Below are positions 1-39,355 of a DNA stretch of 39,355 bases, one piece after another (positions within the stretch are counted from its first letter, which is position 1; the number at the start of each line of letters is the position of its first letter). This DNA is from Flavobacteriales bacterium. GTDB taxonomy: Bacteria > Bacteroidota > Bacteroidia > Flavobacteriales_D > Sanyastnellaceae. The notes beneath the pieces were generated by a model. The model did no database searches. It saw only the letters and a program-made list of their open reading frames with translations, and was not told where the DNA came from. The stretch covers positions 1 through 39,355 of the forward strand of contig JAIXWP010000123.1 of the NCBI GenBank assembly GCA_027491215.1. The letters are read 5' to 3'. The position numbers and the translations under genes were made by a program.

Positions 1-1342
1 CCACAACATATCCCAATTGGGCTAAGTAAACTTCGCCTTTGTTATAGGACGCGGTGCCATATGCATAGTTGGAGATATAGTGATCTGCGTGAGTGTCTAG
101 CGCTTCTTCTTTTCCTTCGTTTACAATTGCAATGTAGCCATCATAAGCGCCGGAGTGATCGCCAGGAATGCGACCCGCAAAGAGTGTATTGAAAGCTTCG
201 CTAGAAGCATAGCTTGTGAAGCCTTCGTCCATCCAAGGATATAGAGCTTCGTTGGTTGCTAAAATTCCTTGATACCAACTGTGAGCTGCTTCATGTAAAA
301 CAACTCCCACATAGCTTGGAACTTTTCTGTTACCTGTTATCAAAGTGGCCATTGGATACTCCATACCACCATCACCACCTTGAATAATACTATACTGTGG
401 ATAAGGATATTTTCCAAAATGATCACTCAAATATTTAAATCCTTTTACTACGAGTTCTTGACCATCCTTCCATGAATTCATATAAGCCGGATCTTCTTGA
501 TAGAAGAAGTGGAGGAGAGGACCGTTTTCGATTTGAGCAGTCTTGTGCACATAGTCAGGATCTGCTCCCCATGCAAAGTCGTGCACATTTTCAGCCTTGA
601 ATTTCCAAGTCAAAGTTTCGGTGTTTGCGCGCTTCACTTTATTTTCTTCAATGTATCCATATCCGATTTCAGCTGCGTTGGTAAGAATGCCCGTAGCACC
701 AATAATGTATTTTTTTGGAAGTGTGAGATTCACTTCAAAGTTACCCCAGATGCCATAGAACTCACGCCCGATGTAGGGATTCGGATGCCATCCATTCCTG
801 TCATACTCACACATTTTTGGATACCACTGGGTCATACTGTAATCAATACCTTCGGCATTGCTTCTACCAGAACGTCTAATTTGAATGGGTACTTGACCTT
901 CAAATTCTAATTCGATTGTTGCTTTTGCACCCTTTGCAATAGGTGTCGAAAGTGTCACTTCAAGAATGGTTTCGCTTTCTAATAATGTTTGAGATTTTCC
1001 ATTCACCATTAATGATGTCACGTGTAGTTGTCCAAATTCGTTTGGTTGTAATTTGGAAATACGGTCTCCAACACGTCCATCTGGATCACTGATCCAAAGA
1101 GATCTAGTATCCATTGCACTTCCAGGTTGGAATGCATTAAAATACAAATGGAAATAAAGCTGGGTTAAATCATCAGGAGAGTTGTTGGTGTAGATAATAG
1201 TTTCTTTTCCTTTGAATTGATGATTTTCTGAATTCAGATTAAAATCAATTTTGTAATCTGCTTTTTGCTGCCAATATTGGGCAGTAGTTGCGTTGGTAAT
1301 TGCAGCAAGAGCAATGATAAAAATGAAGCGATAGAAATACAT
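1..1342 (-). CDS. M1 family metallopeptidase, secreted, 3' end cut by window edge
   Basis: Zinc-dependent M1 (gluzincin) peptidase; 447 N-terminal residues are visible and the C-terminus lies outside the window. I translated it directly on the minus strand from the ATG at 1342. Residues 1-22 form a signal peptide (hydrophobic FIFIIALAAI core, then TTAQ), so the mature enzyme should be periplasmic, surface or secreted. The exopeptidase-type substrate motif appears as GGMEYP at about 325-330. The zinc site is HEAAH at 350-354, with the third ligand Glu at about 373 in WMDEGF. Family knowledge: these are Bacteroidota M1 peptidases of the type that clips N-terminal residues from peptides. A TACCTTCG promoter-like element lies 28 nt upstream. 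It is divergent from the M23 peptidase gene. Family call is firm; substrate is unknown. Confidence 0.9.
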   Translation of the reverse strand, partial: MYFYRFIFIIALAAITNATTAQYWQQKADYKIDFNLNSENHQFKGKETIIYTNNSPDDLTQLYFHLYFNAFQPGSAMDTRSLWISDPDGRVGDRISKLQPNEFGQLHVTSLMVNGKSQTLLESETILEVTLSTPIAKGAKATIELEFEGQVPIQIRRSGRSNAEGIDYSMTQWYPKMCEYDRNGWHPNPYIGREFYGIWGNFEVNLTLPKKYIIGATGILTNAAEIGYGYIEENKVKRANTETLTWKFKAENVHDFAWGADPDYVHKTAQIENGPLLHFFYQEDPAYMNSWKDGQELVVKGFKYLSDHFGKYPYPQYSIIQGGDGGMEYPMATLITGNRKVPSYVGVVLHEAAHSWYQGILATNEALYPWMDEGFTSYASSEAFNTLFAGRIPGDHSGAYDGYIAIVNEGKEEALDTHADHYISNYAYGTASYNKGEVYLAQLGYVV

Positions 1343-1370
1343 AGTTAAATGAATTGTTCGAACTTTGAAG

Positions 1371-1378
1371 CGAAGGTA
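1371..1378 (-). promoter_or_regulatory. Putative -7 element (TACCTTCG) for the M1 peptidase gene
   Basis: Read on the minus strand this is TACCTTCG, one base from the Bacteroidota TAnnTTTG -7 consensus. It lies 28 nt before the ATG at 1342, which would leave a leader of roughly 20 nt. No convincing -33 TTTG is seen at the usual spacing. Confidence 0.4.
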
Positions 1379-1406
1379 TAAGAATGATGCCAATGAAGCA
1401 GCACCG

Positions 1407-2006
1407 ATGATAAAACTTGATTTATTTCTCATAGCATTTTTAAGCACTTTAACCATTCGTTTGATGGCTATGGAGTCCCGGTTAGAGCAATCAAGTGTGA
1501 TGGCATCTACCGTTCAACCCGATATGGTTATCACAGATGGTTTTGATTTTCCAGTGGGTGCGCCAAGTGCGAAGGGTTATTACAACGCTCAAAAGTTTGG
1601 GGTAAATAACCATCTTGGCGATGATTGGAATGGAGTGGGAGGCGGTAATACAGATTTTGGAGACCCTGTTTATTCTGTTGGGAAAGGCCGGGTGACAGAG
1701 GTTTCACAGTTTTTTGGAGGATGGGGAAAAGTAGTGCGAGTAGCTTATTCATATCAAGAAAATGGCGTCGAAAAACAAGTAGAGTCACTCTACGCCCATA
1801 TGGACAGCGTGTACGTAAAGAAAGATGAAGTACTGAGCCGAGGTCAAAAACTTGGAACGATCGGAAATGCCGAAGGCATCTATCTTTCACATCTGCATTT
1901 TGAAATTAGAAACAAAATAGCCCTTCCATTAGGACAGGGCTATTCTAAAGATCAAACGGGATATCTTGATCCGACGAAGTTTATTAAGGCTCACAGACCG
2001 AAATAG
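1407..2006 (+). CDS. M23 family metallopeptidase (LytM-type)
   Basis: A 199-residue peptidoglycan endopeptidase candidate of the LytM/M23 family. The ATG at 1407 is chosen because it opens onto a hydrophobic export segment (residues 5-21); an upstream TTG would place a charged extension before it. The zinc ligands are all recognisable: HLGDD (H69, D73), YAHMD (H131) and HLHFE (H162, H164). The domain fills nearly the whole mature protein, with no LysM, SH3 or coiled-coil module. It stops one base before the convergent kdsC stop codon. A 9-bp stem (1916-1924 with 1936-1944) lies inside its 3' end, but without a U-run. The exact peptidoglycan bond cleaved cannot be read from the sequence. Confidence 0.88.
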   Translation: MIKLDLFLIAFLSTLTIRLMAMESRLEQSSVMASTVQPDMVITDGFDFPVGAPSAKGYYNAQKFGVNNHLGDDWNGVGGGNTDFGDPVYSVGKGRVTEVSQFFGGWGKVVRVAYSYQENGVEKQVESLYAHMDSVYVKKDEVLSRGQKLGTIGNAEGIYLSHLHFEIRNKIALPLGQGYSKDQTGYLDPTKFIKAHRPK

Positions 2007-2007
2007 T

Positions 2008-2532
2008 TTACCAAATCACGCTTTCATCTGTCATCCAAAGCCCTTTGATTTTGAGAGCTTGCTCTAGAATATCTCTAACACAACCTTTACCTCCTTCTGA
2101 AGGTGAAATATATGTGGCAATCGATCTAATCTCATGCGCCGCGTCAGCCGGACAGGTTGGAAGTCCTACGCGTTTCATTACGGGGTGGTCAGGAATATCA
2201 TCTCCCATGTAACACACGTGCTCCTCTTTGATATTATACTGTGCTAAGTATGATTCGTAGACTTTGATTTTATCGGACGATCCAAGAAAAATATCCTTTA
2301 CTCCGAGCATTTCAAATCGCTTGCGCACAGCTTCATTTTTTCCACCAGAAATAATTGCAATACGAAGTCCTTTTTTAACGGCCAATTGAACAGCATAACC
2401 ATCACGAACATTCGCCGTACGCATTTGATCTCCATCAGCAGTAAGATACACAATATTATCAGTGAATACGCCATCTACGTCAAAAATGAAAGTATCTATT
2501 TCCTTTAGTTGAGCCTTGTAGTTCTTAATCAT
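2008..2532 (-). CDS. kdsC: KdsC-like HAD phosphatase (3-deoxy-D-manno-octulosonate 8-phosphate phosphatase)
   Basis: A 174-residue HAD-superfamily C0 phosphatase, the size of KdsC, which removes phosphate from KDO-8-P during lipopolysaccharide inner-core synthesis in the cytoplasm. Motif I is FDVDGVFTDN with nucleophile and acid/base D18 and D20. Motif II is the Ser in IISGG (about 62), a motif III Lys lies near 88-90, and motif IV is GDDIPD (D111, D112). No cap domain is present, as in tetrameric KdsC. The ATG at 2532 overlaps the end of the DUF2520 gene by 8 nt, so the two are cotranscribed and probably translationally coupled. The DUF2520-HAD pairing is a recurrent Bacteroidota arrangement. 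Substrate is assigned from family and length only. Confidence 0.85.
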   Translation of the reverse strand: MIKNYKAQLKEIDTFIFDVDGVFTDNIVYLTADGDQMRTANVRDGYAVQLAVKKGLRIAIISGGKNEAVRKRFEMLGVKDIFLGSSDKIKVYESYLAQYNIKEEHVCYMGDDIPDHPVMKRVGLPTCPADAAHEIRSIATYISPSEGGKGCVRDILEQALKIKGLWMTDESVIW

Positions 2533-3292
2533 TTTTATTTTCTTGAATGAGTTTGGTCATAATTTTATAGAGAGCTTGCCATTGCGGATTTTTTGATAGC
2601 AACTCTTGTTGTTTAGCAATTGTATTTTCATCTCTTCTAATGGCAGGTCCTGTTTGAATTTCTGAGGGAGAATTATGCTTGATTTTTCTTGTTTCTTCTT
2701 CAATCAGAGGGAGCATCAATTCGAATGGAAGTCCCACTTCATCCAGCAATTTACTAGCGATAGAATAAAGGTGATTACTGAAGTTATTGGTAATAACCGC
2801 GGCTGTATGTGCCTGAAGTCTTTCTTCTGAATTTTTATAAAAAATAGAGGCAGATATTTTTGAAAAAATGGCGCCCAATAACGCTCGATCAGACTCATTA
2901 TTACATTCAATCAAAAGTGGAATTGTATGGTATTCAGAATCAATCCCTTTGCGAAGGCTTTGGATGGTCCAAACTACCCCTTTTCGTTCATTTACCAATG
3001 CTTCGAGTGAAGTCGAACCGCTCGTATGAACTACCAAAGCTGATGTTTTTATTTCTTGCGATAAACTTGAGATTACATCATCCTTTACCGCAAGAAAGCA
3101 GATATCACAATCATCTGGTATTTGGTCTAGGCTTGGAATAATGCTCAGATTAAAATTATTAGCGAATTCCACAGCTGCATCAGTGTTTCTAGAATAGACA
3201 TAAGACGCTTGATTTCCAGTGGAATCAAACATACGAGCCAAGTGCCAAGCCACATTACCCGTTCCTATGATGGCTATTTTAGGGAAATTCAT
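2525..3292 (-). CDS. Rossmann-like and DUF2520 domain-containing protein
   Basis: A 255-residue cytoplasmic protein with an N-terminal dinucleotide-binding fold (IGTGNVAWHLARMF, residues about 8-21) resembling the F420 oxidoreductase/ProC superfamily. It has a C-terminal helical DUF2520 domain containing the conserved stretch AHTAAVITNNFSNHLY. The start is set at the ATG at 3292 because the Rossmann motif follows within 7 residues; a longer frame up to 3370 adds 26 residues unlike the family. It is the first gene of a two-gene operon with kdsC. Its biochemical reaction is not established; the fold suggests NAD(P)-dependent redox chemistry. A TACCTTCG element lies only 6 nt upstream of the ATG. 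Confidence 0.87.
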   Translation of the reverse strand: MNFPKIAIIGTGNVAWHLARMFDSTGNQASYVYSRNTDAAVEFANNFNLSIIPSLDQIPDDCDICFLAVKDDVISSLSQEIKTSALVVHTSGSTSLEALVNERKGVVWTIQSLRKGIDSEYHTIPLLIECNNESDRALLGAIFSKISASIFYKNSEERLQAHTAAVITNNFSNHLYSIASKLLDEVGLPFELMLPLIEEETRKIKHNSPSEIQTGPAIRRDENTIAKQQELLSKNPQWQALYKIMTKLIQENKND

Positions 3293-3298
3293 CGTACG

Positions 3299-3306
3299 CG
3301 AAGGTA
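3299..3306 (-). promoter_or_regulatory. Putative -7 element (TACCTTCG) for DUF2520-kdsC operon
   Basis: Minus-strand TACCTTCG, one mismatch from TAnnTTTG. Only 6 nt separate it from the ATG at 3292, which would make the mRNA nearly leaderless if used. Confidence 0.4.
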
Positions 3307-3347
3307 GAAAAGTAAGCCTCGGAATAGCAAATTTTGTAGATTCACCA

Positions 3348-3355
3348 TAGGTTTG
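3348..3355 (+). promoter_or_regulatory. Putative -7 element (TAGGTTTG) for the methyltransferase/HEPN-MNT cluster
   Basis: A full match to the Bacteroidota TAnnTTTG element, 19 nt before the ATG at 3375. It would give a leader of about 12-15 nt. The TTTTG upstream is only 11 nt away, closer than the usual -33 spacing. Confidence 0.45.
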
Positions 3356-3374
3356 CACTAAGAATAACAAGATA

Positions 3375-4250
3375 ATGGAATTAATTACTCCTCTGCATTG
3401 GAAGAACTACGAGTTGTTGGATTGTGGTGATTTTGAAAAATTAGAACGCTTCGGTGATTATATTACGATTCGTCCTGAGCCACAGGCGGTATGGCCAAAG
3501 AAATGGAGTAATGATGAGTGGAATCAAAAAGCTCACATTAAATTCATTCCAAAAAATAGCAATAGTGGTGAGTGGAAGAAGATGAAGAAAATGCCAGATC
3601 AGTGGCAAATTTCATATGGCTTACCGAACAATGAAGACATTACGTTTCGTCTTGGTTTGACCTCATTCAAACACGTTGGAATTTTTCCAGAGCAAGCAGC
3701 AAATTGGGATTTCATAGTTCAGTCATTAAAGGCAATGAAAACTCCGAAACCGAAGGTATTGAATCTTTTCGCATATACCGGAGGGGCCAGTCTAGCTGCC
3801 GCTGCAGGTGGAGGAGATGTTACTCACGTGGATAGTATCAAACAGGTTGTTACATGGGCCAATGAGAATATGCAGTTGAGCAAACTAACCGATATCCGAT
3901 GGATGGTGGAAGATGCGCTCAAGTTTGTTCAGCGCGAAGAACGTCGTGGAAATAAATACCAAGGAATAATTTTGGATCCACCTGCATTCGGGCATGGACC
4001 AAAAGGGGAGAAGTGGAAGTTGGAAGACAACATCGCTGAAATGATGGAGAATGTCTTGAAAATTTTGGATGAAAAAGAACACTTCCTAGTTTTAAATGCA
4101 TACAGCCTCGGTCTTTCTGCGCTAGTGATTGAAAATCTCTGCAAGGACTTTTCGGGCAAGGATTTAAAAATCGGTGAATTGTATTTGCAAGCAAAGAGCG
4201 GTGTCAAACTACCACTTGGAGTATTTGGAAGATCATTCAGAACGAAATGA
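3375..4250 (+). CDS. Class I SAM-dependent methyltransferase, RlmI/RlmK-like
   Basis: A 291-residue methyltransferase of the Methyltrans_SAM family (relatives methylate cytosine in 23S rRNA). The SAM-binding motif I is VLNLFAYTGGASLAAAAGG (about 128-146). An acidic loop follows at HVDSIKQVVTWANENMQL, and the DPPAFGHG motif sits at about 201-208. The N-terminal PUA domain of full RlmI is absent or minimal, so this is the shorter form common in Bacteroidota. The last codon overlaps the next gene in an ATGA, so it is translationally coupled to the MNT gene. An RNA substrate is inferred from family; the target base cannot be read. Confidence 0.85.
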   Translation: MELITPLHWKNYELLDCGDFEKLERFGDYITIRPEPQAVWPKKWSNDEWNQKAHIKFIPKNSNSGEWKKMKKMPDQWQISYGLPNNEDITFRLGLTSFKHVGIFPEQAANWDFIVQSLKAMKTPKPKVLNLFAYTGGASLAAAAGGGDVTHVDSIKQVVTWANENMQLSKLTDIRWMVEDALKFVQREERRGNKYQGIILDPPAFGHGPKGEKWKLEDNIAEMMENVLKILDEKEHFLVLNAYSLGLSALVIENLCKDFSGKDLKIGELYLQAKSGVKLPLGVFGRSFRTK

Positions 4251-4534
4251 TAAAATCAGAATTAGCCAATCAACTCAAGCGCTATAAGCCCGATCTTGAA
4301 AGAAGATGGGGAGTGAAGAGCATTGGTTTTTTTGATGATTATATCGACCATCACCATACCGCGAATTGTGAGATTAATATCCTTGTTGAATTTCATGAAC
4401 CTCTTGGCTGGCGCTTTTTTGAAATGAAAGAATGGCTAGAGAAAAAGCTATTCATGCGTATTGACATTTGTACACCAAAGTCATTGAAGCCAGCTTTAAA
4501 AGAGGAGATTCTAAATCAAACAACCTTTGTATGA
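4247..4534 (+). CDS. MNT-type nucleotidyltransferase-fold antitoxin, catalytic motif degenerate
   Basis: A 95-residue member of the minimal nucleotidyltransferase (MntA-like) antitoxin family. The frame around the active site is intact (WGVKSIGFF before, INILVEF after, then MRIDICTPKSLKPALKEEIL). The catalytic signature itself, normally GS-x10-DxD, is substituted: the GS positions are D30-D31, the usual Arg is D34, and the metal-binding DxD is E42-x-N44. Only the distal Asp (D73 in RIDIC) remains. No indel is needed to align it, so this is substitution rather than truncation. Known MntA proteins AMPylate their HepT partner; this one probably cannot and may act by binding. It overlaps genes on both sides by ATGA junctions. 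Confidence 0.82.
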   Translation: MIKSELANQLKRYKPDLERRWGVKSIGFFDDYIDHHHTANCEINILVEFHEPLGWRFFEMKEWLEKKLFMRIDICTPKSLKPALKEEILNQTTFV

Positions 4535-4884
4535 TAAGAGCAAGAAGAAGATTTGATTTTTTCTTGTATGACATGGTTGAAGCCATGGACAGAATCTTAT
4601 TCTATACTGAACATAAATCCTACGAAGAATTCATTGGGGACACTATGCTCAGAGATGCAGTCATCCGCAATTTTGAAATATTAGGAGAATCCATCAAACA
4701 TATTCCATTTAAATTTCAACGTCAATACAAGCAAGTTCCTTGGCAGCACATGAACGCGATGAGGAATTTTATTGTCCATGAATATTTTGATGTGGATGAT
4801 GAAATTCTTTGGGAAATCATTCAGCATGATTTGAAAGACAATCGTGCTGCGGTGAGAGGGATTATTGAAGAAAAATATTTGTAA
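4531..4884 (+). CDS. HepT-like HEPN toxin, DUF86 family
   Basis: A 117-residue all-helical HEPN protein, the RNase-type toxin partner of the preceding MNT gene. The diagnostic R-x4-H-x-Y motif is complete (R78, H83, Y85 in RNFIVHEY). Y85 is the position that is AMPylated in characterised HepT/MntA pairs. The ATG at 4531 is used because it overlaps the MNT stop (ATGA) and places the conserved FDFFLYDMVEAMDRI helix at the N-terminus; a start at 4468 would add 21 non-homologous residues. The order here is MNT then HEPN. The M1 peptidase gene starts 6 nt after the stop. Toxin activity is inferred from the intact motif; no direct evidence is available. Confidence 0.86.
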   Translation: MIRARRRFDFFLYDMVEAMDRILFYTEHKSYEEFIGDTMLRDAVIRNFEILGESIKHIPFKFQRQYKQVPWQHMNAMRNFIVHEYFDVDDEILWEIIQHDLKDNRAAVRGIIEEKYL

Positions 4885-4890
4885 CGCTAA

Positions 4891-6768
4891 ATGATAAATA
4901 AAAAGTACCCTAAATGGATCCTTGCAGGGGCGGTGGTTTTAACACTCAACGCATGCGGGGATGGTAATTCAGGAAATCCACAAGAACGATCTGAACGAAC
5001 AAAAATGATGATTGCAAATGCCAAGTTAGCGCGTGACCCTCATTCTTACGCACAGCCAAATGAGGTGCGCGTTAAGCACTTGAATTGGGTAGCCTCGGTG
5101 GATTTTTCGGCAAAAGTCATTACCGCTACTGCCACTTATGACCTAGAACATATCACAGAAAAGAACGAGGTTATTTTCGATATGAAAGGACTTCAAATTG
5201 ATGGAGTGAAGGTGGATGGTGTTCCCGCGAAATTTACTGTTGGAGCAGAAAAAGAATTTATAGGTGCTCCATTGATTGTTGAAATTACGCCAACGGCGAA
5301 GCAGGTATCAATATCCTATCGCACACCTCAAGGCGCTGAAGCTTTATTGTGGGTGGATGGAGAGTCTCCGTTCTTATTCACTCAGTCACAAGCGATTTTA
5401 GGAAGAACGTGGTTGCCATGCCAAGATAGTCCTGGACTTCGAATTACTTATGATGCACAAGTAACGGTTCCGAAAAACTTGATGGCTTTGATGTCGGCAG
5501 AGAATCCAATAAAGAAGAACGATACTGGTGTTTATTCATTTAAAATGGATCAGCCTATTCCAAGTTACCTGATGGCACTTGCAGTAGGGGATGTGGAGTT
5601 CCGGTCACTTGGTGATCGCACGGGAGTTTATGCGATTCCTTCCTTGATTGATGCCGCTGCATATGAGTTTGAAGACATGCAAAAAATGTTGGTAGCCGCA
5701 GAAAAACTCTATGGTCCTTACGTATGGGGGCGCTATGACGTTCTTGTATTGCCTCCGGCATTTCCATTTGGTGGCATGGAAAATCCGAAGCTGACCTTTG
5801 CTACTCCAACGATAATCGCAGGAGATAAATCGTTGGTATCGTTGATTGCTCACGAGCTAGCACATAGCTGGAGTGGCAATCTTGTAACCAATAGCACATG
5901 GGATGACTTCTGGATCAATGAGGGATTCACAGTATATTTTGAGGAACGTATCATGGAAGAAGTATTCGGTAGAGAGTACTCTGAAATGCTCGCTCAGTTG
6001 AGCCGTCAGGAGTTGGATGCTACGATCTCGGAGATTTCTGCAGTGAATGAGAAAGACACTTGGTTAAAGTTGTCATTAGAAAATCGTAATCCTGATGACG
6101 CCATGACTGATATTGCTTACAATAAGGGTTATTTCTTCTTGCGCTTATGTGAGGAGACCATCGGAAGAGAGAAGTGGGATATTTTCTTGAAAAAGTATTT
6201 TACAGAGCATGCTTTTCAGGTGATGGATACCGAGAAGTTTTTGGCTTACCTAAAATCCAATTTGGCAGCAGAGAAAATAGAGGAAAAGGTGAACATCAAC
6301 GAATGGGTTTATGCTCCTGGAATCCCTGCAAATATCCCCAAGGTTCAAAGCGATAAGATGGAAAAAATTAAATCTGTTGCTGAAGAATTTGTGAGCCTGA
6401 AAATTATAGTGGGTGCCATCAAATGGAATGATTGGTCATACCAAGAAAAAGTGTACTTCATCACTTCTATAAAAGATGTGAGTGCCGCTCAAATGAAGGC
6501 TTTGGATAGAGCGTTCAATATAACTTCAACTAAGAATAATGAAGTGCTATTTGCATGGTTAGAACTAGCTATTCGTAAGAATTACTCTACTGCTTATGAT
6601 GAATTAGAATCATTCCTTGTCGAAGTGGGGAGAAGAAAATTTGTAGCTCCACTTTATGAGGCGCTTGTTGAGACAAATCAAAAGGATTTGGCGGTAAAAA
6701 TTTATACAAAGGCACGACCGAGCTATCATTCGGTTACAATCGAAACGATTGATAAAATGCTTGATTAA
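4891..6768 (+). CDS. M1 family aminopeptidase, lipoprotein (leukotriene A4 hydrolase-like)
   Basis: A 625-residue M1 aminopeptidase with a lipoprotein signal peptide: hydrophobic segment 8-20 and lipobox ending at C22 (TLNAC). The enzyme is therefore anchored to a membrane facing the periplasm or surface. The N-terminal beta domain includes RTWLPCQDSPGLRITYDA, characteristic of the LTA4H/aminopeptidase B branch. The catalytic domain carries GGMEN (294-298), zinc ligands HELAH (H321, H325) and WINEGF (E344). A helical C-terminal domain completes the LTA4H-like architecture. It follows the HEPN gene by 6 nt, so it probably shares that transcript, and ends in a strong hairpin terminator. Substrates are unknown. 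It is a different M1 subgroup from the one at the window start. Confidence 0.93.
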   Translation: MINKKYPKWILAGAVVLTLNACGDGNSGNPQERSERTKMMIANAKLARDPHSYAQPNEVRVKHLNWVASVDFSAKVITATATYDLEHITEKNEVIFDMKGLQIDGVKVDGVPAKFTVGAEKEFIGAPLIVEITPTAKQVSISYRTPQGAEALLWVDGESPFLFTQSQAILGRTWLPCQDSPGLRITYDAQVTVPKNLMALMSAENPIKKNDTGVYSFKMDQPIPSYLMALAVGDVEFRSLGDRTGVYAIPSLIDAAAYEFEDMQKMLVAAEKLYGPYVWGRYDVLVLPPAFPFGGMENPKLTFATPTIIAGDKSLVSLIAHELAHSWSGNLVTNSTWDDFWINEGFTVYFEERIMEEVFGREYSEMLAQLSRQELDATISEISAVNEKDTWLKLSLENRNPDDAMTDIAYNKGYFFLRLCEETIGREKWDIFLKKYFTEHAFQVMDTEKFLAYLKSNLAAEKIEEKVNINEWVYAPGIPANIPKVQSDKMEKIKSVAEEFVSLKIIVGAIKWNDWSYQEKVYFITSIKDVSAAQMKALDRAFNITSTKNNEVLFAWLELAIRKNYSTAYDELESFLVEVGRRKFVAPLYEALVETNQKDLAVKIYTKARPSYHSVTIETIDKMLD

Positions 6769-6787
6769 AATATCATTTCTTAGAAAA

Positions 6788-6824
6788 GAAAAGGGGCCGT
6801 CTTTCAAAGACGGCCCCTTTTTAT
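6788..6824. terminator. Bidirectional intrinsic terminator
   Basis: A near-perfect GC-rich stem pairs AAGGGGCCGTCTTT (6791-6804) with its complement, followed by a T-run on the plus strand and TTTTCTTTTC on the minus strand. It lies between the convergent M1 aminopeptidase and type-B cargo genes and can serve both. Confidence 0.92.
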
Positions 6825-6839
6825 TTTATGGGATTAAGC

Positions 6840-9800
6840 TTATCTCATCAAGGTTAAGTTTCCTTCGATATCTTTTCTTTCTCCTGTTGATTTAGATACC
6901 ACGCGCGCTCTCCAAAGATATACTCCATCAGGAATGAAGTATTCACCGGTTAAACCGTTTCCTCCAACCCATGCGTCGTTCGGATCTGTTGTTTCGAAAA
7001 CAATTTCACCCCAACGATTGAATACTTGAAGTTTGAATCTTGTATCATCGATGTCTGCACCATAGAGTTTCCAAACATCGTTTATACCATCCCCATTCGG
7101 CGTAAAGCCAGTAGGAACATAGTACTGGAAAATATCATTGACAGTGATGATATGAATATAAGTATCCGTGCAGCCGTTGTTATCTACAACTGTCAATAGT
7201 ACAGGGTATTCGCCACCTTGGTCAGAAGGAAATTCAAATAATGGATTTTGTTCGTTTGAATAGCCAAGTGGATCAGTATAGTTGAACTGCCAATCATAAA
7301 TAGCAATTTCACCAATAGTCATATCATACATCTGAATGCTAGTGTTTTGAATATCCGTTGGCTGCGGTTGGCCATAGAATTGCGCCTCTGGTGCTTGGTA
7401 GCTGAAGATGTAGTTGTCTTTATCCAATGTGTAAGAGCAACCAAGTGAGTTGGTCAACACAAGTGATACATCATATACACCAGGGCTTTGATATTGATAG
7501 TCAAAGTTTGGATTGTCTATCATAGTTGTACCATCACCAAGACTCCAGGCAGCGTTAGTGTACGAAGTAGGATCTGTGTCAATTGTGAATTCATAACCTT
7601 GCGGCCAGCAAGCGCGAGTTGTATCAGCGCTGAATTGTACATCAACAAAAGGCAATACTGTTGCATCGAAACAATTTGTGACACTTACGCCACACTGGTC
7701 TGTAACTTCAAGGCAAACGTTGCCACTTGCACTTGGTTCATAGCTCAAGCTCGCTTGAGTTGAAATGGTAGTTCCATTATAGGTCCAGTTGTATTGATAA
7801 GGTTGAACACCATCTTCAATGTCGTATAGATCTAAATTCAAAGAACCAGCCCAGCAAATAGTGGTGTCGTTTGGTATTTCAAAAGTCTGAACAGTAGATT
7901 CATTCAATGTAAGTGTAGCGAAAACAACACACTGTCCATTGTCAATATTATACTGGAAGTCACCAGCATTGTCAACTCCTGGAGTGAAAATTTCAGTCAC
8001 GATGTTGCCTGCAGCATCTGTCCAATAACCACCTGTTACAGGGTTACCGTTCATTTCATCGAACATGTTGATTGGTGCACCATTTACACAGAAGTCTAGT
8101 TCAGTATCAGTACCCGGATTCGACAATGGGTCAAGAGATACAGTTACTTCGTCTGTGCTAAAACAGTCGGGGTGACCTACTGGATAACCGGTTAGTGTGA
8201 ATTCAGTAGTTTGAGATAGGTTTACTACGTTTGGCTGCATTGCATTTGGATTGTCCAAAGGCTCTATAGGTGACCACTCCCAAGTGAAGTTAGGTCCTCC
8301 TGTAGTGCAGGAAACATCGTAGATCCATGAAGTTTCGTTGCCAGAATTGCAAGAGTTGATGAAATCACTGTTCAATGCCATGGTGATACATCCACTGTTT
8401 GCCTGCCAAGATTGCCCCGTCAAATCTCCTCCCACTCCTGCGGCTATAACAGGAGATGCCGTGTTGGGACCATCATAGAAAGTCAGATCATCCCAGAAGC
8501 CCTCAGTGGTTCCTTGCTGGAAGGTTATAACCATGGCTGTGCCATCTCCAGGTGAGTCAGAGCAATATGTCCACGTTGTGGATTCGTTATCGGTGTAACA
8601 ATAGGTGTAGGTTCCAGCATCAGCACCACATGTGGGAATAGGCAATCCTTGGAAACCTCCAAGAAGTTGAACAACATCGCATGAGTAAGTCAAATCTGGA
8701 CCAGCGCTTACAAATGGTGCTTGGTCAATTGTAACTGTGATTGTTGTGTCGAATTGACAACCAAAACTATTTTCAACGGTGTAAACGAAATCGTAGCTGC
8801 CAGGGCCTGGAGCTGAGAACACGATTGTGTCTGCATCCTGAGACATATAAGTGATATTTGGTCCTGACCAGTAACTACTGTCAGCATCCAAACCGATGGA
8901 TGGTTGGAATGTAGTAATACCTGGGAATAACGCTGGGTTCAAATCAATTCCCCAGAAGAAAATATAGCCATTATCGGCAGCGAGGTTATCAGTAACACTG
9001 AACGTCCATGCTCCATTGAGAGGACAGCCCACAAGATCACATAAGTTACCTTGGGCCTCATAGCTTCCAGCTTCTAGTGATCCTCCACCGAATCCACCTG
9101 CATTTTCTCCCCACGTTCCATTTGTAGCATCTGGATCCCAAACATATGTATATCCAATTCCAGGGTCAGAGGCTGGGTCGTTGTCAATAGCCTCACCCAA
9201 AAAGGTACCGCCGCCACCATTCACTCCCCATTCAACAAGATTCACAATTGTACCATTAGGGCATGTGATGGAAATACCAAGGTCTCCCATGTAGCTATGT
9301 TCCATATTTACTGTGATACCTAAAAGGTCATTACATGATTCAAGAACTGCATCTGGTTCGAAGATGTCAAAGTTGATTGAAGAAGAGTAGGTGAAACCAG
9401 CACCGTCTGCTAGATATGTTGTTCCCGCTACAACTTGAGGAGGTAGAGATGACCACTGAGTGCTTGTAGCGGCGCCTACTAATGTTACATCTTCACCTAA
9501 GCAGGTGGCTTCATCAGCTAAAGTTGGGAATAATGGAATTGTAGATACCAGAACTTGAAGAGGATTAATGTTCAAACTCGAACATCCGTTATTATCAATA
9601 ACTGCAAGCGTTACAACATACTCGCCGGCCTCGTCAAAACTGTGTGTTGCGTTGGCAGTATTTCCTTCCTGCACCGTGCCGTCATCGAAATTCCAGTTAT
9701 AGCTTGCAATAGTAAATCCTGGCTCAGCAGTTGAACCAGCTGAGCTAAATGATACAGGGTCACCAATACAAACACTTACAGTTTGAACTGCTCCATTAGG

Positions 9801-10283
9801 AACAGGATTCGTAATTGCAGAGTTGGAAGTTGGATTCGCGCATGGGGTTGTGCAAGAAACAGCAGCTTCCCAGCCTGGAGAATTAGCATTGTCTGGACCA
9901 TTGTCTTGGAAAACTATCGTCAAACATCCTGTAGCATTATTTACGGTACCTGTTACCTGATATCCTTGAAGGTCGCTTCCACCATATCCTCCGAGAGAAG
10001 CTGCATTTGTTCCGTCGCCATCATAAATGGTGAAACTATCGCTGTTTCCATTTCCAGGAGAAGTCTGTAATGCAAATGCTGAGAAATCAAGTTGAATTAC
10101 ATCACCAGGAGTGTCTGGACAAATTGTAATGGTGTAGTTTGTAGCTGTATATGCCCCGCCAACCCCGTCGTCTGTGAATATTCCACCACAAGCATTAAAG
10201 GTTCCATTGCTCATTGTGATCTGCTGACCAAATAAGCCAATAGAGGCAAAAACAACTGATAACAAAAGTAAAATTTTCTTCAT
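6840..10283 (-). CDS. Giant secreted CUB/PKD/P-domain protein with T9SS type B sorting domain
   Basis: A 1147-residue T9SS cargo. Residues 1-19 are a Sec signal peptide (LLLLSVVFASIGLFGQ). A CUB-like domain at about 25-145 contains CPDTPGDVIQLDF and YDGDG. A PKD domain follows at about 165-246, then a proprotein-convertase P-like domain (about 280-460, with GCPLNGAWTFSVTDN). A second CUB-like domain (about 545-665) is followed by one cysteine-bounded repeat unit (NMFDEMNGNPVTGGYW) like those of the 13702 gene, and further PKD domains. The C-terminal ~95 residues are a canonical type B CTD: FTPNGDGINDVW, FNRWGE, ending NLTLMR. No catalytic domain is seen, so it is probably an adhesin or matrix protein. 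It is the closest paralogue of the next gene upstream. Confidence 0.92.
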   Translation of the reverse strand: MKKILLLLSVVFASIGLFGQQITMSNGTFNACGGIFTDDGVGGAYTATNYTITICPDTPGDVIQLDFSAFALQTSPGNGNSDSFTIYDGDGTNAASLGGYGGSDLQGYQVTGTVNNATGCLTIVFQDNGPDNANSPGWEAAVSCTTPCANPTSNSAITNPVPNGAVQTVSVCIGDPVSFSSAGSTAEPGFTIASYNWNFDDGTVQEGNTANATHSFDEAGEYVVTLAVIDNNGCSSLNINPLQVLVSTIPLFPTLADEATCLGEDVTLVGAATSTQWSSLPPQVVAGTTYLADGAGFTYSSSINFDIFEPDAVLESCNDLLGITVNMEHSYMGDLGISITCPNGTIVNLVEWGVNGGGGTFLGEAIDNDPASDPGIGYTYVWDPDATNGTWGENAGGFGGGSLEAGSYEAQGNLCDLVGCPLNGAWTFSVTDNLAADNGYIFFWGIDLNPALFPGITTFQPSIGLDADSSYWSGPNITYMSQDADTIVFSAPGPGSYDFVYTVENSFGCQFDTTITVTIDQAPFVSAGPDLTYSCDVVQLLGGFQGLPIPTCGADAGTYTYCYTDNESTTWTYCSDSPGDGTAMVITFQQGTTEGFWDDLTFYDGPNTASPVIAAGVGGDLTGQSWQANSGCITMALNSDFINSCNSGNETSWIYDVSCTTGGPNFTWEWSPIEPLDNPNAMQPNVVNLSQTTEFTLTGYPVGHPDCFSTDEVTVSLDPLSNPGTDTELDFCVNGAPINMFDEMNGNPVTGGYWTDAAGNIVTEIFTPGVDNAGDFQYNIDNGQCVVFATLTLNESTVQTFEIPNDTTICWAGSLNLDLYDIEDGVQPYQYNWTYNGTTISTQASLSYEPSASGNVCLEVTDQCGVSVTNCFDATVLPFVDVQFSADTTRACWPQGYEFTIDTDPTSYTNAAWSLGDGTTMIDNPNFDYQYQSPGVYDVSLVLTNSLGCSYTLDKDNYIFSYQAPEAQFYGQPQPTDIQNTSIQMYDMTIGEIAIYDWQFNYTDPLGYSNEQNPLFEFPSDQGGEYPVLLTVVDNNGCTDTYIHIITVNDIFQYYVPTGFTPNGDGINDVWKLYGADIDDTRFKLQVFNRWGEIVFETTDPNDAWVGGNGLTGEYFIPDGVYLWRARVVSKSTGERKDIEGNLTLMR

Positions 10284-10306
10284 TTCTAAATGCGAGTTAA
10301 CCTAGA

Positions 10307-10314
10307 CAAATATA
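10307..10314 (-). promoter_or_regulatory. Putative -7 element (TATATTTG) for the 1147-residue cargo gene
   Basis: A full match to TAnnTTTG on the minus strand, 23 nt before the ATG at 10283, inside the 68-nt gap between the two paralogues. It suggests the downstream paralogue has its own primary-sigma promoter. Confidence 0.5.
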
Positions 10315-10351
10315 GGACTCCAATTAGAATGAAACGGTTGCTTTCGTAGGA

Positions 10352-13300
10352 TTATCTTAACAAAAGAATATGGCCGTCGTAAGTATACTTTATATCATAT
10401 TCTTCATCCTGAATCTCTAGGTAATAGAGGTAGATAGAATCTTGGTTAAAGTACTCGCCATTTTGGTGCTCTCCTAACCACGCTTCATTAGGGTCTGTAG
10501 AAGTGAAGACAGGCTCTCCCCATCTATTGAAAATGACGATTTTGTAATTCAAATTGACGAATCCTTTCCCCTCAATTTTCCAGACATCATTAATACCATC
10601 TCCATCTGGGGTGAAGGTATTTGGGATATAGATGTCAATGTCATTGCGCACAGTTACTTGACGAGTAGTGCTATCAATACAACCAAATTGGTTGGATGCT
10701 ACAAGCTCAACTAAATAAGTAGCTGCTGTCTCTGCTGGGAATGTAAACGATGTATCAGGGCTTGCGCTTGTTCCGAATTCTTGAAAACGATATTCGAAAA
10801 TATTCGCATCAATCGAGGTATTGAAGAATTGGAAAGTCGTATTTGGAAGCAATATCTGTTCTTCAAATACATTGAAGCTAGCCAATGGCCTAGGGAAAAC
10901 AAGAACTGGTGAGTTAGCAGTGTCGGTATAAACACAGCCAAACACATCGGTAATTGTAAGGATAGGATAATACTCTCCTTCCACTTGGTACTGATGATTG
11001 GAAGATCCCATGATGATGGTGCTATTGCCATCTCCAAATTCCCATTCCATCGAAGCAACATTTTGAAAAGCGGTATAATCTGATTGCATGCTTACGTTTA
11101 GTGGTTCACAGCCATTAGTGATAGGAACATCAAATGTTGCAGGAATGACTGGGTGTCTATTTACGGTGATACAGTCTTCAACTTCAAGTCCACATGCATC
11201 TCCTAAGGTCAGACAATACTCAACAGGGGTCTCGCCGACAACCACATCAAACTCAGCTGTGTTGTAAGTGCTTCCATCACTGCCAATCCAAGAATATACA
11301 AATGGCTCCGCACCACCAATAATGGTTGGAGGGTTGATGTGAATAGTAGCTCCAGCACATCCCAAATAGTTATTGGGTAGGGTCATGCCAAGTGTCGAAT
11401 TAACTGTAACCAATACATCATCACTTACAGCACATTCGGGGAAACCAGTAGGATAGCCCGATAGAACATATAAGGTTGTTTGATCAATACCATCAAGCGT
11501 TGGTGCTGGGCTGCTGCTCGATGAAAGAAAGCCTGATGGAGTCCATTCCCATGTAAAATTGTTTGGATCAGCGCAGCCAACTTCGTATTGAAGCTCGTCT
11601 TGCCCGCCTGATTCACAAGAGTTACTGCCGTCAGATGTGATTTGCATGGTAATGCAACCGCTCAAATTAGTGGCGGTAAATGTCATTCCTGAAATATCTC
11701 CATCCATTGGCCCAGCTAATATTGGAGCTGCTGTTGTTTGGCCATCATAAAAAGTGATGTCATCAAAAAATACCTCAAGAGAACCTTGGGAGAAAGTTAA
11801 CTCCATGACCGATACTCCATCTCCAGGAGTATCTGGACAAAAGGTTTCTGTATAGTTTTCATTTTCACCATAACAGAATGAATACGATCCAGCGTCTGCG
11901 CCGCAAGCTGGTGTTGGTTCATTCAAATATCCACCTTGAATTACCACTGGAGCACAAGCATAAGTGAAATCAGGCCCAGCAGTGATTTGAACTGGTTCAT
12001 CAATAGTAATAGAGATGGTGGTGTCGCTTATACATCCAAAATTATTCGTTACTTCATAAGTGTACTCATAGGTACCTGGTTCGGTCAATGTCAATTCAAT
12101 GATGTCAGCGTTAGGGTCAATGAATTCAAAGTTTGTTCCGGTCCAGTAAGAACTGTCCGCACCACCACCCGCAGTAGGGGTGAAAGTGGTTACTCCTGGG
12201 TAAAGTGCTGGGTTAAAGTTTATACCCCATGAAAAAATATAACCGTTATCGATTGGGATATTATCAGTTGCTGTGAATGTCCATGTTCCATTCAATGGAC
12301 AGCCCACTAATGCACATAAATCTCCTTCTGGTTGATAGATGCCTGGAGGCACCGCGCCGTTTGGAAGAAGTGTAGACTCGTCAATAAAACCTAAAGTACT
12401 TGTCGAGCTCCAGCCGTAATCATATCCAACACCAATTGCAGCTGTTCCATCATCAATAGGCTCTCCCAAGTAGTCGCCGCCGCCATCGTTAGGATAAGTT
12501 TGAAGATCTACAATGGTTCCGTTTGGACAGCTAACTGTGAAACTCAAATCACCTAAAAAGCTGTGTTCAATATTTACAAAAAGCTCAAGAAAGTCTTCAC
12601 AATTTTCCAAAACAGCATCACTGTCGAAAAAGTCAAACGTTATTGGGCTGCTGTAGCTAAATCCCGCACCATCTGCTAGTTCTGTAGTGCCAGCCACTAC
12701 TTGAGGAGGTAAAGAACTCCATGTCGGATACTCAATATTCCCAGAATTTAAAATGATGTTTTGGCCGAAGCAATACTGTGTTCCTATTTGTGCTATTGAA
12801 CTAAAATCGGGTTGAGTGCTCACGAGCACTTGCACAGGATTGACGTTTAAGCTTGCGCATCCATTATTATCAAGTACTGTCAAGGAAACTAAGTACTCAC
12901 CCGGCTCATCAAAATTATAAGTTACCTCAGCACCACTTGTGTTATCCACAGTGCCGTTGTCAAAGTTCCACACATATTCTGAAATGGTAAATCCTGGCTC
13001 AGGAAACGAAGCGCTACCATTTAATGTGATCGGAGTTCCAATACAAGTAGAAATATTTCCACCCATTGGAGCAGGTGAAGGTGCGGTCACAGAAAAACCT
13101 GCAGTAGGATTAGCACACGGCGTTGTGCATTGAATATTTGCTTGAAATCCAGGTGAATTAACATTAGGAGTGCCGTTGTCTGTAAAAACTAATGTTAAAC
13201 AACCGGTGGTATTATTGACTGTTCCTGTGACTTGCAGACCTTGCAATGAGTTTCCTGTGTTGTCACCAAGGCTCGCTTCATTCACATTATCACCATCAAA

Positions 13301-13579
13301 AATAGATAGGTAATCACTACTAGATGCATTTGGTGATGTTTGAAGTGAAAATGCTGTAAAATCAAGTTGTATAACATCCCCAGGAGTGTCTGGACAAATG
13401 GTCATCGTGAAGGTTTGATCAGGATAGGCATTTCCACCACCTGCATCGAAAAGCACCCCACTGCACGTTTGGATTGTAATGTTATCCAAACAATAATTAC
13501 CAGGTACATCACAATCTTGCTGTGCTTGACTTTTAAAAAATGAACTTACTAAAACAACAACTATTAAAAATTTCTTCAT
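10352..13579 (-). CDS. Giant secreted CUB/PKD/P-domain protein with T9SS type B sorting domain (paralogue)
   Basis: A 1075-residue T9SS cargo paralogous to the 6840-10283 product over roughly the first 700 residues. It has a signal peptide (1-19), a CUB-like domain with CPDTPGDVIQLDF, a PKD domain, a P-like domain with GCPLNGTWTFTATDN, and a second CUB-like domain with FCPDTPGDG. The C-terminal third diverges: it lacks the cysteine-bounded repeat unit of its neighbour and carries two PKD-type domains (FGDGNSTI near residue 850). The last ~92 residues are a type B CTD: FTPDGDGINDVW, FNRWGE, ending HILLLR. Function is probably adhesive or structural on the cell surface. The 68-nt spacing and common domains indicate local duplication. 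Confidence 0.92.
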   Translation of the reverse strand: MKKFLIVVVLVSSFFKSQAQQDCDVPGNYCLDNITIQTCSGVLFDAGGGNAYPDQTFTMTICPDTPGDVIQLDFTAFSLQTSPNASSSDYLSIFDGDNVNEASLGDNTGNSLQGLQVTGTVNNTTGCLTLVFTDNGTPNVNSPGFQANIQCTTPCANPTAGFSVTAPSPAPMGGNISTCIGTPITLNGSASFPEPGFTISEYVWNFDNGTVDNTSGAEVTYNFDEPGEYLVSLTVLDNNGCASLNVNPVQVLVSTQPDFSSIAQIGTQYCFGQNIILNSGNIEYPTWSSLPPQVVAGTTELADGAGFSYSSPITFDFFDSDAVLENCEDFLELFVNIEHSFLGDLSFTVSCPNGTIVDLQTYPNDGGGDYLGEPIDDGTAAIGVGYDYGWSSTSTLGFIDESTLLPNGAVPPGIYQPEGDLCALVGCPLNGTWTFTATDNIPIDNGYIFSWGINFNPALYPGVTTFTPTAGGGADSSYWTGTNFEFIDPNADIIELTLTEPGTYEYTYEVTNNFGCISDTTISITIDEPVQITAGPDFTYACAPVVIQGGYLNEPTPACGADAGSYSFCYGENENYTETFCPDTPGDGVSVMELTFSQGSLEVFFDDITFYDGQTTAAPILAGPMDGDISGMTFTATNLSGCITMQITSDGSNSCESGGQDELQYEVGCADPNNFTWEWTPSGFLSSSSSPAPTLDGIDQTTLYVLSGYPTGFPECAVSDDVLVTVNSTLGMTLPNNYLGCAGATIHINPPTIIGGAEPFVYSWIGSDGSTYNTAEFDVVVGETPVEYCLTLGDACGLEVEDCITVNRHPVIPATFDVPITNGCEPLNVSMQSDYTAFQNVASMEWEFGDGNSTIIMGSSNHQYQVEGEYYPILTITDVFGCVYTDTANSPVLVFPRPLASFNVFEEQILLPNTTFQFFNTSIDANIFEYRFQEFGTSASPDTSFTFPAETAATYLVELVASNQFGCIDSTTRQVTVRNDIDIYIPNTFTPDGDGINDVWKIEGKGFVNLNYKIVIFNRWGEPVFTSTDPNEAWLGEHQNGEYFNQDSIYLYYLEIQDEEYDIKYTYDGHILLLR

Positions 13580-13701
13580 TCCTTCATCAGGTTTTTTTAA
13601 AACACGCGCAAATTACTCCTAAATGGGTGACTACCGTACCCCAATAATGGTTGCAGTTATAAATTTTTCCATGAATTTTAGAATCCAATAATGATGGATA
13701 T

Positions 13702-16700
13702 CTATCGAATCATCAGAACATGTCCTGAATAGACGCGATAATCAGCGATGAGGTCGATTTTTACTTTTACTTGCCAAGTATACACACCGTCCATGGCATA
13801 GTTCTCACCTCCGCGCACATCTCCCATCCAGCCTTGCTCGACATCATTTGATTTATAGACTACGGTTCCCCATCTATCTGTAATAATCAACTCGTAAGTA
13901 GAGTTTTCGAAACCACTCAAAATAGGTTTGAAGACATCGTTCAGTCCATCATTGTTTGGAGTAAATGAATTAGGAGCGAAGAACACATAGTCGTTCTCAA
14001 TATATATTGATTTGCAAATGGTATCCAGACATCCAAAGGAAGAAGCTGTTTCTAAACAAACTTCAAAGTACTCGGCCTCCTCTGAAATGAATTCATGAGT
14101 AGGATTTTCCAATGTCGATGTTTCTCCATCTCCAAATGACCATTCATAGCTTACCGCATCTATACTCATGTTTTCAAACTCCACTTCATTTTGAATCAGA
14201 GTAGGGTTCTCAGGTGACCAAGAGAAATTTGAGATTGGGTAAGGATGAACGGTAATAGCTTGGGGGAATTCCCAACTTGCTTCACAACCTTCTTCACTTT
14301 GTGCAACAAATATTAAATCATAAGTACCTGCTTCATTTATAATGTAGCTCAATGAGTCGTTGTCCGATATCAATTCATTGCTCAAATACCATTGTCCAGA
14401 TTCAAAATATTCGTGATCTAAATAAGGATTTAATTCTAACTCAAATGGAGTGCAGCTTTCTTGAAACTCCCATTCATAGTAGAGTTCTGGCAAGGGATGT
14501 ACTGTAATGTTAGCGGTAGCAGATGTGGTGCAGTTGAAAGGATTTGTGGCTTGTAAAAAGATAGTAGCATCATTAGTTGGAGCAATAGTTTGTGTGGGCA
14601 AACTATTGTTTGGAAATAAAAGTGAAGGTCCCCAAATAAAGTTATAATTTCCTGCGGCATTCAAGGTAATCTCATCACCTAAACACAATTCAATTCCATC
14701 TGCCAACTGCACAATTGGTAATGGATTAATCACTACTGTTATGGAGTCAATATCATTACAAATGCCATCATCAATGGAAACAAAATACTCTTGCGAAATA
14801 GGTTGCAAAGTATTGTTCTCAATACTTACTGTTGGGCTCGAAGCATTAATGTTTGAGAGGTTGTTTGAAGGATACCAAATGTAGTTTACTCCTGGAAGTT
14901 CACTTGCGCCTATAGCAATCGGTGCCTCACCAGAACAAATTGGTAATGCATTTCCGGCCTCTGCAATAATTGGAGTTCTAATTGTCACAAGGTGCTCGCT
15001 TTCGTCTAAGGGACAACCAATATTTGCAGGTAATTGATAGATGTATATTCCGGAATTTAATAGTGCTGGATCTATAATTGAATTAGCAAGTTCGTTAGTT
15101 CCAAAATACCATAGACCAGTCTGATCAATACTGTTCGAAAGCAAGTCATTTAAATTAAGCAACTCATTATCACCACAAATTTCAATGGATGAGTCAAGAC
15201 CCGCATTGATACTATCAGAAACATTCAATTCTAGGGTCACGATGTTGTCTGGACATGACCCGTTATCATTGCTTATGTAGTTAAAATCATACTGACCTGG
15301 AATTGAAATAGGAACTGGAGTAGCGACAGCTCCTCCAAGTTGGTTCCACCATTGTCCTAATCCCATCTCACCGTTCGTAAGAAAAGGGTCTAACTCAAAT
15401 GGGGTGTCAGTGATACACACATTGACGGAATAATTTTGATCCGCAAACAAAGGAGCGTTAACGGTTATCTCGGCTTGTGCTTGAATGTTAGGACAAGCAT
15501 TATTAGAAAGCGATGTGATTGTCAAATTTTGAGTTAATCCGGTCGCCGGATCAAAAATGGAGGAGACAATATTTCCATTAGCGTCCGACCATTCAGGGAA
15601 TGCGATGCCAGGGTAGTATGAGTTTAAATCTACTGAATTATCAATTGTGCAGTATTCCAGGGATATATCTTGTGGTGTATTAGGGGGGCTTACAATTCCT
15701 ATTGTGAAATTTGCAATATCAGTCGGACAGAATACTCCCGCTACTTCATAGGTTAATGATATGAGTTGGCTAAATGAAATATCTGTGAGATTTGAAAATG
15801 AATTTTGAGTTAAGTCAAAGAAATTGCCTGTATTGCTTCCGCCATTAACTAGTGATACTAAATTGAGTGGTGTAGAGGATTGGCAAAGCTCTATGGTTAC
15901 GTCACTGCCGGCATTCGGCGGTAATTCTTCTTGAATGGTTAGCTGCGCGCCTGTTTGGCTGCAACCAATATTTGGGAAGAGATAATTGTAAATACCTGGC
16001 TGAGCAGTCAGTGGATTATAGGTGTTGCTGACCACTTGGTTGGCTGCATTTCTCCAGACACCGCCTGAACTAGGTGATCCATTGAGGGCTGCGGTCATAT
16101 CGAATGAAGGACTATTAGCGCAGACAGTTAGTGAGCTTGGCTCACCCGAAGGATCGTTCGGTGTGTATGCAATGTTTACTTCGGCTTCTTGCGTTTGACA
16201 AGGAACTAATGCGCTAACAACATAACGGTAAACGCCAAGCACGTCAGTAGCTGGGTCAAAAATATTATCCGTCGGGGTATTATTCGGTCCATACCAAGTA
16301 CCGTTGTTATCAGGAGTTCCACCCAGTTGATTGAAAAGATTAAAGGGTGTGGCATTATCACAAACAATGAGACTAGCATCACCACCAGCATCAGGGGTGA
16401 CATTCACGTCAATAACTAATGTATTAAAAACAGGATTGCAACCTGGTACATTGTCTATCATATACACGAATGTGCTGCTTGGAGTAGTAGCCGGATTAAA
16501 AAATCCGCTTACCGTATTGCCAGAGGCATTGAGCCATGTTCCTCCATAATCTGGATTACCATTTAGAAAATCCGTCATGAAAAATGTATTGTAAGTATCG
16601 CAAATAAGAATGGTGGTTTGTAGCCCTGCGTTTGCATTTTGAATTTCATTGACAAGAACACCAGTGGTTACAATGCATCCTGCTATGCTTTGTGAATAGG

Positions 16701-17169
16701 AGTAAATGCCGCCATTTTCAACTAGAGGATTATATACTCCATTAAAGGTTGTTCCATTGGGGCGCCTCCATATTCCACCTGCTGAAAATGCACCAAGGAA
16801 GGTTGTCAGGTTAACACTACCACTTGTAGAGCAGATGTTAGCGGTGTTAGCTGTTCCTATTCCAGCACCTATAGCATTTACTTGAATGAATGCTTGAGTG
16901 GAGCCGAGTGGAGAAGTAGCGGTAACTAAAAAGATCGACCCACATAAATTATTCATTGTAAGACTTCCGTTCGGATTTCCTGCATTCAATATAACTGAGC
17001 TAGAAAAGTCTTGAACTTGAAAAGTGGTTGGGGAACCCGGATAAGGGGAGTAGGTAAAACTTCCGTTGCAATTGCAGCTTGATGATGCCGGCACAACAGT
17101 GACCTGAGAATGGGCAGTTTGTCCGACTAGGACGAGGATAGCACTAATTATCAAATAGATAATTCTCAT
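13702..17169 (-). CDS. Giant secreted repeat protein with PKD and T9SS type B sorting domain
   Basis: A 1155-residue T9SS cargo with a signal peptide (about 1-21). Residues about 105-720 hold seven to eight tandem units of 70-80 residues. Each has a conserved Cys, a short L-x-x-L-x-G segment, GG(I/T/V)W or NGTW, an F/Y-N/D-P turn and a G-x-Y-x-Y ending. Ig-like/PKD-like domains follow, with a clear PKD at about 985-1060 (FGDGETSTLENP). The last ~94 residues are the type B CTD: FTPNNDGLNDVF, TDRWGT, ending HVLMIR. No enzymatic motif is visible; a filamentous adhesin is the simplest reading. It lies downstream of the sigma/anti-sigma-like operon, separated from it by a terminator and a long palindrome. 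Confidence 0.9.
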   Translation of the reverse strand: MRIIYLIISAILVLVGQTAHSQVTVVPASSSCNCNGSFTYSPYPGSPTTFQVQDFSSSVILNAGNPNGSLTMNNLCGSIFLVTATSPLGSTQAFIQVNAIGAGIGTANTANICSTSGSVNLTTFLGAFSAGGIWRRPNGTTFNGVYNPLVENGGIYSYSQSIAGCIVTTGVLVNEIQNANAGLQTTILICDTYNTFFMTDFLNGNPDYGGTWLNASGNTVSGFFNPATTPSSTFVYMIDNVPGCNPVFNTLVIDVNVTPDAGGDASLIVCDNATPFNLFNQLGGTPDNNGTWYGPNNTPTDNIFDPATDVLGVYRYVVSALVPCQTQEAEVNIAYTPNDPSGEPSSLTVCANSPSFDMTAALNGSPSSGGVWRNAANQVVSNTYNPLTAQPGIYNYLFPNIGCSQTGAQLTIQEELPPNAGSDVTIELCQSSTPLNLVSLVNGGSNTGNFFDLTQNSFSNLTDISFSQLISLTYEVAGVFCPTDIANFTIGIVSPPNTPQDISLEYCTIDNSVDLNSYYPGIAFPEWSDANGNIVSSIFDPATGLTQNLTITSLSNNACPNIQAQAEITVNAPLFADQNYSVNVCITDTPFELDPFLTNGEMGLGQWWNQLGGAVATPVPISIPGQYDFNYISNDNGSCPDNIVTLELNVSDSINAGLDSSIEICGDNELLNLNDLLSNSIDQTGLWYFGTNELANSIIDPALLNSGIYIYQLPANIGCPLDESEHLVTIRTPIIAEAGNALPICSGEAPIAIGASELPGVNYIWYPSNNLSNINASSPTVSIENNTLQPISQEYFVSIDDGICNDIDSITVVINPLPIVQLADGIELCLGDEITLNAAGNYNFIWGPSLLFPNNSLPTQTIAPTNDATIFLQATNPFNCTTSATANITVHPLPELYYEWEFQESCTPFELELNPYLDHEYFESGQWYLSNELISDNDSLSYIINEAGTYDLIFVAQSEEGCEASWEFPQAITVHPYPISNFSWSPENPTLIQNEVEFENMSIDAVSYEWSFGDGETSTLENPTHEFISEEAEYFEVCLETASSFGCLDTICKSIYIENDYVFFAPNSFTPNNDGLNDVFKPILSGFENSTYELIITDRWGTVVYKSNDVEQGWMGDVRGGENYAMDGVYTWQVKVKIDLIADYRVYSGHVLMIR
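15000..16870 (-). repeat. Tandem cysteine-bounded ~75-residue repeat array within the 13702-17169 protein
   Basis: Seven to eight diverged units share an N-terminal Cys, a G-G/N-G-x-W core and G-x-Y-x-Y near the end. Example cores are NPDYGGTWLNASGN, TPDNNGTWYGPNN and SPSSGGVWRNAANQ. The same unit occurs once in the 6840-10283 protein. Boundaries are approximate. Confidence 0.7.
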
Positions 17170-17198
17170 GGGTGTTTAGGTGCACGGATTAGGTGGTG

Positions 17199-17206
17199 CA
17201 AAGGTA
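17199..17206 (-). promoter_or_regulatory. Putative -7 element (TACCTTTG) for the 1155-residue cargo gene
   Basis: A full match to TAnnTTTG on the minus strand, 29 nt before the ATG at 17169. The upstream region where a -33 element would lie is occupied by a 26-bp palindrome (17215-17240). Confidence 0.5.
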
Positions 17207-17214
17207 CAAAAAAG

Positions 17215-17240
17215 GAGTTATCAACACGTGTTAATAACTC
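17215..17240. promoter_or_regulatory. 26-bp near-perfect palindrome overlapping promoter region (candidate operator)
   Basis: Half-sites GAGTTATCAACAC and GTGTTAATAACTC are inverse complements with one mismatch and no spacer. The palindrome starts 8 nt upstream of the TACCTTTG -7 element and so covers the -33 region of the 13702-17169 gene. That geometry fits a dimeric repressor or activator site. Read on the minus strand it is followed by CCTTTTTT, so a second terminator for the upstream operon is the alternative. Confidence 0.5.
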
Positions 17241-17250
17241 TGGCTTAGGC

Positions 17251-17277
17251 AAAAAAAATCCCGACAGGACGTCGGGA
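17251..17277 (-). terminator. Intrinsic terminator of the sigma/anti-sigma-like operon
   Basis: Stem TCCCGAC (17259-17265), loop AGGAC, stem GTCGGGA (17271-17277). On the minus strand the stem is followed by eight U (17258-17251). It lies 30 nt after the stop codon of the membrane-anchored PKD protein and separates that operon from the cargo gene downstream. Confidence 0.9.
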
Positions 17278-17306
17278 CTCTTTTTTGGTTTATTGGTTGG
17301 TTTTGG

Positions 17307-18551
17307 TTAAGGAAGAATCGTTACTATGCCGCTGAAGTATTTCTCTTCTTTGGTGGTGTCGTTATAAATGATCACAATCCATGGATACTGATCACCAGCT
17401 ACAGCAGTGGTGCCAGATGGAAGTGTTCCGTCCCATCCTTTGGATTTGTTTGTTGTTTCGTATATTGGTTTTTCACCATTGTAGATCGTCAATTTGAATT
17501 GAGACTTACCTTGTTTGAGTCCTTCAGGCATAAAGACATTTGTCTTTGGGCTGAATTTTTCAGGGGCCATCAAATTGTAGTCTTGGTTGATGTGAATATA
17601 CTTCACTTTGCTGTCAGAACATCCCCACTCATTAGAGACTTCAAGCGCAATCATTTGCTTGCCTCTATCTGTGTACGAGCGGATAGGGCTGATCACCTTT
17701 GATGTTGACCCGTCTCCAAATTTCCAGTTATAGCTTGTAGCGTTTTCGCTAGTGTTGATGATTTTTACTGTTGGTTCTTCACTTGCACTGTTAACGAAAT
17801 CCCATTCGAACTCAGCATTTGGAGCTGGGTGAATCGTGATAAGGTCGTTCATTACAGTAGTATTAATCTGACCATCTTTCTTCGAAGTGATAGAAAGCGA
17901 AACGTCGTAAACACCTGGCTTCACATACTTGTGCTTTGGATTTGGCTTATTAGAGAAGTTACCATCACCAAAGTTCCAAAGGTAGCTACCTTCATTTGGA
18001 CCGTTTACGGCGTTGAAATCAATTTCGCCGCCAGCGCAGGAAGTTGAAACGCTTGGTCTTACCGAAAGGGTAGTTGATGTTTTTGGTACAACAACCTCAT
18101 TCATTTGCGAGTCATTATCAGCAAGAATGTTTTCCGTTGGAATAGCTGAATCAGTAGAATTACTTGAAGGCGACACATTCGCTGCAAGTGGAGTAAGATT
18201 TACAGTGTTGCTTCTATTAGTAGTCGTGTTGTTAGAAGTAAGATTAGAATCAACAGTGCTGTTCTCGATAGAAGACGTTGAGTTAGATACTCTTGCGGTT
18301 GATTCAAATCGAGCGATACCGTGACCTTTCTTGGCATCTATTAGATTAAAGCTATACTTATATAGAATAAAAGAGCCGATAGCAGAGAAGAAACAAGCAG
18401 CTACAAGAGCGACCACCCAAGTATTGGCAGCAGCTCCGTTGCCATTCATTCGGTTTTCAAGATCGTTCCAGCTACTAGCTTCGAATGGTAATTCGTAGTG
18501 CTCTAGAGATTCTCGTACTTTATCCTCAAATGGGGTAAACTTATTACTCAT
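17307..18551 (-). CDS. Putative transmembrane anti-sigma factor with two PKD domains and degenerate T9SS type-B-like C-terminus
   Basis: A 414-residue single-pass membrane protein. Residues 1-43 are a charged cytoplasmic segment (FEDKVRESLEHYELPF, then SSWNDLENRM) like the short sigma-binding tails of Bacteroidota anti-sigma proteins. One TM helix lies at 44-66, with no cleavable signal peptide. A Ser/Thr/Asn-rich linker (about 80-165) leads to PKD domains at about 165-242 (FGDG 194-197) and 246-322 (FGDG 278-281). Residues 325-414 align with type B CTDs (FSP, LTIYNGEKPIYET, KGWDG, YFSGIVTILP) but lack NGDGxND, RWG and the final Arg. Its ATG overlaps the sigma gene by 8 nt. The anti-sigma role is inferred from gene order and topology; an uncharacterised membrane PKD protein is the alternative. 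Confidence 0.78.
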   Translation of the reverse strand: MSNKFTPFEDKVRESLEHYELPFEASSWNDLENRMNGNGAAANTWVVALVAACFFSAIGSFILYKYSFNLIDAKKGHGIARFESTARVSNSTSSIENSTVDSNLTSNNTTTNRSNTVNLTPLAANVSPSSNSTDSAIPTENILADNDSQMNEVVVPKTSTTLSVRPSVSTSCAGGEIDFNAVNGPNEGSYLWNFGDGNFSNKPNPKHKYVKPGVYDVSLSITSKKDGQINTTVMNDLITIHPAPNAEFEWDFVNSASEEPTVKIINTSENATSYNWKFGDGSTSKVISPIRSYTDRGKQMIALEVSNEWGCSDSKVKYIHINQDYNLMAPEKFSPKTNVFMPEGLKQGKSQFKLTIYNGEKPIYETTNKSKGWDGTLPSGTTAVAGDQYPWIVIIYNDTTKEEKYFSGIVTILP

Positions 18552-19119
18552 TCGCGTTGCCGTAGTTCTTTAAAAGTATCTTTTTCATATTGCGTTTGGC
18601 TTTCGCAAAATTGCTTTTGGAAGTCCCTACACTAACTCCTAATGCATCAGCAATATCCTGATGCGTGTAATTTTCAAAAACGTAAAGGTTGAAGACCGTT
18701 CTATAAGCCGGTGATAACTGTTGCATAGCTTCAATTATCTGATGAGGTTTGAAATCGTATTGGTCTTGTTCAGCCAATTCTTCTTCTTCGATTTCATCTT
18801 CCCATTCTTCCGCACTCATGGCGTCATTCATAAGTATGAAGTCATTTTTAGACTTTCGAAACCTATCGATCGAAAGATTAACCATGATCCTTCTTACCCA
18901 ACCTTCAAATGACCCCGACCCTGAATATCTTTCCATATTTTGGAAGACCTTTATAAAGCCTTCTTGGAGGACATCCATAGCCAAGTCTGAATCCCGTGTA
19001 TAACGAAGACAAACAGCCTTCATTTTTCCGTAAAGAAGCTTATAAACAGCCTGTTGCGACCTTCTGTCTCCTTGGAGACAGCCGTCAATTAGCTGTTTAA
19101 ATTGCTTGTCTTCACTCAC
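18544..19119 (-). CDS. ECF-type RNA polymerase sigma factor
   Basis: A sigma-70 family factor of about 190 residues with regions 2 and 4 only. Region 2 includes DLAMDVLQEGFIKVFQNM and WVRRIMVNLSIDRFR; region 4 includes LSPAYRTVFNLYVFENYTHQ and the helix-turn-helix DIADALGVSVGTSKSNF. The linker between them is strikingly acidic (EEWEDEIEEEELAEQD). No ATG is available: the GTG at 19119 is preferred over a TTG at 19128, which would add three residues. Its end overlaps the start of the membrane PKD protein gene by 8 nt (ATGAGTAA), the usual sigma/anti-sigma coupling. A good primary-sigma promoter lies upstream, so it is probably expressed constitutively and controlled post-translationally. Regulon unknown. 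Confidence 0.92.
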   Translation of the reverse strand: MSEDKQFKQLIDGCLQGDRRSQQAVYKLLYGKMKAVCLRYTRDSDLAMDVLQEGFIKVFQNMERYSGSGSFEGWVRRIMVNLSIDRFRKSKNDFILMNDAMSAEEWEDEIEEEELAEQDQYDFKPHQIIEAMQQLSPAYRTVFNLYVFENYTHQDIADALGVSVGTSKSNFAKAKRNMKKILLKNYGNANE

Positions 19120-19165
19120 GGAATTCAATGTTTAGACGGCACCCATTGAGAATGGTTGCCACTTA

Positions 19166-19196
19166 CAAATGTAATTGTTCCTACTTTTTTTCAAAA
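19166..19196 (-). promoter_or_regulatory. Bacteroidota primary-sigma promoter for the sigma factor operon
   Basis: On the minus strand, TTTTG (19196-19192), an 18-nt spacer, then TACATTTG (19173-19166): a good match to the -33 TTTG / -7 TAnnTTTG promoter. The predicted start of transcription is near 19160, about 40 nt before the GTG start. Confidence 0.65.
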
Positions 19197-19254
19197 TATT
19201 ATGTAAAATGTCTCGTTATGAGGCGCTTTACTTTTTTAAAAACATTTCCTCCAC

Positions 19255-19262
19255 TAATTTCG
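19255..19262 (+). promoter_or_regulatory. Putative -7 element (TAATTTCG) for mnmA
   Basis: One mismatch from TAnnTTTG; only 4 nt separate it from the ATG at 19267, implying a leaderless or nearly leaderless transcript if used. Confidence 0.35.
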
Positions 19263-19266
19263 CAGC

Positions 19267-20457
19267 ATGAATAAAAGGGTCGTTGTCGGATTATCTGGAG
19301 GGGTCGATTCAAGCGTAGCCGCTTATCTTTTGCAAGAGCAAGGTTACGAAGTAGTTGGCATATTTATGCGCAATTGGCACGATGAATCTGTGACTATCAA
19401 TAATGAGTGCCCTTGGATTGATGATAGCAACGATGCAATGTTGGTCGCGGAACATCTCGGAATTCCTTTCCACGTGCTCGATTTGAGCAAAGAATACAAG
19501 GAAAGAATCGTGGACTATATGTTTCGCGAATACGAAATGGGGCGAACTCCTAATCCTGATGTACTCTGCAACAGGGAGATTAAATTTGATATTTTTCTAA
19601 AAGCCGCACAAAATCTCAAGGCTGACTTTGTAGCAACAGGCCATTATTGTCAGAAATCTGAATTTTCGGATGCAAAAGGCAAGGTGATTTACCAGCTTTT
19701 GGCAGGAGCTGATCCTAATAAGGATCAAAGTTATTTTTTATGTCAGCTTTCACAGGAACAGCTTTCACAGGCGCTATTTCCAATAGGCCATCTTCAAAAG
19801 CCTCAAGTAAGAGAGATTGCGAAAGAAATTGGTTTACCAACCGCTGAGAAAAAAGATAGCCAAGGGCTTTGCTTCATCGGAAAGGTAAAGCTTCCTACAT
19901 TTTTGCAGCAACAGCTTCAGCCAAAGGCTGGAGAAGTGGTAGAGGTTCCAGCTGATGGGGCTCTATTCACAATATATGATCGTCCCGTTTTGACCTTCGA
20001 AGATGCAGTTGTTGCCTCAAAACCTCATGTGTTCTCTAATGTGCCTACAAAGAAAGTTGGTACCCATAACGGGGCTCATTATTACACCATAGGTCAGCGC
20101 AAAGGTCTTGGTGTAGGGGGAAAGGCCGAGCCTTTATTCATAGTGCATACAGATACTACCGAAAATAAAGTATACACGGGTCAAGGAGAAAACCACCCAG
20201 CCTTATACAGAAGAGGGTTGTTTATTCCCAATTCTGATATTCATTGGATTAGGCCCGACTTGGAGCTTAAAGTAGGGGAAAGGGTTTGCTATAAATCTCG
20301 TATAAGATATCGACAAGAATTAGTTGGTGCTGAGTTGTTTAAGGTAGAAGAAGGGCTTCATGTCATTTTCGATGAGCCGCAGCGTGGAGTGGCCTCTGGT
20401 CAATTTGCAGCTTGGTACCTTGACAATGAATCAATAGGCAGTGGTGTCATTTCTTAA
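19267..20457 (+). CDS. mnmA: tRNA-specific 2-thiouridylase MnmA
   Basis: A 396-residue cytoplasmic enzyme that thiolates U34 of tRNA-Lys/Glu/Gln wobble positions using ATP and a sulfur relay. The PP-loop is [15 protein letters not shown] (about 8-22). The two catalytic cysteines sit in [12 protein letters not shown] (C101) and [11 protein letters not shown] (C202). The DQSYFL motif is present at 153-158, and the C-terminal beta-barrel has [12 protein letters not shown]. Between residues about 38 and 56 it carries the [10 protein letters not shown] segment in place of the shorter enterobacterial loop. It is divergent from the sigma gene, with a 147-nt gap holding both promoters. Identification is secure. 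Confidence 0.97.
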
Positions 20458-20544
20458 CAAAGTGCAACTTTTTTGCATACTTAGTTGTCTTTCAAGGAAA
20501 TTGAATATATTAGCATAGCCAAAATCGCCCTTAACCAACCCTAT

Positions 20545-23124
20545 ATGAAACCAAATTTACTCTTAAGAATAGCTGCACTGTTAGTGTTTGTTGTTCAATC
20601 GACAGTTGCTTTCTCTCAATTGCCTGGGGAAAGTTGTCAAACAGCTCAACCTCTCGCAATTCCTTCTATTAACACAGGACCTTTCGAGGATAATTGGTAC
20701 GTAATCGAGCCAACGGAAGCTGGACAATACTTGATTTCAATGTGTGCACTCAACACTTGCGATACACGCTTGTGGTTGTACTCTTCTTGTCCATTATCAG
20801 AAAATGATAATACTTTTTTGTTAGCGAGCAATGATGACGGTTGCGGCCTTCAATCACAGCTCAATGTTGCACTTTTACCCGGAAATACCTACCTCTTAAG
20901 AGTAGGAGATTTCGGAACATCTTGCGCTGGATCGGTAACTTTCCAAATTGAAAGCTATCAGGTTACTGCAGGTTGCACTAATCCTTTAGCTTCAAACTTT
21001 AATCCTAATGCTAACGTTGAGGATGGCTCTTGCATCATACCTGGATGTACCGATGCTTCAGCTCTAAACTACAGTTATCAAGCAACTCAGGATGACGGTT
21101 CTTGCGAGTATTGCAGCGGAACTGGTTCGGTAATCGGAGATTTTTACCTATGTACCTTCTCTAATGGATATCAATTGGAAGTTGAGATTTTCGACTCAAA
21201 TGGTAATTCTGTTGCTGAGCTTTTAGGTTCAAATGGCGCTATTCAACACGCTGATATTTGTCTTACACCTGGTGAATGCTACACTGCGGTGATGACAAAT
21301 AATACTGGCCCTCTAGGATGGTACAATGGTTATTTTTGGATCAATGGAAATGGTATTCAATATATAAATGATGCTCTTTCTGCTAATGCACAAACGGAGT
21401 CTGTTTTATTTAGCATTGACGGTACTTGCGGACCTATTTCAGGCTGTATGGACCCAAATGCTGACAATTATAACTCTGAAGCAGTATTGAGTGATGGCTC
21501 ATGTGTATATAGTGGCTGTACAGATCCAAATGCATTGAACTTTGATTATACTGCAACTTTTGATGATGGATCTTGCGAGTATTGCGCAATCAATGGAACA
21601 ATAGCTTCTCTTTATGTTTGCGCTTTCGGTAATGGCGAGCAATTAGAACTTCAGATCTTAGATGGTGACGGCAACGAGGTTATTTATGTCGACAACTTGA
21701 CAAGCGGAGCTATCGAATATTTCAATGTTTGTCTCTTACCCGGCACATGCTACACTGTTAATATGATCAATAATGCTGGACCTTACGGCTGGTATGGTGG
21801 ATACTATAACATAGGTGTAAATGGAGTGCAATTATCTGGTACTTCTCTTTCTTCAGGTCTTCAGTATGCATCTACTATCTTCTCGATTGACGGAACTTGC
21901 GGACCGGTAATTATACCAGGATGCACAGATCCAGGCGCTCTAAACTACAACTTAGAAGCTACAATTGAAGATGGATCATGCCAATATCCATATTATGGAT
22001 GTACAGACCCAGTTGCTTTGAACTATGATCCACTTGCTACTGAAAATACAGGCTGCATATATGCTGAAGATTGTTTCCAAAACATGGTAACATTTACTCT
22101 AGGAGGAAGCTATTGGTTGCAAGAAATGTCATTCGCTGTGTATAATGAAAATGGCGAAATGGTAGCTTACAGCGCTTCTGGTACTACTTATGTTTGCCTT
22201 GGTGACGGATGCTATACTGTAATGATGTTCGACTCTTTCGGAGATGGATGGGATAATGGAACGCTCGAGGTTACTGCAAACGGTCAGTGGGTGGCTTCAC
22301 TCAATTTGATCAACGGATTAGAAGGAACTGCTGCATTTGGATTGAACACAGAAGGTTGCGGTCCTGCAATCTATGGTTGTACAGACGCAACAGCATTCAA
22401 CTATAATTACTATGCGACTGAAGATGATGGCTCTTGTATCTATCAAAGCGATTGTACTGAAGAGTTCATTAGCGTAGTTCTTCAAACGCAAATCTGGGGT
22501 TCTGAGGTTGGATTCTCATTACTGAATGAAGACGGAGAAATCGTATTGTTCGGAGAGAATTTCGGAAGCTGGGAAACAAACGTAGTTTACGGATGTGTTC
22601 CAAGCGGATGTTACACACTTGTAATGGAAGACACATGGGGTGATGGTTGGAATGGTGCTTATTACGTTCTTTCTGGACCAACTTCTTATAGCGAAGGAAC
22701 ATTGGATTGGGGTTCTGAAGGTGCAAACCTTGTAGGTATCAACTCAATGTGTTCTGACGTTGAAGGATGCACAGATTCAACTGCGTTAAATTATAATTTC
22801 TACGCCTCATTTGATGATGGGTCATGCGTTTACAATGACAACGCTGGTTTTATCATGAATCCATCTTACGAGTTTGATGTGGCTCTTTATCCAAACCCAA
22901 CCGGAGGCAATATGGTACTTGAAGTAACAGACGTACAACAAGAAGAGGGCATCCGTATGAAGATCATCGGAATGGATGGCTCACTTGTTCGTGAAGAGTT
23001 CATCAAGACTACAGACACCGCTTACAGAACTAACCTTGATGTTTCGTTCTTGTCAGCAGGCTACTATTTCATGCAAATCCAAAATGGAGATCAAGTAAAG
23101 ACGCATTCATTCGTGAAGCAATAG
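20545..23124 (+). CDS. Secreted eight-repeat GCTDP protein with T9SS type A sorting domain
   Basis: An 859-residue T9SS cargo. The ATG at 20545 opens a signal peptide (LLLRIAALLVFVVQSTVAFSQ); a TTG 60 nt upstream is rejected. Residues about 30-140 form a pre-peptidase C-like beta-sandwich (CDTRLWLYSSC, LLRVGDFG). Eight copies of a short calcium/disulfide-type repeat follow (GCTDPxALNY ... DDGSC). They separate four ~100-residue beta-sandwich domains containing GCYTVMMFDSFGDGWDNG or GCYTLVMEDTWGDGWNG. The last ~75 residues are a type A CTD (ALYPNPTGGNMVLEV to the C-terminal HSFVKQ), unlike the type B cargo elsewhere in this window. Function is unknown but extracellular. A strong terminator follows. 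Confidence 0.9.
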   Translation: MKPNLLLRIAALLVFVVQSTVAFSQLPGESCQTAQPLAIPSINTGPFEDNWYVIEPTEAGQYLISMCALNTCDTRLWLYSSCPLSENDNTFLLASNDDGCGLQSQLNVALLPGNTYLLRVGDFGTSCAGSVTFQIESYQVTAGCTNPLASNFNPNANVEDGSCIIPGCTDASALNYSYQATQDDGSCEYCSGTGSVIGDFYLCTFSNGYQLEVEIFDSNGNSVAELLGSNGAIQHADICLTPGECYTAVMTNNTGPLGWYNGYFWINGNGIQYINDALSANAQTESVLFSIDGTCGPISGCMDPNADNYNSEAVLSDGSCVYSGCTDPNALNFDYTATFDDGSCEYCAINGTIASLYVCAFGNGEQLELQILDGDGNEVIYVDNLTSGAIEYFNVCLLPGTCYTVNMINNAGPYGWYGGYYNIGVNGVQLSGTSLSSGLQYASTIFSIDGTCGPVIIPGCTDPGALNYNLEATIEDGSCQYPYYGCTDPVALNYDPLATENTGCIYAEDCFQNMVTFTLGGSYWLQEMSFAVYNENGEMVAYSASGTTYVCLGDGCYTVMMFDSFGDGWDNGTLEVTANGQWVASLNLINGLEGTAAFGLNTEGCGPAIYGCTDATAFNYNYYATEDDGSCIYQSDCTEEFISVVLQTQIWGSEVGFSLLNEDGEIVLFGENFGSWETNVVYGCVPSGCYTLVMEDTWGDGWNGAYYVLSGPTSYSEGTLDWGSEGANLVGINSMCSDVEGCTDSTALNYNFYASFDDGSCVYNDNAGFIMNPSYEFDVALYPNPTGGNMVLEVTDVQQEEGIRMKIIGMDGSLVREEFIKTTDTAYRTNLDVSFLSAGYYFMQIQNGDQVKTHSFVKQ
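20971..22833 (+). repeat. Eight GCTDP...DDGSC coding repeats
   Basis: Copies begin with GCTNPLASNF, GCTDASALNY, GCMDPNADNY, GCTDPNALNF, GCTDPGALNY, GCTDPVALNY, GCTDATAFNY and GCTDSTALNY. All but the sixth end in DGSC; the sixth reads ENTGC. Copies 1-2 and 5-6 are back to back; the rest flank beta-sandwich domains. Confidence 0.88.
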
Positions 23125-23146
23125 ACTTGACGGAATAATATTCAAT

Positions 23147-23175
23147 AAAAAAGGCGGTTTTGACCGCCTTTTTTA
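23147..23175. terminator. Bidirectional intrinsic terminator
   Basis: Stem AAGGCGGT (23151-23158), loop TTTG, stem ACCGCCTT (23163-23170), flanked by A-run and T-run so that it works in both directions. It sits between the convergent GCTDP-repeat gene and the glycosyltransferase gene. Confidence 0.93.
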
Positions 23176-23183
23176 TTGCTGAA

Positions 23184-24134
23184 TTAAATCGTTTCTGAAA
23201 TCTTATAGTCGTTTCGTTTGACAGAGTTTCTAGCGATGAGTTCGCCGATGAAACCTGCTAAGAAGAATTGGCTTCCGATAATCATTGCGGTAAGAGCTAT
23301 ATAGAATATTGATTGGTCTGCAATATTCTTCTCGTATGAATCATTCAAGAGTGCCCAAACTTTATTTCCACCAATCCATGTAAATGCTCCGAGGCCTACG
23401 ATGAACATTAGCAATCCCAAGGAGCCGAAGAAGTGCATTGGTTTTTTTCCAAATCGTGAAATAAAGGTAATGGTCAACAAATCAAGAAAGCCGTTGATGA
23501 ATCGCTCTAAACCGAATTTAGAGGTGCCATATTTTCTTGCTCTATGCTCCACCACTTTTTCACCAATTCTATGAAATCCCTCTTTTTTTGCCATTACAGG
23601 GATATAGCGGTGCATCTCTCCAAAAATCTCAAGGGCCTTTACCACATTGCTTCTATAAGCTTTGAGACCGCAATTGAAATCATGTAAATAGATGCCGCTC
23701 ATTTTGCGTGTTGTCCAATTGAAGAGCTTGGTTGGAATCGTTTTTGAAATTGGATCGTATCTTTTTTTCTTCCAGCCACTCACAAGATCATATCCATCTT
23801 CGAGAATCATTCTTCTCATTTCTGGAATTTCATCGGGAGAGTCTTGAAGATCTGCATCCATCGTCACTACGACTGCTCCTTCTGCCATATCAAATCCTAC
23901 ATGCAGCGCAGCACTTTTTCCATAATTGCGCTGAAAGCGAATAGCCTTTACGGCATTATCAGATTTTTTTAAAGTGCTAATGACATGCCATGACTGATCA
24001 GTAGATCCATCGTCAATGAAGATAACCTCATAAGAAAGTTGATGATCATTCATTACTTTCTTAATCCAGCTATGAAGTTCGGGAAGCGATTCCGCTTCGT
24101 TTAACAATGGTATTACAATGGAGACATCTGTCAT
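23184..24134 (-). CDS. Membrane-anchored family 2 glycosyltransferase (GtrB/DPM1-like)
   Basis: A 316-residue GT-A glycosyltransferase. The nucleotide-sugar fold shows VSIVIPLLNEAESL at the N-terminus, IDDGSTD (40-46) and the metal-binding MDADLQDSPDE (92-102). Two C-terminal TM helices at about 233-256 and 275-298 place it on the inner membrane, as in polyprenyl-phosphate glycosyltransferases that charge undecaprenyl phosphate with a hexose. The donor and product cannot be read from sequence. It is monocistronic, ends at a shared terminator, and has TACCTTTG 46 nt upstream of its ATG. Role in surface glycan or protein modification is inferred. Confidence 0.92.
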   Translation of the reverse strand: MTDVSIVIPLLNEAESLPELHSWIKKVMNDHQLSYEVIFIDDGSTDQSWHVISTLKKSDNAVKAIRFQRNYGKSAALHVGFDMAEGAVVVTMDADLQDSPDEIPEMRRMILEDGYDLVSGWKKKRYDPISKTIPTKLFNWTTRKMSGIYLHDFNCGLKAYRSNVVKALEIFGEMHRYIPVMAKKEGFHRIGEKVVEHRARKYGTSKFGLERFINGFLDLLTITFISRFGKKPMHFFGSLGLLMFIVGLGAFTWIGGNKVWALLNDSYEKNIADQSIFYIALTAMIIGSQFFLAGFIGELIARNSVKRNDYKISETI

Positions 24135-24179
24135 AGTAGAAAAAATGATGGTGAAAAGCTGTTATAACATGCCTTTCAG

Positions 24180-24187
24180 CAAAGGTA
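24180..24187 (-). promoter_or_regulatory. Putative -7 element (TACCTTTG) for the glycosyltransferase gene
   Basis: A full match to TAnnTTTG on the minus strand, 45 nt upstream of the ATG at 24134. No clear -33 element at standard spacing. Confidence 0.45.
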
Positions 24188-24257
24188 TACGGGATGTGCA
24201 AGAATAATATTTAAATGGATATAAATATTAAACTTTCGATATTTGAAAAAAGTACTC

Positions 24258-24265
24258 TACATTCG
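24258..24265 (+). promoter_or_regulatory. Putative -7 element (TACATTCG) for SRP RNA
   Basis: One mismatch from TAnnTTTG; placed so that transcription would begin about 5-7 nt downstream, which coincides with the 5' end of the SRP RNA stem. Confidence 0.45.
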
Positions 24266-24270
24266 CGCCC

Positions 24271-24372
24271 GAAAGGCAAGTCTTATACGACCAGCTCCCG
24301 CCCAATCCTCCAGGGTCGGAAGGCAGCAAAGGCAGGTGGTTGTAGCGGTGCGATATAAGGTGCTTGCCTTTT
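24271..24372 (+). ncRNA. ffs: Signal recognition particle RNA, small bacterial type (4.5S-like)
   Basis: About 100 nt folding into one long hairpin: AAAGGCAAG (24272-24280) pairs with CTTGCCTTT near 24363-24371. The apical SRP54-binding region is recognisable as CCAGGGTCGGAAGGCAGCA, with the GGAA tetraloop and flanking asymmetric loop. It partners Ffh to target nascent membrane and secreted proteins. A T-rich tract (TTTACTTTTTTTCTTTT) after the stem can act as terminator. No Alu domain, as expected outside Gram-positives. Confidence 0.93.
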
Positions 24373-24391
24373 ACTTTTTTTCTTTTCTCGT

Positions 24392-24901
24392 ATGAACGAT
24401 AAGATTAACGTAGCGACATATAGAAATAGAGCTTATCGAAAGAAAAAAGTGCTCACAGCTTTTCTCAAAAAGCTAGTCAAAAAGAATATTCCTCAACTTA
24501 GTAAGTACACGAAGGCTGCCGAAGCGGAAGCTTGGAAGCAAATTGATTGTCAGAAATGTGGCAATTGTTGTATGACCATGACTCCAACTTGGAAGAAATC
24601 AGAGGTCAAGAAATTGGCTGCGCGACTGGGTATGACTTACACTGAGTTTTATGATAAGTGGTTATATACCGAAGAGTCGACAGGAGATATCATGAATGCC
24701 TCAACGCCTTGTCAGTTCTTCGATGTAGCGAATGGTCTTTGTACTGTATATGAATTACGCCCACACGATTGTGCGACATTCCCGCATTTGTATAGAAAAG
24801 ATTTTAAAGATCAAATCGAAGTCTACACAGCGAATCTTCACCGCTGTCCTGCAACACTCGTTGCCATCGAGCAACTCCAAAAAATTATTGAATCGAAATA
24901 G
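24392..24901 (+). CDS. YkgJ family cysteine cluster protein
   Basis: A 169-residue cytoplasmic protein with the YkgJ/CxxCxxCC metal-cluster signature. An N-terminal basic helix precedes CQKCGNCC (about 54-61). Further cysteines sit in STPCQFFDVANGLC and LRPHDCATFP, and near the C-terminus in HRCPA. Family members are thought to bind zinc or an Fe-S cluster; the reaction is unknown. The ATG begins 20 nt after the SRP RNA stem, so part of its transcription may come from the SRP promoter if the T-rich terminator leaks. Confidence 0.88.
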   Translation: MNDKINVATYRNRAYRKKKVLTAFLKKLVKKNIPQLSKYTKAAEAEAWKQIDCQKCGNCCMTMTPTWKKSEVKKLAARLGMTYTEFYDKWLYTEESTGDIMNASTPCQFFDVANGLCTVYELRPHDCATFPHLYRKDFKDQIEVYTANLHRCPATLVAIEQLQKIIESK

Positions 24902-24972
24902 TGGTGGGGACTTTTCCTCATTCGCTTGTAAACAACTGATGACGATACACAACTAGTAGGTGGATTAATCGT

Positions 24973-24980
24973 TACTTTTG
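24973..24980 (+). promoter_or_regulatory. Putative -7 element (TACTTTTG) for the 493-residue conserved gene
   Basis: A full match to TAnnTTTG, 23 nt before the GTG start at 25004, followed by the purine-rich AAAAGGCGAG which may act as ribosome binding site. Confidence 0.45.
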
Positions 24981-25003
24981 TATCATACTAAAAGGCGAGC
25001 ATC

Positions 25004-26485
25004 GTGGAATCAGAAAGAGTTATCTTATCAGCAAGTCAAAAAGCGCTTCGCATCAATCTCAACCCAGAGATTTATGGGACATTTGCCGAGATTGGTGCAG
25101 GTCAAGAGGTTGTTCGACATTTCTTTCGTGCAGGTGGAGCCAGTGGCACCATAGCAAAAGCCATGAGTGCTTACGACAAAGATTTCAGTGATGCGATTTA
25201 TGGTAAAGAGGAGAAGGGGCGATATGTATGTAAGCCGCGTCTAGTTAACATGCTGAACCATGAATACAAACTCATGGAGGTTCGATTAGACCGCAAAGAT
25301 CATTCGAATAAAAAATTCTTCTCTTTCGCAGACACTTTCGCAACAATCAACTATTCCAAGACCATTCAAGGTCATGGGTGGATGGGGGTGAAATTCCAAA
25401 CGGATCCAAACAAAGAGCCGAATGTGGTGATTATTCACGCAAGACTTCACGAGCCGGATGCATTGTTGCAGCAAGCTTCTGTTGGCATATTGGGTGTAAA
25501 TCTTCTCTATGGGTGCTACTTTTTTTACAATAAGCCTAAAGAACTTCTTTTGAGCTTGTATGATGAAATCGGACGCGATCAGGTTGAGATTGATATGATC
25601 CAAATGACGGGGCCTGATTTTGAGAACGTAGACAATCGCTTGCTTTCACTTCAGCTTGTAAAAAATGGAATGACAGACGCGGTTATTTTCTCGCCAGATG
25701 GCAGAAACCTTCAAGCAGCGGATGTACTTTATAAGAAAAATATCTTAGCGATTCGAGGAAGCTTTAGACCTGTTACAAAGGTGAATATTGATATGATCAT
25801 GAAAGGCATGAAGCTTTTTGAAAAAGAGCATCGTGTGGTTCAGGATGATATCCAAGTTTTATTCGAGATTACTTTGAATAATCTTCGTGCTTCTGGAGAT
25901 ATTGATGAGCAAGACTTCTTGGATAGAGCTGATATTCTATGCTCCTTGGGTCAAACCGTGCTCGTTTCAAACTATTCGAAGTATTATAAACTAGTCGAAT
26001 ATTTTTCAAAATATACTTCAAAGAGAATGGGGATAATCATGGGTGCGAATATGCTCATGGAGTTATTCAATGAAAAATACTACCGCGATATCAATGGGGG
26101 AATACTCGAGGCATTTGGTATTTTATTTAGCCGAGATCTGAAGATATACCTCTACCCATGGAAAGACAGTGAAACGGGGCAAATGATTACTTCGAAGAAC
26201 TGTCCGATTCACCCACGTCTAAAGCCATTGTTTGACTATTTGTGCTACAACAAGCGTTTAATGGATATTGAAGACTACAATCCTGAAGTAATAGATATTT
26301 ACTCGAAGGATGTGTTGGACATGATTAAAAACGGATATTCTGGATGGGAGGAAATGGTGCCAACATACGTTGATACGATTATCAAAGACAATCGCTTGTT
26401 TGACTATGATCCAGAAACCAAGCAGAATCCAAACTATACTCCTCCAAAAGATAGAGTGAAGGAACAACGCGTGAATCCGTTCTAA
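25004..26485 (+). CDS. Conserved Bacteroidota protein of unknown function (~490 aa)
   Basis: A 493-residue protein without signal peptide or TM helices, hence cytoplasmic. The start is GTG at 25004, preceded by AAAAGGCGAG. The N-terminus contains a highly conserved-looking block: ALRINLNPEIYGTFAEIGAG, then EVVRHFFRAGGASGTIAK and AMSAYDKDFSDAIYG. Mid-protein blocks (ASVGILGVNLLYGC, GPDFENVDNRL, VKNGMTDAVIFSPDG, VLYKKNILAIRGSFRPVT) look like an alpha/beta fold. I recall relatives carrying conflicting labels such as TonB-dependent receptor or nicotinate-nucleotide adenylyltransferase. Neither fits: there is no signal peptide, plug or barrel, and no HxGH nucleotidyltransferase motif. Its stop abuts the convergent MBL gene with no spacer. 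Function unassigned. Confidence 0.85.
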   Translation: MESERVILSASQKALRINLNPEIYGTFAEIGAGQEVVRHFFRAGGASGTIAKAMSAYDKDFSDAIYGKEEKGRYVCKPRLVNMLNHEYKLMEVRLDRKDHSNKKFFSFADTFATINYSKTIQGHGWMGVKFQTDPNKEPNVVIIHARLHEPDALLQQASVGILGVNLLYGCYFFYNKPKELLLSLYDEIGRDQVEIDMIQMTGPDFENVDNRLLSLQLVKNGMTDAVIFSPDGRNLQAADVLYKKNILAIRGSFRPVTKVNIDMIMKGMKLFEKEHRVVQDDIQVLFEITLNNLRASGDIDEQDFLDRADILCSLGQTVLVSNYSKYYKLVEYFSKYTSKRMGIIMGANMLMELFNEKYYRDINGGILEAFGILFSRDLKIYLYPWKDSETGQMITSKNCPIHPRLKPLFDYLCYNKRLMDIEDYNPEVIDIYSKDVLDMIKNGYSGWEEMVPTYVDTIIKDNRLFDYDPETKQNPNYTPPKDRVKEQRVNPF

Positions 26486-27337
26486 TTAGATTTCGTCTAG
26501 CCTGAACACCTGGTCAAGTTTTATACCCTTCTCTGTATTAGTAACAGTGCAGCACTCATTTACGCTGTCATGTTCTAGCACAAGCACATACCCATTATCC
26601 GCAGCTTCTTTCAGAAATTTTCCTTTCTCCTCCAATGTAATAAGGGGACGAGTGTCATAACCCATTACATAAGGCAAAGGAATATGGCCAGTGCTAGGAA
26701 GCAGATCGGCCATAAAACAAATCGTCTTTTCTTTGTATTGGATTCGTGGAATCATCATACTGTCTGTATGTCCGTCGACGAAGGTGATTCCAAAGCCGAG
26801 CTCAGATTGATCCATCTTATCTGCGGATCTATTTAAGAATTTTAATTGTCCGCTTTCTTGAATTGGAAGGATGTTTTCAGATAGAAAGCTTGCCTTTTCT
26901 CTAGCATTCGGAACTGTCGCCCATTGCCAATGACGCTCGTTTGTCCAGAAATTGGCATGTGCGAAAGCAGGACGATATGCCTCTTTTGATTTATCGAACT
27001 CAATTGCACCGCCACAATGATCGAAATGCAAGTGGGTAAGAAAGACATCCGTAATATCTTCTCTCTTAAAACCTAATTTATGCAAATTTGAATCGAGTGA
27101 GTCATTGCCATGCAAGTAGTAATGACTGAAGAATTTTTCACTTTGTTTATTGCCAATACCAGTATCAACAAGGATCAGACGATTGCCATCTTCGATGAGC
27201 AAGCTTCGCATAGCCCATGTGCACATGTTATTCTCATCAGCAGGATTTGTTTTTTGCCAGATTGACTTTGGCACAACGCCAAACATTGCGCCCCCGTCTA
27301 ATTTGAAAAAGCCTGTGTTTACTGTGTGTAATTTCAT
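26486..27337 (-). CDS. Metallo-beta-lactamase-fold hydrolase
   Basis: A 283-residue MBL-fold enzyme without a signal peptide. The dinuclear zinc site is THLHFDHCGG (H102, H104, D106, H107), preceded by ILVDTGIG (about 55-62) and followed by VDGHTDSMM and LEHD ligands. The overall plan resembles the cytoplasmic lactonase/quorum-quenching-like MBL branch rather than beta-lactamases or glyoxalase II, but the substrate cannot be deduced. It is divergent from purB (87-nt gap) and its stop codon directly abuts that of the 493-residue gene. A TACATTCG element lies at 27359-27366 upstream. Confidence 0.9.
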   Translation of the reverse strand: MKLHTVNTGFFKLDGGAMFGVVPKSIWQKTNPADENNMCTWAMRSLLIEDGNRLILVDTGIGNKQSEKFFSHYYLHGNDSLDSNLHKLGFKREDITDVFLTHLHFDHCGGAIEFDKSKEAYRPAFAHANFWTNERHWQWATVPNAREKASFLSENILPIQESGQLKFLNRSADKMDQSELGFGITFVDGHTDSMMIPRIQYKEKTICFMADLLPSTGHIPLPYVMGYDTRPLITLEEKGKFLKEAADNGYVLVLEHDSVNECCTVTNTEKGIKLDQVFRLDEI

Positions 27338-27391
27338 AACAAATATGTTTCTTCTGCACGAATGTAAAGCAATCTACAACTCGGTAATTCG

Positions 27392-27399
27392 TATTTTTG
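27392..27399 (+). promoter_or_regulatory. Putative -7 element (TATTTTTG) for purB
   Basis: A full match to TAnnTTTG, 25 nt upstream of the purB ATG at 27425, giving a leader of roughly 20 nt. Confidence 0.45.
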
Positions 27400-27424
27400 C
27401 CGGCATATTAATATTTTGGAAAAA

Positions 27425-28795
27425 ATGGAGTTGACTCCTTTAACAGCGATTTCCCCTGTAGACGGGCGTTATAGAAAGCAAACAGAACAGTTGGCTGGGT
27501 ACTTTAGTGAGTTTGCACTGATTAAATACCGCGTGTGGGTAGAGATCGAGTATTTCATTGCTCTTTGTGAAATTCCATTGGAACAATTAAAAGATGTTCC
27601 AACATCTGTTTTTCCAGAATTGAGAAAGATATACTGGACCCTCTCAGAAGCAGATGCAACAGCTATTAAGGATTTGGAAAAAGTGACCAATCATGATGTT
27701 AAGGCTGTTGAGTATTTTATCAAAAAAGAATTTGATCGTTTAGAGTTGTCGAAGTACAAGGAGTTTATCCATTTCGGCTTGACTTCTCAAGACATCAATA
27801 ATACCGCTATTCCAGCATCATTCAGAGACGCGGTTGAGGAGTCATACATTCCCGCAGTTGATCGAATCATAGAAAAATTGGTGAATCTTTCGACAGATTG
27901 GAAGGATCAGTCTATGTTGGCTCGAACACACGGACAGCCAGCTTCACCAACGAAACTCGGTAAAGAAATTTATGTATTTGTAGAGCGTTTAGATGAGCAG
28001 TTGGAGCGACTTGAAGAAACACCTTATTCAGCAAAGTTTGGTGGTGCTACCGGTAATTTCAATGCACATCACGTAGCTTATCCGCAGATAGATTGGGTTG
28101 ATTTTGCGAATAAGTTTTTATCAGATAAATTAGAATTGAAGCGTTCTAAGATTACCACTCAGATTGAGCACTACGACAATCTTGCTGCTTCATTTGATGC
28201 TATCAAAAGAACGAATACGATACTCATCGACTTGTGTCGTGATATATGGACATACGTGTCTATGGATTACTTTAAACAAAAGACCAAAGAAGGAGAGGTT
28301 GGTTCATCTGCAATGCCACATAAGGTAAATCCAATCGATTTTGAAAATGCTGAAGGAAATTTAGGTGTAGCGAATGCGCTCTTAGAACACTTCGCGTCGA
28401 AGTTACCAGTGAGTAGATTGCAGCGGGATTTGACAGATAGTACCGTACTCCGAAATATTGGTGTGCCTATGGCTCATACCATCATTGCTTTGAATTCAAT
28501 TGAAAAAGGCTTAGGCAAACTTTTATTGAATGAAAGTGCATTGAAAAGAGATCTTGAAAATAACTGGGCAGTTGTAGCTGAGGCTATTCAAACCATTTTG
28601 CGAAGAGAAATGTATCCAGAGCCATATGAAGCTTTAAAAGCACTCACTCGTGGTAAGGCTTCTATCGAGCACAAGGATATTCAGGAGTTCATAGAAACAC
28701 TTGCTGTTGATGAAAAGGTGAAGGCAGAATTGAGGGTGATTACACCTTCGAATTACACAGGAATTGACATGCTGACATCGGAACTACCACAATAA
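27425..28795 (+). CDS. purB: Adenylosuccinate lyase
   Basis: A 456-residue cytoplasmic enzyme of the fumarase/aspartase superfamily that acts twice in purine synthesis: it releases fumarate from SAICAR and from adenylosuccinate. The ATG at 27425 is chosen because MELTPLTAISPVDGRY matches the PurB N-terminus; a TTG 9 nt upstream is rejected. Catalytic landmarks are TSQDINNTA (120-128), the His in ARTHGQPASPTK (H169) and the mobile signature loop GSSAMPHKVNPIDFENAEGN starting near residue 293. Length equals the enterobacterial enzyme. The ABC exporter gene begins 3 nt after its stop, so the two are probably cotranscribed. Confidence 0.97.
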   Translation: MELTPLTAISPVDGRYRKQTEQLAGYFSEFALIKYRVWVEIEYFIALCEIPLEQLKDVPTSVFPELRKIYWTLSEADATAIKDLEKVTNHDVKAVEYFIKKEFDRLELSKYKEFIHFGLTSQDINNTAIPASFRDAVEESYIPAVDRIIEKLVNLSTDWKDQSMLARTHGQPASPTKLGKEIYVFVERLDEQLERLEETPYSAKFGGATGNFNAHHVAYPQIDWVDFANKFLSDKLELKRSKITTQIEHYDNLAASFDAIKRTNTILIDLCRDIWTYVSMDYFKQKTKEGEVGSSAMPHKVNPIDFENAEGNLGVANALLEHFASKLPVSRLQRDLTDSTVLRNIGVPMAHTIIALNSIEKGLGKLLLNESALKRDLENNWAVVAEAIQTILRREMYPEPYEALKALTRGKASIEHKDIQEFIETLAVDEKVKAELRVITPSNYTGIDMLTSELPQ

Positions 28796-28798
28796 TTG

Positions 28799-30613
28799 AT
28801 GAATAAATTCCGCGACATATTTCGATTAGTAAGTCCTTACAAAAGTGATCTTATCTCGAATATCATATTCAACGTTCTGAATGCGATTTTTTCATTGTTC
28901 ACTTTTGGAGCATTGGTGCCTTTCTTGAAGATTTTATTTGGAACAGATAAAGCTCCGGAGCCACCTGCTGATACAGCTGGTCTTGTAGCTCATTTGTGGT
29001 ATGACTTGAATGTTCAATTATTTGAATACATCAAGATGAATGGCCAAGGTAGAGCATTGATGTGGATGTGTCTAACGATTGTGGTACTTGCTCTTTTAAA
29101 GAATATTGTTGGGTATTTAAGTATGTTGAGTATCGCTAAAATTAGAACTGCTGTCAGCAGAGATCTTCGAGAGAATATGTACGCGAAAATATTGCGACTG
29201 TCCATGTCTTATTTTTCAAATGAAAGAAAAGGAGATATTATTTCTCGAATGTCAAATGATGTAACTGAGATTGAGTTTTCTGTTATAGGCGCTATCGAGG
29301 CAGTTATTAAATCACCCATTCTCATCATCTCTATGATGGTGACATTGTTTTTGATCAGTTGGAAGCTCACAATATTTGCACTCATCTTTTTACCCGTGAG
29401 CGGTTTCTTAATTTCAGTCATTGCGAAAAGTTTGAAGAATGCTGCCAAGCGCGGAAAAGGAAGTATGAGTGATCTAACTTCTATCATTGATGAAACACTG
29501 GCTGGAATTCGAATCATAAAAGTATTCAATGCAGAAAAGCAATTCAAAAATCGTTTCGATAGAAATAACGACTTCTTCTATCGCTTGATGCACAAGCTTT
29601 ATAGAAGAGAGTACTTGAGTTCACCGATGAGTGAATTCATTGCGCTAACCGTTATTTCTGTCATATTGTATTTTGGTGGAAGTGTTGTAATCGCACGTGA
29701 GATGGAAGGGGAGTTGTTGATTTATTATTTGGTAGTTTTTTCCCAAATTATTCCTCCTGCGCGTGCTTTATCAGATGCTATTTTCAAAATCAGTAAGGGA
29801 CACGTATCTCTAGTTCGAATCAACGAAGTATTAGATGCGCCAGAAACAGTTTCAGATGAAAATGGAGCTATTGATCTGGAAGAGTTCAAAGAAGAAATTG
29901 AATTCAAAAATGTTCGTTTTGGTTACCAAGATAGAGAGGTCATTAGAGGTATTGATTTGAAAATAAAGAAAGGCCAAACGGTTGCATTGGTTGGAGCAAG
30001 CGGCGGTGGTAAGTCTACCATTGCGTCCTTGTTGGCAAGATTTTATGATCCTACTTCTGGAGAAGTGTTGATTGACGGAATTCCAATTACAAAATACAAG
30101 GCTGAATCCATTCGTCATCACATGGGGTTTGTTTCTCAAGACAGTATTCTCTTTAATGAAAGTGTAAGAAATAATATTGGTCTTGGTAGCAACGGTGTTC
30201 AGATGGAGCGAGTAGAAGCTGCTGCTAGAATTGCCAATGCAGAAGAGTTTATTTTGCGCCTTGAAAATCAGTATGACTTTGTTGTTGGAGAAGGTGGGAA
30301 TAAGCTGAGCGGAGGACAGAAGCAGCGTCTTGCAATAGCGAGAGCATTATTTAAAAACCCTCCAATTCTTATACTTGATGAGGCAACCAGTGCACTCGAT
30401 ACACAAAGTGAAAAACTAGTTCAGGATGCCATCAATAAATTGATGGAAAATAGAACATCTCTTGTGATTGCGCACCGCTTGAGTACAATTCAGAAAGCAG
30501 ACAGAATAGTTGTTATTCAGAATGGAGTAATTGCTGAGCAAGGAACTCATGAAGAGTTAATGGCTGCTGCTGGTGTTTACAAAGCGTTGGTAGATATGCA
30601 GAACTTTGGTTAA
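28799..30613 (+). CDS. MsbA-like ABC transporter, fused permease/ATPase
   Basis: A 604-residue type IV (exporter) ABC half-transporter in the inner membrane. Six TM helices occupy about residues 20-320, with the conserved coupling region (GDIISRMSNDVTEIE) between. The nucleotide-binding domain carries Walker A GASGGGKST (about 399-407), Q-loop FVSQD, signature LSGGQKQRLAIARAL (about 503-517), Walker B ILILDEATSALD and the H-loop VIAHRLSTIQ. It resembles lipid A/phospholipid flippases of the MsbA group, which act as homodimers; the cargo is not proven. ATG at 28799 lies 3 nt after the purB stop. Its own stop directly abuts that of the convergent type-B cargo gene. Confidence 0.93.
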   Translation: MNKFRDIFRLVSPYKSDLISNIIFNVLNAIFSLFTFGALVPFLKILFGTDKAPEPPADTAGLVAHLWYDLNVQLFEYIKMNGQGRALMWMCLTIVVLALLKNIVGYLSMLSIAKIRTAVSRDLRENMYAKILRLSMSYFSNERKGDIISRMSNDVTEIEFSVIGAIEAVIKSPILIISMMVTLFLISWKLTIFALIFLPVSGFLISVIAKSLKNAAKRGKGSMSDLTSIIDETLAGIRIIKVFNAEKQFKNRFDRNNDFFYRLMHKLYRREYLSSPMSEFIALTVISVILYFGGSVVIAREMEGELLIYYLVVFSQIIPPARALSDAIFKISKGHVSLVRINEVLDAPETVSDENGAIDLEEFKEEIEFKNVRFGYQDREVIRGIDLKIKKGQTVALVGASGGGKSTIASLLARFYDPTSGEVLIDGIPITKYKAESIRHHMGFVSQDSILFNESVRNNIGLGSNGVQMERVEAAARIANAEEFILRLENQYDFVVGEGGNKLSGGQKQRLAIARALFKNPPILILDEATSALDTQSEKLVQDAINKLMENRTSLVIAHRLSTIQKADRIVVIQNGVIAEQGTHEELMAAAGVYKALVDMQNFG

Positions 30614-33391
30614 TTATCGCAGAACCAAAACGCTGCCATAAATCTGAATGTTTTCAGTAATCGGAAGACCTTCCAAGTCATAAGCCGTAATCACAAAGCT
30701 ATATACACCGTCTTGGACATAGTAGTCATTTTTGCCTCCTGTCCAAGCTTGGTTGATATCGTTAGATTCATAAACGACATCTCCCCAACGGTCGAATATT
30801 GAGATATGAAAATCTCCAATTCCAGTTCCTATTATTTGCAGTACATCATTGACGCCATCACCGTTAGGTGTAATAGAATTGGGAACATATAAAAACGTAC
30901 ATTCCACAGTTACTGTAACATCATCTGTTGCGAAGCACCCGTTTTGCTCGGCTTGTGCTGTAAATGTTGTCGTCTGTGTAGGATTTGCTTGAACGTATGT
31001 CTCAGTAATTGTTTTTAAAAATGGTGAAGGCTGCCAAGATAAATTACCGTCCCCTGTGACCTCTAGGAATGCTCCATTTGAACAGTCACTATTAACGTCT
31101 TGCCCGGCATTTACATTAGGTAAACTGACGAATGTAAAATCGAAATCGTCTTGTCCTTCACATCCATTCTCATCAATGACATTAACGAAGTAGTTTCCGC
31201 TTGATGTGATTTCTAGAGTCTGTGTTGTTTCCCCCGTTGACCATTCAACGCTTGAATAATTTACATTCAATGAAAGAGTGGCTTCATTCCCTTCGCAGAC
31301 TGGACTGATAGGTCCTATAATCTCGGGTTCTATTCCTTCTCTAAAGTCTACATTCGTTGGAATACTGGTGCCTTCACAGCCTGCCGCATTAATAGCTCTT
31401 ACTGAGTATGCGCCATCAGTATTTGCTTGGAATGTAGTGCCTGTAGCTCCTACTATTGGTAGATTATCCTGCAGCCATTGGTAGTTAACGCCTCCCGAGG
31501 CTGTGAGTGTAAATGTGTCTTCACATGTTATCACATCACCATTGGGAAGGATCGTTGCATTTGGTACGGTGGCTGAGGTAATTGAAATGCCATAAGTGAC
31601 AACACAGTTATTAGCATCGGTAGCTTCAACGGTATAGTTGCCAACCGCAGCATTTTCTAGAACATTTGAGTTGGATCCAATTGGATTGGTGTTCATTTCC
31701 CAAGAGTAGCTGAAAAAATTGGCAGACGCAGTGAGCGTTGTAGTGGCTGTCGGACAAATGGACGTAATGTTATTATCTGCACTAATTGTTAATGCATCAA
31801 CATTCAGAATCGTAACAACAACAATATTGGAAAGAACCTCGCAGTTGTCTCCGTTACTGACTAGAATTTGATATTCGCCAGCAGTGTTTATGGTTGCAGA
31901 TGATGTGTTATTAGCGAATGGCACATCATCTTTAAGCCATGTGAAATCATCATAATTACCAGTAGCGGTTAAAGTAATTTCATTGCCTGGACAAAGATTT
32001 ATTGGACCCGCTGGAGAAAGCACAACAGAAGGCACGGGTGAGAATAGAATAGTAATGAGGCTTGAAGTTGTACTACAATTGTTTGACGTCACTTCAATAG
32101 AATAATCACCGGATAATGTAGCGTCAAAGCTGATACTTGTCGCACCAGGAATGGCGATATCATTGAGATACCATTGCACACCAGTTCCAGTATTTGCGGT
32201 TAGTGTTATTACTTCACCTTCACAGGCACCTAGTGATGCAGGGTTTGAAATAATCGCAATAGGTAAAGGATTTATTACAATAGAAATGGTATTTGATGTT
32301 GATTGACATGCGCCAGTGCCTGATGCAGCGTAATAGTCTCCAGATACGGTTGGTGTGAAAGAGGCTCCTGAAGCACCATTTATTGGGGATGTGCCTTGAT
32401 ACCATTGATAAACTCCAGGAACAGAGGTGTTCAACGTTACAGATTCATCTTCGCAAAATGTTGTTGGGCCATTCGCTGAAATTGTAAAAGGCACAGTATT
32501 GCTAACTGTAATGAAGTTGGTAAATATTTGAGAGAATGTTCCGCAATCGGTAGTCACAGTAAGGGTTACGTCAAAGACACCAGCTGTATTGTAACAAATA
32601 GAAGTAGGGTTTTCTAAAGCAGAATTTGGAGTTGCCGCTCCTTCAAAAGTCCATGTCCAGCCATTTACATCTCCAATGGAAAGATCAGAGAAATCAATGC
32701 ACTGGTCAGTGCAGATATTGGATGCACTGGCATCAATGTCAACAATTACTACATCACCGTTAGGGGCATGAGCAGAAATGTCGGCCCCGCATCGTATTTC
32801 CCATATTGGGCTTCCATCGCAAGCTCTTGCATAGGTGCATCCTTCTCCCGACGACCCGCTTACAAGAGGAAGTTGCTCAAATTGTGCGGATGCATTGGTC
32901 ACATTTGTTGAGATATTTCCGCAACCTCCATTTGAATCATTAATATTGAATGGAACGTTTTGTCCTCCTCCCCAAATAACACCATCTTGAATTACTCCAG
33001 TATCATCTATGAGTACGAGTTGTTCCCCACCATTGGTGAAAATAATAGTGGCAGTTAATGGAGAAGCACAATTGCATGTAGCTGGGAACAGATCCACAGT
33101 AACACTTGAGTTTACACTACCTACAACAAAGAAATCATTGGGCTGGATAACGGTTCCTGCTGGAAAGCGTATTACAAAATCATCGTCAGCAAGCGCCCAA
33201 CAGCTTATATCTATAGGTTCTGAGCAAGTGTTATAAAGCTCAATCCACTCTTCAGTGTTAGGTGCACTTTGGCCGTCAAAAGAAGAAGCACCGTTAATCA
33301 ATAATTCATTGATAACGATGCATTGAGCGTTAGTTTCAACACTAAATATTGAGACGAGGACCAGTATGGCACTCGCAATCTTCCTGACCAT
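30614..33391 (-). CDS. Secreted lamin-tail/PKD/Ig-like repeat protein with T9SS type B sorting domain
   Basis: A 925-residue T9SS cargo. Residues 1-22 are a signal peptide (AILVLVSIFSVETNAQ). A lamin-tail domain (LTD) spans about 23-165 (VINELLINGA, EEWIELYNTCSEPIDISCW). A PKD domain lies at about 207-300. Seven Ig-like units of 70-80 residues follow (about 303-830), each with an early Cys, a W in the core and a G-x-Y near the end. The type B CTD (about 834-925) shows ITPNGDGVNDVL, FDRWGD and ends SVLVLR. No catalytic motif is seen. It is monocistronic, and a TACTTTTG element lies 16 nt upstream. Adhesin or surface matrix protein is inferred. Confidence 0.91.
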   Translation of the reverse strand: MVRKIASAILVLVSIFSVETNAQCIVINELLINGASSFDGQSAPNTEEWIELYNTCSEPIDISCWALADDDFVIRFPAGTVIQPNDFFVVGSVNSSVTVDLFPATCNCASPLTATIIFTNGGEQLVLIDDTGVIQDGVIWGGGQNVPFNINDSNGGCGNISTNVTNASAQFEQLPLVSGSSGEGCTYARACDGSPIWEIRCGADISAHAPNGDVVIVDIDASASNICTDQCIDFSDLSIGDVNGWTWTFEGAATPNSALENPTSICYNTAGVFDVTLTVTTDCGTFSQIFTNFITVSNTVPFTISANGPTTFCEDESVTLNTSVPGVYQWYQGTSPINGASGASFTPTVSGDYYAASGTGACQSTSNTISIVINPLPIAIISNPASLGACEGEVITLTANTGTGVQWYLNDIAIPGATSISFDATLSGDYSIEVTSNNCSTTSSLITILFSPVPSVVLSPAGPINLCPGNEITLTATGNYDDFTWLKDDVPFANNTSSATINTAGEYQILVSNGDNCEVLSNIVVVTILNVDALTISADNNITSICPTATTTLTASANFFSYSWEMNTNPIGSNSNVLENAAVGNYTVEATDANNCVVTYGISITSATVPNATILPNGDVITCEDTFTLTASGGVNYQWLQDNLPIVGATGTTFQANTDGAYSVRAINAAGCEGTSIPTNVDFREGIEPEIIGPISPVCEGNEATLSLNVNYSSVEWSTGETTQTLEITSSGNYFVNVIDENGCEGQDDFDFTFVSLPNVNAGQDVNSDCSNGAFLEVTGDGNLSWQPSPFLKTITETYVQANPTQTTTFTAQAEQNGCFATDDVTVTVECTFLYVPNSITPNGDGVNDVLQIIGTGIGDFHISIFDRWGDVVYESNDINQAWTGGKNDYYVQDGVYSFVITAYDLEGLPITENIQIYGSVLVLR
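30901..32482 (-). repeat. Seven Ig-like ~75-residue coding repeats in the LTD cargo protein
   Basis: Units carry a Cys soon after the start (TFCEDESVTL, GACEGEVITL, NLCPGNEITL, SICPTATTTL and so on), a central Trp (YQWYQG, VQWYLN, FTWLKD, YSWEMN) and a G-x-Y turn. Boundaries are approximate. Confidence 0.7.
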
Positions 33392-33407
33392 GATGTATTA
33401 ATTGACG

Positions 33408-33415
33408 CAAAAGTA
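33408..33415 (-). promoter_or_regulatory. Putative -7 element (TACTTTTG) for the LTD cargo gene
   Basis: A full match to TAnnTTTG on the minus strand, 16 nt upstream of the ATG at 33391. Confidence 0.45.
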
Positions 33416-33465
33416 CGCCCAAGGGTTGAATGAAGCGCTAAATCTGCGTTAAGAGAACTAAAATT

Positions 33466-33870
33466 CTAAGCCTCTACTTCTGGTTTGATGAAGAAGTGCG
33501 CCCACATGGAGCGTGAGAGGCGGAACATATATGGGAAAAGGACTATACTCACCCCAATTCCTGAGAAAAGGAAAGTAGCAGGATGTGTTAAGAATCCAAA
33601 TTCAATCCATCCGAGTGCATTGAAGATCTTAAGAGCAACGAGCACTGCAACCCAAGTTGCAACAGTCAATGCCCAGCTAACGTAGGCTGCGCCAAAATAA
33701 AATCCAGGTTCTGGTTGTAAATCAGTGCCACATTTATCACAAACTTTTTTGTTTACACCAAGCTTAGAAAGAGAGTATGTGTTCGGATTTACATACATGT
33801 GGCTTTCTCTGCAATGTGGGCATTGTAGAGTGACCATTGATGTTAGAAGGGATTTCTTTGTGTTTGACAT
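33466..33870 (-). CDS. DUF983 domain-containing membrane protein
   Basis: A 134-residue protein with an N-terminal zinc-ribbon-like module (CPHC at about 18-21 and CDKCG at about 40-44), then the GFYFGAAYVSW motif typical of DUF983. Two TM helices follow at about 60-82 and 97-117. Family function is not established; in other bacteria members occur near cytochrome oxidase genes, which is not the case here. Its ATG is only 4 nt from a TAAATTTG element, suggesting a leaderless transcript. It lies between two other minus-strand genes, but the gaps (74 and 49 nt) contain promoter-like elements, so it is probably transcribed alone. Confidence 0.87.
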   Translation of the reverse strand: MSNTKKSLLTSMVTLQCPHCRESHMYVNPNTYSLSKLGVNKKVCDKCGTDLQPEPGFYFGAAYVSWALTVATWVAVLVALKIFNALGWIEFGFLTHPATFLFSGIGVSIVLFPYMFRLSRSMWAHFFIKPEVEA

Positions 33871-33874
33871 AACG

Positions 33875-33882
33875 CAAATTTA
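33875..33882 (-). promoter_or_regulatory. Putative -7 element (TAAATTTG) for the DUF983 gene
   Basis: A full match to TAnnTTTG on the minus strand. Four nt separate it from the ATG at 33870. Confidence 0.42.
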
Positions 33883-33919
33883 TTGCGGGAATCGAATCCT
33901 TTGCGTGATGCGAATCACA

Positions 33920-34915
33920 TTATTGACAAATTAATGTATCGTAATAAGCGCCATATCCAATAAAAGCTCCAAGCCCGCCTTGAACATTTGATTTGAGATT
34001 ATATGGAACTGCAAAAGGACTCCCTTGATTAGCAATTTGATTTTCGTAACTGTCAATGAATTTAAAGGCGTCGAGATCTATTACACATCCTCTAACCACT
34101 ACAGTGTCTCCACGCTTGAAGAATCCACGCTCGGCATTAAGATCATCGAATTTTGATGGGTTAGGCCCTGTGCCGCGGAAGTAGCCAAATTCAAATTCCA
34201 ATCCATTAAAAAACACATCATCGAAGACAGAGCCCAATGGTGCAACGAAGTTGTCATCCTTTTGCTGACCAACATATTCTTGAGGTACCCAAGCTGGATA
34301 TTGGTTAATACGTTTCGCGTACCATCGATAAGCATTGCCCAATGTGTCAGGGTCTTTTATAATACCAAATATGAAACCTAGGCTGTCTTCTGGATCTTCG
34401 TTAGGTATTCCAAACCACAAACTGTCGAGTTCTACGAGGTTGTTAATTTTGGTTCGTGCGGATAGATTGTGTTCGTCCTTGGTTACAGTCAATTCATAAG
34501 TTTTACCGAGCTCTCCCCATAATGCAGGATTCAGGGTGCTGTAAACACAGATATTGAAATTAGCAAGTTCCTCAGGAGTAAAACCAATAACATCTGCAAT
34601 AGCTTCGAGTTGTTCTTCTGTTAGATCAGCGGAACAAATTTCTATCAGGTCTTCCGTAATAGTTCCATTCGACAATCTTACCGTAGCACCTCGAACAAAA
34701 TAGGATTCTAAAGAGGCCAAGTTGGTTGGCTCGAAATAACCTTGAGAATAAGTCAAGAGAATAATAGGAGGTTGGCCTTGTTCTATGGTTCCTTCCACCA
34801 CAATTTTGGACCCTACTTCTGGAAGGTCAACTGTGATTTCTTTTTCACAAGCTATTAGAGATAAAGCTGTGAAAAAAACAACAAAATAGAAGAGAAAATA
34901 GAACTTGCGATTCAT
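33920..34915 (-). CDS. DUF4249 family lipoprotein
   Basis: A 331-residue lipoprotein. The ATG at 34915 opens a hydrophobic signal segment ending in a lipobox (SLIAC, C23), so the longer frame up to 34957 is rejected. The mature N-terminus (EKEITVDLPEVGSKIVVEGTI) is the hallmark of DUF4249, whose members usually sit beside a TonB-dependent receptor and are thought to assist outer-membrane uptake. No such receptor is in this window, so this copy is an orphan. The rest is a beta-rich domain with NLSARTKI and YRWYAKRI. A TACGTTTG element lies 4 nt before the ATG. Role unproven. Confidence 0.88.
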   Translation of the reverse strand: MNRKFYFLFYFVVFFTALSLIACEKEITVDLPEVGSKIVVEGTIEQGQPPIILLTYSQGYFEPTNLASLESYFVRGATVRLSNGTITEDLIEICSADLTEEQLEAIADVIGFTPEELANFNICVYSTLNPALWGELGKTYELTVTKDEHNLSARTKINNLVELDSLWFGIPNEDPEDSLGFIFGIIKDPDTLGNAYRWYAKRINQYPAWVPQEYVGQQKDDNFVAPLGSVFDDVFFNGLEFEFGYFRGTGPNPSKFDDLNAERGFFKRGDTVVVRGCVIDLDAFKFIDSYENQIANQGSPFAVPYNLKSNVQGGLGAFIGYGAYYDTLICQ

Positions 34916-34919
34916 GATG

Positions 34920-34927
34920 CAAACGTA
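34920..34927 (-). promoter_or_regulatory. Putative -7 element (TACGTTTG) for the DUF4249 gene
   Basis: A full match to TAnnTTTG on the minus strand. Four nt separate it from the ATG at 34915. Confidence 0.42.
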
Positions 34928-35051
34928 CTCCTTATTTGAGATGAATAAAACAATCAAAACTTAAAAAAGGTTTAAAGAGATGTCTTGAAGGTGAGTTTGT
35001 GCTTAACAAAACTTAAGAATGTGATGTACAATACAAATTGGTTCGATTTGT

Positions 35052-35059
35052 TAATTTTG
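35052..35059 (+). promoter_or_regulatory. Putative -7 element (TAATTTTG) for the DegP/HtrA gene
   Basis: A full match to TAnnTTTG, 27 nt before the ATG at 35087, giving a leader of about 22 nt. No obvious envelope-stress sigma element is recognised. Confidence 0.45.
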
Positions 35060-35086
35060 GGTCACTGTATTAAATAATAAAAGACT

Positions 35087-36535
35087 ATGATGAAAAAGAA
35101 TTTAATGCCTTTTGTTGCCGCTTTTGTCGGCGGAGCCGTTGCTCTCGGCGCCTACTCACTCATTACAAAGAGCACGGCTAGTCCTTTTACCACAAATCAA
35201 AATTCAATTCCTGTTGTAACCGCAGGATATGCGGCACTTCCAGACGGAACCCTCGATTTTACGGGAGCGGCTGAACGAACAGTCAATGCAGTTGTCCACG
35301 TGAAGACTCAGTCGAAAGTTCAAAATGTTTACAATCCTTGGGCAGATTTTTTCGGTTACAATCAACAACCACAAGTACAAATGTCAAGCGGCAGCGGAGT
35401 TATAATATCGGCTGACGGCTACATCATCACCAATAATCACGTAGTAGAGGGAGCGGAGAAACTCACAGTTACTCTCAATAATAATAAGAATTATGAAGCG
35501 AAAGTGATTGGACGTGATCCCAGCACTGATATAGCAGTTATCAAAATTGACGAAAAAAATCTGCCACTTGCTCAATGGGGAAACAGTGACGATGTCCGTG
35601 TTGGACAGTGGGTTCTCGCTGTTGGTAACCCATTTGAACTTACATCAACAGTTACGGCTGGTATTGTAAGCGCAAAAGCCCGTAATATTAATCTTCTTTC
35701 TGAGCAAGCACGCTCGGAAGAGGTTTTTCCAGTAGAGTCATTTATTCAAACAGATGCTGCTGTTAACCCAGGAAATAGCGGTGGTGCGCTGGTTAATGTG
35801 CGTGGAGAGCTCATTGGTATCAATACTGCCATTGCATCACGAACTGGAGCTTATGCTGGTTATTCATTTGCTGTTCCAACCACAATCGCTAAGAAAGTCG
35901 CTGAAGACTTGATTGAATTTGGAAATGTTCAGCGTGCTTTTATTGGCGTTAGAATTAGCGATGTGACAGAAGAGCAAGCAAAAGAAAAGGGTTTGCCAGA
36001 GGTAGCTGGTGTATATGTGAATGCATTGACTGAAGGCACAAGTGATAATGGAATGAGAGAAGGTGATGTAATTCTAAAAGTTGCCGGTGTTGCTGTAAAG
36101 AACATTCCTCAACTACAAGAGCAAGTGATTAAATATCGCCCGGGGAATAAGGTTAATGTCACCGTTTGGAGAGGAGGAAAGCTGCAAGAAGTTCAAGTGA
36201 CAATGAAAAATAGAGATGGTAAAGCGGAGCTAGAAGATTTCACAGCAGCAGCAGGTATTTCGATGAATAGCCTTGGTGCTCAGTTTACACTTCCTTCTGC
36301 TTCTGAGAAAGATGCTTTGAAAATCACAGGCGGAGCTAAGGTGGAGACTATTACACCTGGTAAATTAAAGTCAATCGGGATTCAAAGAGGGTTTATCATC
36401 ACGAAAGTAGATGGTCAGAAAATTGAGAGTCCGGAGCAATTGGAGTCGGCACTTCAGGGAAAGTCGGGAAATGTTCTTATTGAAGGAGTTTATACAAATG
36501 GAACGAAGGCTTATTATGGTTTTTCACTGAATTAA
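35087..36535 (+). CDS. DegP/DegQ-type periplasmic serine endoprotease (HtrA)
   Basis: A 482-residue S1C protease/chaperone for misfolded envelope proteins. An N-terminal membrane/export segment (about 7-25) is followed by the trypsin-like domain with triad H118 (TNNHVV), D148 (STDIAVIKI) and S231 (GNSGGALVN). A first PDZ domain (about 283-375, AFIGVRISDVTEEQA) and a shorter second PDZ (about 420-475) follow, as in DegP/DegQ-type enzymes. Start is the first of two adjacent Met codons. With at least five large T9SS cargo genes nearby, quality control of secreted proteins is a plausible workload, though gene context gives no direct link. A strong hairpin terminator follows. Confidence 0.94.
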   Translation: MMKKNLMPFVAAFVGGAVALGAYSLITKSTASPFTTNQNSIPVVTAGYAALPDGTLDFTGAAERTVNAVVHVKTQSKVQNVYNPWADFFGYNQQPQVQMSSGSGVIISADGYIITNNHVVEGAEKLTVTLNNNKNYEAKVIGRDPSTDIAVIKIDEKNLPLAQWGNSDDVRVGQWVLAVGNPFELTSTVTAGIVSAKARNINLLSEQARSEEVFPVESFIQTDAAVNPGNSGGALVNVRGELIGINTAIASRTGAYAGYSFAVPTTIAKKVAEDLIEFGNVQRAFIGVRISDVTEEQAKEKGLPEVAGVYVNALTEGTSDNGMREGDVILKVAGVAVKNIPQLQEQVIKYRPGNKVNVTVWRGGKLQEVQVTMKNRDGKAELEDFTAAAGISMNSLGAQFTLPSASEKDALKITGGAKVETITPGKLKSIGIQRGFIITKVDGQKIESPEQLESALQGKSGNVLIEGVYTNGTKAYYGFSLN

Positions 36536-36555
36536 TAGTTGTTCGATATAATATC

Positions 36556-36584
36556 AACCCCTTGCTATGGCAAGGGGTTTTTTT
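36556..36584 (+). terminator. Intrinsic terminator after the DegP/HtrA gene
   Basis: Stem AACCCCTTGC (36556-36565), loop TATG, stem GCAAGGGGTT (36570-36579), then a T-run. It begins 20 nt after the stop codon. Confidence 0.94.
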
Positions 36585-36620
36585 ATGGCTTTTTACATCT
36601 CTTTCATTTTGAATGTGTAG

Positions 36621-36628
36621 TACATTTG
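36621..36628 (+). promoter_or_regulatory. Putative -7 element (TACATTTG) for the gap gene
   Basis: A full match to TAnnTTTG, 71 nt before the ATG at 36700. It implies a leader of about 65 nt, longer than those of other genes here; the leader ends in an AT-rich tract and has no recognisable riboswitch. Confidence 0.5.
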
Positions 36629-36699
36629 CAGCGCAAAATCAGGTCAATGAATCCCTGATGATGTAAACCATTTTTTTTAACCCATTATTATTTAATTAC

Positions 36700-38163
36700 A
36701 TGTCACAATCTGTGCTTGCAAACGACACTTACAGCAATGAACTGCAGGTGTATGTGAATCAAGAAAAAGCAGCGGTAGACCTCGCGAATAGCGTGGGTAA
36801 ATTGCTTTTTGACAAATCAATAGAGCTCGTGCTTTTCCGCAATCATCTAGCGGATACGAGTGTTACAGAAATCCTTCGACTGCACAAGTATGCTGCAGAA
36901 GTAGTAGGAAAGCCAATCAGTATTTTCGACACAGCAGATCTTGCAAAGGAGCTTTATGCAATGGAGCTTGCACCAGCAAAGATCGACATCGGGAAGTTAG
37001 CTAGCGAATGGCTAAACGGAAGAGAACATTATAAATCTCATCGTGAGTTTTTGAACGATCGTCTCAATAACTTCATGATGGATGCAGGAAATAGTATCGA
37101 ACCACGAGACGTTGTCTTGTACGGTTTCGGTCGTATCGGACGTCTTGCTGCCCGCGAATTGATCAAGCAAGCAGGAAAGGGTCAGCAGTTGCGTCTTAGA
37201 GCAATTGTAACTAGAGAAAATGATGAGCTTTCTTTGAAAAAGAGAGCGGCATTATTTGAAAATGACTCAGTTCACGGAAGATTCAAGGGGACAGTTGATA
37301 TCGATTACGAAGGAAAAGCTCTTTTAATCAATGGTCAACGCGTTCATATGATTGCTACAAATGACCCAAGCAATGTAGACTACACACAGTATGGCATCAA
37401 CAATGCGTTGATGATCGATAATACAGGTGTTCTGAAGGATCGTGAAGGACTGAGCAAGCACTTAAAGTCAAATGGAGTTTCAAAGGTGATTTTAACAGCG
37501 CCTGGAAAGGAAGTTCCAAATATCGTTTACGGTATTAACCACCGTGATTTAGATATCGAGAATGAAACTATCTTCTCTGCAGCAAGCTGCACGACTAACG
37601 CTATTTGTCCAATCTTGTTTACTGTAAACAATGCTTTAGAACTCGATAAAGGACACATCGAAACAGTGCACGCCTACACCAACGACCAAAACTTGCTGGA
37701 CAACATGCACAAAAAGAGTCGCCGCGGTAGAAGTGCTGCTGTTAACATGGTTATCACAGAAACTGGCGCAGGCAAAGCAGTAACGAAAGTAATTCCAGAG
37801 CTTGCAAATAAACTAACGGCTAACGCTGTACGTGTACCTACACCGAATGGATCTTTGGCTATTATTCATGCATATGTGAATAAGCCGACCACCAAGGAGG
37901 AAGTAAATGCCATTATCAGAAAGCAGGCGTTGGATGGTGATTTGGTAAACCAAATCTACTACAGCATTAGCGAAGAGTTGGTGTCAAGTGATATCATCGG
38001 AAATGAATGTTGCTCTGTATTCGACTCAGAGGCTACCATTGTTAGCGCTGACGGAAAGGGTATCGTTCTTTATGTATGGTATGACAACGAATTTGGTTAC
38101 ACAAAGCAAGTAATCAGACTTGCAAAGTATGTGGCAAAAGTTCGTCGCAATATTTATTACTAA
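36700..38163 (+). CDS. Glyceraldehyde-3-phosphate dehydrogenase, long form
   Basis: A 487-residue NAD(P)-dependent glycolytic/gluconeogenic enzyme. The GAPDH core starts near residue 137, with Rossmann motif YGFGRIGRLAAREL (141-154). The catalytic cysteine is C297 in ASCTTNAICP and the base is H324 in VHAYTNDQ. The core ends with WYDNEFGYTKQV. An extra N-terminal region of about 135 residues precedes it, helical and lacking a known motif; such long GAPDHs occur across Bacteroidota. The usual ESTGVF segment reads DNTGVL. Start ATG follows an AT-rich leader. Whether this is the glycolytic or a gluconeogenic isozyme cannot be decided. A terminator follows. Confidence 0.93.
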   Translation: MSQSVLANDTYSNELQVYVNQEKAAVDLANSVGKLLFDKSIELVLFRNHLADTSVTEILRLHKYAAEVVGKPISIFDTADLAKELYAMELAPAKIDIGKLASEWLNGREHYKSHREFLNDRLNNFMMDAGNSIEPRDVVLYGFGRIGRLAARELIKQAGKGQQLRLRAIVTRENDELSLKKRAALFENDSVHGRFKGTVDIDYEGKALLINGQRVHMIATNDPSNVDYTQYGINNALMIDNTGVLKDREGLSKHLKSNGVSKVILTAPGKEVPNIVYGINHRDLDIENETIFSAASCTTNAICPILFTVNNALELDKGHIETVHAYTNDQNLLDNMHKKSRRGRSAAVNMVITETGAGKAVTKVIPELANKLTANAVRVPTPNGSLAIIHAYVNKPTTKEEVNAIIRKQALDGDLVNQIYYSISEELVSSDIIGNECCSVFDSEATIVSADGKGIVLYVWYDNEFGYTKQVIRLAKYVAKVRRNIYY

Positions 38164-38180
38164 GAAATAGAGATTGAATA

Positions 38181-38212
38181 AAAAAAAGCCACCATTACCG
38201 GTGGCTTTTTTT
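38181..38212 (+). terminator. Intrinsic terminator after the gap gene
   Basis: Stem GCCACC (38188-38193), loop ATTACC, stem GGTGGC (38200-38205), flanked by an A-run and followed by eight T. Confidence 0.92.
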
Positions 38213-38281
38213 ATTAACTAATGGTAATTTCAATACTCGAAGTTTCTGTGATATAGTATCTTCGTTGAAATATTTTATACT

Positions 38282-39241
38282 ATGATTGATATAGACACCA
38301 TTGTATCAGGTAATTTAATTTTCATTTTACTCCTGATTTTTTTACTCTTTAAATCCTTTAGAACTGTCCAGCAGGGAACTATTGCTGTAGTTACGGTTTT
38401 CGGAAAGTACCGCCGCATATTGCGACCAGGTTTGACACTCACCATTCCATTTATCGAACAGATTTTTAGAAGAATTTCAACTCAGAATAGATCTGTGGAA
38501 TTGGAATTCCAAGCTGTAACCATTGACCAAGCAAATGTTTATTTCAAGTCAATGTTGCTTTTCTCTGTTATTGATGCAGAAGAAGAGACAGTGAAAAAAG
38601 TAGCGTTTAAATTCATTGATGAAAAGAATTTAATGCAGGCATTGATTCGCACCATTGAGGGTTCTATTCGTTCATTCGTAGCTACAAAAAAACAAGCAGA
38701 AGTTCTTTCATTGCGCCGTGAAATTGTAGAACACGTTAAAGATCAAATCGACGTGCATCTGGAAGAGTGGGGTTATCATCTTCAGGATTTGCAGATCAAT
38801 GACATCACATTTGACGAAGCCATCATGCGCTCAATGAGCCAAGTAGTAGCTTCAAACAACTTGAAAGCGGCTGCTGAAAATGAAGGTCAAGCGCTTCTAA
38901 TCACTAAAACCAAGGCAGCAGAGGCTGATGGTAATGCAATTAAAATCGCGGCTGAGGCGGAACGAGAGGCAGCACAATTGAGAGGTCAAGGTGTGGCTCT
39001 TTTCAGAGAAGAGGTAGCAAAGGGTATGAACAATGCTGCGAGAGAAATGCAACAAGCAAATCTTGATACTTCAATGATTATGTTCTCAATGTGGACCGAG
39101 GCGATTAAGAATTTTGCAGAGTACGGCAAAGGCAACGTCATTTTCTTAGACGGAAGTGCAGACGGAATGCAAAAGACCATGACACAAATGATGGGAATGA
39201 GTACTTTGATGGCAGATAAAACAGGCGATAAGAAATCTTAA
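38282..39241 (+). CDS. SPFH/band 7 family membrane protein (stomatin/QmcA-like)
   Basis: A 319-residue protein with an N-terminal TM helix (about 10-27) and an SPFH domain (about 28-200; VQQGTIAVVTVFGKYRRILRPGL near the start). An Ala/Glu-rich coiled-coil (AAAENEGQALLITKTKAAEA, about 195-245) and a Met-rich C-terminal tail complete it. Members form large ring-shaped oligomers at the inner membrane and act as scaffolds, often with an NfeD-type partner, which is not seen here. It is monocistronic, with a terminator on each side. Precise partners are unknown. Confidence 0.91.
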   Translation: MIDIDTIVSGNLIFILLLIFLLFKSFRTVQQGTIAVVTVFGKYRRILRPGLTLTIPFIEQIFRRISTQNRSVELEFQAVTIDQANVYFKSMLLFSVIDAEEETVKKVAFKFIDEKNLMQALIRTIEGSIRSFVATKKQAEVLSLRREIVEHVKDQIDVHLEEWGYHLQDLQINDITFDEAIMRSMSQVVASNNLKAAAENEGQALLITKTKAAEADGNAIKIAAEAEREAAQLRGQGVALFREEVAKGMNNAAREMQQANLDTSMIMFSMWTEAIKNFAEYGKGNVIFLDGSADGMQKTMTQMMGMSTLMADKTGDKKS

Positions 39242-39260
39242 TTTCTTTCAAAAAATAATG

Positions 39261-39291
39261 AAAAAAGGGGCGAATTATCGCCCCTTTTTTT
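39261..39291. terminator. Bidirectional intrinsic terminator
   Basis: Stem GGGGCGA with flanking A-run (to 39273), loop ATTA, stem TCGCCCC (39278-39284), then T-run. The symmetrical A and T tracts allow use from both sides. Confidence 0.92.
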
Positions 39292-39355
39292 ATACAACTT
39301 TTGTTTCAATTTTTGGTTTTGAAAATCTAAAAAATATGATCAAAGCCATTAATGC
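39290..39355 (-). CDS. Possible C-terminal end of a minus-strand gene, cut by window edge
   Basis: On the minus strand an open frame enters from the window edge and ends at TAA (39292-39290). It encodes 21 residues with a hydrophobic stretch then a basic tail (ALMALIIFFRFSKPKIETKV). It ends right at the bidirectional terminator, the expected place for a convergent gene end, and looks like the last TM helix of a membrane protein. Too short to identify, and could be chance. Confidence 0.4.
   Translation of the reverse strand, partial: ALMALIIFFRFSKPKIETKVV

Follow-up and report, generated by a model that had tools for sequence, protein, structure and literature searches.

Why would the gene of a sigma factor overlap that of a membrane protein whose C-terminal end resembles a sorting signal of the type IX secretion system (T9SS)? 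The question arises from a 39,355-nucleotide stretch of DNA from a Flavobacteriales bacterium (GenBank assembly GCA_027491215.1, contig JAIXWP010000123.1), referred to here as the window. An earlier note, made from the sequence alone, had proposed that the periplasmic part of this protein mimics type IX cargo and could release the sigma factor in response to the state of secretion or of surface proteins.

The overlapping genes and the predicted domains

The longest open reading frame (ORF) of the sigma gene spans 18544-19128 on the minus strand (194 aa), but the conserved start is probably the GTG at 19119. Its product matches Sigma70_r2 (58.3 bits) and Sigma70_r4_2 (54.8 bits) in Pfam and, as a short protein with sigma-70 regions 2 and 4, is an ECF sigma factor. 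The membrane-protein ORF covers 17307-18551 (minus strand, 414 aa), and the coordinates of the two frames bear out the 8-nt overlap described previously. The divergent upstream gene at 19267-20457 is, as judged from its sequence, probably mnmA; PADLOC gave no match.

The architecture claimed for the membrane protein, i.e. a tail, a transmembrane (TM) helix, a linker, two PKD domains and an end resembling a type B C-terminal domain (CTD), was likewise recovered by Pfam, an AlphaFold2 model and profile comparison (Table 1). Specifically, the tail forms helices at residues 7-17 and 25-36 in the model of the whole protein and roughly follows the motif F(E/D)xxI+xxLexxExPYdxxxWxxLexxL; position 28 is Trp in 46 and Phe in 3 of the 49 orthologues, and Trp28 is invariant across the 28 rows of alignment A3 and the 29 rows of alignment A8. 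The hydropathy maximum (residues 45-63) coincides with the modelled TM helix, and the tether, with pLDDT <50 over residues 78-158, is poorly conserved in sequence among orthologues. Two PKD_4 stretches were found with Pfam (81 bits), and residues 163-412 are beta-rich with ten-residue pLDDT means of 80-97. The best structure matches of the full-length model are PKD-rich surface proteins, the top one being the grappling-hook protein of Aureispira. No signal peptide separate from the tail and TM helix was seen by eye. Tail copies occur in tandem in two orthologues (G045 and G055) and, by eye, also in two of the barrel proteins described below (L128 and L129).

The tail of the window protein matched no Pfam model up to E 1, and over the whole protein neither a FecR nor a zinc-finger anti-sigma family was found in Pfam up to the same value. 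Anti-sigma factors of the CnrY type (class II) have a short tail on a one-TM protein, and both features are also present here, although the window tail has no sequence match to solved chains (best E 0.49). When the sigma factor and the tail were folded as one chain the mean pLDDT was 87.9 and the pTM 0.47, with the tail helices at model residues 196-206 and 214-226 (ten-residue means 74-89); the 50 structure matches listed for this fused model are located within model residues 1-192 and so barely touch the tail, and CnrH is among the fold matches of the sigma part.

Table 1. Positions of the features discussed in the text (window coordinates; residues are those of the 414-aa membrane protein)
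Feature	Position	Strand	Basis
ECF-type promoter-like site GGCAACC-N15-CGTC	19135..19160	-	upstream of sigma gene
ECF sigma factor gene	18544..19119	-	Pfam; homologue upstream in 48/48 loci
8-nt overlap, sigma stop / membrane-protein start	18544..18551	-	overlap also in orthologous loci
N-terminal tail, residues 1-43, putative anti-sigma domain	18423..18551	-	alignments A3/A8, tail profile, models
Single transmembrane helix, residues 44-68	18348..18422	-	hydropathy and model
Low-complexity, mostly disordered tether, residues 69-162	18066..18347	-	model, conservation
Two PKD domains, residues about 163-324	17580..18065	-	Pfam, model
C-terminal type-B-CTD-like domain, residues about 325-414, last residue Pro	17310..17579	-	hhalign, CHU_C
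Terminator-like hairpin with T run, 3' of membrane-protein gene	17248..17279	-	
Type B cargo gene 1, 1155 aa	13702..17169	-	CHU_C 48.3 bits; TIGR04131 39.4 bits
Type B cargo gene 2, 1075 aa	10352..13579	-	CHU_C 59.3 bits; TIGR04131 46.8 bits
Type B cargo gene 3, 1147 aa	6840..10283	-	CHU_C 55 bits; TIGR04131 42.8 bits

Conservation of the pair and spread of the tail

Relatives were initially searched for in 60 genomes, the own one included, and since PKD-driven matches appeared in all of them the loci were picked by ORF size, which gave 48 loci with the best match inside an ORF of about fitting size. A sigma homologue is present directly upstream and on the same strand in all 48 fetched orthologous loci; the two genes overlap by 4 to 26 nt in 34 of them and are 0-22 nt apart in the remainder (starts were chosen by hand for eight of the 48). 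The gene-neighbourhood check that had been suggested for sigma plus TM-PKD-CTD pairs therefore came out in favour of a conserved unit, and together with the adjacency seen with tail profiles (see below) these loci strongly support the sigma/anti-sigma pairing. Seven of the 11 relatives (among 59) that fell outside the 48-locus set have a tail match in the order-wide search (G032, G044, G046, G048, G053, G058 and G059).

That search, run with tail profile A3 (45 positions), gave matches in 169 of the 249 genomes and 54 of the 64 genera that represent the order; both counts are lower bounds because A3 misses orthologues with a diverged tail (e.g. G004, G006, G011, G012, G015, G023, G025 and G031). 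The matches include Flavobacteriales, Crocinitomicaceae, Cryomorphaceae and Vicingaceae, among others, and a sigma gene is immediately followed by the tail-bearing gene in 21 of 80 named loci; the cultured Cryomorpha ignava QSSC 1-22 (L254) has the pair. A single-sequence scan of the genome contigs found no relative, and a search of 395 phylum genomes with the full-length profile A2 (at most four candidates scored per genome) was swamped by PKD proteins, so that it says little about the distribution.

A search of 296 phylum genomes with the tail only gave 25 first-round matches (E up to 1e-3), three of them from the own order, and 24 directly follow a gene that the sigma profile recognises with an E-value of 1e-44 or better; the sole exception is L144, a short DUF3144 protein. 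One of the 24 sigma-adjacent matches is over-long at its start (gap -149). In a second round, alignment A8, which is wider, matched 77 of the 296 genomes, and here 38 of the next 40 places by E-value are directly behind a sigma gene and the other two are L351 and L353 (55-residue ORF). In the own genome only 19 places match Sigma70_r4_2 (E up to 0.01), and the adjacency of tail and sigma gene is therefore hardly due to chance. Hence, the tail alone marks putative sigma partners in other families of the phylum, and sequestration of the sigma factor by the tail is very likely. That the two neighbours are not functionally paired, or that the membrane protein is a surface protein of the usual kind whose N-terminus arose by chance, would be difficult to reconcile with this adjacency (48/48, 24/25 and 38/40), with the conserved gene overlap and with the Trp found in 46 of 49 tails, and we consider it highly improbable.

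What the tail is attached to varies. Of the 23 first-round proteins that come from other families, 22 were scanned with Pfam, and 13 of these match outer-membrane barrel models (E up to 0.05, some below the curated cut-off). The others are L127 (own order, with a CTD-like end by eye), L144 and seven proteins of 225-317 aa with no recognised outer domain and weak matches such as DUF3379 and RskA_C. The 40 second-round proteins divide by length into 25 below 300 aa (including the 55-residue ORF) and 15 of at least 380 aa. The outer parts on tail proteins are thereby of at least three kinds, i.e. barrel, PKD-CTD and short unassigned.

Barrel-bearing proteins of this general layout have been described in Bacteroides thetaiotaomicron. 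In that report, Dma1-3 combine an anti-sigma domain at the N-terminus with a TM helix, a long disordered tether and a barrel at the C-terminus, so that their domains extend from the outer membrane to the cytosol; their genes adjoin ECF21 sigma genes, and Dma3 has a sigma domain at its own N-terminus (PMC13088901). Like these, the window protein comes from the Bacteroidota, has a single TM helix, a long disordered tether and an adjacent ECF sigma gene. Its tail, a putative anti-sigma domain, is homologous to the tails of the sigma-adjacent barrel proteins found here. It differs in having PKD-PKD-CTD-like domains in place of the C-terminal beta-barrel and in having type B cargo genes as neighbours of the pair; its sigma partner is assigned here at the ECF level. 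By its predicted layout the window pair is thus a variant of the Dma kind with a new outer part. The earlier note knew of no described system of this architecture, but there is a precedent, since the published Dma proteins are likewise built from a tail, a TM helix, a tether and a part at the outer membrane. No paper among those listed from the open PubMed Central literature was recognised as a report of a T9SS CTD on an anti-sigma factor.

The C-terminal domain, the neighbouring cargo genes and the promoter-like sites

The C-terminal domain of the window protein scores 16.3 bits with CHU_C, a type IX signal model with a cut-off of 27 (residues 338-411), and does not match TIGR04131 up to E 1. 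A comparison (hhalign) of the C-terminal domains of 20 orthologues with the CTDs of the three window cargo proteins nevertheless gave a probability of 99.2 (E 3.5e-19, 89 columns), and a paralogue in the own genome scores above the CHU_C cut-off (see below); both support the proposed relationship to type B CTDs. Residues W373 and G375 form an invariant core. The cargo set used for comparison comprised the three window genes and other complete ORFs of at least 700 aa that lie downstream of the pairs and in the same direction, 64 in all. The RWG motif is present in none of the 49 anti-sigma orthologues vs 57 of the 64 cargo proteins, a terminal Lys or Arg in 16/49 vs 62/64 and F(M/L/I)P in 45/49 vs 12/64; Pro is the last residue in 25 of the 49 anti-sigma proteins, and the window protein has neither RWG nor a terminal K/R. 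A variant of RWG was noted at five further cargo ends, and the two cargo-like ORFs lacking a terminal K/R are G022, which runs into unknown bases, and G049, which has no CTD-like end.

In Flavobacterium johnsoniae each of the conserved type B motifs is reported to be needed for secretion of a SprB CTD fusion (PMC12618676), and RWG would be among these. Given the loss of RWG and of the terminal K/R relative to cargo, the CTD-like domain is most readily understood as a mimic that was kept, rather than as a functional export signal, and the view of the C-terminus as a cargo mimic fits this loss of motifs that real cargo keeps. The window protein thus shares PKD domains and a CTD-homologous C-terminus with type B cargo such as SprB, and differs from it in the cytoplasmic-type tail and TM helix, in the absence of a signal peptide (by eye) and, as a family, in lacking RWG and mostly also the terminal K/R. 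That it corresponds to SprC of the F. johnsoniae sprB operon was considered and seems unlikely, the operon being given as remFG-sprCDBF, without a sigma gene, in PMC9723704.

Could the PKD-CTD end instead be truly exported via the T9SS, with the tail left in the cytoplasm and a carrier-bound CTD replacing the Dma barrel in a protein that spans both membranes? The Dma members that reach from the outer membrane to the cytosol (PMC13088901), a tether of about 80-95 residues, type B substrates that are described as remaining carrier-bound (PMC12635249), the terminal K/R in 16 of 49 orthologues and an NGDG motif retained by, e.g., orthologue G049 would all agree with such a topology. However, RWG is absent from all 49, the terminal K/R from 33 of 49 including the window protein, and no separate signal peptide was seen by eye; we regard real export as improbable.

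The three giant type B cargo genes noted to follow on the same strand all exceed the curated cut-offs of CHU_C and TIGR04131. Of the 46 loci that could be evaluated, 44 have a cargo-like ORF next, i.e. one that matches window cargo or is >=700 aa, and two (G041 and G042) do not; G010 and G011 end too soon and were excluded from the count. The hairpin after the membrane-protein gene means that the cargo genes and the pair are not evidently one operon. The same stem (17248..17279) appears in a second scan with a T run on the plus strand, the region has 5 terminator-like sites vs 2.2 +/- 1.4 in shuffles, and a hairpin of this type is located 3' of the membrane-protein gene in 26 of 48 loci (a count without shuffled control).

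A second pair is present in the own genome (contig C97), where a sigma gene overlaps, again by 8 nt, the gene of a 358-aa protein with a tail, a TM helix, PKD and a CHU_C match above the cut-off (44.1 bits), but with Glu as last residue and no RWG. The genes on both sides match CHU_C: the cargo gene after it scores 76.8 bits, and the ORF before it 36 bits against a cut-off of 27. This pair is therefore also beside type B cargo, and the combination arose or was kept twice. None of the 14 PorP/SprF-family matches in the own genome is on the window contig or C97, so the cargo beside both pairs lacks a carrier gene on the same contig.

The promoter-like site before the sigma gene is conserved in 36 of 49 loci, the own one included, under a strict pattern; the distance from GCAAC to CGTC is 16 nt in 32 of these and 15 nt in 4. 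At least one further locus (G002) has the site if a different start codon is assumed. The genomes of 12 relatives contain 26 sites (reversed control: 8), of which 11 are located before the sigma gene and 6 before a gene for a DUF5684 protein of 140-160 aa; another 4 fall within ORFs that look by eye like response regulators, and 5 have no assignment. The own genome has 4 exact sites vs 2 for the reversed control, one before the sigma gene, one before a DUF5684 gene (55.8 bits) and two on contig C45, one within an ORF and the other without a convincing gene behind it. Taken together, the DUF5684 gene carries the site in 7 of 13 genomes. Scans with one mismatch gave no excess over the reversed control (12 vs 26; 17 vs 44), and 6 of 8 such sites in the own genome are inside ORFs.

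No site of this pattern was found ahead of the window cargo genes, and a loose version is present in only 4 of 44 cargo upstream regions, the window not among them; that the sigma factor drives the adjacent cargo is thus unsupported by the promoter search. Since the sites precede the sigma and DUF5684 genes and not the window cargo, it is indicated that the sigma factor would control itself and the DUF5684 gene, and control of cargo is not indicated. Moreover, no T9SS gene was recognised among the ORFs that follow the sites in the own genome (by eye; the DUF5684 gene by domain scan).

These targets, i.e. the own operon and DUF5684 and not recognised T9SS genes, bear on an alternative in which the protein is an anti-sigma factor but its PKD-CTD part senses a glycan, an ion, mechanical strain or the surface layer, the CTD being an inherited Ig-like module without a role for the T9SS. 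The decayed CTD motifs point the same way, as do the PKD-type surface proteins that dominate the structural and sequence matches and the barrels or short outer parts of the other tail relatives. Conversely, the CTD-like domain retains its invariant core (W373, G375), and the genome has two separate pairs in which the anti-sigma gene encodes a CTD, each of them adjoining type B cargo. This alternative is a substantial possibility, though it falls short of an even chance.

A possible route from the cell surface to transcription

Sensing in the periplasm by the PKD-CTD part is likely, and type IX export as the signal sensed is possible (about one in three). Coupling of the state of the T9SS to gene expression in the Bacteroidota is known mainly from PorXY-SigP. 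In Porphyromonas gingivalis the CTD-bearing surface protein PorA acts, via a two-component system, upstream of the ECF sigma factor SigP that controls T9SS genes, and direct contact between PorA and PorY was not detected (PMC7712824). The two systems would share a CTD-type protein that acts ahead of the sigma factor, but in the window pair it is the putative anti-sigma factor itself that has the CTD-like domain.

The reading that we favour, at about an even chance, is that of an autoregulated ECF sigma factor with a Dma-like anti-sigma factor whose degenerate CTD baits the type B export route. As judged from homology and conserved adjacency, the cytoplasmic two-helix tail would hold the sigma factor at the inner membrane, and the TM helix and a tether of about 80-95 residues, which may reach as far as the outer membrane, would carry the PKD-PKD-CTD part into the periplasm. 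There, the degenerate CTD would act as bait, i.e. engage, or compete with cargo for, e.g. a PorP/SprF-like carrier without being exported. A change in this engagement would lead to release or degradation of the tail, and the freed sigma factor would transcribe its own operon and the gene of the DUF5684 membrane protein from the GGCAACC-N15-CGTC sites.

A CTD acting as bait is supported by the cargo gene next in 44 of 46 loci and by the second pair located between two CHU_C genes. The missing promoter before the window cargo and the two loci without cargo (G041 and G042) count against it. For a carrier as the bait's partner we also count the 14 PorP/SprF-family matches in the own genome, but loss of RWG may abolish carrier binding altogether and thus speaks against docking. 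The more specific version, in which the carrier or translocon would be the sensor head of the Dma-like anti-sigma factor and occupancy of the route by cargo would decide whether the sigma factor is held, is tentative and rather doubtful.

Independently of the signal, the tail, at 45 residues, provides a compact marker by which sigma partners can be found from sequence, and since no Pfam model up to E 1 matched it in the window protein many uncharacterised sigma partners may become recognisable. A pair with an outer part derived from an export tag would provide a direct feedback channel and a testable bait, and Cryomorpha ignava QSSC 1-22, which carries the pair, is a cultured test organism. 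Finally, our data suggest that these bacteria may sense some step of protein export or cell-surface assembly and respond via gene expression; if the favoured reading is true, surface-protein export would be coupled to transcription within one polypeptide.

The ECF-type promoter outside the sigma operon

A pattern search placed the ECF-type promoter of the sigma gene (GGCAACC-N15-CGTC) also at the gene for a DUF5684 membrane protein in seven of the 13 genomes, and this gene is predicted to be a conserved second target, in addition to the sigma operon. The same pattern lies within ORFs resembling response regulators in several genera (loci L187, L189, L191 and L199), where it is most likely a coding coincidence.

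Genes in the window and the second pair

The window pair has a counterpart in the same genome, which is flanked on both sides by genes with CHU_C domains (see table). An HtrA/DegP-like protease gene, 16 kb distant from the window pair, is a candidate for cleavage of anti-sigma factors.

Positions of the features discussed
Feature	Position	Basis
Promoter site at DUF5684 gene (L177)	G000:C22:26882-26907	pattern match
Further loci with DUF5684 gene and promoter (L181, L183, L193, L202, L204, L206)		
Second sigma/tail-TM-PKD-CHU_C pair	L096:14750-16358	
Type A T9SS cargo	window 20485-23124	Por_Secre_tail
Further T9SS cargo (fourth CHU_C protein)	window 30614-33391	CHU_C and lamin-tail domains
HtrA/DegP-like protease gene	window 35087-36535	trypsin-like and PDZ domains

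Other proteins with the tail

Tail-TM proteins of about 240-285 aa are encoded immediately 3' of ECF sigma genes (L340, L343-L350, L356, L357 and similar ones); with their short, unassigned outer part they appear to form a third architecture among the tail-bearing proteins. The N-terminus of a short DUF3144 protein (L144) is also tail-like, and neither a clear TM helix in this protein nor an adjoining sigma gene was found; the protein may bind a sigma factor on its own, or the likeness may be due to chance. Finally, proteins at L128, L129, L075 (genome G045) and L076 (genome G055) carry at least two tandem tail domains ahead of the TM helix, and adjacent double tail matches are also listed in further genomes in the order-wide tail-profile search. 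The tandem-tail proteins look as if they might be able to hold several sigma molecules.
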